64,000 nucleotides of DNA from Cupriavidus taiwanensis (GTDB lineage Bacteria > Pseudomonadota > Gammaproteobacteria > Burkholderiales > Burkholderiaceae). Under the pieces are notes generated by a model. It made no database searches. It saw nothing but the letters and a program-made list of their open reading frames with translations, and was not told the DNA's origin. The stretch spans positions 1,292,785-1,356,784 of the forward strand of contig NZ_LT976853.1 in NCBI RefSeq assembly GCF_900249755.1, written 5' to 3'. The translations under genes and the position numbers were made by a program. Positions 1 through 64,000 of this stretch are shown here, piece by piece. The stretch's first letter is position 1, and every line of letters begins with the position of its first letter.

Positions 1-34
1 GCGTTCGAGGCCTTCAACTGGCCTGCTGCACCGT

Positions 35-610
35 TCACCCTCCGATATTCAGCAACGCCAGCACCCCCAGCACCAGGAAGATCCCCGCCGCAATCTTGTG
101 CACCAGCGCGATCGGCATCTTGTTGGCGAACCTGTCGCCCAGCAGCACAGCCGGTGCATTGGCGATCATCATGCCGAAGGTGGTGCCCATCACCACCGCC
201 AGCACCGCATCGCTGAAGCGCGCCGCCAGCGCCACCGTGGCGATCTGGGTCTTGTCGCCCATCTCGGCAAAGAAGAAGGCGACCAGCGTGGTGCCGAGGA
301 TGCCGATGAAGCCCTTGACGGGCCTGGCCTGGTCGGCGTCGTCGAGCTTGTCGGGGATCAGCATCCATGCGGCCATCGCGATAAAGCCCAGGCCCAGGAT
401 CCAGCGCAGCAGGCTTTCGCCGACTACGTGCGTGATCCAGCCGCCGAGCGCGCCGGCAAAGCCGTGGTTGAACAGCGTGGCGATCAGGATGCCGAGGATG
501 ATGGGCACCGGCCTGCGGTAGCGCGCGGCCAGCACCAGCGACAGCAATTGCGTCTTGTCGCCCATTTCTGCAAGGGCGACGATGCCTGTGGAGACGAGGA
601 AGGCTTCCAT
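35..610 (-). CDS. TMEM165/GDT1 family (UPF0016) cation exporter, probably Mn2+
   Basis: Predicted inner-membrane protein of 191 aa with about six hydrophobic segments arranged as two homologous halves. Each half carries the family signature E-M-G-D-K-T (residues 15-20 and 116-121), the acidic motifs that bind the metal in this family. Bacterial members such as Vibrio MneA export manganese; the substrate here is inferred from family and from the Mn-type riboswitch immediately upstream. An open frame extends further upstream to 766, but it runs through the riboswitch, so the ATG at 610, which begins directly before the first membrane segment, was chosen. The gene stands alone; a different transcription unit lies behind it. 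Confidence 0.88.
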   Translation of the reverse strand: MEAFLVSTGIVALAEMGDKTQLLSLVLAARYRRPVPIILGILIATLFNHGFAGALGGWITHVVGESLLRWILGLGFIAMAAWMLIPDKLDDADQARPVKGFIGILGTTLVAFFFAEMGDKTQIATVALAARFSDAVLAVVMGTTFGMMIANAPAVLLGDRFANKMPIALVHKIAAGIFLVLGVLALLNIGG

Positions 611-691
611 ATTGGTCTTGTGGGGTAACCGGGCCGCAATGCATCGCGAGATGCCAATGACGCAACCCTTTCCCGGCCCGGCCAGAAAGGG

Positions 692-862
692 ATGGTCATC
701 GGTCTCGCCAGGCATGGACGCTGCCTGGGCCGCGTGGCCAGGCGGGTCCGGAGCTGCGCACGCCATAACCGCAAGCGGTCAAGTCTGTTGACGTACGCCC
801 CTGTCCCCCGGATTTCCGCATTGCGCGGCGCGGTGAGAGCAGGGCGGCTACTCCCCAATGGA
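692..862 (-). promoter_or_regulatory. yybP-ykoY family (Mn2+) riboswitch in the leader of the UPF0016 gene
   Basis: Read on the minus strand, the leader contains the three conserved blocks of the yybP-ykoY class in order: GGGGAGTAGCC near its 5' end (about 856-846), GTCAACAGACTTG (792-780), and GGCGAGACCGATGACC (709-694). These form the two metal-sensing loops of that class. Just after the aptamer a GC-rich hairpin with arms CCCTTT and AAAGGG (667-690) could act as the expression platform; it has no T-run, so control may be at translation or by Rho. The class is known to turn on Mn exporters when Mn2+ is high, matching the downstream gene. Confidence 0.88.
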
Positions 863-869
863 AGCGGCG

Positions 870-875
870 ATTATA
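870..875 (-). promoter_or_regulatory. Candidate -10 box for the riboswitch transcript
   Basis: On the minus strand this is a consensus TATAAT, ending 11 bases before the conserved GGGGAGTAG block of the riboswitch. A weak -35 (TGGACG, 18-base spacing) would lie inside the hairpin at 878-910. The position fits a start about 863, which would give the riboswitch an almost flush 5' end. Confidence 0.6.
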
Positions 876-877
876 AC

Positions 878-910
878 CGCGGCGGCGGTGGATCGTCCAC
901 CGCCGCCGCG
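878..910 (-). terminator. Perfect 15-bp GC-rich hairpin after the desaturase gene
   Basis: Arms 878-892 and 896-910 are perfect inverted repeats with a 3-base loop, 13 bases downstream of the desaturase stop codon. There is no U-run on the minus strand, so it is a likely but non-canonical terminator or 3' end stabiliser. It overlaps the expected -35 region of the next gene's promoter. Confidence 0.55.
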
Positions 911-922
911 TTCGGCAGGCGA

Positions 923-2098
923 TCAGGCCGGCACCGGCGCGTTGTCGCTGGTCTGGCGGCCGCGGAAATCGGTCCAGCACAGCGCCTTGAAGTCATAGAG
1001 CTTGCAGCGGCGCGCGGTGTCGAAGTACCAGCGCCACGAGAAGTTCTCGATGATGATGCGGCCCGGCAGCGCGTGCTCCAGCAGCGCCTGCGCGCGCTTG
1101 AGGCGGTACAGCGGCACGCTCATGTCGACGTGGTGCGCGGTGTGTTCCATGATGTGATGCAGCGCTGCGCCTATGCCGTGGCGGAAGCGCAGGTGCACGG
1201 TGGTCGAGACGAACGGCTGGGCCCGCGCCCACATCGCCTTGGTGTCGTACCAGGCGACGCTGGTGTGGGTATGGTGCACGTACAGCACGAAGCCGACGGT
1301 GACGTTCCATACCAGGAAGGGCAGCACGAAGCCGGCACCGATCAGCATCCAGACGGACTGCTCCGTGGCCAGCGCCAGGCCCGCCAGCGCGCCGATCCAG
1401 GCCAGCCCGAACGCCGCCACCAGCACGCAGTCGCCGGTGAAGATCGGGCGGCGCGTCGCCATCTGGCGCTTGCTGGGGAAGAACAGCTTGCACCACCAGA
1501 TCTCCACCAGGTAATACAGGCCGGGGCCGAAGCCGGTGCGGTAGATGCGCTCCATCACGCGGCGCCAGCGCGGCAGCGCGTTGAATTCCTCGAGCGAATA
1601 GGGCGCCCAGACGAAGTCGAAGCCCTTCAGGTTGGTGTAGCCGTGGTGCACCACGTTGTGGCCGACTTCCCACAGGCTATAGGGCGTCAGCGACGGCAGG
1701 AAAGTCAGCCGGCCCAGCCACTTGTTCAGGCCGCGGCGCGGGGTCAGGCTCTGGTGGCAGGCATCGTGGCCGATGATAAACAGGCGCGCGATCACCAGCC
1801 CCGCCAGCACGCCCAGCGCCAGCTTGGCGGCCCAGTGCGGTGCCAGCACCACGCCGGCCAGCACGGCGCCGAACAACAGGTAATCGAAGGCGAACAGCAT
1901 CAGCGCGCGCGGCGTGCTGCGCTGGCCCAGCGGGATCAGCCAGCCGCGGATGATCTTGCGCGAGGGCAGCGGCGCGTCTGGCGCGATCGGTTCCGGCAGG
2001 GGCGCGTCATGCGGGGCGTGGGGGTGCGCGCGGGGGTGCGCGGTGGCTTGCGGGGCGGCAGGCCCGGCGGGGGAATCTGCGGTGTGAGAGGCGGTCAT
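923..2098 (-). CDS. Membrane fatty acid desaturase
   Basis: A 391-aa membrane di-iron desaturase. The histidine boxes are visible in order: H-D-A-C-H after the second hydrophobic stretch, H-N-V-V-H-H about 35 residues later, and a distal H-H-I-M-E-H-T-A-H-H. Several hydrophobic segments separate them in the usual two-pair layout. The N-terminal 45 residues are rich in Pro, Ala and His and are not conserved-looking. The family introduces double bonds into acyl chains (acyl-lipid or acyl-CoA); the exact position cannot be told from sequence. The start has an AGAAGG ribosome site in front. It appears to be a single-gene unit, separated from guaD by a strong hairpin. Confidence 0.85.
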   Translation of the reverse strand: MTASHTADSPAGPAAPQATAHPRAHPHAPHDAPLPEPIAPDAPLPSRKIIRGWLIPLGQRSTPRALMLFAFDYLLFGAVLAGVVLAPHWAAKLALGVLAGLVIARLFIIGHDACHQSLTPRRGLNKWLGRLTFLPSLTPYSLWEVGHNVVHHGYTNLKGFDFVWAPYSLEEFNALPRWRRVMERIYRTGFGPGLYYLVEIWWCKLFFPSKRQMATRRPIFTGDCVLVAAFGLAWIGALAGLALATEQSVWMLIGAGFVLPFLVWNVTVGFVLYVHHTHTSVAWYDTKAMWARAQPFVSTTVHLRFRHGIGAALHHIMEHTAHHVDMSVPLYRLKRAQALLEHALPGRIIIENFSWRWYFDTARRCKLYDFKALCWTDFRGRQTSDNAPVPA

Positions 2099-2239
2099 GC
2101 AGAACCTTCTGATTGCGGTCGATGGGTATGGCTGCGCGGCAACGCAGAACGGCCGCGGCGGAACCGCAAGGTTAGAAGGCTTTGTCGAGGACAGTCTTGA
2201 CGGTCGTCAAGCCGGTGGGATGGCGGAAGCGGTAAAGAA

Positions 2240-2264
2240 GCGCCCGCCGCAGGGCGGCGGGCGC
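2240..2264 (-). terminator. Intrinsic-type terminator at the end of the purine catabolism operon
   Basis: An 11-bp perfect GC stem (2240-2250 with 2254-2264, loop of 3) followed on the minus strand by TTCTTT. It starts 23 bases after the guaD stop codon. Confidence 0.7.
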
Positions 2265-2286
2265 TGGTGAGCAGTCGTGTGGCGGA

Positions 2287-3609
2287 TCAGGCTGCCGGCA
2301 CGCTGGCGGCCTCGCCCATCACGTAGACGCTGTCGATCACGCGGTCGTCGCCCAGCATGGCAAAGGCGAACAGCTCTTCTTCCAGCGTTTCCGAGCGGTT
2401 GCTGCGTCGTGCGATCAGCGGCGTGGCCTTGGGGTCGAGCACGATGAAGTCGGCCTCGCAGCCAACGCTGAAGCTGCCGACGCGGCCGGTCCAGCCCAGC
2501 GCCTCCGCCGCGGCGCGGGTGGCAAGGTAGAACATGCGCAGCGCGGTCAGGTAGTAGCCGCCCATGCGCGCCACCTTGTGCGCGGCGTTCATGGTGCGGA
2601 ACATCGAGAACGAGGTGCCGCCGCCGACGTCGGTGGCCAGCGTCACGTTCAGGCGGTTGGCATCGGACTGGTGGAAGTCATAGAAGCCGCTGCCCAGGAA
2701 CAGGTTGGAGGTGGGGCAGTGCGCCACCGCGGCGCCGCTGTCGGCCAGCCGGCGGCGGTCGTCCTGGTCCAGGTAGATGGCGTGGCCGTACATCGCACCC
2801 GGGCGCAGCAGGCCGTAGCGGTCGTAGACGTCCAGGTAGCTGCGCGCATCGGGGAACAGCTCGGCCACCCATTTGACCTCGTCGCGGTTTTCGGCCACGT
2901 GGGTCTGGATAAAGGCGTCGGGGTAGGCCCGCGCCAGCTCGCCGCACGCGGCCAGCTGCGCCTCGGTCGAGGTGGGGGCGAAGCGCGGCGTGATGGCGTA
3001 CGACAGGCGTCCCTTGTTATGCCAGCGCGACAGCAGGTCGGCGGAGTCCTGCGCGCCGCTCTCGGCGGTGTCGCGCAGGAATTCGGGGCAGTTGCGGTCC
3101 ATCATCACCTTGCCGGTGACCATGCGCAGGTTGCGCGCCTCGCTTTCGGCAAAGAGCGCGTCGGCCGAGGCCTTGTGCACCGTGCTCCAGACCACCGCGC
3201 TGGTGGTGCCGTTGCGCAGCAGTTCCTCGGTGAAGAAGCCGGCGACGCCGCGCGCGTAGTCGGGGTCGGCGAAGCGGCGCTCTTCGGGGAAGGTGTAGGT
3301 GTCGAGCCAGTGCAGCAGGCCCGGCGACGGCGACGCGATCATGTCGGTCTGCGGGTAGTGCACGTGGGTGTCGATAAAGCCGGGCACGATCAGCTTGCCG
3401 CGATGGTCGACGACCTCGGCGCCGGCCGGAATGCGCTCCGCCAGCTCGGTGTAGTCGCCGGCGGCGGCGATGCGCCCTTCGGTGACGATCAGCACCCCGT
3501 CGTCCCAGTACTGATACGCGTCCTCATGGAATTGCGGGTCGCGCAGGAAATGCAGCACGCGGCCGCGAATGGCACGGGTACGGGAGTCAGTGGTGGGGTG
3601 GGTCGTCAT
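2287..3609 (-). CDS. guaD: Guanine deaminase
   Basis: 440-aa amidohydrolase that converts guanine to xanthine and ammonia in the cytoplasm. Metal-binding residues of the family are visible: the P-G-F-I-D-T-H-V-H motif near residue 75, a mid-protein H-V-A-E-N-R-D-E segment, the later H-A-I-Y-L-D, and the A-T-D-V-G-G-G-T-S motif supplying the last Asp ligand. The length matches bacterial GuaD. The ATG at 3609 was preferred to one 23 codons upstream because it is preceded by GAGAGA and begins near the conserved region. It is the last gene of the xdhABC-ade-guaD unit, so its product xanthine feeds XdhAB. Confidence 0.93.
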   Translation of the reverse strand: MTTHPTTDSRTRAIRGRVLHFLRDPQFHEDAYQYWDDGVLIVTEGRIAAAGDYTELAERIPAGAEVVDHRGKLIVPGFIDTHVHYPQTDMIASPSPGLLHWLDTYTFPEERRFADPDYARGVAGFFTEELLRNGTTSAVVWSTVHKASADALFAESEARNLRMVTGKVMMDRNCPEFLRDTAESGAQDSADLLSRWHNKGRLSYAITPRFAPTSTEAQLAACGELARAYPDAFIQTHVAENRDEVKWVAELFPDARSYLDVYDRYGLLRPGAMYGHAIYLDQDDRRRLADSGAAVAHCPTSNLFLGSGFYDFHQSDANRLNVTLATDVGGGTSFSMFRTMNAAHKVARMGGYYLTALRMFYLATRAAAEALGWTGRVGSFSVGCEADFIVLDPKATPLIARRSNRSETLEEELFAFAMLGDDRVIDSVYVMGEAASVPAA

Positions 3610-3687
3610 GGCTTGTCTCTCGTGACCGGCCCGCGCGGCACCGCGAAGGGTGCAAGCAGCAGGCCGGGCTATTGGCATGCGCCGCGC

Positions 3688-4743
3688 TCAGGCCGCGGGG
3701 GCCGTTGCGGGCGGGGACTTGGGCGGAGCGGACCAGAAGTGGTCGACTTCCGCCAGGAACTCGGCCTTCTGCATGGCAGGCAGGAAGGCCGCTTCAAAAC
3801 TGTTGCGCGCCAGCTTGTGCGCATCGGCCGCATCCAGCGGCAGCGCGTCGAAGGTGGCTTCCCAGTTCGCATTCATATAGCCGCCGAAGTAGGCCGGGTC
3901 GTCCGAATGCAGCGTGACCGCCACGCCCGCATCCAGCATGCGCTTGAGCGGGTGGTCGCGCAGGTCGGGGTAGACCTTGAGCTTGACGTTCGACAGCGGG
4001 CACACCGTCAGCGCCACGCGCTCGCGCGCCAGGCGCGCAACCAGCGCGGGATCGTCGATGGCGCGCACGCCGTGGTCGATGCGCTCGGCCTTCAGGATGT
4101 CGAGGGCATCGGCGACGTACTGCGCCGGGCCTTCCTCGCCCGCGTGCGCGACCAGGTGCAGGCCCAGCTCGCGCGCCCGGGCGAACACGCGCGCGAATTT
4201 CTCGGGCGGGTTGCCTTGTTCCGACGAATCGAGCCCGACGCCGACGAAGCGGTCGCGGTACGGCAGCGCCGCGTCCAGCGTGGCGAACGCGTCTTCTTCC
4301 GGCAAATGGCGCAGGAAGCACAGGATCAGGCTGCTGGAGAAGTCGTACTCGGTGCGGGCCTGCGCCAGGGCATCGGCAATGCCGTCGATCACCACGCCGA
4401 TCGGCACGCCGCGCGCGGTATGGGTCTGCGGATCGAAGAAGATCTCGGCGTGGCGGACGTTGTCGGCGACGGCGCGCTTGACGTAGTCCATCGTCATGTC
4501 GAAGAAATCTTCCTCGGTCAGCAGCACGCTGGCGCCGGCGTAGTAAATGTCCAGGAACGACTGCAGGTCGGTGAAGGCGTAGGCGGCGCGCAGCGCCTCG
4601 ACGCTGGGGTAGGGCAGCGCCACCTGGTTGCGCTGCGCCAGCCGGAAGATCAGTTCCGGCTCGAGCGTGCCTTCGATATGCACATGCAGTTCGGCCTTGG
4701 GGGTGCGGCGGATCTGGTCCGCCAGCGCGGCATCGATGGTCAT
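3688..4743 (-). CDS. Adenine deaminase of the adenosine deaminase family (type 2)
   Basis: 351-aa TIM-barrel deaminase. The zinc motif H-V-H is at residues 20-22, followed by I-E-G-T-L-E-P-E. Later come H-A-G-E-E-G, the T-V-C-P-L-S-N segment and H-S-D-D-P-A-Y-F. The H-I-E-G-T-L-E-P-E and H-S-D-D-P-A-Y-F-G-G-Y versions are those of the adenine deaminase branch (adenine to hypoxanthine) rather than true adenosine deaminase; such genes are often annotated add. The operon context with xdhABC and guaD supports a free-base substrate. The ATG at 4743 was chosen over one 15 codons upstream, as similarity starts just after it. Confidence 0.85.
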   Translation of the reverse strand: MTIDAALADQIRRTPKAELHVHIEGTLEPELIFRLAQRNQVALPYPSVEALRAAYAFTDLQSFLDIYYAGASVLLTEEDFFDMTMDYVKRAVADNVRHAEIFFDPQTHTARGVPIGVVIDGIADALAQARTEYDFSSSLILCFLRHLPEEDAFATLDAALPYRDRFVGVGLDSSEQGNPPEKFARVFARARELGLHLVAHAGEEGPAQYVADALDILKAERIDHGVRAIDDPALVARLARERVALTVCPLSNVKLKVYPDLRDHPLKRMLDAGVAVTLHSDDPAYFGGYMNANWEATFDALPLDAADAHKLARNSFEAAFLPAMQKAEFLAEVDHFWSAPPKSPPATAPAA

Positions 4744-4794
4744 GGGGGCCTCGTGTTCTCTATGCCCGCCGGCCAGGGCCGGCGGCACGGGTTC

Positions 4795-5784
4795 TCAGGG
4801 ATGCACCGCCTCCGGCAGGCCTGCACGCAGCGCGGCCAGGCGCTGTTCGCGGACCTGCAGCAGCTGGGCGACGATAGCAACCGCAATCATAGCCGGTGCC
4901 TTGTCGGTTATCCCGGGAACCCCCATGGGGCATGTCATTTCCGCAAACCTGGCCGGGTCGATGCCGTGTTCGGCCATGCGGTGTTCAAAGCGCGCGCGCT
5001 TGGTCTTGGAGCCGATCAGCCCGAAGTAGGCGAAATCGGTGCGCTTCAGGATTTCTTCGCACAGGGTCTGGTCGAGCGCATGGCTGTGCGTCATCACCAG
5101 GAAGTAGCTGCCCGCGGGCGCCTGCGCGACCACGGCCTCGGGCGTGTCGCTGGCCTCGGCCTCGACGTTATCCGGCAGCCCGCCGGGGAACAGCGTGTCG
5201 CGCTCGTCGACCCAGTGCACGCGGCACGGCAGCGTGGCCAGCACCTTGACCAGCGCATGGCCGACATGGCCCGCGCCGAACAGCACGACGTGCATGGTGT
5301 CGGGCACCAGCGTATCGGTCCAGCTGCCGTCGGCGTGCAGCGTTACGCCGGGGATCACGGCATGGCTGTCGCCATGGGTGATCGCGCCGCTGGCCGGCAC
5401 CTGCCGCTGCAGTGCCTTGCCGGCAGTGAAATTGCATTCGATCGCGTCGAGCCAGTGCAGGTCGGCTGCGCCCAGCACCTCGAACGCAAGCTGCACCACG
5501 CCGCCGCAGCACTGCCCCAGCGCCGGCCCGAGCGGAATGCGCTCGATCCGGCGTTGTTCACCGCGCACCAGCATCTCGCGCGCGATGTCCATGCCGCGCC
5601 ATTCCAGGTGGCCGCCGCCGATGGTGCCGACCAGGTCGTCGGCGCTGACCAGCATGCGGATGCCGGCCTCGCGCGGCGCCGAGCCCTTGACCTCGACGAT
5701 GGTGACCATCGCCACCGGCACGCCGGCACGCACCATGCGGGCGGCGTCGGCGAAGCGGAAGGGTTTGAGCGGTGCGTCCTGCAT
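4795..5784 (-). CDS. xdhC: Xanthine dehydrogenase accessory protein XdhC
   Basis: 329-aa cytoplasmic chaperone that binds molybdenum cofactor, promotes its sulfuration and inserts it into XdhB. The N-terminal XdhC/CoxI domain shows V-K-G-S-A-P-R-E-A-G and the G-G-G-H-L-E-W motif; a Cys pair lies in L-G-Q-C-C-G-G. The C-terminal Rossmann domain carries L-F-G-A-G-H-V-G-H-A-L. The ATG at 5784 opens directly into the conserved domain; the longer frame to 6552 overlaps xdhB and is not coding. It sits 167 bases after xdhB, a gap containing a 12-bp tandem repeat, and 51 bases before the adenine deaminase gene. Confidence 0.93.
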   Translation of the reverse strand: MQDAPLKPFRFADAARMVRAGVPVAMVTIVEVKGSAPREAGIRMLVSADDLVGTIGGGHLEWRGMDIAREMLVRGEQRRIERIPLGPALGQCCGGVVQLAFEVLGAADLHWLDAIECNFTAGKALQRQVPASGAITHGDSHAVIPGVTLHADGSWTDTLVPDTMHVVLFGAGHVGHALVKVLATLPCRVHWVDERDTLFPGGLPDNVEAEASDTPEAVVAQAPAGSYFLVMTHSHALDQTLCEEILKRTDFAYFGLIGSKTKRARFEHRMAEHGIDPARFAEMTCPMGVPGITDKAPAMIAVAIVAQLLQVREQRLAALRAGLPEAVHP

Positions 5785-5812
5785 GGTCGGGGGCCTTGTG
5801 GTGATGCGTGGT

Positions 5813-5848
5813 ATCGCTGGTGTGATCGCTGGTGTGATCGCTGGCGTC
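5813..5848. repeat. 12-bp tandem repeat, three copies, in the xdhB-xdhC spacer
   Basis: Unit ATCGCTGGTGTG at 5813-5824 and 5825-5836 is exact; the third copy (5837-5848) differs at two bases. It lies in the otherwise featureless gap between xdhB and xdhC. Confidence 0.9.
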
Positions 5849-5951
5849 AGGGGTGGCGCGCGCCTGCTTCTGCCACCGGCCCCTCGCCTGTCAACGCAGT
5901 CGAGGGGGGAAAGTCCGGGGCTTCCGCAGGCGCGCGCTTCCTTGCCACCTT

Positions 5952-8336
5952 TCAGGCCGCCGGAGCAGCCACCTGAGCAGCCACCTGAGCAGCCCCTTGC
6001 GCCACCGCCGCGCGCACGGCGTCTGCCGCGTCGAGGATTGCCTCGCTGGTGGCCGGGGCCTTCAGCGGCGGGTTGATGCGGTAGTCGCCCAGCGCGGCCA
6101 CGGCGTCGCGGATCGCGAAGAACACCGAGAACGGCAGCAGCAGCGGCGGCTCGCCGACGGCCTTGGAGCGGTGGATGCTGTCCTCGACATTGCGGTTGTG
6201 GAACAGGCGTACGTTGAAGGCCTCCGGGCAGTCGTTGACCGTCGGGATCTTGTACGTCGACGGGGCGTGCGTCATCAGCTTGCCGTCCTTGTTCCACCAC
6301 AGTTCCTCGGTGGTCAGCCAGCCCATGCCCTGGATGAAGGCGCCTTCGACCTGGCCGATGTCGATCGCCGGGTTCAGCGAGCGGCCGGCGTCGTGCAGCG
6401 CGTCGGCGCGCAGCAGCTTCCATTCGCCGGTGAGCGTGTCGACCAGCACCTCGGAGCACGCGGCGCCGTAGGCGAAGTAGTAGAACGGGCGGCCCTGCAG
6501 CGTCTTCTGGTCCCAGTGCAGCTTGGGCGTGGTGTAGAAGCCGTCGGACCACAGCTGCACGCGCGCCACGTAGGCTTCGCGCGTTAGCTCGCCGAACGAC
6601 AGCCGCAGTTCGCCGGCGCTGACCAGGTCATCGTTGAAGCGCACCTCGGACGGCGCCACGCCGGCCTTGCGCGCGGCAAACTCGGCCAGGCGCTCGCGGA
6701 TCTGGCGCGCCGCGTCCTGCGCGGCCTTGCCGTTCAGGTCGGCGCCGGTCGATGCCGCGGTGGCCGAGGTGTTGGCCACCTTGCTGGTGTCGGTCGCGGT
6801 CACGCGCACGCGCTCCATGCGGATGCCGAGTTCGTGCGCCACCACCATCGCCACCTTGGTGTTCAGGCCCTGGCCCATCTCGGTGCCGCCGTGGTTGACC
6901 AGCACCGAGCCGTCGTTGTAGACGTGCACCAGCGCGCCGGCCTGGTTGAAGTGGGCCACGTTGAACGAGATGCCGAACTTCACCGGGGTGATGGCGATGC
7001 CCTTCTTCAGCACCGGGCTGGCGGCGTTGAACGCGCGCGTGGCCTCGCGGCGGGCGCGGTATTCGCTGCTGGCTACCAGTTCGTCGATCAGCTCGTGGAT
7101 GACGTTGTCTTCCACGGTCTGGCCGTAGGGCGTGACGTTGTTCTCGGTCTTGCCGTAGAAGTTGGCGCGGCGCACGTCCAGCGAATCCTTGCCGACCGCG
7201 CGGGCGACGTTGTCCAGGATGTACTCGACCGCGAACGCGCCCTGCGGACCGCCGAAGCCGCGGAACGCGGTGTTGCTCTGCGTGTTGGTCTTGCCGCAGT
7301 AGCCGTCGATCTGCACGTTCGGCAGCCAGTAGGCGTTGTCGAAGTGGCAGATGGCGCGGGTCATCACCGGGCCCGACAGGTCGGCCGAGAAGCCGGCGCG
7401 CGACACCATCTCGACCTTGACGCCTTCGATATGGCCCTCGTCGTCGTGGCCGACGCTGTAGTCGAACACGAAGTCATGGCGCTTGCCGGTGATCATCATG
7501 TCGTCGTCGCGGTCCGGGCGCAGCTTGACCGGGCACATCAGCTTCCACGCCGCCAGCGCGGCGCAGCAGGCGAACAGCGCCGACTGCGATTCCTTGCCGC
7601 CGAAGCCGCCGCCCATGCGCCGGCATTCGACCAGCACCTGGTGCGCGTGCCAGCCCAGCATGTGCGCGACCGCGTGCTGCATCTCGGTCGGGTGCTGGGT
7701 CGAGCACCACACATGCATGCCGTCGTTCTCGCGCGGCGCGGCGTACGAGATCTGGCCTTCCAGGTAGAACTGCTCCTGGCCGCCGAGGTGGATCGTGCCG
7801 CTGTCCTGGTGGGCCGCGCCGGCAATGCGCGCGGCGGGCTCGCCGCGAGTCAGGTGCATCGGTGGCAGCACGTAGCTGCCGGCCTCGTGCGCGGCCTGCG
7901 GCGACAGCACCGGCGGCAGGTCTTCGTAGTCGATCACGCCAAGGCGGGCGGCGCGGCGGGCGGCGTCATGCGAGGTCGCCACCACGATGAAGACCGGCTG
8001 GCCGATGAACTGCACCACGCCGCGCGCCAGGATCGGGTCGTCGTGGATGATCGGGCCGCAGTCATTGGTGCCGGGAATGTCGTCCACGGTCAGTACGTCG
8101 ACCACGCCGGGCGCGGCGCGCACCTTGTCAAGCGAGACCGACTTGATGCGCGCGTGCGCGCGGCTGCTCATGCCGAGCGCGGCGTGCAGCGTGCCGGCCA
8201 GCTCGGGGATGTCGTCGGTGTAGGTGGCGGTGCCGGCCACGTGCAGGTGGGCCGATTCGTGCGGACGCGAGATGCCGACCTGCGGTACCTGTTCGGCGGC
8301 GGCGTCGAGCAGGAAGGGTTCGGTTTGCTTGTTCAT
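5952..8336 (-). CDS. xdhB: Xanthine dehydrogenase, molybdenum-binding large subunit
   Basis: 794-aa molybdopterin subunit that hydroxylates hypoxanthine to xanthine and xanthine to urate. Family motifs run in order: G-Q-E-Q-F-Y-L-E-G-Q, G-G-G-F-G-G-K-E, R-G-F-G-G-P-Q-G, the G-G-T-E-M-G-Q-G loop near the cofactor, and V-G-E-P-P-L-L-L near the C-terminus, whose Glu is the catalytic base of the family. The ATG at 8336 lies 25 bases after the xdhA stop; the frame extending further upstream overlaps xdhA and is rejected. The last 25 or so residues are an Ala/Gln/Val repeat tail made by a 12-bp tandem repeat and probably not functional. Confidence 0.95.
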   Translation of the reverse strand: MNKQTEPFLLDAAAEQVPQVGISRPHESAHLHVAGTATYTDDIPELAGTLHAALGMSSRAHARIKSVSLDKVRAAPGVVDVLTVDDIPGTNDCGPIIHDDPILARGVVQFIGQPVFIVVATSHDAARRAARLGVIDYEDLPPVLSPQAAHEAGSYVLPPMHLTRGEPAARIAGAAHQDSGTIHLGGQEQFYLEGQISYAAPRENDGMHVWCSTQHPTEMQHAVAHMLGWHAHQVLVECRRMGGGFGGKESQSALFACCAALAAWKLMCPVKLRPDRDDDMMITGKRHDFVFDYSVGHDDEGHIEGVKVEMVSRAGFSADLSGPVMTRAICHFDNAYWLPNVQIDGYCGKTNTQSNTAFRGFGGPQGAFAVEYILDNVARAVGKDSLDVRRANFYGKTENNVTPYGQTVEDNVIHELIDELVASSEYRARREATRAFNAASPVLKKGIAITPVKFGISFNVAHFNQAGALVHVYNDGSVLVNHGGTEMGQGLNTKVAMVVAHELGIRMERVRVTATDTSKVANTSATAASTGADLNGKAAQDAARQIRERLAEFAARKAGVAPSEVRFNDDLVSAGELRLSFGELTREAYVARVQLWSDGFYTTPKLHWDQKTLQGRPFYYFAYGAACSEVLVDTLTGEWKLLRADALHDAGRSLNPAIDIGQVEGAFIQGMGWLTTEELWWNKDGKLMTHAPSTYKIPTVNDCPEAFNVRLFHNRNVEDSIHRSKAVGEPPLLLPFSVFFAIRDAVAALGDYRINPPLKAPATSEAILDAADAVRAAVAQGAAQVAAQVAAPAA
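5963..5998. repeat. 12-bp tandem repeat at the 3' end of xdhB
   Basis: Unit GAGCAGCCACCT occurs at 5963-5974 and 5975-5986, with a diverged third copy at 5987-5998. Being a multiple of three it keeps frame and encodes the A-A-Q-V-A-A-Q-V-A-A tail of XdhB, a likely recent expansion. Confidence 0.85.
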
Positions 8337-8361
8337 GCCGATGCTTTCCTTGTTCTGTGGC

Positions 8362-9876
<1,515 letters not shown>

Positions 9877-9901
9877 GGTCTTCTCTCTCTTGGGGATGGC
9901 G

Positions 9902-9924
9902 GAAACATAGCATCGCTACGTTTC
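9902..9924. promoter_or_regulatory. Candidate operator between xdhA and lysR
   Basis: An inverted repeat with 10-base arms GAAACATAGC and GCTACGTTTC (one mismatch) separated by ATC. It begins 25 bases before the xdhA start codon, in the divergent regulator-operon gap. It may bind the adjacent LysR protein, although LysR sites usually lie further upstream; a role is inferred from symmetry and position only. Confidence 0.45.
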
Positions 9925-10095
9925 ATGCAATATTCGACCCAGGTGATATGCGCCATCAGCGGGCATGCCCGTCGGTGCCCGTCCGCACCGAGCGGTATGC
10001 GGATTTGACCGATTGTGGGGTGCCTGTCATACACTATGCGCCGTTCCCATCCCCCACGCCACCCATCCGGCCCCCGCCGGAGGGCCGCCATCGCC

Positions 10096-11043
10096 ATGCA
10101 CGGACGCGACCATCTCGATACCTATTTGCTGCGGGTGCTCCATACCCTGCTCACCGAGCAGAGCGTGACCCGCACCGCCGTGCGCCTAGGCCAGTCCCAG
10201 CCCGCCATCAGCAACACCCTGAAGCGCCTGCGCGAGATCACCGGCGACGCCATTTTGGTGCGGGGCAAAAACGGCATGGTGCCCACCGAGCGCGGCCGCG
10301 AACTGCTGGCGCTGGCCGAGCAGAGCCTGGCGGCGATGGACCGCATCGCGCGCCCGCCGCAGCAGTTCGACCCGGCCACCACCACGCGCACCTTCCACCT
10401 CGGCGCGCCCGACTACCTGGACGCCTTCTTCCTGCCCAATATCGTCGAGCGCGTGCGCCGGCTGGCGCCGGGCGCCAAGCTGTTCGTGCATCCGATGACG
10501 TCGTCGTCGGACTTCCTCGACGACCTGGAACAGGGGCAGCTGGATATCGTGGTCGGCAACTGGCTGTCGCCGCCGGAGCACCTGCATATCTCGCCACTGT
10601 TCGACGACGAGGTGGTGTGCATGCTGGGCGCGCAGCACCCGCTGGCGCGCAAGGGACTGACGCTCAAGCATTACCTGGAAATGCCGCACCTGGCGCCGGC
10701 GCCCTATGCGTCGATGCAGCGCAGCATGATCGACCAGGCGCTCGCCGAGCAGGGCTACAAGCGCAATATCCAGGTCACGCTGCCGTACTTCGGGCTGGTG
10801 CCGTATGTGCTGATGAAGACCGACATGGTCTTCACCACCGGCCGGCAGTTTGCCGCGCACTATGCGCAGTACCTGCCGATCCGGATGGTGCCGTCGCCGG
10901 TGTCGTTCCCGCGCATGCGCTTCTACCAGCTATGGCACGAGCGCTGCCACGCCGCGCCGGACGTGATGTGGATCCGGCGCATGATCGCGGAGGTGGCGGC
11001 GGATCTGCCGCAGTTGCCGAGGCTGGAGGCGGAGGCGGGGTGA
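10096..11043 (+). CDS. LysR family regulator, probably of the xdh operon
   Basis: 315-aa LysR-type protein. The N-terminal winged helix-turn-helix contains Q-S-V-T-R-T-A-V-R-L-G-Q-S-Q-P-A-I-S-N-T with the typical recognition helix, followed by the linker helix and a periplasmic-binding-protein-like effector domain to the C-terminus. The ATG at 10096 was chosen because it opens 10 residues before the HTH; upstream in-frame starts lie in the intergenic region. Divergent orientation to xdhA suggests it controls purine catabolism, perhaps with a purine as inducer (inference). It converges with the tupA-like gene 22 bases downstream. Confidence 0.85.
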   Translation: MHGRDHLDTYLLRVLHTLLTEQSVTRTAVRLGQSQPAISNTLKRLREITGDAILVRGKNGMVPTERGRELLALAEQSLAAMDRIARPPQQFDPATTTRTFHLGAPDYLDAFFLPNIVERVRRLAPGAKLFVHPMTSSSDFLDDLEQGQLDIVVGNWLSPPEHLHISPLFDDEVVCMLGAQHPLARKGLTLKHYLEMPHLAPAPYASMQRSMIDQALAEQGYKRNIQVTLPYFGLVPYVLMKTDMVFTTGRQFAAHYAQYLPIRMVPSPVSFPRMRFYQLWHERCHAAPDVMWIRRMIAEVAADLPQLPRLEAEAG

Positions 11044-11065
11044 GCCGCGACGCGGGCGGCTGGTG

Positions 11066-11899
11066 CTACTTTGACTGGGAAGTGGGGAAGAACAGCCGCT
11101 CCCCCTCCACCTTGTACCCCGCGATCGCGTCCTGTCCTTCCTTCGACGTGATCCACTCCACCAGCTTCATCGCATCCTTGTAGTTGGTGCCCGGATGCCG
11201 GGCGGGGTTGACCGCGATGATCCCGTACGGGTTGAACATCTTCGGGTCGCCTTCGATGGCGATCGCCAGCCCGGTCTTGGCCCGGTAAGCGCCGTAGGTG
11301 GCGCGGTCCGACAGCGTGTAGGCCGGCATCTGCGCCGCCATGGTCAGCACTTCGCCCATGCCCAGGCCGGCGTTGACGTACCACGGCTGGCCCCTGGGCT
11401 CGATGCCGAGCTGCTTCCAGTAGTCCTTTTCCATCACGTCGGTGCCGGAGTTGTCGCCGCGCGAGATGAACTTGCTGCCGCTGGCGGCGAGCTTGCGCAA
11501 GCCGGCCAGCACGTCCTTGCCGCCCTTGATGCCAGCCGGGTCGCTGGCCGGCCCGACCACGATGAAATCGTTGACCATCACGTCGCGCCGGTTCACGCCG
11601 TAGCCGGCGGCGACGAAGGCGTCTTCCATCTTGCGCGCGTGCACCAGCAGCACGTCGACATCGCCCATCTCGCCCATCTTCATGGCCTTGCCCGAGCCCA
11701 CGGCGATCACCTTCACGGTGACGCCGGACTTTTGCTCGAAGCGCGGCAGCAGGTACTTCAGCAGGCCCGAGTTCTCGGTGCTGGTGGTGGTGGCCAGCTT
11801 CAGCTCGCCGGCATGCGCGGCGGACAGCAGGCCGATGCAAAGGAGCGCCATGGCGATGCGGCGCGCGTGGCGGCGCAAAGACTGGACAGGGCTTGGCAT
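11066..11899 (-). CDS. tupA: TupA-like tungstate/molybdate ABC transporter substrate-binding protein
   Basis: 277-aa secreted protein. A signal peptide is evident: basic start, hydrophobic core A-L-L-C-I-G-L-L-S-A, cleavage after A-H-A. The mature start L-K-L-A-T-T-T-S-T-E-N-S-G-L is the TupA/WtpA signature that contacts the oxyanion; S-R-G-D-N-S-G-T-D appears mid-protein, another binding loop. AGGAG precedes the ATG at 11899. No permease (tupB) or ATPase (tupC) lies beside it: the next gene downstream is the convergent LysR. The divergent regulator at 12043 has a ModE-like HTH. Tungstate versus molybdate preference cannot be told from sequence alone. Confidence 0.88.
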   Translation of the reverse strand: MPSPVQSLRRHARRIAMALLCIGLLSAAHAGELKLATTTSTENSGLLKYLLPRFEQKSGVTVKVIAVGSGKAMKMGEMGDVDVLLVHARKMEDAFVAAGYGVNRRDVMVNDFIVVGPASDPAGIKGGKDVLAGLRKLAASGSKFISRGDNSGTDVMEKDYWKQLGIEPRGQPWYVNAGLGMGEVLTMAAQMPAYTLSDRATYGAYRAKTGLAIAIEGDPKMFNPYGIIAVNPARHPGTNYKDAMKLVEWITSKEGQDAIAGYKVEGERLFFPTSQSK

Positions 11900-11915
11900 G
11901 TGGATCTCCTCGATG

Positions 11916-11935
11916 TTATGTTTTACTGAACATAA
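11916..11935. promoter_or_regulatory. Perfect inverted repeat, candidate ModE/TupR-type operator
   Basis: Arms TTATGTT and AACATAA are perfect inverted copies around a 6-base spacer, 16 bases upstream of the tupA start. A further AACATAA half-site occurs at 11976-11982, between this site and the divergent regulator. ModE-family proteins bind AT-rich dyads of this size, and the flanking genes are an oxyanion binding protein and a ModE/LysR-type regulator. That the regulator binds here is inference. Confidence 0.65.
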
Positions 11936-12042
11936 TTGCTTTTGCCTTCCGATCTCATGGAGAATGCGGCAAAACAACATAAGAATGGGGTATTCATTGT
12001 GGTTCAGTCGAGTTCGACAAGTAAATATGTAGCGGAGAACCT

Positions 12043-13128
12043 ATGACCTTCCGCTTCGACCTGTTTCCGGTGGTCGCCCCCGACGACAATCCGCGCGCCA
12101 ATGCCAAGGTGTTCCAGCTGCTCAAGGCCGTGCGCGAGACCGGGTCGCTGCACCGCGCCGCGCGCGAGATCGGGCTGTCGTACCGCCACGCCTGGGGCGT
12201 GATGCGGTCGTGGGAAGAGATGCTCGGGCGCAGCGTGCTGGATATGGAGCGCGGGCGCGGCGCCTCGCTGACGCGCTTCGGCGAGCGCCTGCTGCGGGCC
12301 GAGCTGCGCCTGCGCGAATCGATCGAGCCGGCGGTGCAGCGCGCCATGGCGGAGTTCATCGCCGACCTCGATGACGCGCAGCAGCCGCAGGCATGCGTGC
12401 ATTTCACGGGCAGCCATGATCCGGCGGTGGAGGTGCTGGCCACCGCGCTGGGCAACGCCGCCAGCCCGCTGCAGCTCGACACGGTGTTCTGCGGCAGCGT
12501 GGAAGGGCTGATCTGCCTGCAGGAGCGCCAGTCGGAACTGGCCGGATTCTATGTCTCGCCGGTGCAGACCGCGGGCTCGGTGGCGCACGTGACCTTGCGC
12601 AAGTGGCTGCGGCCTGGCTCGGTGCGGCTGCTGCGGCTGGCGTGGCGCGAGCAGGGGCTGATGCTGGCGCGCGAGGTGCACGACTTGCGCGGACTGGCGC
12701 GCAGCCAGGTGCGCTTCGTCAATCGGCAGCGCAGTTCGGGCACGCGCATGCTGTTCGACCAGCTGCTGGCGGCCGAAGGCCTGTATCCCGACCTGATCAA
12801 CGGCTACGACGAAACCGAGTTCAGCAATGAAAAAGTGGCGGAAGCCGTGCACAGCGGCCGCGCCCAGGCCGGTTTCGGGCTGCGCATGAACGCCGAGGCC
12901 CATGGGCTGGCGTTCGTGCCGCTCACGCGCGAGGCCTATTACCTGGCGCTGCGCAAGAACGACCAGACCGCCGGCTGGATGGCCGCGCTGCTGGCGCTGC
13001 TGGCCGATCCGGCCTTTGCCCGGCGCATCGAGGCGCTGCCCGGCTACACCATGGCCGAGCCGGCGGGCATCCTGACCCCGCAAGAGGCGCTGCCGTGGTT
13101 CGGGCCGGACGGCAAGGAAGGGAGCTGA
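12043..13128 (+). CDS. Regulator with ModE/LysR-type N-terminal HTH and PBP-like effector domain
   Basis: 361-aa protein. Residues about 20-80 form a ModE/LysR-like winged helix (K-V-F-Q-L-L-K-A-V-R-E-T-G-S-L, then A-A-R-E-I-G-L-S-Y-R-H-A-W). From about residue 120 to the end it resembles a type-2 periplasmic binding domain (contains R-S-S-G-T-R-M-L-F-D and the N-G-Y-D-E-T-E-F segment), the fold used by PBP-domain molybdate/tungstate regulators. Divergent from tupA with a dyad between them, so it probably senses molybdate or tungstate. Not a plain ModE, which has C-terminal TOBE domains; those are absent here. Confidence 0.8.
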   Translation: MTFRFDLFPVVAPDDNPRANAKVFQLLKAVRETGSLHRAAREIGLSYRHAWGVMRSWEEMLGRSVLDMERGRGASLTRFGERLLRAELRLRESIEPAVQRAMAEFIADLDDAQQPQACVHFTGSHDPAVEVLATALGNAASPLQLDTVFCGSVEGLICLQERQSELAGFYVSPVQTAGSVAHVTLRKWLRPGSVRLLRLAWREQGLMLAREVHDLRGLARSQVRFVNRQRSSGTRMLFDQLLAAEGLYPDLINGYDETEFSNEKVAEAVHSGRAQAGFGLRMNAEAHGLAFVPLTREAYYLALRKNDQTAGWMAALLALLADPAFARRIEALPGYTMAEPAGILTPQEALPWFGPDGKEGS

Positions 13129-13131
13129 GCG

Positions 13132-13167
13132 CCGTCCGCCCCGTCCGCCCCGTCCGCCCCGTCCGTA
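13132..13167. repeat. 9-bp tandem repeat after the ModE/LysR-type regulator gene
   Basis: Unit CCGTCCGCC in three exact copies (13132-13158) and a partial fourth. It begins just after the stop codon of the regulator. Confidence 0.9.
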
Positions 13168-13233
13168 TTACACTCCCAGCCAGGGCGCGCCGATGTCTGC
13201 ACCGGCCCGCGCCGGACCCTTGCAAGGAGCGCC

Positions 13234-13833
13234 ATGCTGGAAACCGCCGCGCTGGCCGCGGGCATGTCCTGGGCCAGCGGCTTTCGCCTGTATCTTGCCG
13301 TGCTGGCCGCCGGGGTGCTGGCGCGGCTGGGCTGGCTGGAACTGCCGCCCGGGCTGCAGCCGCTCGAATCCTGGTGGGTGATCGGCGTGGCCGCGGTGCT
13401 GGCCGTGGCCGAGTTCGTCGCCGACAAGGTGCCGGCCTTCGATACCGTCTGGGACGGCATCCATACCTTTATCCGCATTCCCGCCGGCGCGATCCTGGCC
13501 GCGGCCGCGTTCGGCCAGCTCGATCCGCAGTGGGTGGTGGCGGCGGGCCTGATCGGCGGCACGCTGGCCGGCACCGCGCATGCGGTCAAGGCCGGCACGC
13601 GCGCACTGATCAACGTGTCGCCGGAACCGTTTTCCAACTGGACGGCCTCAGTCACTGAAGACCTGACCGCCACCGGCAGCCTGCTGCTGGCGTTCTTCGT
13701 GCCGGTGCTGTTCCTGGTGCTGCTGGCGATTTTCCTGGTGGCGTCGGTGTGGCTGCTGCCCAAGTTGTGGCGCGGCGTGCGCCGCCTCCATGCCAGCCTG
13801 CGCGGCGGCACCCGGCATGACGCGCCGCGCTAG
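13234..13833 (+). CDS. DUF4126 family membrane protein
   Basis: 199 aa with about five hydrophobic segments, including G-F-R-L-Y-L-A-V-L-A-A-G-V-L near residue 15 and a strongly hydrophobic F-F-V-P-V-L-F-L-V-L-L stretch near the C-terminus. DUF4126 proteins have no established role. AAGGAG precedes the ATG. The next gene lies 85 bases downstream on the same strand, so the two could share a transcript. I can say only that it is an integral inner-membrane protein. Confidence 0.75.
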   Translation: MLETAALAAGMSWASGFRLYLAVLAAGVLARLGWLELPPGLQPLESWWVIGVAAVLAVAEFVADKVPAFDTVWDGIHTFIRIPAGAILAAAAFGQLDPQWVVAAGLIGGTLAGTAHAVKAGTRALINVSPEPFSNWTASVTEDLTATGSLLLAFFVPVLFLVLLAIFLVASVWLLPKLWRGVRRLHASLRGGTRHDAPR

Positions 13834-13918
13834 CGCCGCGGGCCTTCCCGCCTGCTTTTCCGCATTGCCCGACTGACCCGAGGCGCAACGGCGCCAGCAA
13901 CCAAGAACACACCAACCG

Positions 13919-16534
13919 ATGCCCTCCGAGTCTGCCATCGACGTCCCCGCCACTGCCGCCCAACCCGCCGCACTGCACGCTGCCGCTGGCGGCAAATTCT
14001 CCGCCTGGCGCCAGGCGCTGCGCATGGCCCGGCGCGACTGGCTGGCGGGCGAGCTCTACCTGCTGCTGTTTGCGCTGGTGCTGGCCGTGGCCGCGCTGAC
14101 CAGCGTGGGCTTCATGGCCGACCGCATGCGGCTGGGCCTGGAGCGCGATGCGCGCCAGATGATCGCATCCGACGTGCTGCTGGTGGCCGACCAGCCCTTC
14201 GATGCCGCCTTTGCCCGGCGCGCGCGCTCCGCCGGCCTGGCGGTGGCGCAGACCGTGACCTTCCCGAGCATGGCCACCGCCGAGGGCAAGGCCCAGGCCG
14301 GCGCCGAGCCCACCAGCCAGCTGGCCGCGCTCAAGGCGGTGACCGACGGCTATCCGCTGCGCGGCAAGCTCAGGGTGGCCGGCGCGCCGGGCGGGCCGGA
14401 CGCGCCCGCCGCTGGCATTCCCGGGCCGGGCACGGTATGGGTCGACGAGGCGCTGCTGGGCGCGCTGGGCGTTGCGGTGGGCGACAGCCTGCGGCTGGGC
14501 AGCCGCAGCTTCCGCATCGACCGCATCATCACGCAGGAACTCGACCGCGGCACCGGCTTCATGAACTTCGCGCCGCGCGTGCTGATGCCGCTCGCGGAGC
14601 TGGACAGCACCGGGCTGATCGGCTGGGGCAGCCGCGTCACCTACCGGCTGCTGGTGGCCGGCCCCGACGCCGCCGGCGCGGCCTTCCAGAAGTGGGCGCA
14701 GGACGAGATCGAACGGCGCCAGCTGCGCAATACGCGGGTCGAGTCGCTGGAATCCGGCCAGCCGCAGATGCGCGCCACGCTGGACCGCGCCGAGCGCTTC
14801 CTGTCGCTGGTGGCGGTGCTGTCGTCGATGATCGCGGCGGTGGCGATCGCCATGTCGGCGCGCCGCTATATGCAGCGCCACACCGATGCCTGCGCGGTGT
14901 ACAAGTGCCTGGGGCTGTCGCGCGGGCAGATCCTGCGCGCGTTCGGGCTGGAATTCCTGCTGGTCGGCGCGGCCGGCGCGCTGGCCGGCGTGCTGCTCGG
15001 CTACCTGGCGCACTATGGCCTGCTGCTGTCGCTGGGCGGGCTGCTCAAGGTGTCGCTGCCGCAGCCGTCGCTGCTGCCGGCGCTGGTGGGCGTGCTGGCC
15101 GGGCTGGTGCTGCTGGCCGGGTTCGCGCTGCCGCCGCTGCTGGCGCTGACGCGGGTCGCGCCGCTGCGGGTGCTGCGGCGCGATATCGGGCTGCCGCCGG
15201 TGTCGGCCTGGGTGGCCTACGCGCTGGGACTGGGCGCCTTTGTCGCGCTGCTGCTGGTGGCGGCGCGCGACCTGCGGCTGGGCCTGACCACCGCCGGCGG
15301 CTTTGTCGCCGCGGGCATCGTCTTCGGCGTGCTCGCGCTGGCCCTGCTGACGCTGCTGTCGCGGCTGCTGCGCGGACGACTGCGCGGGCGCGCGGCGGTG
15401 GGGTGGCGCTTTGCGCTGGCGGTGCTGGAGCGCCGCCGCGCGGTCACGGTGCTGCAGACCGTGGCGCTGGCGGTGGGACTGATGGCGCTGCTGCTGCTCG
15501 GCATGACGCGCAACGACCTGGTCGATTCCTGGCGCAGCGCCACGCCCGCCGACGCGCCCAACCGCTTCATCATCAATATCCAGCCGGACCAGCGCGAGCC
15601 GCTGCGCCAGATGCTGGCCGGCGCCGGCATCACGGACCTGCTCTACCCGATGGTGCGCGGGCGCCTGACCCATATCGGCGAGCGCGCCATCCGCGGCGAC
15701 AGTTTCGAGGACGGGCGCGCGCGCAACCTGGTCGAGCGCGAGTTCAACCTGTCCTATACCGATGCGCTGCCCGAGGGCAACCGCGTCATCGCCGGGCGCT
15801 GGTCCAACGGCTCCGACGGCGCCGAGGCGGGCGCGTCGGTGGAAGAGGGCATTGCCAAGACCCTGGGCATCCGGCTCGGCGACACGCTGCGCTTCGACGT
15901 GGCCGGCCAGCCCGTGCAGGCGCGCGTGACCTCGCTGCGCAAGCTCGACTGGGGCTCGATGCGGGTCAACTTCTTCGTGATCCTGCCGCCGCGGGCGATG
16001 CAGGGCATGCCCGAGACCTACATCACGTCGTTCCACCTGCCGCCCGCCAGCGCCGCGCTGGGCAACCGGCTGACCGCGGCCTTTCCCAACATCACCGTGG
16101 TCAACACCGACATGATCCTGCGCCAGATCCAGGACATCCTGGACCAGGTGATCGCGGCGGTGGAGTTCCTGTTCGTCTTTACGCTGGCTGCCGGGGTCAC
16201 CGTGCTGTACGCCGCGCTGTCCGGCGCGCGCGACGAGCGCATGCGCGACGCCGGCCTGCTCAAGGCGCTGGGCGCCTCCGCGGCGCTGGTGCGGCAGACG
16301 CAGTATGCCGAATTCCTGGTGGTGGGCGGGCTGGCCGGCCTGCTGGCCAGCATCGGGGCGATCGCGGTGGGCTGGGGGCTGTCGCAGTACGTGTTCGACT
16401 TCCCGTACCGCTTCAATGCGTGGATCGTGCCGGTCGGCGTGGTTTCTGGCATGCTGTGCGCTTTTGCCGGCGGCTGGCTGGGCCTGCGCGCAGTGCTGCG
16501 CCAGCCCGCGCTGGCGACCTTGCGCGATGCCTGA
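13919..16534 (+). CDS. FtsX/MacB-like ABC transporter permease (YbbP-like)
   Basis: 871-aa membrane protein. One transmembrane helix near residue 50 is followed by a large extracytoplasmic domain; three helices lie around residues 300-410, further helices at about 430-540, a second soluble domain, and a last three-helix block at about 750-860. This duplicated FtsX layout is that of YbbP, which in E. coli works with the ATPase YbbA and is linked to the esterase TesA. Neither an ATPase nor tesA lies beside this copy, so the partner must be encoded elsewhere. Transport substrate unknown; a role in lipid or lipoprotein handling at the envelope is plausible. The trHb gene begins 24 bases after its stop. 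Confidence 0.85.
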   Translation: MPSESAIDVPATAAQPAALHAAAGGKFSAWRQALRMARRDWLAGELYLLLFALVLAVAALTSVGFMADRMRLGLERDARQMIASDVLLVADQPFDAAFARRARSAGLAVAQTVTFPSMATAEGKAQAGAEPTSQLAALKAVTDGYPLRGKLRVAGAPGGPDAPAAGIPGPGTVWVDEALLGALGVAVGDSLRLGSRSFRIDRIITQELDRGTGFMNFAPRVLMPLAELDSTGLIGWGSRVTYRLLVAGPDAAGAAFQKWAQDEIERRQLRNTRVESLESGQPQMRATLDRAERFLSLVAVLSSMIAAVAIAMSARRYMQRHTDACAVYKCLGLSRGQILRAFGLEFLLVGAAGALAGVLLGYLAHYGLLLSLGGLLKVSLPQPSLLPALVGVLAGLVLLAGFALPPLLALTRVAPLRVLRRDIGLPPVSAWVAYALGLGAFVALLLVAARDLRLGLTTAGGFVAAGIVFGVLALALLTLLSRLLRGRLRGRAAVGWRFALAVLERRRAVTVLQTVALAVGLMALLLLGMTRNDLVDSWRSATPADAPNRFIINIQPDQREPLRQMLAGAGITDLLYPMVRGRLTHIGERAIRGDSFEDGRARNLVEREFNLSYTDALPEGNRVIAGRWSNGSDGAEAGASVEEGIAKTLGIRLGDTLRFDVAGQPVQARVTSLRKLDWGSMRVNFFVILPPRAMQGMPETYITSFHLPPASAALGNRLTAAFPNITVVNTDMILRQIQDILDQVIAAVEFLFVFTLAAGVTVLYAALSGARDERMRDAGLLKALGASAALVRQTQYAEFLVVGGLAGLLASIGAIAVGWGLSQYVFDFPYRFNAWIVPVGVVSGMLCAFAGGWLGLRAVLRQPALATLRDA

Positions 16535-16558
16535 GTGGCTGCGCTGTTTGAGTGTGTA

Positions 16559-16975
16559 ATGAGTACTGAATCCGACGACAAGCCCGGCAACGCCGAGGTC
16601 ACTGCATTTGAACTGGTGGGCGGCGAGGCGCGCGTGCGCGAGCTGGTCGACCGCTTCTACGACCTGATGGACCTGGAACCGCAGTTCGCGGGGCTGCGCG
16701 CGCTGCACCCGCCGTCGCTGGACGGCTCGCGCGACAAGCTGTTCTGGTTCCTGTGCGGCTGGCTGGGCGGCCCCAACCACTTTATCGAGCGCTTCGGCCA
16801 TCCGCGCCTGCGCGCGCGCCACATGCCGTTCGAGATCGGCGTCAGCGAGCGCGACCAGTGGATGCGCTGCATGGCGCTGGCGATGCAGGACATCGGCCTG
16901 CCCGAAGACCTGCAGCTGCGCCTGATGCAGGCCTTCTTCCAGACCGCCGACTGGATGCGCAACGTGGCGCGCTGA
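16559..16975 (+). CDS. Group II truncated hemoglobin
   Basis: 138-aa 2-on-2 globin. R-F-Y-D-L-M-D gives the B-helix with Tyr at B10. The E/F region W-L-G-G-P-N-H-F is typical for group II, R-A-R-H-M-P-F supplies the proximal His in the F-helix, and the W in D-Q-W-M-R-C is the family's conserved TrpG8. Such proteins bind O2, CO or NO and are linked to peroxide or NO protection. The ATG at 16559 gives the standard length; a GTG at 16535 overlapping the preceding stop region is a possible alternative, as no clear Shine-Dalgarno precedes 16559. It may be co-transcribed with the permease upstream and DUF924 downstream. Confidence 0.88.
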   Translation: MSTESDDKPGNAEVTAFELVGGEARVRELVDRFYDLMDLEPQFAGLRALHPPSLDGSRDKLFWFLCGWLGGPNHFIERFGHPRLRARHMPFEIGVSERDQWMRCMALAMQDIGLPEDLQLRLMQAFFQTADWMRNVAR

Positions 16976-17015
16976 GGCGCCGCGGCTTCGGTTTTCACCT
17001 CGAGAGGTTTTCCGC

Positions 17016-17612
17016 ATGACCGCCCAACTGCCTGAAGACGCGCAGCGTGTGCTGGATTTCTGGTTCGACCGGTCCGGCTCGGCCGCCTGGAATACCGCGC
17101 GGCCGCAATGGTTCACCAAGTCGGACGCATTCGACGCACAGATCCGCGCCAACTTCCTGTCCGACTGGCAGGTCGCGTGCGACGGCGCGCCCGACGACTG
17201 GTCGGTCACACCCGAGGGCGCCTGCGCGCGCGTTGTGCTGCTGGACCAGTTCCCGCGCAACATGTTCCGCAACGATCAGCGCAGCTTCGGCACCGATGCG
17301 CAGGCGCTGGCGCTGGCCAAACGCATCGTTGCCGCCGGCATGGACCGCGCGTTGCCGACCGACTTCCACCGCATGTTCTGCTACATGCCGTTCGAGCATT
17401 CCGAAGCGCTGGAAGACCAGGACGAGGCGGTGCGGCTGATGACGCAGCTGCGCGACGTGAGCGGCGGGAAAGTGGATGTGGTGGAGTGGGCCGAAAAGCA
17501 CCGCGTGATCATCGCGCGCTATGGCCGCTTCCCGCATCGCAATGCGGTGCTGGGCCGCCAGAGTACGGCGCAGGAACTGGCGTTCCTGCGCGAGCCGGGC
17601 TCGTCGTTCTAG
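17016..17612 (+). CDS. DUF924 family protein
   Basis: 198-aa soluble protein. The family marks are visible: V-L-D-F-W-F near the N-terminus, W-F-T-K-S-D-A-F-D, L-L-D-Q-F-P-R-N-M-F-R in the middle, and F-P-H-R-N-A-V-L-G-R-Q-S-T near the C-terminus. DUF924 (YbgJ-unrelated, TPR-like helical fold) is widespread in proteobacteria and has no assigned reaction; I infer none. It follows the globin gene by 40 bases with GAGAGG in front of the ATG, suggesting co-transcription. Confidence 0.85.
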   Translation: MTAQLPEDAQRVLDFWFDRSGSAAWNTARPQWFTKSDAFDAQIRANFLSDWQVACDGAPDDWSVTPEGACARVVLLDQFPRNMFRNDQRSFGTDAQALALAKRIVAAGMDRALPTDFHRMFCYMPFEHSEALEDQDEAVRLMTQLRDVSGGKVDVVEWAEKHRVIIARYGRFPHRNAVLGRQSTAQELAFLREPGSSF

Positions 17613-17629
17613 GCCAGTTGCACTGAACA

Positions 17630-17657
17630 CGTCATTCCCGCTTTCGCGGGGACGACG
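17630..17657. repeat. Hairpin repeat between convergent genes
   Basis: Arms 17630-17641 and 17646-17657 pair with one mismatch and one wobble, around core TCCCGC...GCGGGG. The CGTCATTCCCGC...GCGGG pattern resembles short dispersed palindromes common in beta- and gamma-proteobacteria. It lies between two converging genes, where it could also end transcription from both sides. Confidence 0.55.
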
Positions 17658-17672
17658 GGCGCAACGCCGGAT

Positions 17673-18257
17673 TCAGGTCTGCTCGCGCGCCTGCTGCCAC
17701 TTGTCGACGCGCACGCGCGGCGCCGCCGCCAGTTGCGCCAGCAGCCCGGCGGGCGTGTCGCCCACGTGCAGCAGTTCTGCGTGCACCTGCTTCAGGAAGC
17801 CTTCGCGCACCGCGTGCGACAGGAAGCCCAGCATGCCGTCGTAGAAGCCGGCGACATTGAGCAGCCCCACCGGCTTGGCGTGATAGCCCAGCTGCAGCCA
17901 GGTGAAGGTCTCGAACAGTTCCTCGAAGGTGCCCACGCCGCCGGGCATGGCGACAAAGGCGTCGGCGCGGTCGGCCATCATCTGCTTGCGTTCGTGCATG
18001 TTGCGCACCACGTGCAGCTCGGTCAGCCCGCGGTGGCCGACCTCCTTCTGCATCAGCGCTTCCGGGATGATGCCGATGACACGGCCGCCATGTTCCAGCA
18101 CGGCATCGGCGACGATGCCCATCAGGCCCACCTTGCCGCCGCCGTACACCAGCGCCAGCCCGCTTTCGGCCAGGGTGCGGCCGAGCAGGCGCGCGCCTTC
18201 GGCGTATTCGGGTCGGTTGCCGGGACTGGACCCGCAATACACGCAGACGGATTTCAC
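17673..18257 (-). CDS. LOG family protein (cytokinin riboside 5'-monophosphate phosphoribohydrolase-like)
   Basis: 194-aa Rossmann-fold protein. The LOG signature P-G-G-V-G-T-F-E-E is at residues 105-113 and the R-K pair in M-H-E-R-K-Q-M-M at about 87-94; these are the substrate-binding motifs of proteins that hydrolyse nucleoside 5'-monophosphates to base and ribose phosphate. Bacterial family members are often labelled lysine decarboxylase, which is wrong. The start is a GTG at 18257, with AAAGGAA in front; it overlaps the stop of the TetR gene (GTGA), so translation is probably coupled. Physiological substrate here is unknown. Confidence 0.87.
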   Translation of the reverse strand: MKSVCVYCGSSPGNRPEYAEGARLLGRTLAESGLALVYGGGKVGLMGIVADAVLEHGGRVIGIIPEALMQKEVGHRGLTELHVVRNMHERKQMMADRADAFVAMPGGVGTFEELFETFTWLQLGYHAKPVGLLNVAGFYDGMLGFLSHAVREGFLKQVHAELLHVGDTPAGLLAQLAAAPRVRVDKWQQAREQT

Positions 18258-18952
18258 TTCGTTTCCTTTGCCGCGCCGGCGGCCTTGGCGGCCGCGTAGT
18301 CGCGCGCCAGCTGGTCGAATGCCTCCCGCGCCCGGCCGCGCAGGTAAGGGGCCAGGATCGAGAAGATGTGGTAGCTCGAGCCGTGCAGGTAGCCGCGGAT
18401 CTGCTCGGGATCGTTGTACTGGCGCGGATGCTGCACGAACTGGAACGACAGCCAGTAGGTGGCGACCACCACCATGTTGGTGCAGATGGCCTCGACCTGC
18501 TCGGGCGTGGCTTCCATCTCGCCGTCCTCGATGAACTGGCGGCAGATCTCGTGCGCAAAGCGCTGCTTCTGCTCGACGATGCGCTTGAAGTTGGTCTCCA
18601 GCATCCGGTTGCGCGCCAGCAGGTCGTTGATGTCGCGGTACAGGAAGCGGTAGTTCCACAGGAACTCGGACATGTACTGCAGGTAGCCCCAGCTTTCGTC
18701 GAGGGTGGCCTTGTGGTCGTCCGGCATCTTCAGGCGGCGCTCCATCTCCTGCTCGAAGCGCACGAAGATCGAGTTGATGATGTCGTCCTTGTTGCGGAAG
18801 TGGTAGTAGAGATTGCCGGGGCTGATCTCCATCGCTTCCGCGATCGTGGTGGTGGTGACGTTGGGCTCGCCGACTTCGTTGAACAGGCGCAGCGAGACGT
18901 CGAGGATGCGGTCCCTGGTGCGGCGGGGGCCGGTTTGCGGTTTCGGTTCCAT
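18254..18952 (-). CDS. TetR family transcriptional regulator
   Basis: 232 aa. N-terminal HTH: R-D-R-I-L-D-V-S-L-R-L-F-N-E-V-G, then T-T-T-T-I-A-E-A-M-E-I-S-P-G-N-L-Y-Y-H-F with the classical Y-Y-H-F recognition helix. The all-helical C-terminal domain is long and has no recognisable ligand motif. The ATG at 18952 places the HTH at residue 10 or so; an upstream in-frame ATG at 19012 would add 20 non-conserved residues. The gene overlaps the LOG gene by four bases, so the two form an operon. Target genes are not evident from the sequence. Confidence 0.85.
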   Translation of the reverse strand: MEPKPQTGPRRTRDRILDVSLRLFNEVGEPNVTTTTIAEAMEISPGNLYYHFRNKDDIINSIFVRFEQEMERRLKMPDDHKATLDESWGYLQYMSEFLWNYRFLYRDINDLLARNRMLETNFKRIVEQKQRFAHEICRQFIEDGEMEATPEQVEAICTNMVVVATYWLSFQFVQHPRQYNDPEQIRGYLHGSSYHIFSILAPYLRGRAREAFDQLARDYAAAKAAGAAKETK

Positions 18953-19069
18953 GGGCGTCCGGGCGATCGGTGCGATCGGTAAGTCGGGGGGCAGGGTAGC
19001 GATTATAAGCAATCGGCCTGCCTGGCCCCATCCCGCCCGGACGGGGGCAGGTCTCGCGCCCGGCGCGGG

Positions 19070-19495
19070 TCAGCCGGCCAGCGCCCGCGCCCACCGCACC
19101 ACGTGCGGCCCGGCAATGGTGGCCCAGGTGCCGCCGCACAGCACCAGCGCCAGCATCACCGCCGCGCTGCCGAAGTCCTTGGCGCGCTTGGACAGGCTGT
19201 GCCGTTCCAGCGAGATGCGGTCGACCGCGGCCTCGACGCTGGAGTTGAGCAGTTCCACGATCAGCACCACCAGCAGCGTGCCCAGCAGCAGGATGCGCTC
19301 CACCGCCGTCACCGGCAGCAGGAAGGCGCACGGCGTCAGGATCACCACCAGGGTCAGCTCCTGGCGGAACGCGCTTTCCTCGAGCACCGCATAGCGCAGC
19401 CCCGACAGCGAATTGATCGCCGCATGCCAGGCGCGCGCCAGGCCCCGGTTGCCCTTGTGCGGATTCTGGTCGACGGAGTAGTCAGCGCTCTGCAT
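19070..19495 (-). CDS. dgkA: Diacylglycerol kinase (prokaryotic DgkA type)
   Basis: About 141-aa inner-membrane enzyme that phosphorylates diacylglycerol to phosphatidic acid, recycling the lipid released when envelope glycans receive phosphoglycerol groups. Three hydrophobic helices are present, and E-L-L-N-S-S-V-E-A-A-V-D-R is the catalytic motif between helices 2 and 3. K-R-A-K-D-F-G-S-A-A-V also fits the family. Start choice is uncertain: 19495, 19516 and 19555 are all in-frame ATGs with weak ribosome sites. The first was used, giving the usual family length and a 14-base overlap with the glycosyltransferase gene upstream. Confidence 0.87.
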   Translation of the reverse strand: MQSADYSVDQNPHKGNRGLARAWHAAINSLSGLRYAVLEESAFRQELTLVVILTPCAFLLPVTAVERILLLGTLLVVLIVELLNSSVEAAVDRISLERHSLSKRAKDFGSAAVMLALVLCGGTWATIAGPHVVRWARALAG

Positions 19496-20645
19496 TGCCG
19501 GCGGCGGCCTCTGCATTGGCGGGTCGGACGGCAGTTCCGGATGCGGTTTCGGCATGGGTTTGCGGGGCGTGAGGCTGGGGTGTTGCCTGGTGTGTTGCCT
19601 GGTGTGTTCCAGATGGGGCCGCCGCGCCGCCCCGGCCTGGCCTGGCAGCGGCGAACGGCCGCAGGTGGGCCAGGAACTGCTCGGACGCGGCGCGCCACGA
19701 GAACCGCTCGGCATGGGCACGGGCGGTGGCGCGGTCGATGCGCAGCGCTTCCAGGCAGGCTTCGCGCAGGTCTTCGTGCATCACGCCGGCGGGGCTGTCG
19801 CCCAGCACGTCGATCGGTCCGGTGACCGGGTACGCGGCGACCGGCAGCCCGCTGGCGAGCGCTTCGAGCAGCACCAGTCCGAAGGTGTCGGTGCGGCTCG
19901 GGAACACGAACACGTCAGCGGAAGCATACACCCGCGCCAGCTCGGGCTGGCTCAGCACGCCCAGGTAGTTGGCGCCCGGATAGCGCGCGCGCAGCGCCGG
20001 CAGCGCCGGGCCGTCGCCGACCACCCATTTGGAGCCGGGCAGGTCCAGCGCCAGGAAGGCCTCGACGTTCTTCTCCACCGCGACGCGGCCCACGTACAGG
20101 AAGATCGGGTGGGCGGTGTTGAGCACATTGGCGCGCTGCGGCGTGAACACGTCCAGGTCTACGCCGCGTGTCCACAGCACGGCGTTGCCGATGCCGTAGC
20201 GGCGCAGGTCGTCCAGCACCACCGGTGTCGGCGCCATCACGGCCTGGGCGGGGCCATGGAACCACTTCAGGAAGCGATACGTCCACGCCAGCGGAATGCC
20301 GAAGCGGGCCTGCACGTATTCCGGGAAGCGCGTGTGGTAGGCGGTGGTGAAAGGCAGCTTGCGGCGCAGCGCATGGCCGCGCGCGGCCAGCCCCAGCGGG
20401 CCTTCGGTGGCGATGTGCAGCGCGTCCGGGCCGAACGCCGCGATGCGCTGCCGCACGCGTGCGCCCGGCAGCAGCGACAGCCGGATCTCGGGATAGGTCG
20501 GGCACGGCACCGTGCGGAATTCCAGCGGCGTGATCATGTCGACCGTGTGGCCCATTGCCTCCAGTTCACGGCGCGTTGACTTGAGCGTGCGCACCACGCC
20601 ATTGACCTGCGGTTCCCAGGCATCGGTGACGATCAGGATCTTCAT
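19482..20645 (-). CDS. Glycosyltransferase, GT4 family
   Basis: 387-aa GT-B fold enzyme. The N-terminal acceptor domain opens with K-I-L-I-V-T-D-A-W-E-P-Q-V-N-G-V-V-R-T. The donor domain has F-L-Y-V-G-R-V-A-V-E-K-N-V-E-A-F and the E-x7-E motif in F-G-L-V-L-L-E-A-L-A-S-G-L-P-V. A strong GGAGG precedes the ATG at 20645. The last 45 residues (Thr/His/Gln/Ala-rich) are low complexity, partly a 12-bp tandem repeat, and overlap dgkA. It follows a metallophosphoesterase gene by 82 bases; this pair recurs in beta-proteobacteria and suggests a glycolipid or envelope role. Related enzymes include mannosyl- and glucosyl-transferases to diacylglycerol. Confidence 0.85.
   Translation of the reverse strand: MKILIVTDAWEPQVNGVVRTLKSTRRELEAMGHTVDMITPLEFRTVPCPTYPEIRLSLLPGARVRQRIAAFGPDALHIATEGPLGLAARGHALRRKLPFTTAYHTRFPEYVQARFGIPLAWTYRFLKWFHGPAQAVMAPTPVVLDDLRRYGIGNAVLWTRGVDLDVFTPQRANVLNTAHPIFLYVGRVAVEKNVEAFLALDLPGSKWVVGDGPALPALRARYPGANYLGVLSQPELARVYASADVFVFPSRTDTFGLVLLEALASGLPVAAYPVTGPIDVLGDSPAGVMHEDLREACLEALRIDRATARAHAERFSWRAASEQFLAHLRPFAAARPGRGGAAAPSGTHQATHQATPQPHAPQTHAETASGTAVRPANAEAAAGNAER
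19583..19606. repeat. 12-bp direct repeat in the glycosyltransferase tail
   Basis: Unit TTGCCTGGTGTG twice, exact, with a third copy started. It keeps frame and encodes the repeated A-T-H-Q of the glycosyltransferase C-terminus. Confidence 0.85.
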
Positions 20646-20727
20646 GCGGCCTCCTTGGGCGCGGTGGAAGGGCAATGCGGATGGCGCCAGGCGCGCGGCG
20701 ACAAGCCAAGGGCGCAAACGTCCCGGC

Positions 20728-21705
20728 TCAGCCGGCCACGGCAGCGCGGCGCCGGCGGCGCATGGCGGGCGCGGGGGCGTCGAGCAGCTCGGTCCAGTAG
20801 ACGATCTTCAGTTCGCCTTCCAGGGTTTCGACCAGCGCCGACAGGCTTTCGACCCAGTCGCCGTCGTTGCAGTAGAGCTGGCCGTTGACCTCGCGGATCT
20901 CGGCCTTGTGGATGTGGCCGCAGACCACGCCGTCGCAGCCGCGGCGGCGCGCCTCGTCGACCATCGCACTCTCGAACGCGCCGATGTAGTTGACCGCGTT
21001 CTTGACCTGGTGCTTCAGGTACTGAGACAGCGACCAGTACGGAAAGCCCAGGCGTGCACGCAGGCTGTTGAAGTGCCGGTTCAGCGCCAGGATCATCGTG
21101 TACAGCGAATCGCCGACATAGGCCAGCCAGCGCGCGTGCTGCACCACGCCGTCGAACAGGTCGCCATGCACCACCCACAGGCGGCGCCCGGTGGCGGTGA
21201 CGTGGATCGCCTCTTCGCGCACGGTGATGTCGCCGAAGGCCATGCCGTCGAACTGGCGCGCGGCTTCGTCGTGGTTGCCGGGCACGTAGATCACCTCGGT
21301 GCCCTTGCGCGCCTTGCGCAGCAGCTTCTGCACCACGTCGTTGTGGCTTTGCGGCCAGTACCAGCCGCGGCGCAGCTGCCAGCCGTCGATGATGTCGCCG
21401 ACCAGGTAGAGCTGGTCGGACTCGTTGTGCTTGAGGAAGTCCAGCAGGTAGTCGGCCTGGCAGCCGGGCGTTCCCAGGTGGATGTCGGACAGCCAGATGG
21501 CGCGGTAGCGCTGGATCGGGTGCGGCTCGGGCGGGTAGGTCTGCTGCGCTTCGTGCGGCGGCGCCAGCGTGGCGCCATCGAGCGCCGGGGCCATGAAGGC
21601 GGTCACCGGCGCGGCGGGGCCGCTGTCAGCGCTGCGGCGCAGCCACGGCGCCAGTTGCGAGGCCTTAGACAGATACCCGCGGGCAGATCGGATTGCTTGC
21701 ACCAT
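20728..21705 (-). CDS. LpxH-like metallophosphoesterase
   Basis: 325 aa. The calcineurin-like metal sites are present: W-L-S-D-I-H-L-G-T near residue 72, L-V-G-D-I-I-D-G-W about 35 residues later, V-P-G-N-H-D, then H-G-D, and C-G-H-I-H-K-A-E. This is the UDP-2,3-diacylglucosamine pyrophosphatase-like group, but the roughly 65-residue N-terminal extension and location away from lpx genes suggest a paralogue (LpxH2-like or related), not necessarily the lipid A enzyme. The ATG at 21705 was chosen as the first in a coding-like stretch; a shorter start is possible. Upstream partner of the GT4 gene, so probably a membrane or envelope glycan substrate. Confidence 0.82.
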   Translation of the reverse strand: MVQAIRSARGYLSKASQLAPWLRRSADSGPAAPVTAFMAPALDGATLAPPHEAQQTYPPEPHPIQRYRAIWLSDIHLGTPGCQADYLLDFLKHNESDQLYLVGDIIDGWQLRRGWYWPQSHNDVVQKLLRKARKGTEVIYVPGNHDEAARQFDGMAFGDITVREEAIHVTATGRRLWVVHGDLFDGVVQHARWLAYVGDSLYTMILALNRHFNSLRARLGFPYWSLSQYLKHQVKNAVNYIGAFESAMVDEARRRGCDGVVCGHIHKAEIREVNGQLYCNDGDWVESLSALVETLEGELKIVYWTELLDAPAPAMRRRRRAAVAG

Positions 21706-21823
21706 GCCAGTCCCGGTTGCGGCGATGGCTGCATTCAGCCAGCCCGCGGTGACGGCACGGTGACGAAAACATGACTGACATATGAATCGTTGCTGCCGCG
21801 GCACAGCGCGGGCAGGGCCGGGC

Positions 21824-22804
21824 TCAGCGGCCGCGCGCGGACAGCTCGGCCAGCGCGTCGAGCACGGCGCGCACCGCGGCCGGATGGCGCAGCAGCGACA
21901 CATGGCCGATGCCGGACAGCGCGATATGGCCGGCGCCGTCGAGCCACCCGGTGCAGGGCGGCCCGGCGATCGAATCGTGCCAGCTGAAGATCGAGATCAT
22001 GCGGGCGCGCAGCCGCGGGGTCTCTGCAGCCGCCAGCGCGCGCAGCCAGGGGCTGCCGCAACGCATCTGGCGCGCATTGTGGCCGCCGCCAAAGCGCGCC
22101 AGCGCGCTGCCGTGGTGCGGGCTGCCCAGCGTCACGATGCCGGCGCAGGCGTCTTCGTCGCCGGCCAGCCGCAGCGCGGCGCGCGCGGCCAGTCCGCCCA
22201 TGCTGTGGCAGAGCAGCAGCGGCGCGCGCCCGCTTTCGGCGCGGATGCGCCGCATCGCCGCCAGCAGCGCGTGCGCGTAGTCGTCGATATCGCCGAACAC
22301 GGGTTCCAGGTCGATGCCCTGGCAGCGGTAGCCGGCGGCGGCCAGCGCCGGCTGCATGTCGAGCCACACGGCCTGGCCGCAGGCATAGCCATGGACCAGC
22401 AGCACCGGCGGGGCATCGCGTCCGGGCCGGGCGTTGTCGGCCGGCGCGAACGGGGCCCGGGCGCGGAACGGCTGCAGCCAGTCGAACATGCGCAGCACCG
22501 CCAGGCATTCGGCGGCGTAGCAGCGCAAGGCCTCGGCCAGCCGCAGCGGCCGGCGGGTGGCGGCAAGTTCGGCGGGCGGCGCGGGCGGATGATTGCCGCG
22601 TCCGACCCACAGGCCGCGCCCGCTCAGCGCGAAGGCAAGGGCAATGCCGCTGGCGAAGCCGCCCAGGATCAGCCCCGCGCCCGCGGCGAGCGCCCCGGGC
22701 CACGGCCAGGCGGCGGTGCGCACCAGCGCCGCGGCAATGCCGAGCGCCGCGGCTGCCTGCACGGTCACCGCGACGCGGCGGATGCCGGCGGCGCCCAGGC
22801 TCAT
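21824..22804 (-). CDS. Alpha/beta hydrolase, lipase-like, membrane-anchored
   Basis: 326 aa. Two hydrophobic segments occupy residues about 10-70, followed by an alpha/beta hydrolase domain: V-L-L-V-H-G-Y-A-C is the oxyanion-hole strand, C-H-S-M-G-G is the nucleophile elbow with the catalytic Ser, and the late G-H-V-S-L-L-R-H-P provides the His. The G-S-P-H-H-G-S segment after the nucleophile is typical for triacylglycerol lipases of the family I/LipA kind. The start overlaps the RDD gene stop (ATGA), so the two are translationally coupled. No signal peptide with cleavage site; probably inner-membrane anchored. Substrate unknown. Confidence 0.82.
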   Translation of the reverse strand: MSLGAAGIRRVAVTVQAAAALGIAAALVRTAAWPWPGALAAGAGLILGGFASGIALAFALSGRGLWVGRGNHPPAPPAELAATRRPLRLAEALRCYAAECLAVLRMFDWLQPFRARAPFAPADNARPGRDAPPVLLVHGYACGQAVWLDMQPALAAAGYRCQGIDLEPVFGDIDDYAHALLAAMRRIRAESGRAPLLLCHSMGGLAARAALRLAGDEDACAGIVTLGSPHHGSALARFGGGHNARQMRCGSPWLRALAAAETPRLRARMISIFSWHDSIAGPPCTGWLDGAGHIALSGIGHVSLLRHPAAVRAVLDALAELSARGR

Positions 22805-23340
22805 GGCTTGGTGCGCAGGTCGGTCAGGCGCGTGCCGGCCAGCCGGTCATGCAGGAACTGGCGGCGCGGATCGAGCCAGGCCAGCAGGATCCAGACCAGC
22901 AGGCCGGCGCACAGCACGCCGACGAACGGGCCCTTGACCAGCCCGAGCAGATGGCCGACGGCGGCCGACGGCGGCAGCCACAGCCACGCCAGCACGTAGC
23001 GCAGCGCCGCCTGCGGCCAGCGCGGCGGCACGCCCGCGGCGTTCTCGACGCGCATGCGCCAGGTCTGCATTGCCAGGGTCTGGCCGTTGCGCTGCCAGAA
23101 CCAGGTGAAATACAGCCCCATCACCAGGAAGCTCCACAGCTGGATCACCAGCGGCCCGTCCACGCCCAGCTTCTGCAGCAGCGGCCGCAGCAGCAGGTAG
23201 GCGGCAGTGGAGGCGCTCAGCACGCCGAACAGCAGCACGCCTTCATAAAGCATGCAGGCGATGCGGCGGCGCAGCGGCGGGGCGGCCGGCGCGGCGGCGG
23301 GGGTGGCAGGGGGTGCGGGTTCGAGCGTGGCAGCGGGCAT
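22801..23340 (-). CDS. RDD family membrane protein
   Basis: 179 aa. The RDD domain starts with R-R-R-I-A-C-M-L-Y-E (here the Asp-Asp of the name is replaced by Tyr-Glu) and contains T-W-R-M-R-V-E-N, with at least three hydrophobic segments. RDD proteins are integral membrane proteins, some linked to ion transport, with no firm role. An N-terminal Ala/Pro-rich 25 residues precedes. The ATG at 23340 was preferred to one at 23376. Its stop overlaps the lipase start; upstream, a 133-base gap with two AAACGGCC direct repeats separates it from the DUF3106 gene. Confidence 0.83.
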   Translation of the reverse strand: MPAATLEPAPPATPAAAPAAPPLRRRIACMLYEGVLLFGVLSASTAAYLLLRPLLQKLGVDGPLVIQLWSFLVMGLYFTWFWQRNGQTLAMQTWRMRVENAAGVPPRWPQAALRYVLAWLWLPPSAAVGHLLGLVKGPFVGVLCAGLLVWILLAWLDPRRQFLHDRLAGTRLTDLRTKP

Positions 23341-23473
23341 GGATGGCGGTCTGAACAGGGCGCCGGCGCGCGGCATGCGGATGCCGGTGCGGGCCTGGCG
23401 GAGCAGGCCCGCGTGCGCTGGCCGGCGTCAAACGGCCATTATGCCAAACGGCCTGCGAATGAATGGCTGCGAA

Positions 23474-24298
23474 TTACTGACGCACGGTGGCGTCGGACGC
23501 CGCGGCCGCCGCTTCGGTGGGAGCGTGGGCGGCCGCGGAAGCCGGCGCGGCAGCGGCGGGGAGCGCTGCGCTCGCGGGCGTTGGCGGGGTCGCGGCAGGG
23601 GTGGCGACGGCAGGGGCGGAGCCGGCGGCCGCTGCCGCGGTGGCCGGCTGCGCCGCGACCTCGCTGGCAGGCGTGCCGGTGGGGTGGCCACCGTGGCCCG
23701 TGCCCGTCTTGTGCTCGTGGCGCAGCTGGCGGCCGGTGTCGCTGGGCAGGCGCTTGCCGCTGGGCAGCGCGCTGACCGCGCCGGGGCGGCGCGGCACGTG
23801 GTCGGCGGCGGCCAGCTTCTTCTTCTGTTCTTCGGAAAGCTGCTGGTACTTGTCCCAGGCCTCGGCCTTCTTCTGGGTCGGCAGCGAGCGCGTGATCTGG
23901 TAGTTCTCGCGCGCCAGCCGGCGTTGCTGCGGGGTCATCCTGACCCACTCCGCCATGCGCGCCTGCAGCCGTGCCTGCTCGGCCGGCGAGTATTTCGGAT
24001 AGCGCGCGGCGATGCGCAGCCACTTGTGTCGGTTCAGCTCCGGCATGCTGTCCCACAGCGGCTGCAGCGGCGCCAGGATGCGCTGGTTGACGGGGCTCAG
24101 GTCGGCCCAGGCGGGCCTGGCGCTGACCGGCTGGGCCGGCTGGGCGGGAGGGCTGGTGGCGGCTCCGTCCACCGTGGATGCACCCTGTGCCTGGGCCGCG
24201 GCGGGAAGCAGCGCCCAGCATGCGGCTGCGCCGGCGCCGGCCAGCAAGGCGGCCAGCCGGCGGCGCAGGGCGTCGGGGCGGGGGAGCGGGCGCATCAT
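23474..24298 (-). CDS. DUF3106 protein, secreted, with repeated LTxxQ-like motifs
   Basis: 274 aa. A signal peptide is clear: basic R-R-R-L, hydrophobic stretch, cleavage near A-A-A-Q-A-Q-G at about residue 37. The body is helical, with L-S-P-V-N-Q, Y-S-P-A-E-Q, M-T-P-Q-Q-R and L-S-E-E-Q-K spaced across about 120 residues, reminiscent of the LTxxQ repeats of CpxP/Spy/CnrX-type periplasmic sensors. The C-terminal 100 residues are Ala/Pro/Thr-rich and disordered-looking. It follows the DUF3619 gene by 1 base, in one operon with an ECF sigma factor. Family function unknown; a periplasmic sensor or chaperone role is inference. Confidence 0.82.
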   Translation of the reverse strand: MMRPLPRPDALRRRLAALLAGAGAAACWALLPAAAQAQGASTVDGAATSPPAQPAQPVSARPAWADLSPVNQRILAPLQPLWDSMPELNRHKWLRIAARYPKYSPAEQARLQARMAEWVRMTPQQRRLARENYQITRSLPTQKKAEAWDKYQQLSEEQKKKLAAADHVPRRPGAVSALPSGKRLPSDTGRQLRHEHKTGTGHGGHPTGTPASEVAAQPATAAAAAGSAPAVATPAATPPTPASAALPAAAAPASAAAHAPTEAAAAASDATVRQ

Positions 24299-24299
24299 G

Positions 24300-24731
24300 C
24301 TACTGCCCGTGTTTCAGGAACACGTGGAAGCCCTCGTCGGCATAGGCCGTGGGCGGCAGGTCGTCGAGCAGCATGGCGGCGTCGATATCGGCCAGCTCCT
24401 CGATGCGCTTCTGTTCCTGCCAGTGGTAGATGCCCACCAGGCCGGCGCCCAGCGCCACCAGCGTCCACACCAGGCCGAGCCGGCGCAGCCAGGCGCCGGC
24501 TCGGTGCAGCGGCGAGGCGTCGTCGTCGAACAGCGGCGCGTGCGCGCCCGGCATGGCCAGCTGCGGCACCAGCACGGGCGCCTCGGCCTTCTTGCGGGCG
24601 ACCGCGATCCGGCGCGCGGCGGCGAGCCGTTCGGAAATGTCGGCCGGCAAGGCGTCGGCGCCGGCGTCGAGTGCCGCGCGAATCTCATGGGCAAAGCGGC
24701 GTTCGCGGATGTCTTTGTCGTTTCTGCTCAT
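24300..24731 (-). CDS. DUF3619 family single-pass membrane protein, possible anti-sigma factor
   Basis: 143 aa. A charged N-terminal domain (about 75 residues, R-R-F-A-H-E-I-R-A-A-L-D and repeated basic segments) precedes one transmembrane helix (L-V-W-T-L-V-A-L-G-A-G-L-V-G-I near residue 95) and a short C-terminal domain with L-A-D-I-D-A-A-M-L-L-D-D-L-P. Its ATG overlaps the stop of the ECF sigma gene by four bases. That arrangement (cytoplasmic domain, one TM, overlap with a sigma gene) is usual for anti-sigma factors, so I suggest this role, but no zinc anti-sigma (HxxxCxxC) motif is present. Confidence 0.8.
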   Translation of the reverse strand: MSRNDKDIRERRFAHEIRAALDAGADALPADISERLAAARRIAVARKKAEAPVLVPQLAMPGAHAPLFDDDASPLHRAGAWLRRLGLVWTLVALGAGLVGIYHWQEQKRIEELADIDAAMLLDDLPPTAYADEGFHVFLKHGQ

Positions 24732-25297
24732 AGTCGGACCCCCCGTGCGCGCAGGGCCTGCGCAAGTGTGTGCGTGGCACGGGAACAGTGCGTCTTGACG
24801 CTGCCTTCGGAGCAGCCCATCACGGCCGCGGTTTCGGCGACGTCCATATCTTCCCAGTAACGCATCAGGAACGCCTGGCGTTGACGCGTGGGCAGGCGCT
24901 GGATCTCCTGCTCGATGATGTGCATGACCTGGGCGCGCTCGACCTTGTCGGCGCTGCTTTCGGCCGATGCGGAGCCGGCCTGTGCCTCGAGCGTCTCCAG
25001 CAGGTCGTTGTCGTCGCCGCCGTCGCGGTCGTCGCGCAGGCTGGAAAACAGCGAGACCCAGGTATTGCGCACCTTCTGGCGCCGGAACCAGTCATGGATG
25101 GTGTTCTGCAGGATGCGCTGGAACAGCGGCGCGAGTTCCGCGGCACCCTTGTCGCCATATTTCTCGGCCAGCTTGATCATGGCGTCCTGCACGATGTCGA
25201 GCGCGGCTTCGTCGTCGCGGACGGCGAACACGGCCTGCTTGAAGGCGCGCCGCTCGACGCTGGCAAGAAAGGCGGACAGTTCCTGGTCGGTGGCCAT
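24728..25297 (-). CDS. ECF-type RNA polymerase sigma factor
   Basis: 189 aa. Region 2 has A-A-L-D-I-V-Q-D-A-M-I-K-L-A and Q-N-T-I-H-D-W-F-R-R-Q-K for -10 recognition; region 4 contains L-P-T-R-Q-R-Q-A-F-L-M-R-Y and the helix-turn-helix V-A-E-T-A-A-V-M-G-C-S-E-G-S-V-K-T-H. A roughly 45-residue acidic linker (D-D-R-D-G-G-D-D-N-D) separates them. First gene of a leftward operon with DUF3619 and DUF3106; the same trio upstream of ilvI recurs in Burkholderiales as I remember. Regulon unknown. Confidence 0.88.
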   Translation of the reverse strand: MATDQELSAFLASVERRAFKQAVFAVRDDEAALDIVQDAMIKLAEKYGDKGAAELAPLFQRILQNTIHDWFRRQKVRNTWVSLFSSLRDDRDGGDDNDLLETLEAQAGSASAESSADKVERAQVMHIIEQEIQRLPTRQRQAFLMRYWEDMDVAETAAVMGCSEGSVKTHCSRATHTLAQALRARGVRL

Positions 25298-25675
25298 TCA
25301 GGCGGTTGGGGCTTGTTGCGCCGGGACCCGGGGCCCGGTTCTGGTGAATGTGCTTCCGGGGGCGCGCGGCGCCCCAATGTGCTGCGATGCTAGCAAAAAT
25401 TCGCCGCGCTGTACCGTTTTGTATGGCGTGGCATACATGACGGCATGCAAACGAAATGACAAATCGGGGGAACTTCCGGGTACCGGCGCTACAAAGAACC
25501 GTAGACCGCGCTGGTGCATTGCAGTATCATCGTCGGTTCACACGACATCAGTGGTTGTCTCATCCGGCCGCTTATGAGGCGGTCTTCCATGCAGACGCGC
25601 ACCGCTTGAACCCGAGCCACAAGCCCGGCAGAGAGCATCCAAACAATTTTTTGCCGAAAATTGCAAAGGACTGAA
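25298..25675 (+). other. 378-base gap: divergent promoters and ilv leader
   Basis: Between the ECF sigma gene and ilvI. Towards ilvI I see one promoter (25502-25530) and a leader of about 139 bases. The only small frame in it (25574-25609, 11 codons) has no Leu, Ile or Val codons, and no terminator with a T-run is visible, so transcription attenuation is not supported. Nothing else is recognised. Confidence 0.6.
25502..25530 (+). promoter_or_regulatory. Candidate sigma-70 promoter for ilvIHC
   Basis: TAGACC and TATCAT with exactly 17 bases between them; the start would be near 25537. Confidence 0.5.
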
Positions 25676-27439
25676 ATGAACATGCCCAGCGCGGAATTCT
25701 CCCACGCCGACAGCAATTCATCTGCCGCACCCGAAATGATCGGGGCGGAAATTCTCGTTCACGCACTTGCCGAAGAAGGCGTCGAGTACGTCTGGGGCTA
25801 CCCCGGCGGCGCAGTGCTGTACATCTACGACGAGCTCCACAAGCAAACCAAGTTCGAGCACATCCTGGTGCGCCACGAGCAGGCCGCGGTCCATGCCGCG
25901 GATGGCTACGCACGCGCAACCGGCAAGGTGGGCGTGGCGCTGGTGACCTCCGGTCCCGGCGTGACCAATGCCGTCACCGGTATCGCCACCGCGTACCTCG
26001 ACTCGATCCCGATGGTGGTGATCACCGGCAACGTGCCGACCCACGCCATCGGCCAGGACGCCTTCCAGGAGTGCGACACCGTCGGCATCACCCGCCCGAT
26101 CGTCAAGCACAACTTCCTGGTCAAGGACGTGCGCGACCTTGCCGCGACCATCAAGAAGGCATTCTTCATTGCCTCAACCGGCCGTCCCGGCCCGGTGGTG
26201 GTGGACATCCCCAAGGATGTCTCGCGCAATGCCTGCAAGTACGAGTACCCCAGGTCGATCGACATGCGCTCGTACAACCCGGTCAACAAGGGCCACTCGG
26301 GCCAGATCCGCAAGGCGGTGGCGCTGCTGCAGAATGCCGAGCGTCCGTACATCTACACCGGCGGCGGCGTGGTGCTGGCCAATGCCAGCGACGAGCTGCG
26401 CCAGCTGGCGGCGCTGACCGGCCACCCGGTGACCAACACGCTGATGGGCCTGGGCGCGTTCCCCGGCACCAGCAAGCAGTTCGTCGGCATGCTCGGCATG
26501 CACGGCACGTATGAAGCCAACATGGCGATGCAGAACTGCGACGTGCTGATCGCCATCGGTGCCCGCTTCGACGACCGCGTGATCGGCAACCCGTCGCACT
26601 TCACCTCGCAGGCGCGCAAGATCATCCATATCGACATCGACCCGTCGTCGATTTCCAAGCGCGTCAAGGTCGACATCCCCATCGTCGGCAACGTCAAGGA
26701 CGTGCTGCAGGAACTGATCGCCCAGATCAAGGCCAGCGACATCAAGCCCAAGCGCGAGGCGCTGGCGAAGTGGTGGGAGCAGATCGAGCAATGGCGCTCG
26801 GTGGACTGCCTGAAGTACGACCGCAGCTCCGAGATCATCAAGCCGCAGTACGTGGTCGAAAAAATCTGGGAACTGACCAAGGGCGATGCCTTTATCTGCT
26901 CCGACGTCGGCCAGCACCAGATGTGGGCCGCGCAGTTCTACAAGTTCGACGAGCCGCGCCGCTGGATCAACTCCGGCGGCCTGGGCACGATGGGCGTGGG
27001 CCTGCCGTACGCGATGGGCATCAAGAAGGCATTCCCGGAAAAGGAAGTCGTCACCATCACCGGCGAGGGCTCGATCCAGATGTGCATCCAGGAACTGTCG
27101 ACCTGCCTGCAGTACGACACCCCGGTGAAGATCTGCTCGCTCAACAATGGCTACCTGGGCATGGTGCGCCAGTGGCAGGAGATCGAGTACGACAACCGCT
27201 ACTCGCATTCCTACATGGACGCGCTGCCTGATTTCGTCAAGCTGGCCGAGGCCTATGGCCACGTCGGCATGCGCGTCGAGAAGACCGCCGACGTCGAGCC
27301 GGCGCTGCGCGAGGCGTTCCGCCTGAAGGACCGTACCGTGTTCCTGGACTTCCAGACCGATCCCACCGAAAACGTCTGGCCGATGGTCCAGGCCGGCAAG
27401 GGCATTTCCGAAATGCTGCTCGGCGCGGAGGACCTGTAA
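25676..27439 (+). CDS. ilvI: Acetolactate synthase catalytic subunit
   Basis: 587-aa ThDP enzyme, the first committed step to valine, leucine and isoleucine: two pyruvates to acetolactate, or pyruvate plus 2-ketobutyrate to acetohydroxybutyrate. The catalytic Glu is E68 in V-R-H-E-Q-A-A. The ThDP/Mg motif reads G-E-G at 463-465 followed by L-N-N some 27 residues later; most relatives have G-D-G. C-terminal Y-L-G-M-V-R-Q-W-Q is as in anabolic enzymes. The ATG at 25676 has AAAGGA in front; an in-frame TTG at 25661 is less likely. ilvH starts at the next base after the stop. Also called ilvB in related genomes. Confidence 0.96.
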   Translation: MNMPSAEFSHADSNSSAAPEMIGAEILVHALAEEGVEYVWGYPGGAVLYIYDELHKQTKFEHILVRHEQAAVHAADGYARATGKVGVALVTSGPGVTNAVTGIATAYLDSIPMVVITGNVPTHAIGQDAFQECDTVGITRPIVKHNFLVKDVRDLAATIKKAFFIASTGRPGPVVVDIPKDVSRNACKYEYPRSIDMRSYNPVNKGHSGQIRKAVALLQNAERPYIYTGGGVVLANASDELRQLAALTGHPVTNTLMGLGAFPGTSKQFVGMLGMHGTYEANMAMQNCDVLIAIGARFDDRVIGNPSHFTSQARKIIHIDIDPSSISKRVKVDIPIVGNVKDVLQELIAQIKASDIKPKREALAKWWEQIEQWRSVDCLKYDRSSEIIKPQYVVEKIWELTKGDAFICSDVGQHQMWAAQFYKFDEPRRWINSGGLGTMGVGLPYAMGIKKAFPEKEVVTITGEGSIQMCIQELSTCLQYDTPVKICSLNNGYLGMVRQWQEIEYDNRYSHSYMDALPDFVKLAEAYGHVGMRVEKTADVEPALREAFRLKDRTVFLDFQTDPTENVWPMVQAGKGISEMLLGAEDL

Positions 27440-29081
<1,642 letters not shown>

Positions 29082-29125
29082 GCTTTAGCGCTGCCTGATG
29101 GCCCGCGCCGCACGGCGGCGGGCCG

Positions 29126-29197
29126 AAGCCGTTCAGCGTTCCGTGCCTTGCCCTTCTATCATCGGAAGGGGATTGCCGGGACCTGAACGGCTTTTTG
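29126..29197 (+). terminator. Branched intrinsic terminator downstream of ilvC
   Basis: An 11-bp perfect stem (29126-29136 with 29183-29193, AAGCCGTTCAG / CTGAACGGCTT) whose 3' arm ends in a run of five T. The 46 bases in between hold a second hairpin (29151-29156 with 29165-29170). The gene-proximal side has another GC hairpin at 29100-29124. Confidence 0.7.
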
Positions 29198-29309
29198 TTA
29201 TCCTTGTCGAACTTTTTGGGCAAGGCGTGCCGCAGACTGCTCTCGCGGCACATGCGTGCCGCGGCGATGCCGCCTTGCCTTGGCCCGTATCCACCGAAAC
29301 ACGTACTGC

Positions 29310-29960
29310 ATGAACTATCCTCATCCGCTGATCGCCCGTGAAGGCTGGCCGTTCCTGGCCGGCGCCTTTGTCATCTCGCTGCTGGTGCACGCCAGCGCGG
29401 GCTTCTGGTGGGCGTTGCCGCTGTGGATCATCACGGTGTTCGTGCTGCAGTTCTTCCGCGATCCGCCGCGTCCGATCCCGTCGCAGCCCAATGCCGTGCT
29501 CGCGCCGGCCGACGGCCGCATCGTCGTGGTCGAGAAGACCATGGACCCGTACGCCAACCGCGAGGCGCTGAAGATCAGCGTCTTTATGAACGTCTTCAAC
29601 GTGCACTCGAACCGGGTCTCGGTCGACGGCGCGGTGGAGAAGGTCGAATACTTCCCCGGCAAGTTCGTCAATGCCGACCTCGACAAGGCGTCGACCGAGA
29701 ACGAACGCAACGCCGTGCTGATCCGCCGCGCGGCCGACGGCCAGCTGGTGACGCTGGTGCAGGTGGCCGGCCTGGTGGCGCGCCGCATCCTGTGCTACAC
29801 CAAGGTCGGCGACAATCTCTCGCGCGGCCAGCGCTACGGCTTTATCCGCTTCGGCTCGCGCGTCGACGTGTACCTGCCGCTCGATGCGCGCCCGCGCGTG
29901 ACCATCGGCGAGAAGGTGTCGGCCTCGTCGACCATCCTCGCCGAACTCGACGTGCAGTGA
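29310..29960 (+). CDS. psd: Phosphatidylserine decarboxylase proenzyme, short form
   Basis: 216-aa inner-membrane enzyme forming phosphatidylethanolamine from phosphatidylserine. N-terminal hydrophobic segments (residues about 14-45), then the conserved core with [11 protein letters not shown]. The self-cleavage site is the Gly-Ser of F-I-R-F-G-S-R-V-D (normally L-G-S-T in the long form); the new N-terminus becomes the pyruvoyl cofactor. The ATG at 29310 was chosen since upstream in-frame codons lie in non-coding DNA. It precedes pssA by 25 bases, giving both steps of PE synthesis in one operon. Confidence 0.93.
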
Positions 29961-29985
29961 GCCGCGGCCCGACCGGAGGACTGTG

Positions 29986-30867
29986 ATGGTTGCCTTCCAT
30001 CGACGTAACAAGCGCAGCAACAGCGGCAACGTGACCCACCTGCGGCCGTTCCGCCACAACCAGCTGCGCGGCGCCGACGACGACTTCGACGACGAAGCCG
30101 CCGACGACCACGACATCGTCTACCAGCGCCCGCGCCGGCGCGGCATCTACCTGCTGCCCAACGCCTTCACCACCGCGGCGCTGTTCGCCGGTTTCTTCGC
30201 CATCGTGCAGGCGATGAACATGCGCTTCGACGCCGCCGCCATCGCCATCTTCGCGGCCATGGTGCTCGATGGCATGGACGGGCGCGTGGCGCGCATCACC
30301 AATACGCAGAGCGCGTTCGGCGAGCAGTATGACTCGCTGTCGGACATGACCTCGTTCGGCGTCGCGCCGGCGCTGGTGATGTACGAATGGATCCTGCATG
30401 ACCTGGGCAAGTGGGGCTGGATTGCAGCCTTTGTCTACTGCACGTGCGCGGCGCTGCGGCTGGCGCGCTTCAACGCCAATATCGGCGTGGTCGACAAGCG
30501 CTTCTTCCAGGGGCTGCCCAGCCCGGCGGCCGCCGCGCTGGTGGCCGGCTTCGTCTGGCTGGTGATCGACAACAAGCTGCCGGTCAAGGAGCTGTGGATG
30601 CCGTGGGTGGCGTTCGGCATCACGCTGTACGCCGGGCTGTCGATGGTGTCCAACGCGCCGTTCTACAGCGGCAAGGCGCTCGACGTGCGTTACCGCGTGC
30701 CGTTCGGCATGATGGTGGTGGTCCTGGTGCTGTTCGTGGTGGTCTCGACCGATCCGCCGGTGGCGCTGTTCGGGCTGTTCGTGGCCTACGCGATTTCCGG
30801 CTATGTGCTGTGGGCCTGGCGGGCCCTGCACGGCAAGCCGGCGATCGAGAAGAAGCCGCGCGAGTAA
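29986..30867 (+). CDS. pssA: CDP-diacylglycerol-serine O-phosphatidyltransferase
   Basis: 293-aa membrane enzyme that makes phosphatidylserine from CDP-diacylglycerol and serine. The CDP-alcohol phosphatidyltransferase signature is complete: D-G-M-D-G-R-V-A-R followed by Y-D-S-L-S-D-M (D-x2-D-G-x2-A-R-x8-G-x3-D-x3-D). About eight hydrophobic segments surround it. The first 50 residues are polar and acidic, unlike the catalytic core. A GGAGGA precedes the ATG at 29986; a GTG directly before it is an alternative. Downstream of psd in one operon, followed by a hairpin. Confidence 0.93.
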   Translation: MVAFHRRNKRSNSGNVTHLRPFRHNQLRGADDDFDDEAADDHDIVYQRPRRRGIYLLPNAFTTAALFAGFFAIVQAMNMRFDAAAIAIFAAMVLDGMDGRVARITNTQSAFGEQYDSLSDMTSFGVAPALVMYEWILHDLGKWGWIAAFVYCTCAALRLARFNANIGVVDKRFFQGLPSPAAAALVAGFVWLVIDNKLPVKELWMPWVAFGITLYAGLSMVSNAPFYSGKALDVRYRVPFGMMVVVLVLFVVVSTDPPVALFGLFVAYAISGYVLWAWRALHGKPAIEKKPRE

Positions 30868-30873
30868 AACGCA

Positions 30874-30895
30874 GAAGGGCGCCCAGGCGCCCTTC
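30874..30895 (+). terminator. Hairpin terminator of the psd-pssA operon
   Basis: Perfect 10-bp stem GAAGGGCGCC / GGCGCCCTTC with a 2-base loop, 6 bases after the pssA stop. No T-run follows, so it is a likely but imperfect intrinsic terminator. Confidence 0.6.
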
Positions 30896-30987
30896 ATGCA
30901 TTGCGGAATTCACCATTGTTTTCATGCTGCGGCCGTCCGGTCGTGGCACTCTGCAGTGTTTTTTCCACTCACCGTCAGGAGGATGTC

Positions 30988-31491
30988 ATGGGCATGTTCG
31001 ACTTCATCAAGGAAGCGGGAGAAAAGCTGTTCGGCACCGGCGAGGCCAAGGCCGCGCAGGCCGCGGCCGCGGCGGATGCATCGGCGGAGAAGGTCGATGC
31101 CGCCAATCGCGCCGCCGGCGACGCGATCGAGGCGTATATCAGGAAGATGGGGCTGGACGCGACCGGGCTGATGGTGCAGGTCGACGGCTCGCAGGGCCTG
31201 GTCACCGTGTTCGGCGTGGCGCCCGACCAGGCCACGCGCGAGAAGATCATCCTGTGCGCCGGCAATGTCGAGGGCGTCGACAAGGTCGAGGACAAGATGT
31301 CGGTCAACGTCGAGTCGGCCGAGTCGCAATGGCATACCGTGGTCAAGGGCGACACGCTGTGGGCGATCGCGCAGGCGGCCTACGGCAACGGCGCGGAATA
31401 CAACAAGATCTTCGAGGCCAACAAGCCGATGCTGAGCCACCCGGACAAGATCTACCCGGGCCAGAAGCTGCGCATCCCGCCCAAGGGCTGA
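30988..31491 (+). CDS. BON-LysM protein (Kbp/YgaU-like)
   Basis: 167 aa without a signal peptide. Residues about 45-100 form a BON domain (L-V-T-V-F-G-V-A-P-D-Q) and residues about 110-165 a LysM domain (W-H-T-V-V-K-G-D-T-L-W-A-I-A-Q-A-A-Y-G). This order is that of E. coli Kbp (YgaU), a cytoplasmic K+-binding protein used under osmotic stress. The N-terminal 40 residues are Ala-rich. AGGAGG precedes the ATG. A lone gene between two transcription units. Confidence 0.85.
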   Translation: MGMFDFIKEAGEKLFGTGEAKAAQAAAAADASAEKVDAANRAAGDAIEAYIRKMGLDATGLMVQVDGSQGLVTVFGVAPDQATREKIILCAGNVEGVDKVEDKMSVNVESAESQWHTVVKGDTLWAIAQAAYGNGAEYNKIFEANKPMLSHPDKIYPGQKLRIPPKG

Positions 31492-31537
31492 GGCAATTCC
31501 ATTCCGCGGCCGGCGGCGCGTGCGGCAAAACCCTGTG

Positions 31538-31566
31538 TTGCACGCGCGCGCCAAGTCCGCTATAGT
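31538..31566 (+). promoter_or_regulatory. Sigma-70 promoter of the leuA leader
   Basis: TTGCAC and TATAGT separated by exactly 17 bases, five of six and five of six matches to consensus. The start is predicted at about 31573-31574, i.e. at the leader-peptide ATG. Confidence 0.75.
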
Positions 31567-31573
31567 CGCAGCC

Positions 31574-31654
31574 ATGATTTCGCGCCAAGTCCTAATCGCC
31601 CGCACCACCCTAGGTGGCCTACTAGGCCATCAGGTCGGGACGCGCGCGCGCTAA
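31574..31654 (+). CDS. Leucine leader peptide (26 codons), probably leaderless
   Basis: A short frame reading M-I-S-R-Q-V-L-I, then T-T-L-G-G-L-L-G, ending in basic residues. It has four leucines, all encoded by CTA (codons 7, 13, 16, 17), a codon very rare in this GC-rich genome, as well as Val and Ile beside the first Leu. A strong promoter puts the transcription start at or one base from its ATG, with no Shine-Dalgarno. It is followed by competing RNA hairpins and an intrinsic terminator before leuA. The role in leucine attenuation is inferred by analogy to leuL of enterobacteria. Confidence 0.75.
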   Translation: MISRQVLIARTTLGGLLGHQVGTRAR

Positions 31655-31734
31655 GGACGGACTTACCCCTTAGCGCGAAATCCGCAAGGAATTTTCCAAC
31701 GCCCCGGCCTGCTCCATGCACGCCGGGGCGTTTT
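31647..31734 (+). terminator. leuA attenuator: competing hairpins and intrinsic terminator
   Basis: Terminator: 11-bp stem 31698-31708 with 31722-31732, then TTTT. Upstream hairpin: 31647-31656 (CGCGCTAAGG, spanning the leader stop) with 31668-31677. The same 3' arm region can instead pair with the leader start: 31576-31585 with 31673-31682 (10 bp). An antiterminator is possible between 31631-31639 (just after the Leu codons) and 31703-31711, which would block the terminator. Pairings were found by eye; energies not computed. Confidence 0.75.
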
Positions 31735-31828
31735 GCATTCCACAGCCGTGGAGCGCGGAACAGGCGGTAAAGCCCCGGACGCAGCATGCCGGGGACAGCA
31801 CACGACAAGCAATCAGGAGCTCCACACC

Positions 31829-33370
31829 ATGTCTGACAAACTCATCATTTTCGACACCACCTTGCGTGACGGCGAACAATCGCCCGGCGCGTCGATGACG
31901 CGCGAGGAAAAGATCCGCATCGCGCGCCAGCTGGAACGCCTGAAGGTCGATGTGATCGAGGCCGGTTTCGCGGCGAGCTCCAATGGCGACTTCGAAGCGA
32001 TCCGCTCGATCGCGCAGGTGGTCAAGGACTCCACCATCTGCTCGCTGGCCCGCGCCAACGACAAGGACATCGCCCGAGCCGCCGAGGCGCTCAAGCCCGC
32101 CAACTCGTTCCGCATCCACACCTTCATCGCCACCTCGGCGCTGCACATGGAGAAGAAGCTGCGCATGACGCCGGACCAGGTGTACGAGCAGGCCCGCCTG
32201 GCGGTGCGCTTTGCGCGCCAGTTCACCGACGATATCGAGTTCTCGCCGGAAGACGGCAGCCGCTCGGACATGGACTTCCTGTGCCGCGTGCTCGAAGGCG
32301 TGATCGCCGAGGGCGCGACCACCATCAACCTGCCCGATACCGTGGGCTACGCCGTGCCGGAAGGCTATGCCGCGCTGATCCGCTCGGTGCGCGAGCGCAT
32401 TCCCAACTCGGACAAGGCGGTGTGGTCGGTGCACTGCCATAACGACCTGGGCATGGCGGTGGCCAACTCGCTGGCGGCGGTCAAGATGGCCGGCGCGCGC
32501 CAGATCGAATGCACCATCAATGGCCTGGGCGAACGGGCCGGCAACACCAGCCTGGAAGAAGTGGTGATGGCGGTCAAGACCCGCCGCGACTACTTCAACC
32601 TGGACCTCGGCATCGACACCACGCAGATCGTGCCGGCGTCGAAGCTGGTATCGCAGATCACCGGCTTCGCGGTGCAGCCGAACAAGGCCGTGGTCGGCGC
32701 CAACGCCTTCGCGCATGCCTCGGGTATCCACCAGGACGGCGTGCTCAAGGCGCGCGATACCTACGAGATCATGCGCGCGGAAGATGTAGGCTGGACCGCC
32801 AACAAGATCGTGCTGGGCAAGCTGTCGGGCCGCAACGCCTTCAAGCAGCGCCTGCAGGAACTGGGCATCGAGCTGGAGAGCGAGACCGAGGTCAACGCCG
32901 CCTTCACGCGCTTCAAGGAGCTGGCCGACCAGAAGTCCGAGATCTTCGACGAAGACATCATGGCCATCGTCTCGAACGAGGCCCAGCATGACGCCAACGA
33001 ACACTTCCGCTTTATCTCGCTGTCGCAGCGCTCCGAGACCGGCGAGCGCCCGCATGCGCGCGTGGTGTTCAGCATGGACGGGCAGGAGCAGAGCGGCGAG
33101 GGCGAGGGCAACGGCCCGGTCGACGCCACGCTGCACGCGATCGAGTCGCGCGTGGCCAGCGGCGCCGAGATGGTGCTGTACTCGGTGAACGCCATCACCG
33201 GCGGCACCGAGGCCCAGGGCGAAGTGACCGTGCGCCTGTCCAAGGCCGGACGCATCGTCAACGGCGTCGGTACCGACCCGGATATCGTCGCGGCCTCGGC
33301 CAAGGCCTACCTGGCCGCGCTGAACAAGCTGCACGACAAGGCCGTGCAGAAGATCAACCCGCAGATCTGA
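31829..33370 (+). CDS. leuA: 2-isopropylmalate synthase
   Basis: 513-aa long-form enzyme, first committed step to leucine: 2-ketoisovalerate plus acetyl-CoA to 2-isopropylmalate. [12 protein letters not shown] (residues 9-20) is the HMGL-like TIM-barrel start; H-C-H-N-D-L-G supplies metal-binding His. The C-terminal 120 residues form the LeuA regulatory dimerisation domain where leucine binds. AGGAG lies before the ATG at 31829; a longer upstream frame overlaps the leader region. The other leu genes are not here. Transcribed through the attenuator described above. Confidence 0.95.
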
Positions 33371-33425
33371 CCCAGGCTCCAGCGCAGACGACGGAAGGCC
33401 TACCCGGCCTGAACGTACGGACCAG

Positions 33426-33461
33426 GCCCGCCATGCCCAACCCGGGGATGGCGGGCTTTTT
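33426..33461 (+). terminator. Intrinsic terminator after leuA
   Basis: Stem 33426-33434 with 33448-33456 (9 bp), then TTTTT. It lies 56 bases after the leuA stop and also just beyond the end of the convergent lipoprotein gene. Confidence 0.8.
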
Positions 33462-33482
33462 CATGTGCGGGCCGGCGGCGCA

Positions 33483-34013
33483 TCAGAAAAGGCGGCGCTC
33501 GTCGGGGTCGTAGAGCGGATCGGGCGTGATCTGGGTCCGGCGCAGCACGCCGGCATCGTCGAAATAGAAATGGAACAGCGACGGCCAGACGTCTTCGTGG
33601 CGGAAACGGTAGGACCAGACCTCGTTGCGCATGCGCGGGTAGTAGCTGACCGGCAGCCGCGTCATGCCGAAATGCTCGGCCACGTCGCGCTTGGTCCAGG
33701 TGTTGACCTGCGCCTTGTACAGCTCCGGGGTCGACAGCATGTTGCGGAACGCGGTCAGGTTGCCGTTGCGGTCGAAGTCGGCGCCATAGGCATACTGGCC
33801 CATCGGCTGCTTCGAGTAGATCCAGCGCGTGGTGCCGTCGCGCAGCGGGAACACATCGGTGGGCGGCCCGAACATCGCCTGCACCGCGGCTTGCGGCTGG
33901 CCTACCAGGCGGCTGCCTTCCTGCTCCGGCATCAGCGTGGCGCAGGCGGACAGCAGGGCAACGCCCAGCGCCAGCACGAGACGGCGCACCCCCTTGGCGA
34001 TGACGGAATTCAT
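33483..34013 (-). CDS. Predicted outer-membrane lipoprotein (BamE-like length)
   Basis: 176 aa. Lipobox L-L-S-A-C with the acylated Cys at residue 24 after a basic hydrophobic signal. The mature part has G-x-x-x-x-x-V-x-x-x-F-G-P-P pattern near its start, reminiscent of small SmpA/OmlA-type domains, and W-S-Y-R-F in the second half. I do not recognise a specific family member. The ATG at 34013 was chosen because longer frames to 34286 or 34584 contain no coding signal. Divergent from the LivK-like gene. Confidence 0.75.
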   Translation of the reverse strand: MNSVIAKGVRRLVLALGVALLSACATLMPEQEGSRLVGQPQAAVQAMFGPPTDVFPLRDGTTRWIYSKQPMGQYAYGADFDRNGNLTAFRNMLSTPELYKAQVNTWTKRDVAEHFGMTRLPVSYYPRMRNEVWSYRFRHEDVWPSLFHFYFDDAGVLRRTQITPDPLYDPDERRLF

Positions 34014-34219
34014 GGCTGGACCTCGTTCGATGTCTTGGGTGTCGATACCGCAAGTGTAGTGCCGCGGCGGGCGGTGTGTGCGCCAGACGCTGCTTTCGTG
34101 CGGATCTTCCGATAAAAGGGGCGGTTCTCCGTGGAACCGGCGGCGCAGCAGCGGGCGGCGCCGGGGTTTGCCCGCAACCGGACGCTGCCGTACCATCCAG
34201 CGCTTTCCAGGAGAGACGA

Positions 34220-35476
34220 ATGACGGTTGCGGCGTGGTGGCGGGGGTGGCTGGGCGGGTTGTTGCTGGCGGCAGCGGCGGGCGCATCGGCGCAGGAGCCG
34301 ATCCGGCTGGGCATGATCGACGGCCTGTCCGGCCCGTTCGCCAATGCCGGCGAAGCGGTGGCGCGCAACCTGCGCCTGGCGATCGAGCGCATCAATGCGC
34401 GCGGCGGCGTGAAGACCGCCGAGGGCGCGCGGCCGCTGGAGCTGGTCACCTTCGACAGCAAGGGCAATGTCGATGAAAGCCTGATCCAGTTGCGCGCGCT
34501 GACCGACAAGCGCATTCCCTTTGTGCTGCAGGGCAACAGCTCGGCGGTGGCGGGTGCGCTGGTGTCGGCGATCAACCGCCACAACGCGCGCCAGCCGGAC
34601 GCGCGCGTGCTGTTCCTGAACTATTCGGCGGTCGATCCCAGCCTGACCAACGAGAACTGCAGCTTCTGGCATTTCCGATTCGATGCCAGCGCCGACATGC
34701 GCATGCAGGCGCTGACCGAGGTCATCCGCCAGGACCAGTCCGTGCGCCGCGTGTACCTGATCGACCAGGACTACAGCTTCGGCCACCAGGTGGCGCGCTC
34801 GGCGCGCGAGATGCTGGCGGCGCGGCGGCCCGATATCCAGATCGTCGGCGACGAGTTCCACCCGATCGGCAAGATCAAGGACTTCGCGCCGTATATCGCC
34901 AAGATCAAGGGCAGCGGCGCCGACGCGGTCATCACCGGCAACTGGGGCAACGACCTGACGCTGATGGTCAAGGCCGCGCGCGAGGGCGGGCTGCGGGCCA
35001 AGTTCTATACCTTCTACGGCAACGGTCTGGGCGCGCCGGCGGCCATGGGCGATGCCGGGGTCGGGCGCGTGATGGCGGTGGCGGAATGGCATCCCAACGT
35101 GGGCGGGGCGGCTTCCGACGCGTTCTACCAGGAATTCCGCGCGCGCTACCCCGAGCCGAAGGACGACTATGTCCACCTGCGCATGCAGATGATGGTCGAG
35201 ATGCTGGCGCGCGCGATCACGCAGGCCGGCTCCACCGATGCGGTGAAGGTGGCGCGCGCGCTGGAGCACATGCGCTACGTCAACGACTTCCACGAGGCCA
35301 CCGTGCGGGCCGACGACCACCAGGTGCTGCAGCCGCTGTACGTGTCGGTGATGGAGCGCCAGGGTGGCGCGGTGCGCTTCGACAACGAGGGCTCGGGCTA
35401 CGGCTTCCGCACCGTGCGCAAGCTCAAGGCCGCGCAGACCACGCTGCCGACCACCTGCAGGATGGAGCGTCCGTGA
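34220..35476 (+). CDS. ABC transporter substrate-binding protein, LivK family
   Basis: 418 aa. A signal peptide (W-L-G-G-L-L-L-A-A-A-A-G-A-S-A-Q) precedes the mature start E-P-I-R-L-G-M-I-D-G-L-S-G-P-F-A-N-A-G, the typical start of type-1 periplasmic binding proteins for branched-chain amino acids or related organic ligands. The two-lobe fold continues through T-L-M-V-K-A-A-R-E-G-G. CAGGAGAG before the ATG. No permease or ATPase is adjacent, so the ligand is unknown; leuA proximity is suggestive only. Confidence 0.85.
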   Translation: MTVAAWWRGWLGGLLLAAAAGASAQEPIRLGMIDGLSGPFANAGEAVARNLRLAIERINARGGVKTAEGARPLELVTFDSKGNVDESLIQLRALTDKRIPFVLQGNSSAVAGALVSAINRHNARQPDARVLFLNYSAVDPSLTNENCSFWHFRFDASADMRMQALTEVIRQDQSVRRVYLIDQDYSFGHQVARSAREMLAARRPDIQIVGDEFHPIGKIKDFAPYIAKIKGSGADAVITGNWGNDLTLMVKAAREGGLRAKFYTFYGNGLGAPAAMGDAGVGRVMAVAEWHPNVGGAASDAFYQEFRARYPEPKDDYVHLRMQMMVEMLARAITQAGSTDAVKVARALEHMRYVNDFHEATVRADDHQVLQPLYVSVMERQGGAVRFDNEGSGYGFRTVRKLKAAQTTLPTTCRMERP

Positions 35477-35515
35477 GCGGCGGGGCGGCGGGTACTCCTG
35501 CGCCGGCTTTTCGGC

Positions 35516-35521
35516 TATAAT
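35516..35521 (+). promoter_or_regulatory. Candidate -10 box for rpsO
   Basis: Perfect TATAAT, with only a weak -35 (TACTCC, 17-base spacing). The start would be near 35528, leaving a leader of about 107 bases, room for an S15 autoregulatory structure. Confidence 0.55.
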
Positions 35522-35634
35522 CCGCGGCTGTCGTCGTCTGGCCCCGGCCCGGTGGCGGCAGCAGCCAGTCATTAATGGCACGACGCATGCGGCGCATCCC
35601 GCGCTGTGGCGTTCGCAAGTGAAAGGAAATCATC

Positions 35635-35904
35635 ATGGCAGTCGCCGATATCAACAAGTCCGAAGTCATCAAGCAGTTCGCACGTGGCGCCAACGACACT
35701 GGCAGCCCCGAAGTGCAAGTGGCCCTGCTGACCACCCGCATCAACGAACTGACCCCGCACTTCAAGGCCAACATGAAGGACCACCACAGCCGCCGCGGCC
35801 TGCTGCGCATGGTGAGCCGCCGTCGCCGCCTGCTGGACTACCTCAAGTCGAACGATGCCGACCGTTACCGCGCCCTGATCGAAAAGCTGGGTCTGCGCAA
35901 GTAA
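35635..35904 (+). CDS. rpsO: 30S ribosomal protein S15
   Basis: 89 aa, full length for the family. Contains [13 protein letters not shown], which contacts 16S rRNA, and [22 protein letters not shown]15 binds the 16S central domain early in 30S assembly and often represses its own mRNA. AAAGGAAA precedes the ATG. rpsO-pnp adjacency is conserved across proteobacteria. Confidence 0.98.
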
Positions 35905-35961
35905 GGTTGCGTCCGATGGCAGCGCGATTCCTGGGTTTGCACGGTTTCGCGTGAGGCCTCG

Positions 35962-35994
35962 ATGCCTGCTTCAGCATTGCTGGGCAGGCATTTT
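35962..35994 (+). terminator. rpsO terminator
   Basis: 8-bp stem ATGCCTGC / GCAGGCAT with a 14-base loop followed by TTTT, 58 bases after rpsO. Probably partial, as read-through to pnp is common in this arrangement. Confidence 0.65.
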
Positions 35995-36173
35995 GCATTT
36001 CTGGCGGGGCGAATCCGCTGCGCCGGCAATGCAGGCTGTACCTGGAGTGATTTTCGCTTCACGCCGCCCGGCCATTTCGATGGTGCGGGCGCCGTTGCGG
36101 CAAGCTGCGCAACGGAGTAAGTTGTTCTTTTTATTCAACACCCCGGATCGGGCAAGGAAACAGGGCTTTGTGT

Positions 36174-36216
36174 CATTCCAGCACGGCATCGGCAACGCCG
36201 GTGCCGCGCTGGAATG
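36174..36216 (+). promoter_or_regulatory. Long stem-loop in the pnp leader, candidate RNase III/PNPase autoregulation site
   Basis: A 20-bp stem (36174-36193 with 36197-36216) with one A-C mismatch, one G-U pair and a 3-base loop, 130 bases upstream of pnp. In E. coli the pnp leader contains a long RNase III substrate through which PNPase represses itself; size and position agree. No T-run follows either strand, so it is not a terminator. Confidence 0.55.
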
Positions 36217-36259
36217 GCATAGCACTTCCCTGAGACTGCGACCGGCAACCCGGCAGTTT

Positions 36260-36322
36260 GCCTGCGGCTGAGAACGCAGGCGTCGCAGGCCGCGCGCGTG
36301 TCATTGCGTGAATCGCGCGGCC
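36260..36322 (+). promoter_or_regulatory. Two further hairpins close to the pnp start
   Basis: GCCTGCG/CGCAGGC (36260-36266 with 36275-36281) and a 9-bp GGCCGCGCG/CGCGCGGCC (36288-36296 with 36314-36322), ending 23 bases before the pnp start codon. Likely part of the same leader control. Confidence 0.5.
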
Positions 36323-36345
36323 AGCATGCAAGTCAAGGAATGCTC

Positions 36346-38517
36346 ATGTCCATGTTCAACAAGGTCGTCAAGGAATTCCAGTGGGGCCAGCACACGGTCC
36401 GCATGGAAACCGGCGAAATCGCCCGCCAGGCCGGCGGTGCCGTGCTGGTCGATGTGGAAGACACCGTGGTGCTGGCGACCGTGGTCGCCGCCAAGAACCC
36501 GAAGCCGGGCCAGGACTTCTTCCCGCTGACCGTCGACTACATCGAGAAGACCTACGCCGCCGGCAAGATCCCCGGCGGCTTCTTCAAGCGCGAAGGCCGT
36601 CCGTCGGAAAACGAGACCCTGACCTCGCGCCTGATCGACCGTCCGCTGCGTCCGCTGTTCCCGGAAGGCTTCTATAACGAGGTCCAGGTGGTGGTCCACG
36701 TGGTCTCGCTGAACCCGGACGTGCCCGCCGACATCCCCGCGCTGATCGGCGCCTCGGCCGCGCTGGCCGTGTCGGGCATCCCGTTCAGCGGTCCGGTCGG
36801 CGCCGCGCGCGTCGGCTACAAGGACGGCCAGTACCTGCTGAACCCGACCCGCTCGCAGCTCGCCACGTCCGACCTGGACCTGATCGTCGCCGGCACCGAG
36901 CGCGCCGTGCTGATGGTGGAATCGGAAGCCAACCAGCTGTCCGAAGACGTGATGCTGGGCGCCGTGGTCTACGGCCACGAGCAGATGCAGGTCGCCATCA
37001 ACGCCATCCATGACCTGGTGCGCGAAGGCGGCAAGCCGGAGTGGGACTGGGCCCCGGCGGCCAAGAACGAGCCGCTGATCGCCAAGGTCACCGAAGTCGC
37101 GCTGCCGCTGCTGCAGGAAGCCTACCAGCTGCGCCAGAAGTCGGCGCGCAGCCAGAAGCTGAAGGAAGTGTCGGCCAGCGTCGCCGCCGCACTGGCCGAA
37201 GCCGGCGTCGAAGCCGACAAGGTGGAAGTCGGCAACATCATGTTCGACCTGGAAGCCAAGATTGTGCGCGGCCAGATCCTGAACGGCGAGCCGCGCATCG
37301 ACGGCCGCGACACCCGCACCGTGCGCCCGATCGAGATCCGTTCGTCGGTGCTGCCGCGCGCGCACGGCTCGGCGCTGTTCACCCGTGGTGAAACGCAGGC
37401 GCTGGTGGTGGCCACGCTGGGCACCAAGAGCGACGAGCAGATCATCGACGCGCTGGCCGGCGAGTACCGCGACCGCTTCATGCTCCACTACAACATGCCT
37501 CCGTTCGCCACCGGCGAGACCGGCCGCGTGGGCAGCCCGAAGCGCCGTGAAATCGGCCATGGCCGCCTGGCCAAGCGCGCACTGATCCCGGTGCTGCCGA
37601 AGGACGATGAGTTCGCCTACACCATCCGCCTGGTTTCGGAAATCACCGAATCGAACGGCTCGTCGTCGATGGCTTCGGTCTGCGGCGGCTGCCTGGCGCT
37701 GATGGACGCCGGCGTTCCGGTCAAGGCGCACGTGGCCGGCGTGGCCATGGGCCTGATCCTGGAAGGCAACAAGTTTGCCGTGCTGACCGACATCCTGGGC
37801 GATGAAGACCACCTGGGCGACATGGACTTCAAGGTGGCGGGTACCGACAACGGCATCACCGCGCTGCAGATGGACATCAAGGTCCAGGGCATCACCAAGG
37901 AGATCATGCAGGTCGCGCTGGCGCAGGCCAAGGAAGGCCGCCTGCATATCCTGTCGAACATGCAGGAAGCGATGGGCCACGCCCGAACCGAGCTGTCGGC
38001 GCACGCGCCGCGCATGATCACCATGAAGATCCATCCGGACAAGATCCGCGAAGTGATCGGCAAGGGCGGCTCGACCATCCAGGCGCTGACCAAGGAAACC
38101 GGCACCACCATCGACATCCAGGAAGACGGCACCATCACCATCGCCTCGACCTCGACCGACGGCATGGCCGAAGCCAAGCGCCGCATCGAGGGCATCACCG
38201 CGGAAGCCGAAGTGGGCAAGATCTACGCCGGCACCGTGCTGAAGCTGCTGGACTTTGGCGCCATCGTCAACATCCTGCCGGGCAAGGACGGCCTGCTGCA
38301 CATCTCGGAAATCGTCAACGAGCGTGTCAAGGACATCAAGGACTGGCTGAAGGAAGGCCAGCAGGTCCGCGTCAAGCTGATCCAGGCCGACGAGAAGGGC
38401 CGCCTGCGCCTGTCGCTGAAGGCCGCGCTGGCCGAAGAGGGCGGCAGCATCAGCCCGATCAACGCCGGCGAAGCCGCCGCGCCGGCAGCGCCGGCCGGTG
38501 GTTCGGAACAGCAGTAA
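36346..38517 (+). CDS. pnp: Polynucleotide phosphorylase
   Basis: 723-aa 3'-5' exoribonuclease, part of the RNA degradosome. Domains in order: RNase PH-like 1 (start to ~210), helical linker, RNase PH-like 2 (about 310-550) with [12 protein letters not shown] ([16 protein letters not shown] near 565) and S1 (from about 625, [15 protein letters not shown]). Three near in-frame ATGs occur; the one at 36346 is best spaced to AAGGA at 36335-36339. Leader structures suggest autoregulation. Followed by a strong terminator. Confidence 0.97.
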
Positions 38518-38567
38518 GCCCACGGGCAGTGTTGCCCGACGGCGCCTCCGGACGGGGGCGCCACCAG

Positions 38568-38599
38568 AAAACGGCTGGATCATGTCCAGCCGTTTTTTT
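38568..38599 (+). terminator. Strong intrinsic terminator of pnp
   Basis: 12-bp stem AAAACGGCTGGA / TCCAGCCGTTTT with a 5-base loop and seven T. It lies 51 bases after the pnp stop. Confidence 0.9.
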
Positions 38600-38669
38600 G
38601 TTTACACTGCCGGCACCCCTATCGAGCGCAAGCTCACACCGACCCGACAGAAGACAAGGAGCAGCAAGC

Positions 38670-39674
38670 ATGCAAGCCATCGAGATCCGCGAATACGGTG
38701 CCCCCGAAGTCCTACAGCTGACCGAGCGTCCCGACCCGGTGCCGGGCGCGGGCGAGATCCTGATCCGCGTGGCTGCCGCCGGCGTCAACCGTCCGGATGT
38801 GTTCCAGCGCACCGGCAACTACCCGGTGCCGCCGGGCGCGTCGGACCTGCCTGGCCTCGAAGTGGCGGGCGTGGTGGTGGGCGGCGACCTGGACCATGCC
38901 GACAACCGCTTCGGCCTGAAGGCCGGCGACCGCGTCTGCGCGCTGGTGCAGGGCGGCGGCTACGCGCAGCTGTGCACGGCGCCGCTGGCGCAGGTCCTGC
39001 CCGCGCCGCAAGGCCTGAGCGATATCGAGGCCGCGGCGCTGCCCGAGACCTTCTTCACCGTGTGGAGCAATGTGTTCGACCGCGGCTACCTGGGCCAGGG
39101 CCCGCGCGGCAAGGACGAGACCCTGCTGATCCAGGGCGGCTCGAGCGGCATCGGCACCACCGCGATCCAGATCGCCAAGGCGCTGGGCTTCAAGGTGTTC
39201 GTCACCGCCGGCACCGACGAAAAGTGCAAGGCCTGCGAAGACCTCGGCGCCGATCGCGCGATCAACTACAAGACCCAGGACTTCGTTGCCGAAGTCGCCG
39301 CGCTGACCGGCGGCAAGGGTGTCGACGTGATCCTCGACATGGTCGCCGGCCCGTACCTGGCGCGCGAGCTCAAGTGCATCGCCGACGATGGCCGCATCGT
39401 CATCATCGCGCTGCTGGGCGGCGCCAAGGCCGAAATTCCGCTGGGCGATATCCTGCGTCGGCGCATCACCGTGACCGGCTCGACGCTGCGCCCGCGCCCG
39501 GCATCGTTCAAGGGCAGGATCGCCGCGGCGCTGCACGAGCAGGTGTGGCCGCTGCTGGCGGCCGGCAAGATCAAGCCGGTGATCCACCAGGTGTTCCCGG
39601 CCGCGCAGGCGGCCGACGCGCACCGGCTGATGGAGTCGAGCGAGCATATCGGCAAGATCGTGCTGACCTGGTAA
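38670..39674 (+). CDS. NAD(P)H quinone oxidoreductase, zeta-crystallin/PIG3 type
   Basis: 334-aa medium-chain dehydrogenase. N-terminal GroES-like fold with V-L-Q-L-T-E-R-P-D-P-V-P-G-A-G-E and G-V-N-R-P-D-V-F-Q-R; no catalytic or structural zinc Cys sets. The Rossmann motif is I-Q-G-G-S-S-G-I-G-T-T-A at about 150. The A-G-T-D-E-K-C-K-A-C region suits NADPH. Reduces quinones by one or two electrons; physiological substrate unknown. AAGGAG before the ATG; between pnp and tpiA terminators and promoters it is a single-gene unit. Confidence 0.87.
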   Translation: MQAIEIREYGAPEVLQLTERPDPVPGAGEILIRVAAAGVNRPDVFQRTGNYPVPPGASDLPGLEVAGVVVGGDLDHADNRFGLKAGDRVCALVQGGGYAQLCTAPLAQVLPAPQGLSDIEAAALPETFFTVWSNVFDRGYLGQGPRGKDETLLIQGGSSGIGTTAIQIAKALGFKVFVTAGTDEKCKACEDLGADRAINYKTQDFVAEVAALTGGKGVDVILDMVAGPYLARELKCIADDGRIVIIALLGGAKAEIPLGDILRRRITVTGSTLRPRPASFKGRIAAALHEQVWPLLAAGKIKPVIHQVFPAAQAADAHRLMESSEHIGKIVLTW

Positions 39675-39709
39675 ACCGGCGGGCGTAGCGCCTTGCCCCT
39701 GCCACACGC

Positions 39710-39715
39710 TACAAT
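39710..39715 (+). promoter_or_regulatory. Candidate -10 box of tpiA
   Basis: TACAAT, 28 bases before the start; no good -35 at 16-18 bases. Reads from the end of the quinone oxidoreductase into tpiA. Confidence 0.4.
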
Positions 39716-39743
39716 AGCGGGTTTGATTTGGGAGGGGCACCTC

Positions 39744-40487
39744 GTGAGACAAAAGCTCGTCATCGGCAATTGGAAGATGCACGGCAGCCTGGCTGCCAAC
39801 GCGGCGCTGCTGGAAGGCATCCAGGCTGGCGCTGGTGTGACCGGCGCGACGCTGGCGGTCTGCGCGCCATTCCCCTATCTTGCACAATGCCAGGCGCTGC
39901 TGAATGGCTCCAGGGTGGCCTGGGGGGCACAAGACGTATCGGCGGAGGCGCGCGGCGCCTTCACCGGCGAAGTCGCGGCATCGATGCTGGGCGAATTCGG
40001 CTGCACCTACGTGCTGGTCGGCCACTCCGAGCGCCGCACCTACCATGGCGAGACCGACCAGGCCGTCGCCGCCAAGGCGCTGCGCGCGCTCGAGTTCGGC
40101 ATCGTCCCGGTGGTTTGCGTGGGCGAGACCCTGGCCCAGCGCGAGGCGGGCGAGACCGAGGCGGTGGTCGGCAGGCAGCTGCAGGCCGTGCTGGACACGC
40201 TGACGGTGGAGCAGCTGGGCCGCGTGGTGCTGGCCTACGAGCCGGTGTGGGCCATCGGTACCGGCAAGACCGCGACCAGCGCGCAGGCGCAGGCGGTGCA
40301 TGCCTTCCTGCGCGGCCAGGTGGCCGCGCGCGATGCCGGCGTGGCCGGGCGCATGGCGATTTTGTACGGCGGCAGCGTCAAGCCTGACAATGCGGCCGAA
40401 CTGTTTTCGATGACCGATATCGACGGGGGCCTGATTGGTGGCGCCTCGCTGAAGTCGGAAGATTTTCTCGCGATCGGCAACGCCTGA
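39744..40487 (+). CDS. tpiA: Triosephosphate isomerase
   Basis: 247-aa glycolytic enzyme interconverting dihydroxyacetone phosphate and glyceraldehyde 3-phosphate. N-W-K-M-H at the N-terminus (catalytic Lys), G-H-S-E-R-R with catalytic His, and [11 protein letters not shown] with the catalytic Glu and mobile loop. The start is a GTG at 39744, with GGGAGGGG seven bases upstream; no ATG lies before the N-W-K-M motif within the reading frame near a ribosome site. Confidence 0.95.
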
Positions 40488-40538
40488 ATGCCGGCCGTTC
40501 CGATCGACCGATCAGGCAAGTAAGCTTATTTAAATCAA

Positions 40539-40907
40539 ATGGCAATCTTCAAGACTTTGTTGGTGGTGCTGCAGGTGTTGTCGGCGCTGGGCGTAATCGG
40601 CCTGGTGCTGATCCAGCATGGCAAGGGCGCCGATGTGGGCGCGGCCTTCGGCTCGGGCGCCTCCGGCAGCCTGTTCGGCGCCACCGGCTCGGCAAACTTC
40701 CTGTCGCGCACCACCGCCGTGCTGGCCACACTGTTCTTTGTCTGCACGCTGGCGCTGACGCTGCTGGGCAACTACAAGCCCGCGGCATCGCTGGGCGTGA
40801 TGGGCGCGGCGCCGGCATCGGCGCCCGCCGTCGCCGGTGCCTCGGCGCCTGCCGCAGCTCCGGCCGCGGACGCGTCGGCGCCGGCAGCCCCTGCCGTTCC
40901 GAAATAA
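40539..40907 (+). CDS. secG: Preprotein translocase subunit SecG
   Basis: 122-aa inner-membrane part of SecYEG. Two hydrophobic helices (residues about 3-20 and 50-70) frame the conserved loop G-K-G-A-D-V-G-A-A-F-G-S-G-A-S-G-S-L-F-G. The last 40 residues are Ala/Pro-rich. It follows tpiA by 51 bases, the order tpiA-secG-tRNA-Leu-nuoA being typical of beta-proteobacteria. Confidence 0.95.
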   Translation: MAIFKTLLVVLQVLSALGVIGLVLIQHGKGADVGAAFGSGASGSLFGATGSANFLSRTTAVLATLFFVCTLALTLLGNYKPAASLGVMGAAPASAPAVAGASAPAAAPAADASAPAAPAVPK

Positions 40908-40953
40908 TCCGATTGCCTTGCGGCGGATTCCTGAGTTTTTTTGCAGTTGTGCG

Positions 40954-40983
40954 TTGAACAAAGCAAGAAATTTGGGTTAGAAT
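40954..40983 (+). promoter_or_regulatory. Promoter for tRNA-Leu and probably the nuo operon
   Basis: TTGAAC and TAGAAT with an 18-base spacer, start about 40990. No other strong promoter is obvious between secG and nuoA. Confidence 0.6.
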
Positions 40984-41094
40984 GCAAGGCTTGAAACGAT
41001 TCCCCAGCGATGGGTTCCACGCAAAGACGTAAGCCTTTGCAACGGACCTGAAGGGCCTGAAAACCCGGCGCCAGGCAATATTGTTTCTCCCCCA

Positions 41095-41179
41095 GCCGAC
41101 GTGGTGAAATTGGTAGACACGCTATCTTGAGGGGGTAGTGGCGAAAGCTGTGCGAGTTCGAGTCTCGCCGTCGGCACCA
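41095..41179 (+). tRNA. tRNA-Leu, anticodon GAG
   Basis: 85 nt with encoded CCA. The acceptor stem GCCGACG pairs with CGTCGGC. The D-loop is typical for a class II tRNA, the anticodon loop TTGAGGG gives GAG, there is a long variable arm, and the T-arm contains GTTCGAGTC. Decodes CUC and CUU. Placed between secG and nuoA. Confidence 0.97.
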
Positions 41180-41345
41180 AACAACTTGATCGGAGTCCCT
41201 GGCCGGGCAATGCACCCGCGCATGGGGCTCCGGCAGTCCGCAAGGCGGCGCGCCATGATTCTCATGGCTTAGCGCCTGGGGTGGGCAACAGGACGCCGCT
41301 TCAGCTGGTGCTGTTGACAACATTCCAGATAAGGCTGGCCGTACC

Positions 41346-41705
41346 TTGAATCTCGAAGCCTACTTCCCCGTTCTCATCTTCATCATCTTCGGTGTCGTGC
41401 TTGGCGTGGCACTGATGTCGATCGGTCGGATCCTCGGTCCGAACAAGCCCGATCCCGCGAAGCTGTCGCCGTACGAGTGCGGCTTCGAAGCGTTCGAGGA
41501 CGCGCGCATGAAGTTCGACGTGCGCTACTACCTCATCGCCATCCTGTTTATCCTGTTCGATCTCGAAACCGCCTTCCTGTTTCCGTGGGGTGTCGCCCTG
41601 CGGGATATCGGCTGGCCGGGTTTCATCGCCATGGGCGTGTTTCTGCTGGAATTCATCGTGGGCTTCGTCTACATCTGGAAAAAGGGCGCGCTCGATTGGG
41701 AGTGA
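41346..41705 (+). CDS. nuoA: NADH-quinone oxidoreductase subunit A
   Basis: 119-aa membrane subunit of complex I with three transmembrane helices. P-Y-E-C-G-F-E forms the conserved loop near the quinone site; F-L-F-P-W-G-V-A follows helix 2. The start appears to be a TTG at 41346, in frame with homologues' first residues; AAGG lies 11 bases upstream. First gene of nuoA-N. Complex I couples NADH oxidation by quinone to proton export. Confidence 0.95.
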
Positions 41706-41711
41706 TGTGAA

Positions 41712-42194
41712 ATGGCAATCGAAGGCGTTCTCAACGAAGGCTTTGTCACGACTACCGCTGACAAGCTGATCAACTGGACCCGCACCGGGTCGCTGTGGCC
41801 GATGACCTTCGGCCTGGCCTGCTGTGCCGTGGAAATGATGCATGCCGGCGCCGCGCGCTACGACATGGACCGCTTCGGCGTGATTTTCCGCCCGTCGCCG
41901 CGCCAGTCGGACGTGATGATCGTGGCCGGCACGCTGTGCAACAAGATGGCCCCCGCGCTGCGCAAGGTCTACGACCAGATGGCGGAACCGCGCTGGGTGA
42001 TCTCGATGGGCTCGTGCGCCAACGGCGGCGGCTACTACCACTACTCGTATTCGGTGGTGCGTGGCTGCGACCGGATCGTGCCGGTGGATATCTACGTGCC
42101 GGGCTGCCCGCCCACGGCCGAGGCGCTGATCTACGGCGTGATCCAGCTGCAGAACAAGATCAAGCGTACCAACACCATCGCGCGCAAGGGCTGA
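41712..42194 (+). CDS. nuoB: NADH-quinone oxidoreductase subunit B
   Basis: 160-aa peripheral subunit carrying the terminal iron-sulfur cluster N2 that hands electrons to quinone. Ligand cysteines are seen in [17 protein letters not shown] and Y-V-P-G-C-P-P-T-A. It begins 6 bases after nuoA and is 1 base from nuoC. Confidence 0.97.
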
Positions 42195-42195
42195 A

Positions 42196-42795
42196 ATGGC
42201 GAAGCTCGATACCCTGAAGGCCGCGCTCGAGAAAGCTCTCGGCAAGCGCGTGCAGAAACTGGTTGAAGCGACCGGCGAACTGACGCTGGTCGTCAAGGCC
42301 GACGACTACCTGGAAGTGGCGCAGATCCTGCGCGACGACCCCTCGCTGCGCTTCGAGCAGCTGATCGACCTGTGCGGCGTCGATTATTCCGAGTACGGCG
42401 ACGGCGCATGGGACGGCCTGCGCTTTGCCGCGGTCTCGCAGCTGCTGTCGGTCACGTACAACTGGCGCCTGCGCCTGCGCGCGTTCGCCAGCGACGATGA
42501 CTTCCCGGTGCTGCCGTCGCTGATCAACGTGTGGAACTCGGTCAACTGGTTCGAGCGCGAAGCCTTCGATTTCTACGGCATCGTGTTCGACGGCCATCCG
42601 GACCTGCGCCGCATCCTGACCGACTACGGTTTCGTCGGCCACCCGTTCCGCAAGGACTTCCCGGTTTCCGGCTTTGTCGAGATGCGCTACGACCCCGACC
42701 AGAAGCGGGTCATCTACCAGCCGGTCACGATCGAGCCGCGCGAACTCACGCCGCGCGTGATTCGCGAGGACAAGTACGGCGGCGTGGAGTACTGA
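42196..42795 (+). CDS. nuoC: NADH-quinone oxidoreductase subunit C
   Basis: 199 aa. The 30-kDa subunit signature [12 protein letters not shown] and [13 protein letters not shown] is present. It is a separate gene, not the NuoCD fusion of enterobacteria. Confidence 0.96.
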
Positions 42796-42804
42796 GAACG
42801 CGTC

Positions 42805-44058
42805 ATGGCAGATATCAAGAATTACACCCTGAACTTCGGCCCGCAGCACCCGGCCGCGCACGGCGTGCTGCGCCTGGTGCTGGAACTGGACGGCGAAGTC
42901 ATCCAGCGCGCCGACCCGCATATCGGCCTGCTGCACCGTGCCACCGAAAAGCTGGCCGAGCAGAAGACCTGGATCCAGAGCGTGCCGTACATGGACCGCC
43001 TCGACTACGTGTCGATGATGGTCAACGAGCACGCCTACGTGATGGCGATCGAGCGGCTGCTGGGCCTGGAAGTGCCGGTGCGCGCGCAGTACATCCGCGT
43101 GATGTTCGACGAGATCACCCGCCTGCTGAACCACCTGATGTGGATCGGTTCGCACGCGCTCGACGTTGGCGCGATGGCGGTGTTCCTGTACGCCTTCCGC
43201 GAACGCGAGGACATGTTCGACATGTACGAGGCGGTGTCGGGCGCGCGCATGCACGCGGCCTACTACCGTCCGGGCGGCGTGTACCGTGACCTGCCTGACA
43301 CGATGCCGCAATATCGTGCGTCCAAGGTACACAACGAGCGCGCCATCAAGGCCATGAACGAGGCCCGTTCGGGCTCGCTGCTGGACTTTATCGAAGATTT
43401 CACCAACCGCTTCCCGAAGTACGTCGACGAATACGAGACGCTGCTGACCGACAACCGGATCTGGAAGCAGCGCCTGGTGGATATCGGCGTGGTCAGCCCG
43501 GAACGCGCGCTGCAGATGGGCTTTACCGGCCCGATGCTGCGCGGCTCGGGCATCGAGTGGGACCTGCGCAAGAAGCAGCCGTACGAGGTGTACGACAAGC
43601 TGGACTTCGACGTGCCGGTGGGCGTGGGCGGCGACTGCTACGCGCGCTACCTGGTGCGCGTGGAAGAGATGCGCCAGTCCAACCGCATCATCCGGCAGTG
43701 CGTGGACTGGCTGCGCCGCAACCCGGGCCCGGTGATCACCGGGAACCACAAGGTGGCGCCGCCCTCGCGCGTGGACATGAAGTCCAACATGGAAGAACTG
43801 ATCCACCACTTCAAGCTCTTCACCGAAGGCATCCACGTGCCCGAAGGCGAAGCGTACGCGGCGGTGGAACACCCCAAGGGCGAGTTCGGCATCTACGCGA
43901 TCTCGGACGGCGCGAACAAGCCGTACCGCCTGAAGATCCGTGCCCCCGGCTTCCCCCACCTGGCCGCGCTGGACGAAATGGCCAAGGGACACATGATTGC
44001 TGACGCGGTAACGATCATCGGCACGCAAGACATCGTCTTCGGCGAGATCGACCGCTAA
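42805..44058 (+). CDS. nuoD: NADH-quinone oxidoreductase subunit D
   Basis: 417-aa 49-kDa subunit that lines the quinone pocket with Nuo[12 protein letters not shown] opens the protein; the conserved His/Tyr quinone-binding features follow. C-terminal residues G-E-I-D-R match the usual end. A 178-base gap to nuoE follows. Confidence 0.97.
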
Positions 44059-44236
44059 TCACGGACCGCCGGCCCGGACGACGATCCGGGCGCTTTCCGA
44101 GGGGCTGCGCCGGGCGCAGCCGCCCGGAAGACCCGCGGCGGACCGGCAAGGCCTAAGGCCCGCCGGCGGAACGGCAGCGACGGCTGCAAACCTGCGGAGA
44201 GACGCCCGGTGGCGCTGTCTCCGGCGTTTTACTGCA

Positions 44237-44740
44237 ATGACCATGCTATCAGCAGAAGCTCTCAAGGAAATCGATCGCGCGATCGCGAAGTATCCGGCCG
44301 ACCAGAAGCAGTCGGCCGTGATGGCGGCGCTTGCCGTGGCGCAGGGCGAGGTGGGCTGGGTTTCCCCCGAAGTCATGCAGTTCGTCGCCAACTACCTCGA
44401 GATGCCGCCCGTGTGGGTGGAAGAGGTGGCGACCTTCTACAACATGTATGACACCAAGCCGGTGGGCAAGTACAAGCTCACGGTCTGCACCAACCTGCCG
44501 TGCGCGCTGTCGGGCGGCGAGCGGGCTGGCGATTACCTGAAGCGCAAGCTCGGCATCGACTACAACGAGACCACCGCGGATGGCTGCTTCACGCTGAAGG
44601 AAGGCGAGTGCATGGGCGCTTGCGGCGATGCGCCGGTGATGATCGTCAACAACACCCGCATGTGCAGCTGGATGAGCGACGACAAGCTCGACGCCCTGGT
44701 CGAAGAGCTCAGGGCCGAGGCCGCCAAGGGGGGCAAGTAA
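44237..44740 (+). CDS. nuoE: NADH-quinone oxidoreductase subunit E
   Basis: 167-aa 24-kDa subunit with the off-pathway [2Fe-2S] cluster N1a. Ligands are C-T-N-L-P-C and C-M-G-A-C. ATGs at 44237 and 44243 are both possible; the first is used. Its stop lies one base before nuoF, with a 178-base spacer to nuoD that contains GGCTGCGC/GCGCAGCC and other GC hairpins. Confidence 0.95.
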
Positions 44741-44741
44741 C

Positions 44742-46037
44742 ATGACCTGTCTGCACGACCGCCATATCCAGCCGCTGATCCTGGCCGGCCTGGACGGCAA
44801 CAACTGGCACCTGGAAGACTACGTCAAGCGCGGCGGCTACCAGCAGCTCAAGCGCATCCTGACCGAGAAGATCCCGCCCGAGCAGGTGATCGCCGACGTC
44901 AAGGCCTCGGGCCTGCGCGGCCGCGGCGGCGCGGGCTTCCCGACCGGCCTGAAGTGGAGCTTCATGCCGCGCACCTTCCCGGGTCAGAAATACCTGGTCT
45001 GCAACACCGATGAGGGCGAGCCCGGCACGTTCAAGGACCGCGACATCATCCGCTACAACCCGCATGCGCTGATCGAGGGCATGGCCATCGGCGCGTACGC
45101 GATGGGCATCACCGTGGGCTACAACTACATCCACGGCGAGATCTGGAACGAATACAAGATCTTCGAGCAGGCACTGGAAGAGGCGCGCGCCGCCGGCTTC
45201 CTGGGCGACAACATCCTGGGCTCGGGCTTCAGCTTCCAGCTGCATGCCCACCACGGCTATGGCGCCTATATCTGCGGCGAGGAAACCGCGCTGCTCGAAT
45301 CGCTGGAAGGCAAGAAGGGCCAGCCGCGCTTCAAGCCGCCTTTCCCTGCCAGCTTCGGCCTGTACGGCAAGCCCACCACCATCAACAACACCGAGACCTT
45401 CGCCGCGGTGCCGTTCCTGCTGGCCGTGGGCCCCGAGAACTACCTGAAGATGGGCAAGCCGAACAACGGCGGCACCAAGATCTTCTCGATCTCGGGCGAC
45501 GTCGAACGCCCCGGCAACTACGAGATCCCGCTGGGCACGCCGTTCGCCAAGCTGCTGGAACTGGCCGGCGGCATGCGCGGCGGCAAGCGCATCAAGGCGG
45601 TGATCCCGGGCGGCTCGTCCGCGCCGGTGGTGCCGGGCGACCTGATGATGGCGTCCGACATGGACTACGACTCGATCGCCAAGGCCGGCTCGATGCTGGG
45701 CTCGGGCGCGGTGATCGTGATGGACGAGACGCGCTGCATGGTCCGCTCGCTGCTGCGCCTGTCGTACTTCTATTTTGAGGAATCGTGCGGCCAGTGCACG
45801 CCGTGCCGCGAAGGCACCGGCTGGCTCTACCGCATGGTCAATCGCATCGAACACGGAGAGGGGCGCCAGGAAGACCTGGACCTGCTCAACAACGTCGCGG
45901 AAAACATCATGGGCCGCACCATCTGCGCGCTCGGCGATGCCGCGGCGATGCCGGTCCGCGGCATGCTCAAGCACTACTGGAAAGAGTTCGAGTATCACGT
46001 CGAACACAAGCAGTGCATGGTTCCGGCCTACATCTAA
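44742..46037 (+). CDS. nuoF: NADH-quinone oxidoreductase subunit F
   Basis: 431-aa NADH-binding subunit with FMN and [4Fe-4S] N3. [10 protein letters not shown] is the NADH-binding loop, and [12 protein letters not shown] plus a later Cys (T-I-C-A-L-G) bind the cluster. It accepts electrons from NADH at the tip of the peripheral arm. Confidence 0.97.
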
Positions 46038-46049
46038 GCGTGGCAGAAC

Positions 46050-48413
46050 ATGGTTGAACTAGAGATCGACGGCAAGAAGGTTGAGGTTGCTGAGGGCAGC
46101 CTGGTGATGGAAGCCGCCCGCAAGCTGGGCACCTACATCCCGCACTTCTGCTACCACCGCAAACTGTCCATCGCGGCCAACTGCCGCATGTGCCTGGTCG
46201 AGGTCGAGAAGGCCCCGAAGGCACTGCCTGCCTGCGCCACGCCGGTGACCCCCGGCATGAAGGTCTTCACCAACTCGGAGAAGGCGGTCAAGGCGCAGAA
46301 GTCGGTGATGGAATTCCTGCTGATCAACCACCCGCTGGATTGCCCGATCTGCGATCAGGGCGGCGAGTGCCAGCTGCAGGACCTGGCCGTGGGCTACGGT
46401 GCCTCGGAGTCGCGCTACAAGGAAGAGAAGCGCGTGGTGTTCCACAAGAACGTGGGCCCGCTGATCTCCATGGAGGAGATGACCCGCTGCATCCATTGCA
46501 CCCGCTGCGTGCGCTTCGGCCAGGAAGTGGCCGGCGTGATGGAGCTGGGCATGCTCAACCGCGGCGAGCATTCGGAAATCACCACCTTCGTCGGCAAGAC
46601 CGTCGATTCGGAACTGTCGGGCAACATGATCGACCTGTGCCCGGTCGGCGCGCTGACCAGCAAGCCGTTCCGCTACTCGGCCCGCACCTGGGAGCTGGCC
46701 CGCCGCAAGTCGGTGTCGCCGCACGACGGCCTGGGCGCCAACCTGGTGGTGCAGACCAAGAACCAGCGCGTGATGCGCGTGCTGCCGCTGGAAAACGAAG
46801 ACATCAACGAGTGCTGGATCTCCGACAAGGACCGCTTCTCGTATGAAGGCCTGAACAGCGCCGACCGCCTGACCCGCCCACTGCTGAAGCAGGGCGGCGA
46901 ATGGATGGAAACCGACTGGCAGACCGCGCTGGAATACGTCGCCAACGGCCTCGCCGGCATCAAGCGCGAGCACGGCGCCGACCAGATCGCCGCGCTGGCC
47001 AGCCCGCACAGCACGCTGGAAGAACTGTTCCTGCTGGGCAAGCTGATGCGCGGCCTGGGCAGCGACAACGTCGACTTCCGCCTGCGCCAGACCGACTTCT
47101 CGGCCGCGCTGAAGGGCACGCCGTGGCTCGGCATGCCGGTGGCCGACGTGACCACGCTGCAACGCGCGCTGGTGATCGGCTCGTCGCTGCGCAAGGACCA
47201 TCCGCTGCTGGCCTCGCGCCTGCGCCAGGCGACCAAGAAGGGCGCCCGCGTGACCGTGCTGGGTGCCGGCGGTGAAGACCTGCTGATGCCCGCCACGCGT
47301 ATCGACGTGGCCCCGTCGGGCTGGACCGCCGCACTGGCCGGCGTGGCCCGTGCCGTCGCCACCGCCAAGGGCGTGGCCGCCCCGGCCGGCACCGAAGGCT
47401 TCGACGGCGGCGACGCCGCCGCCAAGGCTGCCGAAGCGCTGCTGTCGGGCGAGCGCCGCGCCGTGTTCCTCGGCAACGAGGCCGTGCGCCATCCGCAGTT
47501 CTCGGCGCTGCACGCGCTGGCGCAGTGGATCGCTACCGAAACCGGCGCCACGCTGGGCTTCCTGACCGAAGCCGCCAACACCGTCGGCGGCTACGTCGCC
47601 GGCGCGCTGCCGAAGCAGGGCGGCGCCAATGCGCAGGCCATGCTCGACACGCCGCGCAAGGCCTACATCCTGCTGAACACCGAACCCGAGTTCGACGCCG
47701 CCGACCCGCGCAAGGCGCTGGCCGCGCTGGCGCAGGCCGGCACGGTGGTGGTGCTGTCGCCGTTCCGTTCGGAAGCGGCGATGCAGTACGCCGACGTGAT
47801 CCTGCCGGTGACGCCGTTCACGGAAACCTCCGGCACCTTCGTCAACTGCGAAGGCAAGCCGCAGAGCTTCAACGGCGTGGTGCGCGCGCTGGGCGAAGCG
47901 CGTCCGGGCTGGAAGGTGCTGCGCGTGCTGGGCAACCTGCTCGACGTGACCGGCTTCGACTACGAGACCGCCGAATCGGTGCGCGCCGAGGTGCTGTCGG
48001 CCCCGGTCGACGGCCAGCTGGACAACGCTACCGACGCGCCGATCCGCGTTTCGGCCGCGGCCTCGAACGGCATCGAGCGCATCGCCGATGTACCGATCTA
48101 CCATGCCGACCCGATCGTGCGCCGCGCCGAGTCGCTGCAGCTGAGCGCCGCCGCGCGCCGCGCCATGCAGATCGCGCTGCCGGCCGACCTGTTCGCCAGC
48201 CTGGGCATCCAGTCGGGCGATCCGGTGCGGGTCACGCAGGGGCAGGGCAGCGTGGTGCTGCCGGCCGTGCTCGAAGCCACGCTGCCGGCCAACACCGTGC
48301 GCGTGCCGGCGGCGACGCCGGCGGCCATGAGCCTGGGCGCGATGTTCGGCACGGTCACCGTAGAGAAGGCCATTGACCTGGCGCCGGCCACCGGCACCGT
48401 GGCCACGGCGTAA
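46050..48413 (+). CDS. nuoG: NADH-quinone oxidoreductase subunit G
   Basis: 787-aa largest subunit. N-terminal [2Fe-2S] ligands in C-Y-H-R and C-R-M-C, then D-C-P-I-C-D-Q-G-G-E-C and C-I-H-C-T-R-C-V-R-F with D-L-C-P-V-G-A-L-T for [4Fe-4S] clusters. The C-terminal molybdopterin-oxidoreductase-like part is inactive in this family. Carries electrons from NuoF towards NuoB. Confidence 0.96.
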   Translation: MVELEIDGKKVEVAEGSLVMEAARKLGTYIPHFCYHRKLSIAANCRMCLVEVEKAPKALPACATPVTPGMKVFTNSEKAVKAQKSVMEFLLINHPLDCPICDQGGECQLQDLAVGYGASESRYKEEKRVVFHKNVGPLISMEEMTRCIHCTRCVRFGQEVAGVMELGMLNRGEHSEITTFVGKTVDSELSGNMIDLCPVGALTSKPFRYSARTWELARRKSVSPHDGLGANLVVQTKNQRVMRVLPLENEDINECWISDKDRFSYEGLNSADRLTRPLLKQGGEWMETDWQTALEYVANGLAGIKREHGADQIAALASPHSTLEELFLLGKLMRGLGSDNVDFRLRQTDFSAALKGTPWLGMPVADVTTLQRALVIGSSLRKDHPLLASRLRQATKKGARVTVLGAGGEDLLMPATRIDVAPSGWTAALAGVARAVATAKGVAAPAGTEGFDGGDAAAKAAEALLSGERRAVFLGNEAVRHPQFSALHALAQWIATETGATLGFLTEAANTVGGYVAGALPKQGGANAQAMLDTPRKAYILLNTEPEFDAADPRKALAALAQAGTVVVLSPFRSEAAMQYADVILPVTPFTETSGTFVNCEGKPQSFNGVVRALGEARPGWKVLRVLGNLLDVTGFDYETAESVRAEVLSAPVDGQLDNATDAPIRVSAAASNGIERIADVPIYHADPIVRRAESLQLSAAARRAMQIALPADLFASLGIQSGDPVRVTQGQGSVVLPAVLEATLPANTVRVPAATPAAMSLGAMFGTVTVEKAIDLAPATGTVATA

Positions 48414-48434
48414 GAACAAGAGCGAGAACAAGAC

Positions 48435-49499
48435 ATGATTGACTGGATTACCTCGCAAGGGCACGGTCTGCTGGGCGCGTACTGGACGCCGCTGTGGATC
48501 CTGATCCGCGCCGTGATCATCGTGGTGCCGCTGCTGCTGTGCGTGGCTTACCTGATCCTGTGGGAGCGCAAGCTGATCGGCTGGATGCACGTTCGCATCG
48601 GGCCGAACCGCGTGGGCCCGCTGGGCCTGCTGCAGCCGATCGCCGACGTGCTGAAGCTGCTGCTCAAGGAAGTCATGATGCCCACGCAGGTCAGCCGGGG
48701 CATGTACCTGATTGCCCCGCTGATGGTGCTGATGCCCGCCGTGGCGGTCTGGGCCGTGATTCCGTTCCAGGCTGAAGTGGTGCTGGCGGATGTGAACGCC
48801 GGCCTGCTGTACGTGATGGCGATCAGCTCGGTGGGCGTGTACGGCGTGATCCTGGCCGGCTGGGCCTCGAACTCCAAGTACGCCTTCATCGGCGCCATGC
48901 GTGCCGCGGCCCAGATGGTGTCGTATGAAATCGCCATGGGCTTCGCGCTGGTGACGGTGCTGATGGTTGCCGGCAGCCTGAACCTGTCGGCCATCGTCAA
49001 CGGCCAGAACACCGGCTACTTCGCCGACATGGGCATCAACATCCTGTCGTGGAACTGGCTGCCGCTGCTGCCGATGTTCGGCGTGTACTTCATCTCGGGC
49101 GTGGCCGAAACCAACCGCCACCCGTTCGACGTGGTGGAAGGCGAGTCGGAAATCGTCGCCGGCCACATGATCGAGTATTCGGGCATGGGCTTCGCGCTGT
49201 TCTTCCTGGCCGAGTACATCAACATGATCATCATCTCGACGATGACCGCGCTGATGTTCCTGGGCGGCTGGGCGCCCCCGATCGACAGCGTGGTGACCAA
49301 CGCGATCCCCGGCTTCTTCTGGCTGGTGATCAAGGTATTCCTGCTGCTGTCCGTGTTCATCTGGATTCGTGCCTCGTTCCCGCGCTACCGCTATGACCAG
49401 ATCATGCGCCTGGGCTGGAAGGTGTTCATCCCCCTGACCGTGGCCTGGCTGATCATCGTGGCGATCTGGATCAAGTCGCCGTGGAACATCTGGCACTGA
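48435..49499 (+). CDS. nuoH: NADH-quinone oxidoreductase subunit H
   Basis: 354-aa membrane subunit with about eight helices; joins the arms and forms the quinone entry channel. [10 protein letters not shown] and R-I-G-P-N-R-V-G-P are near the N-terminus; E-T-N-R-H-P-F-D appears mid-protein, all conserved in the family. Confidence 0.97.
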
Positions 49500-49566
49500 A
49501 CGGCCAAACGACGGTGCGCCTGCCGCAATCCGCAGCGCGCACCGTGTGGAAATACTAGGAAGCATC

Positions 49567-50058
49567 ATGCTGCTCGCCATCAAGGACTTCTTCAACAGCC
49601 TGCTCCTGAAGGAACTCTTCAAGGGCATGGCCCTGACCGGCCGCTATCTCTTCGCGCGCAAGATCACGGTCCAGTTCCCGGAAGAGAAGACGCCGATCTC
49701 GCCGCGCTTTCGCGGGCTGCACGCGCTGCGCCGCTATCCCAACGGGGAAGAGCGCTGCATCGCCTGCAAGCTGTGCGAGGCGGTGTGCCCGGCGCTGGCC
49801 ATCACGATCGAGTCCGACGCGCGCGCCGACGGCACGCGCCGCACGACCCGCTATGACATCGACCTGACCAAGTGCATCTTCTGCGGCTTCTGCGAAGAGG
49901 CCTGCCCGGTCGACGCCATCGTGGAAACGCAGATCCTGGAATACCACGGCGAAAAGCGCGGCGACCTGTACTTCACCAAGGACATGCTGCTGGCCGTGGG
50001 CGACCGCTACGAGCCGCAGATCGCCGCGGCCAAGGCGGCCGACGCGAAGTACCGCTGA
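49567..50058 (+). CDS. nuoI: NADH-quinone oxidoreductase subunit I
   Basis: 163 aa with two [4Fe-4S] clusters, N6a and N6b. Cysteine sets [12 protein letters not shown] and [12 protein letters not shown] are complete. An upstream in-frame start at 49546 is possible, but AGGAAG at 49557-49562 favours the ATG at 49567. A 199-base gap with three hairpins follows. Confidence 0.97.
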
Positions 50059-50103
50059 GCCGGATGCCGGCCGGAAGTCCCGGCCACCGAAGTAACGCCG
50101 GTT

Positions 50104-50228
50104 GGCGGCTGCCGCGAGCAGCAGACCTGGCAGCCGCCGCCACCGAATTTGAATGCGGCCCCTGCAATGCAAGGGGCCAATGCAAGGATGCCGCAGGAGC
50201 GGGCCACCCGAGGGGGTGGCTTGTGCCG
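50104..50228 (+). other. Structured spacer between nuoI and nuoJ
   Basis: The 199-base gap holds three stem candidates: GGCGGCTGCC/GGCAGCCGCC (50104-50113 with 50129-50138), GGCCCC/GGGGCC (50157-50162 with 50173-50178) and GCCACCC/GGGTGGC close to the start. None is followed by a T-run, so read-through is expected. Confidence 0.55.
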
Positions 50229-50257
50229 GACGGCCCAGAGAGGATCCGATAGGGACC

Positions 50258-50902
50258 ATGGAACTCACGACCACCATCTTCTACGTCTTTGCGCTGGTGC
50301 TGGTGCTCTCCGCACTGAAAGTCATCACTGCGAAGAACCCGGTGCACTCCGCACTGTTCCTCGTGCTGTCGTTCTTCACGGCCGCGGCGATCTGGATGCT
50401 GCTGCAGGCGGAATTCCTCGCCATCCTGCTGGTGCTGGTCTATGTCGGCGCGGTGATGGTGCTGTTCCTGTTCGTGGTGATGATGATCGATATCGATATC
50501 GAGCACCTGCGCCGCGACTTCTGGACCTACGTGCCGATGGCGTCGATCGTCGGCGCGCTGATCATCGCCGAGATGGCGATCGTGCTGGTGCGCAACTTCA
50601 TCGGCACCACCACGCCGGTGGCGGCCAGCGGCTCGCAGGAGCCGGGCTACTCGAACACCGCCGCGCTGGGCAAGCTGATCTACACCGACTATATCTACGC
50701 CTTCGAAGTGGCCGGCATCATCCTGCTGGTGGCGATCATCGCCGCGGTCGCGCTGACGCTGCGCCGCCGCAAGGACGTCAAGGCCCAGGACGTGTCGGCG
50801 CAGCTGCGCACCCGCCGCGACGACCGCGTGCGCCTGGTGCCGATGACCGCCGAAGACCAGACCCAGCAGACGGAAGCCGCGGCTGCCGCCAATAAGAACT
50901 AA
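50258..50902 (+). CDS. nuoJ: NADH-quinone oxidoreductase subunit J
   Basis: 214-aa membrane subunit with five helices; [19 protein letters not shown] is the conserved third helix with the pi-bulge region. Upstream in-frame starts exist (50153), but the ATG at 50258 matches the family start. The hydrophilic C-terminal 45 residues are extra to the core. Confidence 0.95.
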
Positions 50903-50919
50903 AGCCCGGAGAAATCGCT

Positions 50920-51225
50920 GTGCTCTCTCTCGCTCATTTCCTCGTGCTCGGTGCGATCCTGTTTGCGATCAGCATCGTCGGCATCTTCCTGAACCGCAAG
51001 AACGTGATCGTGCTGCTGATGGCGATCGAACTGATGCTGCTTGCGGTGAACATGAACTTCGTCGCCTTCTCGCATTACCTGGGCGACCTGGCTGGTCAGG
51101 TTTTCGTTTTCTTCATCCTCACGGTGGCCGCCGCCGAGTCGGCAATCGGTCTGGCAATCCTGGTGGTGCTGTTCCGCAACCTGGATACGATCAACGTGGA
51201 CGACATGGACACCCTGAAGTACTGA
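50920..51225 (+). CDS. nuoK: NADH-quinone oxidoreductase subunit K
   Basis: 101-aa, three-helix subunit. The Glu residues in I-E-L-M-L-L-A-V and in helix 3 (A-A-A-E-S-A-I-G) take part in proton translocation in the family. The start is GTG at 50920, with CGGAG in front. Confidence 0.96.
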
Positions 51226-51283
51226 TCCATGCCGTACTACGTAGACACCCAAGACTCACCGACCGCACACCACTAAGCGTCCT

Positions 51284-53371
<2,088 letters not shown>

Positions 53372-53398
53372 TAGGCACCAAGTAAGGAAAACAAAGAA

Positions 53399-54865
53399 AT
53401 GGTTCTGTCTTTCTCAATCTGGCTGCCTGTCTTTTTCGGCCTGCTGATCCTGGCCTTCGGCTCGGACCGCAGCCCTGGCTTCGTGCGGTGGATGTCGCTG
53501 TTCGGCTCGATCGCCAGCTTCGTCGTGACGCTGCCGCTGGTATTGCACTTCGACCGCGCCACCGCGGCCATGCAGTTCGTCGAGAAGGCGAGCTGGATCG
53601 AGCGCTTCAACATCCACTACCTGCTGGGTGTCGACGGCCTGTCGATGTGGTTCGTGGTGCTGACCGCCTTCATCACGGTGATCGTGGTGATCTCGGCCTG
53701 GGAAGTGATCACCGAGCGCGTGGCCGAGTACATGGCATCGTTCCTGATCCTGTCGGGCCTGATGGTCGGCGTGTTCTGCGCGCTCGACGGCATGCTGTTC
53801 TACGTGTTCTTCGAAGCCACGCTGATCCCGATGTACATCATCATCGGCGTCTGGGGCGGCCCGAACCGTGTCTACGCGGCGTTCAAGTTCTTCCTGTACA
53901 CGCTGCTGGGCTCGCTGCTGACCCTGATCGCGCTGCTGTACCTGTACAACAAGACCGGCACGTTCGAGATCCTGCAATGGCACCAGGCCAAGCTGTCGAT
54001 GAACGAGCAGATCGCGATCTTCATCGCCTTCTTCGTCGCCTTCGCGGTCAAGGTGCCGATGTGGCCGGTGCATACCTGGCTGCCCGACGCCCACGTCGAA
54101 GCCCCCACCGGCGGCTCGGTGGTGCTGGCCGCGATCATGCTGAAGCTGGGCGCCTACGGCTTCCTGCGCTTCTCGCTGCCGATCGCGCCTGACGCCAGCC
54201 ACTACCTGGCCCCGTTCATCATCACCATCTCGCTGATCGCGGTGATCTACATCGGCCTGGTCGCGCTGGTGCAGGCCGACATGAAGAAGCTGGTGGCGTA
54301 TTCGTCGATCGCCCACATGGGCTTCGTCACGCTGGGCTTCTTTATCTTCAGCGACATCGGCGTCGAAGGCGGCATCGTGCAGATGATCTCGCACGGCTTT
54401 ATCTCCGGCGCGATGTTCCTGTGCATCGGCGTGCTGTACGACCGCGTGCACTCGCGCCAGATCGCCGACTACGGCGGCGTGGTCAACACCATGCCGAAGT
54501 TCGCGGCGCTGTCGGTGTTCTTCGCCATGGCCAACTGCGGCCTGCCGGCCACTTCCGGCTTCGTCGGCGAGTTCATGGTGATCCTGGGCGCGGTCAAGTT
54601 CAACTTCTGGATCGGCCTGCTGGCCGCCACCGCGCTGATCCTGGGCGCCGCCTACTCGCTGTGGATGGTCAAGCGCGTCATCTTCGGAGACGTCGTGCAC
54701 CAGCACGTGCGCGAGCTGGCCGACCTGAACAAGCGTGAGTTCGTCATGCTCGGCCTGCTGGCCATCATGACGCTGTACATGGGCCTGCACCCGAAGCCCT
54801 TTACCGACGTGATGCACCCGTCCGTGGTCAACCTGCTGCAGCACGCGGCGCAGTCCAAGCTGTAA
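53399..54865 (+). CDS. nuoM: NADH-quinone oxidoreductase subunit M
   Basis: 488-aa antiporter-like proton-pumping subunit, about fourteen helices. F-F-E-A-T-L-I-P-M-Y-I-I-I-G includes the essential Glu in helix 5; V-K-V-P-M-W-P-V-H-T-W-L-P-D-A-H contains the conserved Lys and His. Spacing of 27 bases to nuoL, 18 to nuoN. Confidence 0.97.
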   Translation: MVLSFSIWLPVFFGLLILAFGSDRSPGFVRWMSLFGSIASFVVTLPLVLHFDRATAAMQFVEKASWIERFNIHYLLGVDGLSMWFVVLTAFITVIVVISAWEVITERVAEYMASFLILSGLMVGVFCALDGMLFYVFFEATLIPMYIIIGVWGGPNRVYAAFKFFLYTLLGSLLTLIALLYLYNKTGTFEILQWHQAKLSMNEQIAIFIAFFVAFAVKVPMWPVHTWLPDAHVEAPTGGSVVLAAIMLKLGAYGFLRFSLPIAPDASHYLAPFIITISLIAVIYIGLVALVQADMKKLVAYSSIAHMGFVTLGFFIFSDIGVEGGIVQMISHGFISGAMFLCIGVLYDRVHSRQIADYGGVVNTMPKFAALSVFFAMANCGLPATSGFVGEFMVILGAVKFNFWIGLLAATALILGAAYSLWMVKRVIFGDVVHQHVRELADLNKREFVMLGLLAIMTLYMGLHPKPFTDVMHPSVVNLLQHAAQSKL

Positions 54866-54883
54866 TCGGGGAGAGATATCAAC

Positions 54884-56359
54884 ATGCAACCGTCCTCGAC
54901 ACTCGCCCCCGTGGCGCCGATCATCTTCCTGGCGATCGCCATCGCCGCGGTCAACTGGATCGACCTTGCGCGCGGCAAGGGCAAGCAAAGCGTGGCCTAT
55001 CCGCTGTCGCTGCTGACCACGCTGGTGCTGACGGTGTGGTTCGGCCTGAACGCCGCCGCCGGCGAGACGCACTACGCGTTCTCCAACCTGGTGGTGATCG
55101 ACCCGATGGCCAACGTGCTGTCGGCATTCTGTGCCGCCGGCCTGTTCATCACGCTGGTCTACACCCGCCGCTACCTGGCCGAGCGCGACATGTTCGCCGG
55201 CGAGTTCTACATGCTGGCGCTGTTCACGCTGGGCGGCCAGATCGTGATGATCACCGGCAACAACTTCCTGACCCTGTACCTGGGCCTGGAACTGCTGTCG
55301 CTGTCGTCGTACGCGCTGGTGGCGCTGCGCCGCGAGTCGCGCGTGACCTCCGAATCGGCGATGAAGTACTTCGTGCTGGGCGCGCTGGCTTCGGGCTTCC
55401 TGCTGTACGGCATCTCGATGATGTACGGCGCCACCGGTTCGCTGAACCTGGGCGAGGTGTTCCGCGCGGTCGAGTCCGGCCGCATCAACACCACCATGCT
55501 GGCCTTCGGCGTGGTCTTCATCGTCGCCGGCCTGTCGTTCAAGCTGGGCGCCGCGCCGTTCCACATGTGGATCCCGGACATCTACCAGGGCTCGCCGACC
55601 GCCGTGACGCTGCTGATCGCCGGCGGCCCCAAGGTGGCGGCGTTCGCGCTGTTCATCCGCGTGCTGGTCGAAGGCCTGCTGCCGCTGGCCAGCGACTGGC
55701 AGATGATGCTGGTGGTGCTGTCGATCATCTCGCTGGCGATCGGCAACCTGACCGCCATCGTGCAGAGCAACCTGAAGCGGATGCTGGCGTACTCGACCAT
55801 CTCGCACATGGGCTTCGTGCTGCTGGGCCTGCTCTCGGGCGTGGTCGCCAACAAGGCGGACGGCGCCGCCGATGCCTACAGCTCGGCGATGTTCTACTCG
55901 GTGACCTACCTGCTGACCACGCTGGGCACCTTCGGCATCATCCTGCTGCGCACCAGCAAGGGCTTCGAGGCCGAGACCCTGGAAGACCTGAAGGGCATGT
56001 CGCGCCGCAACCCGTGGTTCGCCTTCCTGATGCTGGTGATGATGTTCTCGCTGGCCGGCATTCCGCCGACCGTGGGCTTCTACGCCAAGCTGGCGGTGCT
56101 GGATGCGGTGGTCAAGGCCGGCATGACCTGGCTGGCGGTGGTGGCGGTGCTGTTCTCGCTGATCGGCGCGTTCTACTACCTGCGCATCGTCAAGCTGATG
56201 TACTTCGATGCCCCCGTTGGCGAAGAACAGCTGGAAGCCACCTTTGGCCTGCGTTCGATGCTGAGCGTGAACGGCGCCGCGGTGATCCTGCTGGGCCTGT
56301 TCCCGGCCGCGCTGATGAACCTGTGCTACCAGGCCATCCGCTCGAGCCTGGGTTCCTGA
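54884..56359 (+). CDS. nuoN: NADH-quinone oxidoreductase subunit N
   Basis: 491-aa third antiporter-like subunit. Y-L-G-L-E-L-L-S-L-S-S-Y-A-L-V-A contains the conserved Glu in helix 5, and F-K-L-G-A-A-P-F-H-M-W-I-P-D the Lys/His motif. Completes complex I; nuoO-type extras are absent, and a DUF2818 gene follows 13 bases later. Confidence 0.97.
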   Translation: MQPSSTLAPVAPIIFLAIAIAAVNWIDLARGKGKQSVAYPLSLLTTLVLTVWFGLNAAAGETHYAFSNLVVIDPMANVLSAFCAAGLFITLVYTRRYLAERDMFAGEFYMLALFTLGGQIVMITGNNFLTLYLGLELLSLSSYALVALRRESRVTSESAMKYFVLGALASGFLLYGISMMYGATGSLNLGEVFRAVESGRINTTMLAFGVVFIVAGLSFKLGAAPFHMWIPDIYQGSPTAVTLLIAGGPKVAAFALFIRVLVEGLLPLASDWQMMLVVLSIISLAIGNLTAIVQSNLKRMLAYSTISHMGFVLLGLLSGVVANKADGAADAYSSAMFYSVTYLLTTLGTFGIILLRTSKGFEAETLEDLKGMSRRNPWFAFLMLVMMFSLAGIPPTVGFYAKLAVLDAVVKAGMTWLAVVAVLFSLIGAFYYLRIVKLMYFDAPVGEEQLEATFGLRSMLSVNGAAVILLGLFPAALMNLCYQAIRSSLGS

Positions 56360-56372
56360 CCGTTCACGCCAC

Positions 56373-56681
56373 ATGAGCGCCTCCGCAAGCGGCTGGTTTG
56401 TCATCCTGCTGGCACTGGTCTGTGCGAACCTGCCGTTCGTGAACCAGCGCCTGTTCGTGGTGATCCCGCTGCGGCAGGCGCGCAAGCCGCTGTGGCTGCG
56501 CCTGCTGGAACTGGTGGTCTGGTTCGCGGTGGCGGGCGCCGCCGGCTTCGCCGCCGAAGCCAACCTGGGCGGCACCTTCAGCCAGGGCTGGCAGTTCTAC
56601 GCCATCACGGCCTGCATGATGCTGGTGTTTGCCTTCCCCGGCTTCACCTGGCAATACCTCGTCAAACACCGCACGGCCTGA
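56373..56681 (+). CDS. DUF2818 family small membrane protein
   Basis: 102-aa protein with three hydrophobic segments (residues about 6-22, 45-63 and 76-95). N-L-P-F-V-N-Q-R-L-F-V and G-F-T-W-Q-Y-L are typical of DUF2818, whose genes lie behind nuoN in many beta-proteobacteria. Only 13 bases after nuoN, so co-transcribed. An accessory or assembly role in complex I is a guess from location. Confidence 0.87.
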   Translation: MSASASGWFVILLALVCANLPFVNQRLFVVIPLRQARKPLWLRLLELVVWFAVAGAAGFAAEANLGGTFSQGWQFYAITACMMLVFAFPGFTWQYLVKHRTA

Positions 56682-56725
56682 AGCCGGTCTTGTCGGCGCC
56701 GGGCCCTGCCTGATCCGGAGCGTCC

Positions 56726-57370
56726 ATGACCGACAAGATTCAACGCGGCACCCCAACTACCGCCGAACCCACCGGCAACGACGACGCACTGAAGGAAGTG
56801 TGCGTCGCCTCGGCGACGGTCCATCGCGGCAAGTTCCTTACCCTCAAGCAAGACATCGTCAGGCTCCCTGACGGCAAGCAGACCGGGCGCGAGTACGTGG
56901 TCCATCCCGGCGCGGTGATGATGATCCCGCTGTTCGACGACGGCACCGTGCTGATGGAGCGCCAGTTCCGCTATCCGGTGGGCGAGGTGATGATGGAATT
57001 CCCCGCCGGCAAGCTCGACCCCGAAGAGGGCGCGCAGCGCTGCGGCGAACGCGAGCTGCTGGAGGAAACCGGCTACCGGGCCGCACGCTGGGACTACCTG
57101 ACCCGCATCCATCCCGTGATTTCATATTCGACCGAGTTTATCGATATCCTGCTGGCGCGCGACCTGACGCATGGCGAGGCGCAGCTCGACGACGGCGAAT
57201 TCCTGGAGACGTTCATCGCGCCGGCGGGGCAGGTGATCGACTGGGTGCGCAGCGGCCGCATCACCGATGTGAAGACCATCATCGGGGCATTCTGGCTGGA
57301 AAAAGTGCTGTCCGGAGCCTGGCAGCCGGGCGAACAACCGATGCCTGCGTATGGCGCAGCACAACGATGA
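56726..57370 (+). CDS. NUDIX hydrolase, probable ADP-ribose pyrophosphatase
   Basis: 214 aa. The Nudix box G-x5-E-x7-R-E-L-x-E-E-x-G-Y is complete at residues 95-117. Upstream E-Y-V-V-H-P-G-A-V-M-M-I-P and M-E-R-Q-F-R-Y-P-V-G match the ADP-ribose pyrophosphatase (NudF-like) group that splits ADP-ribose to AMP and ribose 5-phosphate. Position after nuo and DUF2818 suggests read-through from complex I and a link to NAD turnover (inference). Confidence 0.88.
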   Translation: MTDKIQRGTPTTAEPTGNDDALKEVCVASATVHRGKFLTLKQDIVRLPDGKQTGREYVVHPGAVMMIPLFDDGTVLMERQFRYPVGEVMMEFPAGKLDPEEGAQRCGERELLEETGYRAARWDYLTRIHPVISYSTEFIDILLARDLTHGEAQLDDGEFLETFIAPAGQVIDWVRSGRITDVKTIIGAFWLEKVLSGAWQPGEQPMPAYGAAQR

Positions 57371-57401
57371 GCGGTGCGGCGACGACGCCGCAGCGCAGTT
57401 C

Positions 57402-57463
57402 CGAACGGTCGTTCGAAAAAATTTAGCACGACCGTTCACAAAATTTGGATTCGCGGATAATAT
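57402..57463 (+). promoter_or_regulatory. Promoter with paired TetR-type operator-like dyads
   Basis: -35 TTCACA (57435-57440) and -10 TAATAT (57458-57463), 17-base spacer. The dyad CGAACGGTCGTTCG is at 57402-57415, and an inverted copy of GAACGGTCGT lies at 57428-57437, overlapping the -35. Together the two form 10-bp inverted repeats 15 bases apart. This geometry suits a TetR-type repressor of the DUF1178-acyl-CoA dehydrogenase genes. Confidence 0.55.
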
Positions 57464-57487
57464 AGCTTTTGACGGGCTGGAAAGATC

Positions 57488-57934
57488 ATGAAGGTGCTCG
57501 ACCTGCGCTGCGCGCATGACCATCGTTTCGAGGGCTGGTTTGCCTCGGAGGAAGAGGCGCAGTCGCAAATCTCGCGTGACCTCGTCCAATGCCCGGTCTG
57601 TGGCGACCACGCCGTGACCCGGCTGCCCAGCGCGCCGCGCCTGAACCTGTCCGGCGCGACCGCGCCCGAGGGCAAGGCCAGGGCGGCGCAGCCGGCAGCC
57701 GTACCGGTGACACTGCAAGCGCTCTATCTAAAGGCAGTGAAGCAGGTGCTGGCACAGACCGAGGATGTTGGCGACCGCTTTGCCGAGGAGGCAAGGCGCA
57801 TGCACTATGACGAGGCGCCGGAACGCGGCATCCGCGGTTCGGCCTCGCCGGAGGAAGTGCAGGCGCTGGCCGACGAGGGCATCGAGACTTTCCCGCTCGT
57901 GGTGCCGGATGCGCTGAAGCAGACGGCTCACTGA
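57488..57934 (+). CDS. DUF1178 family protein
   Basis: 148 aa. M-K-V-L-D-L-R-C-A-H-D-H-R-F-E-G-W-F is the family start; C-P-V-C-G-D-H (residues 37-43) is a CxxC pair that, with the first Cys-His, could form a zinc ribbon. H-Y-D-E-A-P-E-R-G-I-R-G is in the C-terminal part. Function not established. First gene after the operator-promoter at 57402-57463 and 93 bases before the first acyl-CoA dehydrogenase, so probably co-transcribed. Confidence 0.85.
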   Translation: MKVLDLRCAHDHRFEGWFASEEEAQSQISRDLVQCPVCGDHAVTRLPSAPRLNLSGATAPEGKARAAQPAAVPVTLQALYLKAVKQVLAQTEDVGDRFAEEARRMHYDEAPERGIRGSASPEEVQALADEGIETFPLVVPDALKQTAH

Positions 57935-58027
57935 ATTGCGTCCTGTGCCCGTTGCTGTCGGCGCATGACGCGCAGGCAGAACAAACCGCCGGCGGCCCGC
58001 GCCATGCCGGCACCACTGGAGACGGGC

Positions 58028-59230
58028 ATGGATCTCAACTACTCGGCGTCCGACGACGCCTTCCGCAAGGAAGTGCGTAGCTGGCTCGAAGCCAACTTGC
58101 CGGCGGACATCCGCAGCAAGATTCTCAACCACCGCCGTCCGAACCGCGACGACCTGGTGCGCTGGCACAAGCTGCTCGCCGGCAAGGGCTGGTCGGCCCC
58201 GCACTGGCCGGTGCAGTACGGCGGCACCGGCTGGAACGCCACCCAGCGCCATATCTGGGACGAAGAGAATGCCCGCGTCGGCGCGCCCGGCGTGCTGCCG
58301 TTCGGCGTGGCGATGGTCGCGCCGGTGATCATGAAGTACGGCAACGAGCAGCAGAAGTCGTACTACCTGCCGCGCATCCTGGACTGCACCGACTGGTGGT
58401 GCCAGGGCTATTCGGAACCGGGCTCGGGCTCGGACCTGGCCTCGCTGAAGACCCGCGCCGAGCTGACTACCGACGGCAAGCACTACATCGTCAACGGCCA
58501 GAAGACCTGGACCACGCTCGGCCAGCACGCCGACATGATCTTCTGCCTGGTGCGCACCGATCCCGAAGCCAAGAAGCAAGAGGGCATCTCGTTCCTGCTG
58601 ATCGACATGAAGACCCCGGGCATCACCGTGCGCCCGATCATCATGCTCGACGAAGAGCATGAGGTGAACGAAGTATTCTTCGACAACGTCAAGGTGCCGG
58701 TCGAGAACCGCGTCGGCGAAGAGAACAAGGGCTGGACCTACGCCAAGTACCTGCTCGGCCACGAGCGTACCGGCATTGCCCGCGTCGGCAATTCCAAGCG
58801 CGAGCTGGGCTTCCTCAAGCGCGTCGCGCGCCAGCAGCAGAAGAACGGCAAGCCGCTGCTAGAAGATCCGGTGTTCGGCGCCAAGGTGGCCGCGCTGGAG
58901 ATCGAGCTGATGGCGCTGGAGATCACCGTGCTGCGCGTGGTGTCGAGCGAAGCGGCGGGCAAGGGCCCCGGCCCCGAGGCCTCGATGCTGAAGATCAAGG
59001 GCACCGAGATCCAGCAGCTGCTGACCGAGCTGATGGTCGAGGCGGTCGGCCCGTACGCGCAGCCGTTCGACACCGCCTACCTGGAGTGCGAGACCGAGCA
59101 CGCCGTGACCGGCTACGACGACGCCGCGCCGCTGGCCGCGTACTACTTCAACTATCGCAAGACCTCCATCTACGGCGGGTCCAACGAAATTCAGAAGAAC
59201 ATCATCAGCCAGATGATTCTGGGGCTGTGA
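58028..59230 (+). CDS. Acyl-CoA dehydrogenase family protein
   Basis: 400-aa flavoprotein. G-Y-S-E-P-G-S-G-S-D-L-A-S-L is the FAD/substrate signature, T-W-T-T-L-G-Q-H-A the following strand, and Y-G-G-S-N-E-I-Q-K-N-I-I-S at the C-terminus the second signature. The catalytic Glu position was not checked. The substrate acyl chain cannot be told. The ATG at 58028 is preceded by GGAG and used in preference to 57965. Forms a pair with the next gene, reminiscent of heterodimeric acyl-CoA dehydrogenases. Confidence 0.87.
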   Translation: MDLNYSASDDAFRKEVRSWLEANLPADIRSKILNHRRPNRDDLVRWHKLLAGKGWSAPHWPVQYGGTGWNATQRHIWDEENARVGAPGVLPFGVAMVAPVIMKYGNEQQKSYYLPRILDCTDWWCQGYSEPGSGSDLASLKTRAELTTDGKHYIVNGQKTWTTLGQHADMIFCLVRTDPEAKKQEGISFLLIDMKTPGITVRPIIMLDEEHEVNEVFFDNVKVPVENRVGEENKGWTYAKYLLGHERTGIARVGNSKRELGFLKRVARQQQKNGKPLLEDPVFGAKVAALEIELMALEITVLRVVSSEAAGKGPGPEASMLKIKGTEIQQLLTELMVEAVGPYAQPFDTAYLECETEHAVTGYDDAAPLAAYYFNYRKTSIYGGSNEIQKNIISQMILGL

Positions 59231-59243
59231 GGAGACACGCATC

Positions 59244-60362
59244 ATGAACTTCAATCTCAGCGACGAACAGAAGCAGCTGGCCGACGCCGTCCGCCGTTTC
59301 ATCGACAAGGACTACGGCTTCGAAGAGCGCAAGAAGCGCTACGAGAGCGCCGCCGGCTACGGCGAATCCGCATGGAGCGCGCTGGCCGAGCTCGGCCTGA
59401 CCGCGCTGCCGGTGCCGGAAGCGCAGGGCGGTTTCGCCGGCAAGGCCCTGGACATGATGGTGGTCCAGCAGGAACTGGGCCGCGGCCTGATCGTCGAGCC
59501 GTACCTGGCCACGGTGGTGGGCGCCTATGCGCTGGGCCTGGCCGGCGGCCAGGACGCGCTGCTGGAGCAGGTGGCCGGCGGCGAGCTGAAGCTGGCGGTG
59601 GCGTTCAACGAGCCGCAGGCGCGCTATGAACTGAACCAAGTGCGCGTCAGCGCCCGCGATGGCAAGCTCAACGGCCGCAAGACCGTGGTGGTGCACGGCG
59701 CGCAGGCCGACCAGCTGGTCGTTTCGGCGCGCAGCAGTGGCGGCGAGGCCGAGCAGGATGGCATCTCGCTGTTCCTGGTCGACGCAAAGGGCGCGGGCGT
59801 CAGCATCAAGGACTACCGCACCATCGACAACCTGCGCGCGGCCGATATCACCTTCCAGGATGCGCCCGCGCAGCTGCTGGGTGAAGCGGGCAAGGCCTTC
59901 GCGCTGGTCGAGCAGGTCGCCGACTACGCCGCCGTGCTGCTGTGCGCCGAGGCCGTGGGCGTGATGGACACGCTCAACGCCGCGACGCTGGAATACGCCA
60001 AGACGCGCCAGCAGTTCGGCGTGCCGATCGCGCGCTTCCAGGCGCTGCAGCACCGCATGGTCGAGATGTTCATCCACGCCGAGCAGTCGCGCTCGATCAC
60101 GCTGCTGGCCGCGGCGCGCTTCGAGGAAGCCACGCCGGAAGAGCGCCGCCGCTACGTCTCCGCCGCCAAGGCGCGCGTCGGGCAGGCCGCGCGCACGGTG
60201 GGGCAGGAGGCGGTGCAGATCCACGGCGGCATGGGCGTGACCAACGAACTGCCGGCCGCGCACATGTTCAAGCGGCTGACCATGATCAACACCACGTTTG
60301 GCGACGTGGATCACCACCTGGGCCGGTTTGCCGCCCAGCCGGGGTTCCAGGAAGCTGCCTGA
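59244..60362 (+). CDS. Acyl-CoA dehydrogenase family protein, partner of the preceding gene
   Basis: 372 aa, 13 bases after the first. N-terminal helical domain is normal, but the FAD signature of the middle domain is diverged (A-F-N-E-P-Q-A-R-Y-E-L replaces G-x-T-E-x-x-x-G-S). Residues V-Q-I-H-G-G-M-G-V-T-N-E are conserved at the C-terminus. In known heterodimeric enzymes one subunit lacks part of the active site, which fits here, though this is inference. Followed by a strong terminator. Confidence 0.82.
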   Translation: MNFNLSDEQKQLADAVRRFIDKDYGFEERKKRYESAAGYGESAWSALAELGLTALPVPEAQGGFAGKALDMMVVQQELGRGLIVEPYLATVVGAYALGLAGGQDALLEQVAGGELKLAVAFNEPQARYELNQVRVSARDGKLNGRKTVVVHGAQADQLVVSARSSGGEAEQDGISLFLVDAKGAGVSIKDYRTIDNLRAADITFQDAPAQLLGEAGKAFALVEQVADYAAVLLCAEAVGVMDTLNAATLEYAKTRQQFGVPIARFQALQHRMVEMFIHAEQSRSITLLAAARFEEATPEERRRYVSAAKARVGQAARTVGQEAVQIHGGMGVTNELPAAHMFKRLTMINTTFGDVDHHLGRFAAQPGFQEAA

Positions 60363-60378
60363 TCCCGCTAGTCCAGTC

Positions 60379-60412
60379 AAAACCGCGCTGTAGTCCAGGC
60401 GCGGTTTTTTTT
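60379..60412 (+). terminator. Strong intrinsic terminator of the acyl-CoA dehydrogenase operon
   Basis: 10-bp stem AAAACCGCGC / GCGCGGTTTT, 10-base loop, eight T in the tail. Confidence 0.92.
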
Positions 60413-60519
60413 CTTTGTGCGCTGTTAGGGGCGGGTTCGGCAAATACGGACGCGCGCGCCGGCCCGCCATGCGATCATCGTGCGGACAAGTCAACCGCAT
60501 TCACAACGGAGACGCCCCC

Positions 60520-60963
60520 ATGCTGTATTTCGAGGATTTTGAAGTCGGCAGCCGCCGAGAACTGGGCTCCTACCTCGTCACCGAGGAAGAGATCCTGGCG
60601 TTCGCGCGCCAGTACGATCCGCAGCCGTTCCATATCGACAAGGAAGCCGCTGCCAACAGCATCTACGGCGGGCTGATCTCGAGCGGCTGGATGACGTGCT
60701 CGATCATGATGCGCCTGCTGGTGCTGAGCACCACCGGCAAGTCGGCCAGCATGGGCTCGCCAGGCGTCGACGAGATCCGCTGGCTCAATCCGGTCTATGC
60801 CGGCGACACGCTGACGGTCGTGCTCAACGTGCTCGACACCCGTGCGTCGCAGTCCAAGCCGGACCGCGGCATCGTGCATACCCAGTGGGAAGCGACCAAC
60901 CAGCGCGGCGAGCTGGTCTGCACCGTCAAGGGCATGGGCATGTACGGCCGCCGGCCGGCGTAA
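60520..60963 (+). CDS. MaoC-like dehydratase
   Basis: 147-aa hot-dog fold protein. [11 protein letters not shown] contains the catalytic Asp/His of the R-specific hydratase motif, and G-L-I-S-S-G-W follows. The ATG at 60520 follows CGGAG. It precedes a second MaoC gene by 33 bases. Family members hydrate trans-2-enoyl-CoA to (R)-3-hydroxyacyl-CoA; substrate range unknown. Confidence 0.85.
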
Positions 60964-60996
60964 CCACACTTAACCGTCAACGAGGAGACGATCGAC

Positions 60997-61473
60997 ATGC
61001 GTACCATCGCAACGCTGGAAGAACTGGAAGGGCTGCAGGGCCAGGAAGTCGCGGTCAGCGACTGGATCGAGGTGACCCAGCAGCAGGTCAACCAGTTCGC
61101 CGACGCCACCGGCGACCACCAGTGGATCCACATCGACGTGGAGCGCGCGAAAAAGGAATCGCCCTATGGCGGCCCGATCGCGCATGGCTTCCTGACGCTG
61201 TCGCTGCTGCCCAAGTTCATGCACAACGCGCTGAGCATGCCGTCGAAGATCGGCGTCAACTACGGGCTGAACCGGGTGCGCTTCACGGCACCGGTGCCGG
61301 TGGGCAGCAAGCTGCGCGCGCGCATCAAGCTGCTGAAGGTCGAACGCCTGGATCCGCTGCCGAAATCGCCCGAGCTGGTCGGTGCGCAGTCGACATGGGA
61401 AGTCACGGTGGAGCGCGAGGGCAGCGAGCGCCCGGTGTGCATCGCCGAGTCCATTACCCGCCGCTACGGCTAG
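60997..61473 (+). CDS. (R)-specific enoyl-CoA hydratase, PhaJ4-like
   Basis: 158-aa hot-dog protein. F-A-D-A-T-G-D-H-Q-W-I-H-I-D is the hydratase signature with the Asp/His dyad, and G-P-I-A-H-G-F-L-T-L-S-L follows. Similar in length and pattern to PhaJ4, which links beta-oxidation to polyhydroxyalkanoate synthesis. In C. necator the locus beside cyoA is, as I recall, that of PhaJ4a, so phaJ4a is likely. Second in a two-gene unit ended by a hairpin. Confidence 0.85.
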   Translation: MRTIATLEELEGLQGQEVAVSDWIEVTQQQVNQFADATGDHQWIHIDVERAKKESPYGGPIAHGFLTLSLLPKFMHNALSMPSKIGVNYGLNRVRFTAPVPVGSKLRARIKLLKVERLDPLPKSPELVGAQSTWEVTVEREGSERPVCIAESITRRYG

Positions 61474-61533
61474 TCCGCGGCGCCGCTTGCGGCACTGCGA
61501 CAATATGCCACAGCGCTGTGTCGCACCCCGGAG

Positions 61534-61554
61534 AGCCGCGCAAAGCGCGGCTTT
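61534..61554 (+). terminator. Terminator after the MaoC/PhaJ pair
   Basis: 8-bp stem AGCCGCGC / GCGCGGCT with loop AAA, followed by TT. It lies 60 bases after the stop. Confidence 0.7.
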
Positions 61555-61582
61555 CTGCATATTTACCTGCGTTTTTGTGATG

Positions 61583-61596
61583 TTGACGTGGATCAA
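61583..61596. promoter_or_regulatory. FNR/ANR-type box before cyoA
   Basis: TTGACGTGGATCAA matches TTGAT-N4-ATCAA with one change (T to C, the commonly allowed TTGAC). It lies in the long gap before a bo3-type oxidase operon, whose homologues in Pseudomonas are repressed by Anr under low oxygen. Confidence 0.7.
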
Positions 61597-62072
61597 GCGC
61601 AGCGCAGTGCATCAAGCCGGCGATTGTCCGTTTAAATGAACAGTGTGTTCCGAAGCGTTGGGTTTACCCCTAATGTTGCGTTGCGGTACAGTCGCGCCCA
61701 CGATGTTTTACGTGTTGCGCTCCCCGACCGAAAACCGCGCCTGCCCTGACGGCAGGTCTGTCGGGAGGCGCAAAAGCCTCGTATTCCAACGCTACCCGGC
61801 CGCTGTACTGAGCCGGGACCGTTCGCGGTTTCGGCCAGGTGCCGCAGCGCCGGCAAGGTCCCACAGGGCCTGCAGCGCGCGCAGTCAGTCCTTCCGTGTT
61901 CATGGCGTTGCCAGGCCGCATGGTCCCCGGGCGCAGGATCCGCCCCCAGACCGCAACGCCAGCTAAGGACACGTCCTTCCGGTTTTCCCTCAGCCCCACG
62001 CCTCTTGCGCAAGCATCAGGCGGTTTAGCCGCGCTTTTGCCCGAAGCGCGGTGTAACCAAACCAGTCGTGAC

Positions 62073-63035
62073 ATGAAGAAACCCATACTGCCGCGGTGGA
62101 CGCGGTTCCTGCCCTGCCTTGGCCTGCTCCTGCTCGCCGGCTGCAACATGACGCTGCTCGACCCGAAAGGGCAGGTCGGCGTCGACATCAAAGGCATCAT
62201 CCTGATCGCCACCTGGCTGATGCTGCTGGTGGTGGTGCCGGTGATCGTGCTGACGCTGGTGTTCGCCTGGAAGTATCGCGCCAGCAATACCTCGGCACGC
62301 TATGAACCCGACTGGTCGCACTCGACCGCGATCGAAGTGGTGGTGTGGCTGATCCCGTGCCTGATCATCATCGCGCTGGGCATCATCACCTGGAAGTCCT
62401 CGCACGACCTGGACCCGTACAAGCCGCTCGAATCCAGCAAGAAGCCGGTCACGGTCGAGGTGGTGGCGCTGAACTGGAAGTGGCTGTTCATCTATCCGGA
62501 ACTGAAGATCGCCACCGTCAACCAGATCGCCTTCCCGGTCGACACCCCGGTGAACTTCAAGATCACCTCGGATTCGATCATGAATTCGTTCTTCATCCCG
62601 CAACTGGGCAGCCAGGTGTACGCCATGGCCGGGATGGAGACCAAGCTCCACCTGATCGCCAATGAAGCCGGCTCTTACGACGGCGTGTCCGCCAACTACA
62701 GCGGCGGCGGCTTTTCGGGCATGAAGTTCAAGGCGGTCGCCATGTCGAACTACGAGTTCGACCAGTGGGTCGCCAAGGTTCGCGCCTCGTCCACCGAACT
62801 GGGCGTTGAAGGCTACAAGACGCTGGCACAACCCAGCGAGAAGGAGCCGGTCACGTACTACGGCAAGGTGGAAGACCAGCTGTTCCGCCACATCCTGCAC
62901 AAGTACATGGGCCACAGCGGCGCCGCACTGGCTGCCGACGGGTTCAAGGGCGGCCCGATCTGCACGTCGCGCAACACCCTCGGTGAAGAGCAGCTGTCCT
63001 TGACCACGCCGGCCGCGCTGCCGGCGGGCGCGTAA
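62073..63035 (+). CDS. cyoA: Ubiquinol oxidase (bo3 type) subunit II
   Basis: 320-aa lipoprotein: lipobox L-L-L-A-G-C with Cys at residue 24, then two transmembrane helices, then a periplasmic cupredoxin-like domain. L-D-P-K-G-Q-V-G and Y-E-P-D-W-S-H-S are CyoA marks. The CuA cysteines of cytochrome c oxidase subunit II are absent, which supports a quinol oxidase. The ATG at 62073 is used although it has a weak ribosome site; longer upstream frames would place the signal mid-protein. Confidence 0.92.
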
Positions 63036-63049
63036 TCCTGGGAGCAATG

Positions 63050-64000
63050 ATGTTTGGCAAGTTGAGTTTGTCGGCGATTCCGTTTCATGAGCCGATCATC
63101 ATGGTCGTGCTGGCCGGTGTCGCCATAGGCGGGGCCGCGCTGCTGGGCGCGATCACCTATTTCAAGAAGTGGGGCTACCTGTGGAACGAGTGGTTCACCT
63201 CGGTCGACCACAAGAAGATCGGCGTGATGTACTGCCTGGTGGCGCTGATCATGCTGCTGCGCGGCTTTGCCGACGCGGTCATGATGCGCACCCAGCTGGC
63301 GCTGGCCACCAACGGCGCGACCGGCGTGCTGCCGCCCGAGCACTACGACCAGATCTTCACCGCCCACGGCGTGATCATGATCTTCTTCGTGGCCATGCCG
63401 CTGATGACCGGCCTGATGAATCTGGTCGTGCCGCTGCAGATCGGCGCGCGCGACGTGGCCTTCCCGTTCCTGAACACGCTGTCGTTCTGGCTGTTCGTGG
63501 CGGGCGCCATGCTGGTCAACATCTCGCTGGGCGTCGGTGAATTCGCCAAGACCGGCTGGCTGGCCTACCCGCCGCTGTCGGGACTGGACTACAGCCCGGG
63601 CGTAGGGGTGGACTATTACCTCTGGAGCTTGCAGATCTCAGGCCTGGGCACCTTGCTGACCGGCGTGAACTTCCTGGTGACGATCCTGCGCATGCGCGCG
63701 CCTGGCATGACGCTGATGCGCATGCCGGTGTTCACCTGGACCGCGCTGTGCACCAACGTGCTGATCGTCGCCGCCTTCCCGGTGCTGACCGTGACGCTGG
63801 CGCTGCTGGGCCTGGACCGCTATCTCGGCATGCACTTCTTCACGAACGACGGTGGCGGCAACGCCATGATGTACGTGAACCTGATCTGGATCTGGGGCCA
63901 CCCCGAGGTGTACATCCTGATCCTGCCGGCGTTCGGCATCTTCTCTGAAGTCATCGCCACGTTCTCGGGCAAGAAGCTGTTCGGCTACAAGGGCATGGTG
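63050..64000 (+). CDS. cyoB: Ubiquinol oxidase subunit I (partial)
   Basis: First 317 codons; cut by the window end. M-F-G-K-L-S-L starts as in E. coli Cyo[15 protein letters not shown] is the heme-copper oxidase subunit I start. M-R-T-Q-L-A-L and H-G-V-I-M-I-F-F, with the low-spin heme His ligand, follow, as does I-W-G-H-P-E-V-Y with a CuB His and the cross-linked Tyr. TGGGAG precedes; an ATG one codon upstream (63047) is also possible. cyoC and cyoD should follow outside. Confidence 0.95.

Follow-up and report, generated by a model that had tools for sequence, protein, structure and literature searches.

In Cupriavidus taiwanensis, leuA is very probably preceded by a ribosome-mediated leucine attenuator whose leader peptide is encoded by a leaderless open reading frame (ORF). 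The locus lies in a 64,000-nt stretch of contig NZ_LT976853.1, here called the window, and was compared with leuA loci of relatives. Of 150 loci, the window's included, 107 have a predicted leaderless, Leu-rich ORF ahead of leuA (2.6 on average and at most 5 in shuffled sequences), and the leader frame before leuA is real and not a chance occurrence. The leader peptide, its predicted leaderless start, the antiterminator, and the terminator survive the comparison with relatives and are supported in silico. In the window itself, a Leu-rich leader ORF, an intrinsic terminator, and a mutually exclusive antiterminator are all found in silico (Table 1).

Table 1. Predicted elements of the leuA leader region, in window coordinates.
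Feature	Position	Strand	Details
Promoter	31538-31566	+	TTGCAC 31538-31543, 17-nt spacer, TATAGT 31561-31566
Leader peptide ORF	31574-31654	+	26 codons and TAA; peptide MISRQVLIARTTLGGLLGHQVGTRAR
Regulatory Leu codons	31592, 31610, 31619, 31622	+	CTA triplets, these four only
Antiterminator 5' arm, CAGGTCGGG	31631-31639	+	within the leader ORF
Stop-codon hairpin	31647-31656 with 31668-31677	+	enclosed by the antiterminator
Intrinsic terminator	31698-31708 with 31722-31732	+	T4 at 31731-31734
Antiterminator 3' arm	31703-31711	+	overlaps the terminator 5' arm
leuA, 2-isopropylmalate synthase (presumed regulated gene)	31829-33370	+	AGGAG ahead of the start

The sequence bears out the promoter, the ATG, and the 26-codon frame that the initial annotation had placed here, with four CTA triplets, spaced 1+1+2, as the sole Leu codons. 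The gap from TATAGT to ATG 31574 is 7 nt, and the stop codon lies at 31652-31654. CTA is also rare in this DNA, as had been claimed, and makes up 8 of the 1528 Leu codons in the long ORFs of the window; 41 long non-overlapping ORFs were picked for this count, and an ORF was counted only if more than 70% of its third positions were G or C. The leader stretch has a single match in its own genome, which is itself. When the leader test described below was run on 384 tiles of the window, just 2 scored, and both contain this frame. A generic promoter and terminator scan of the window listed neither the promoter of the leuA leader nor its terminator. The promoter is missed because its -35 hexamer is poor by the E. 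coli rule (TTGCAC shares 3 of its 6 bases with TTGACA), and the terminator because its loop is too large and its T run too short for the limits of the scan. The leuA product has Pfam matches to HMGL-like and LeuA_dimer and is 98% identical to LeuA of C. necator UYPR2.512, which is among the best 80 of 586 confirmed stretches. Upstream of the leader, positions 29983-31491 hold a CDP-alcohol phosphatidyltransferase gene and a BON/LysM gene.

The start site, translation, stalling, and leucine response at the leuA leader are those that we infer from this arrangement. RNA polymerase would start at the A of ATG 31574 or no more than about 1 nt away from it, and the ribosome would load directly on the 5' AUG without a Shine-Dalgarno (SD) site. 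When leucyl-tRNA for CUA is scarce, the ribosome would stall at CUA 31610 or 31619 and leave 31631-31639 free to pair with 31703-31711. This antiterminator helix would take the 5' arm of the terminator, and RNA polymerase would read through into leuA. When leucine is ample, the ribosome would reach the stop codon at 31652 and cover 31631-31639, the terminator at 31698-31732 would form, and transcription would end in the T run. The full-length fold predicted without translation is the terminated form as well. A stalled ribosome reaches some 12 nt beyond the A site. Counted from the first base of the last CTA, the antiterminator begins 9 nt on in the window and 10 nt on in the most frequent layout of the Comamonadaceae-like alignment.

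Three stretches of the leader RNA fold with z-scores of -5.8 (31574-31740), -5.5 (31690-31740), and -4.9 (31631-31711), and in each case 0 shuffles fold as well. The antiterminator proposed in the initial annotation was found in the fold with 9 pairs, one of them G-U, and it encloses the stop-codon hairpin (-39.5 kcal/mol for 31631-31711). That hairpin had been thought to compete with a second pairing. It is present in the fold, but it is nested in the antiterminator and does not compete with it, and it is not a general part of the device. As a core element it was rejected: among 12 Cupriavidus-type sequences, 85% of its cells are paired, no more than in shuffles, with no covariation, and inspection of the Ralstonia-type alignment by eye showed no such hairpin. 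The terminator, described earlier as an 11-bp hairpin with T4, exists but is composed of 9 GC-rich pairs and two A-U pairs that borrow part of T4. It forms in the fold once the 5' arm of the antiterminator is absent. The two helices are mutually exclusive in silico, and their arms share 31703-31708. The complete RNA folds to -52.2 kcal/mol with the terminator versus -43.4 kcal/mol with the antiterminator forced. Because the complete RNA prefers the terminator, antitermination must be kinetic, and read-through must be decided with RNA polymerase between about 31711 and 31731. The further pairing of the initial annotation, near 31576-31585 with about 31673-31682, is also present in the full-length fold.

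Of the 150 loci, 80 are named, and the other 70, one of which is the window's own, come from genomes of the family. The 70 are the 30 best LeuA matches and 40 chosen by hand (113 of 120 genomes had a match), and the 80 are the best 80 of the 586 confirmed stretches. The set holds 148 distinct upstream 300-mers, and some genomes are counted twice. Group labels ending in -like or -type were, for part of the loci, assigned by likeness to named loci; the Polynucleobacter-like group is made up of four g12 loci and L101 (a Polynucleobacter MAG). The leader test scores frames for Leu and CTA; a frame qualifies if it is 14-50 codons long and opens 5-8 nt past a -10-like box. The control was 20 rounds of dinucleotide shuffles. 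An additional order set of 51 regions from 43 other families, 1-3 per family, was chosen by hand from 131 genomes with a match. Here, the criterion was a predicted leaderless frame in which 4 or more of 8 residues are Leu.

By the leader test, 59 of the 80 named loci have the leader ORF, and 99 of the ORFs in the 107 leaders are distinct. For the Cupriavidus, Ralstonia, and g4 groups, the device is present in 25 of the 25 loci fetched, the window's own included. The order set has a leaderless Leu-rich frame in 26 of 51 regions, representing 24 families (shuffle mean 0.4, maximum 3), and the frame ends in an LLR-type tail in 23 of these 26. The same tests found no ORF in 43 of the 150 loci, 21 of them named, and no frame in 25 of the 51 order-set regions, and these loci count against universality of the leader. 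Judged from these sequences, the leader is much more widespread than the initial annotation supposed.

Conservation of the CTA run in relatives was a check named in the initial annotation. CTA accounts for 326 of the 640 leader Leu codons in the 107 leaders, a figure biased upward because the CTA count helped to choose the ORFs. In leuA itself, CTA accounts for 18 of 2894 Leu codons (first 500 codons, 80 named loci). The order-set leaders use CTA for 19 of 187 Leu codons and lack it in 16 of 26, so the CTA preference is not general. Changes at the first, second, and third codon positions number 98, 89, and 91 in the Cupriavidus frames, with no third-position excess, and conservation of the leader peptide as a protein is thus unsupported in Cupriavidus. 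There is a third-position excess in the Burkholderia-type (33, 36, and 85) and Comamonadaceae-like (879, 731, and 1112) frames.

Several loci showed other arrangements when inspected by eye. In Massilia and Janthinobacterium loci, another reading frame closely precedes leuA, and Collimonas loci have no such leader. A separate leuA promoter and leader are not evident at L099, L127, and L148. The TTGCAC-TATAGT promoter is kept without a Leu frame at L050 and L086, and at L084 a short frame with a single Leu follows the retained -10 box. At L076 (Pandoraea aquatica), L027, L028, L030, L031, L033, and L071, the -10 box and start codon keep their spacing (ATGATTTC...), but Leu and CTA runs are missing and a terminator is not evident; these are possibly decayed or repurposed leaders. 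L076 is counted among the 107 though it has neither CTA nor a Leu run. The leader of L107, labelled a Polynucleobacter MAG, is nearly equal to that of L095 (an Oxalobacteraceae MAG) and is of the type B described below, unlike the other Polynucleobacter-like loci; L107 is perhaps a mislabelled contig.

The same leucine attenuator might not be leaderless, with transcription starting further upstream and translation beginning from an unrecognized ribosome site or an upstream in-frame start. The frame is open for 46 codons upstream of ATG 31574, and further in several relatives, and contains in-frame TTG and GTG codons. However, the nearest of these upstream starts fall in the promoter region. 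The -10 box lies 6 or 7 nt ahead of the start codon in 104 of the 107 leaders, where 5 to 8 nt were allowed and the spacing was in part fixed by the ORF-finding rule. Moreover, a -35 TTGC is found at exactly the 17-nt spacer in 67 of the 68 leaders outside the Comamonadaceae-like and Polynucleobacter-like groups (0 of 34 and 0 of 5 leaders in these two groups, respectively). An SD-like 4-mer is found ahead of leuA in 114 of 133 cases and ahead of the leader ATG (-15 to -4) in 0 of 133 leaders, the window's among them, a figure that is partly fixed by the ORF-finding rule and partly forced by the -10 box. A start upstream of the ATG is, on this evidence, unlikely.

Readings in which the small frame does not sense leucine fare worse. 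The hairpin is strong and followed by T4, and a same-strand gene ends at 31491, so the terminator could be the end of the upstream BON/LysM transcript or a constitutive terminator, with the small frame a product of chance. This is extremely unlikely, as the hairpin follows a promoter and a Leu-rich frame at each of the 25 fetched loci of the Cupriavidus, Ralstonia, and g4 groups, the terminator arm has its match in the ORF tail, and the CTA enrichment and shuffle results of the leader test argue against chance. Regulation by a DNA- or RNA-binding protein, or by a trans-acting sRNA or peptide derived from the terminated leader, would make the Leu codons incidental and is very unlikely. In its favour, GGCCTACTAGGCC forms a palindrome that might serve as an operator, GGCCTACTAGG hardly varies across the Cupriavidus and Ralstonia types, and the trans-acting leader peptide peTrpL is known in Sinorhizobium (excerpts of PMC7298713). 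Yet, by eye, the palindrome is not kept in the Comamonadaceae-like, Polynucleobacter-like, and Burkholderia-type leaders, and these groups still keep the frame, the Leu codons, and the start spacing despite their different sequence. Attenuation and regulation by a protein or in trans could both be true at once.

For the ribosome-mediated attenuator, the stems were compared within groups. The Cupriavidus, Ralstonia, and g4 alignment holds 22 distinct sequences from 23 of 25 loci, and the Comamonadaceae-like alignment holds 33 of 34 candidates (L141 was left out since its peptide and terminator equal those of L140). Covariation of the stems had been named as a check in the initial annotation; it was found for the Comamonadaceae-like terminator and to some extent for the antiterminator of that group, but not for the antiterminator or stop-codon hairpin in Cupriavidus. 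In the 12 Cupriavidus-type sequences, 108 of 108 antiterminator cells are paired, and the pairing is nearly invariant, with no covariation. The terminator is near-identical across the 23 aligned Cupriavidus-, Ralstonia-, and g4-type sequences. The 33 Comamonadaceae-like leaders are very different in sequence, and 264 of 264 cells of their terminator are paired. Among these, 18 cells changed on both sides, and 0 of 500 shuffles were as high in paired cells, both-side changes, or covariation score; both-side changes occur in 3 pairs, no more than in shuffles (299 of 500 as high). The Comamonadaceae-like antiterminator, formed by the ORF segment past the Leu run and the terminator 5' arm, is paired in 76% of cells over eight pairs and in 188 of 198 cells in its six core pairs. 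Both-side changes affect 3 of the eight pairs, a number reached in 5 of 500 shuffles, and the covariation score was reached in 0 of 500. Further pair types in this terminator and antiterminator are fewer than in most shuffles.

A swap test, in which terminator arms were matched with the ORF tails of their own and other groups, supports group-specific antiterminator pairing in part. The Cupriavidus, Comamonadaceae-like, and both Polynucleobacter-like arms bind the tail of their own group best, with a tie with Ralstonia for the Cupriavidus arm and -13.5 versus -12.3 kcal/mol for the next tail for the Comamonadaceae-like arm. For the Ralstonia and g4 arms, Cupriavidus tails are better partners than the tails of their own groups, and for Comamonadaceae-like tails, a Cupriavidus arm is about as good a partner as one of their own group. 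When the ORF tail was shuffled at single loci, the results were weak (94 of 500 as good for the window and 293 of 500 for L021), and such per-locus shuffles are often unimpressive because the sequences are GC-rich. GCGC-rich blocks (GCGCACGCGC, GCGCGCTAA) are found at or just past the leader stop in many leaders of all main groups, at columns of about 65-78 in A1, around the stop in type B leaders, and at 31640-31651 in the window.

Two leader architectures, A and B, can be read from the loci, and this apparent split, which overlaps in part, seems to be the most novel aspect of the leader. Type A is composed of the window, Ralstonia, Polynucleobacter-like, and Comamonadaceae-like loci and has an intrinsic terminator. 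In the 63 leaders with such a terminator, 6-10 codons follow the last CTA, though 10 of the 63 have at most 5 codons after the last Leu. Type B includes Burkholderia-type, Oxalobacteraceae, and many other-family loci, has its Leu codons nearer the stop, and is mostly without an intrinsic terminator. Among 43 leaders outside the type A groups, 1 or 2 codons follow the last Leu in 37, and order-set leaders have 1-5 codons between the last Leu and the stop; the overlap on this side is 12 of 42 other leaders with 6 or 7 codons after the last CTA. The terminator finder gave matches in 7 of the 26 order-set leaders and in 4 Burkholderia-type leaders (L035, L036, L041, and L070). These four were scored as lacking a terminator by a post-hoc rule, on account of their loop length, G-U pairing, and weak T runs. 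L138 was likewise scored as lacking one despite a visible longer-loop hairpin with TTT.

In type A, the regulatory codons would be far enough from the stop for the ORF tail to serve as the antiterminator. In type B, which would be the commoner across families, the Leu codons lie near the stop, often as ...LLLRPAR*, and a Rho-loading site next to the stop codon would be hidden under the stalled ribosome, as it is in tnaC. The type B leaders of other families and Oxalobacteraceae have C-rich, G-poor RNA past the stop. The 40 nt past the stop of order-set leaders have a C content of 0.376 and a G content of 0.155, with C above G in 25 of 26, and the rest of the leader has 0.27 for both (C above G in 11 of 23). 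The same 40 nt in type A leaders have 0.33 C and 0.22 G, with C above G in 53 of 63. Over 60 nt, the 8 Oxalobacteraceae-type leaders are G-poor (C 0.36, G 0.18) and the 30 Burkholderia-type leaders are not (C 0.37, G 0.29). Judged from base composition only, Rho is the likeliest terminator of type B, though this is a guess. We consider it possible, but somewhat doubtful, that an old leaderless leucine leader of leuA in this betaproteobacterial order swapped its type of terminator, intrinsic in A and Rho in B, while the sensor was kept.

A motif like CCCACAATTCG past the type B stop occurs in 5 of 26 and 7 of 43 leaders, too few to build on. Burkholderia-type leaders (for example, L067, L069, and L097) have a conserved hairpin-like stretch, GCGTCGCC-AGC-GGTGGCGC and variants, about 40 nt past the stop. 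This stretch has no T run, and by eye its 3' arm could pair with the end of the ORF.

Enterobacterial leucine attenuation is textbook knowledge, and its leader ORF is SD-led. We take RF00512 to be the Rfam entry for this leader (Leu_leader); no leucine-leader match was among the 3 Rfam matches at E <= 10 for window positions 31500-31830, and no Rfam family reached its gathering score in 9 relatives. In Sinorhizobium meliloti, peTrpL is translated leaderless. Morbach 2000 reportedly described the Corynebacterium glutamicum ilvB leader, with a short ORF that is leaderless or without a ribosome binding site, as an amino-acid sensor, and Canestrari 2020 is said to have assigned this role to mycobacterial poly-cysteine leaderless ORFs. 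Both concern other genes in Actinobacteria, and the latter another amino acid. Vitreschak 2004 and Lopatovskaya 2010 may contain related predictions.

E. coli leuL has four consecutive CUA codons, so that these codons are not peculiar to the window leader (PMC8384417, in excerpt). The response of E. coli leuL is known to run through these codons. According to the same excerpts, an E. coli leuL-leuA reporter was up 11.5-fold with tRNA lacking m1G37 and only 2.7-fold when the four CUA codons were changed to UUA (PMC8384417). Like leuL, the window has a short leader ORF with CUA codons and predicted attenuation before leuA. Unlike leuL, it has no SD site, its start codon is at the predicted 5' end, its peptide is different, and its CTA codons are split 1+1+2 instead of being consecutive.

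The initial annotation had regarded a leaderless leucine leader as a new combination. The attenuator with a leaderless leader holds in silico through the comparison with relatives, but the novelty of the combination does not, as sections of PMC8079986 describe it in Actinobacteria. There, the LeuL peptides of Streptomyces lividans before leuA (LeuL1) and leuS (LeuL2) are 'transcribed leaderless', and leaderless leuA leaders are likewise described in other Actinobacteria. Like LeuL1, the window leader is a leucine leader peptide before leuA, and it is predicted to be leaderless as well. LeuL1 is said in those sections to lack a typical Rho-independent terminator, whereas the window leader has one, and the actinobacterial leaders belong to another phylum. 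The presumed leuA leader of C. glutamicum has four consecutive Leu codons (PMC4046766; the leader is also in PMC3890552, both in excerpt). Like the window leader, peTrpL of S. meliloti is an attenuator leader peptide in a proteobacterium (PMC7298713, in part), but it concerns tryptophan and alphaproteobacteria, not leucine.

Leaderless mRNAs are common in Cupriavidus metallidurans, at 4.67% of primary start sites (excerpts of PMC7563307), and occur in Burkholderia cenocepacia (excerpts of PMC4603805). The main text of these two start-site maps does not mention leuA, leader peptides, attenuation, or leucine; leucine is likewise unmentioned in PMC4833913 and PMC2965389, and PMC5760752 is without leader terms. 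A review (PMC6123439, in the part citing Vitreschak 2004) describes putative leader peptides and terminators of branched-chain genes in various Gram-negatives. No report of a betaproteobacterial leucine leader was found in the open-licence papers searched, represented in part by excerpts, so an earlier prediction is possible. The device would be a known mechanism in a leaderless form for which no report was found in this group, and what seems new is the presence and breadth of the leaderless leucine leader in this proteobacterial order.

If the proposed attenuator is correct, many families have a sensor frame that begins with the first base of the RNA. With the frame at base 1, ribosome loading and RNA polymerase would be tied from the first nucleotide, and the leaders would provide a large natural set for studying the coupling of leaderless translation to attenuation. 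With the same gene and signal, the set would also allow a study of how an attenuator shifts from one type of termination to another, intrinsic or perhaps Rho-dependent. In addition, it would draw attention to a small ORF ahead of leuA that may escape gene finders.

Other features of the window were noted. By eye, a similar leader is not evident in 25150-25760, ahead of a 592-codon ORF at 25661 (candidate ilvI). A tRNA-Leu with anticodon GAG lies at 41095-41179 on the + strand, and presumably it would not read CUA by standard wobble rules. A yybP-ykoY manganese riboswitch is found at 638-874 on the - strand, with 53.2 bits at a gathering score of 45.
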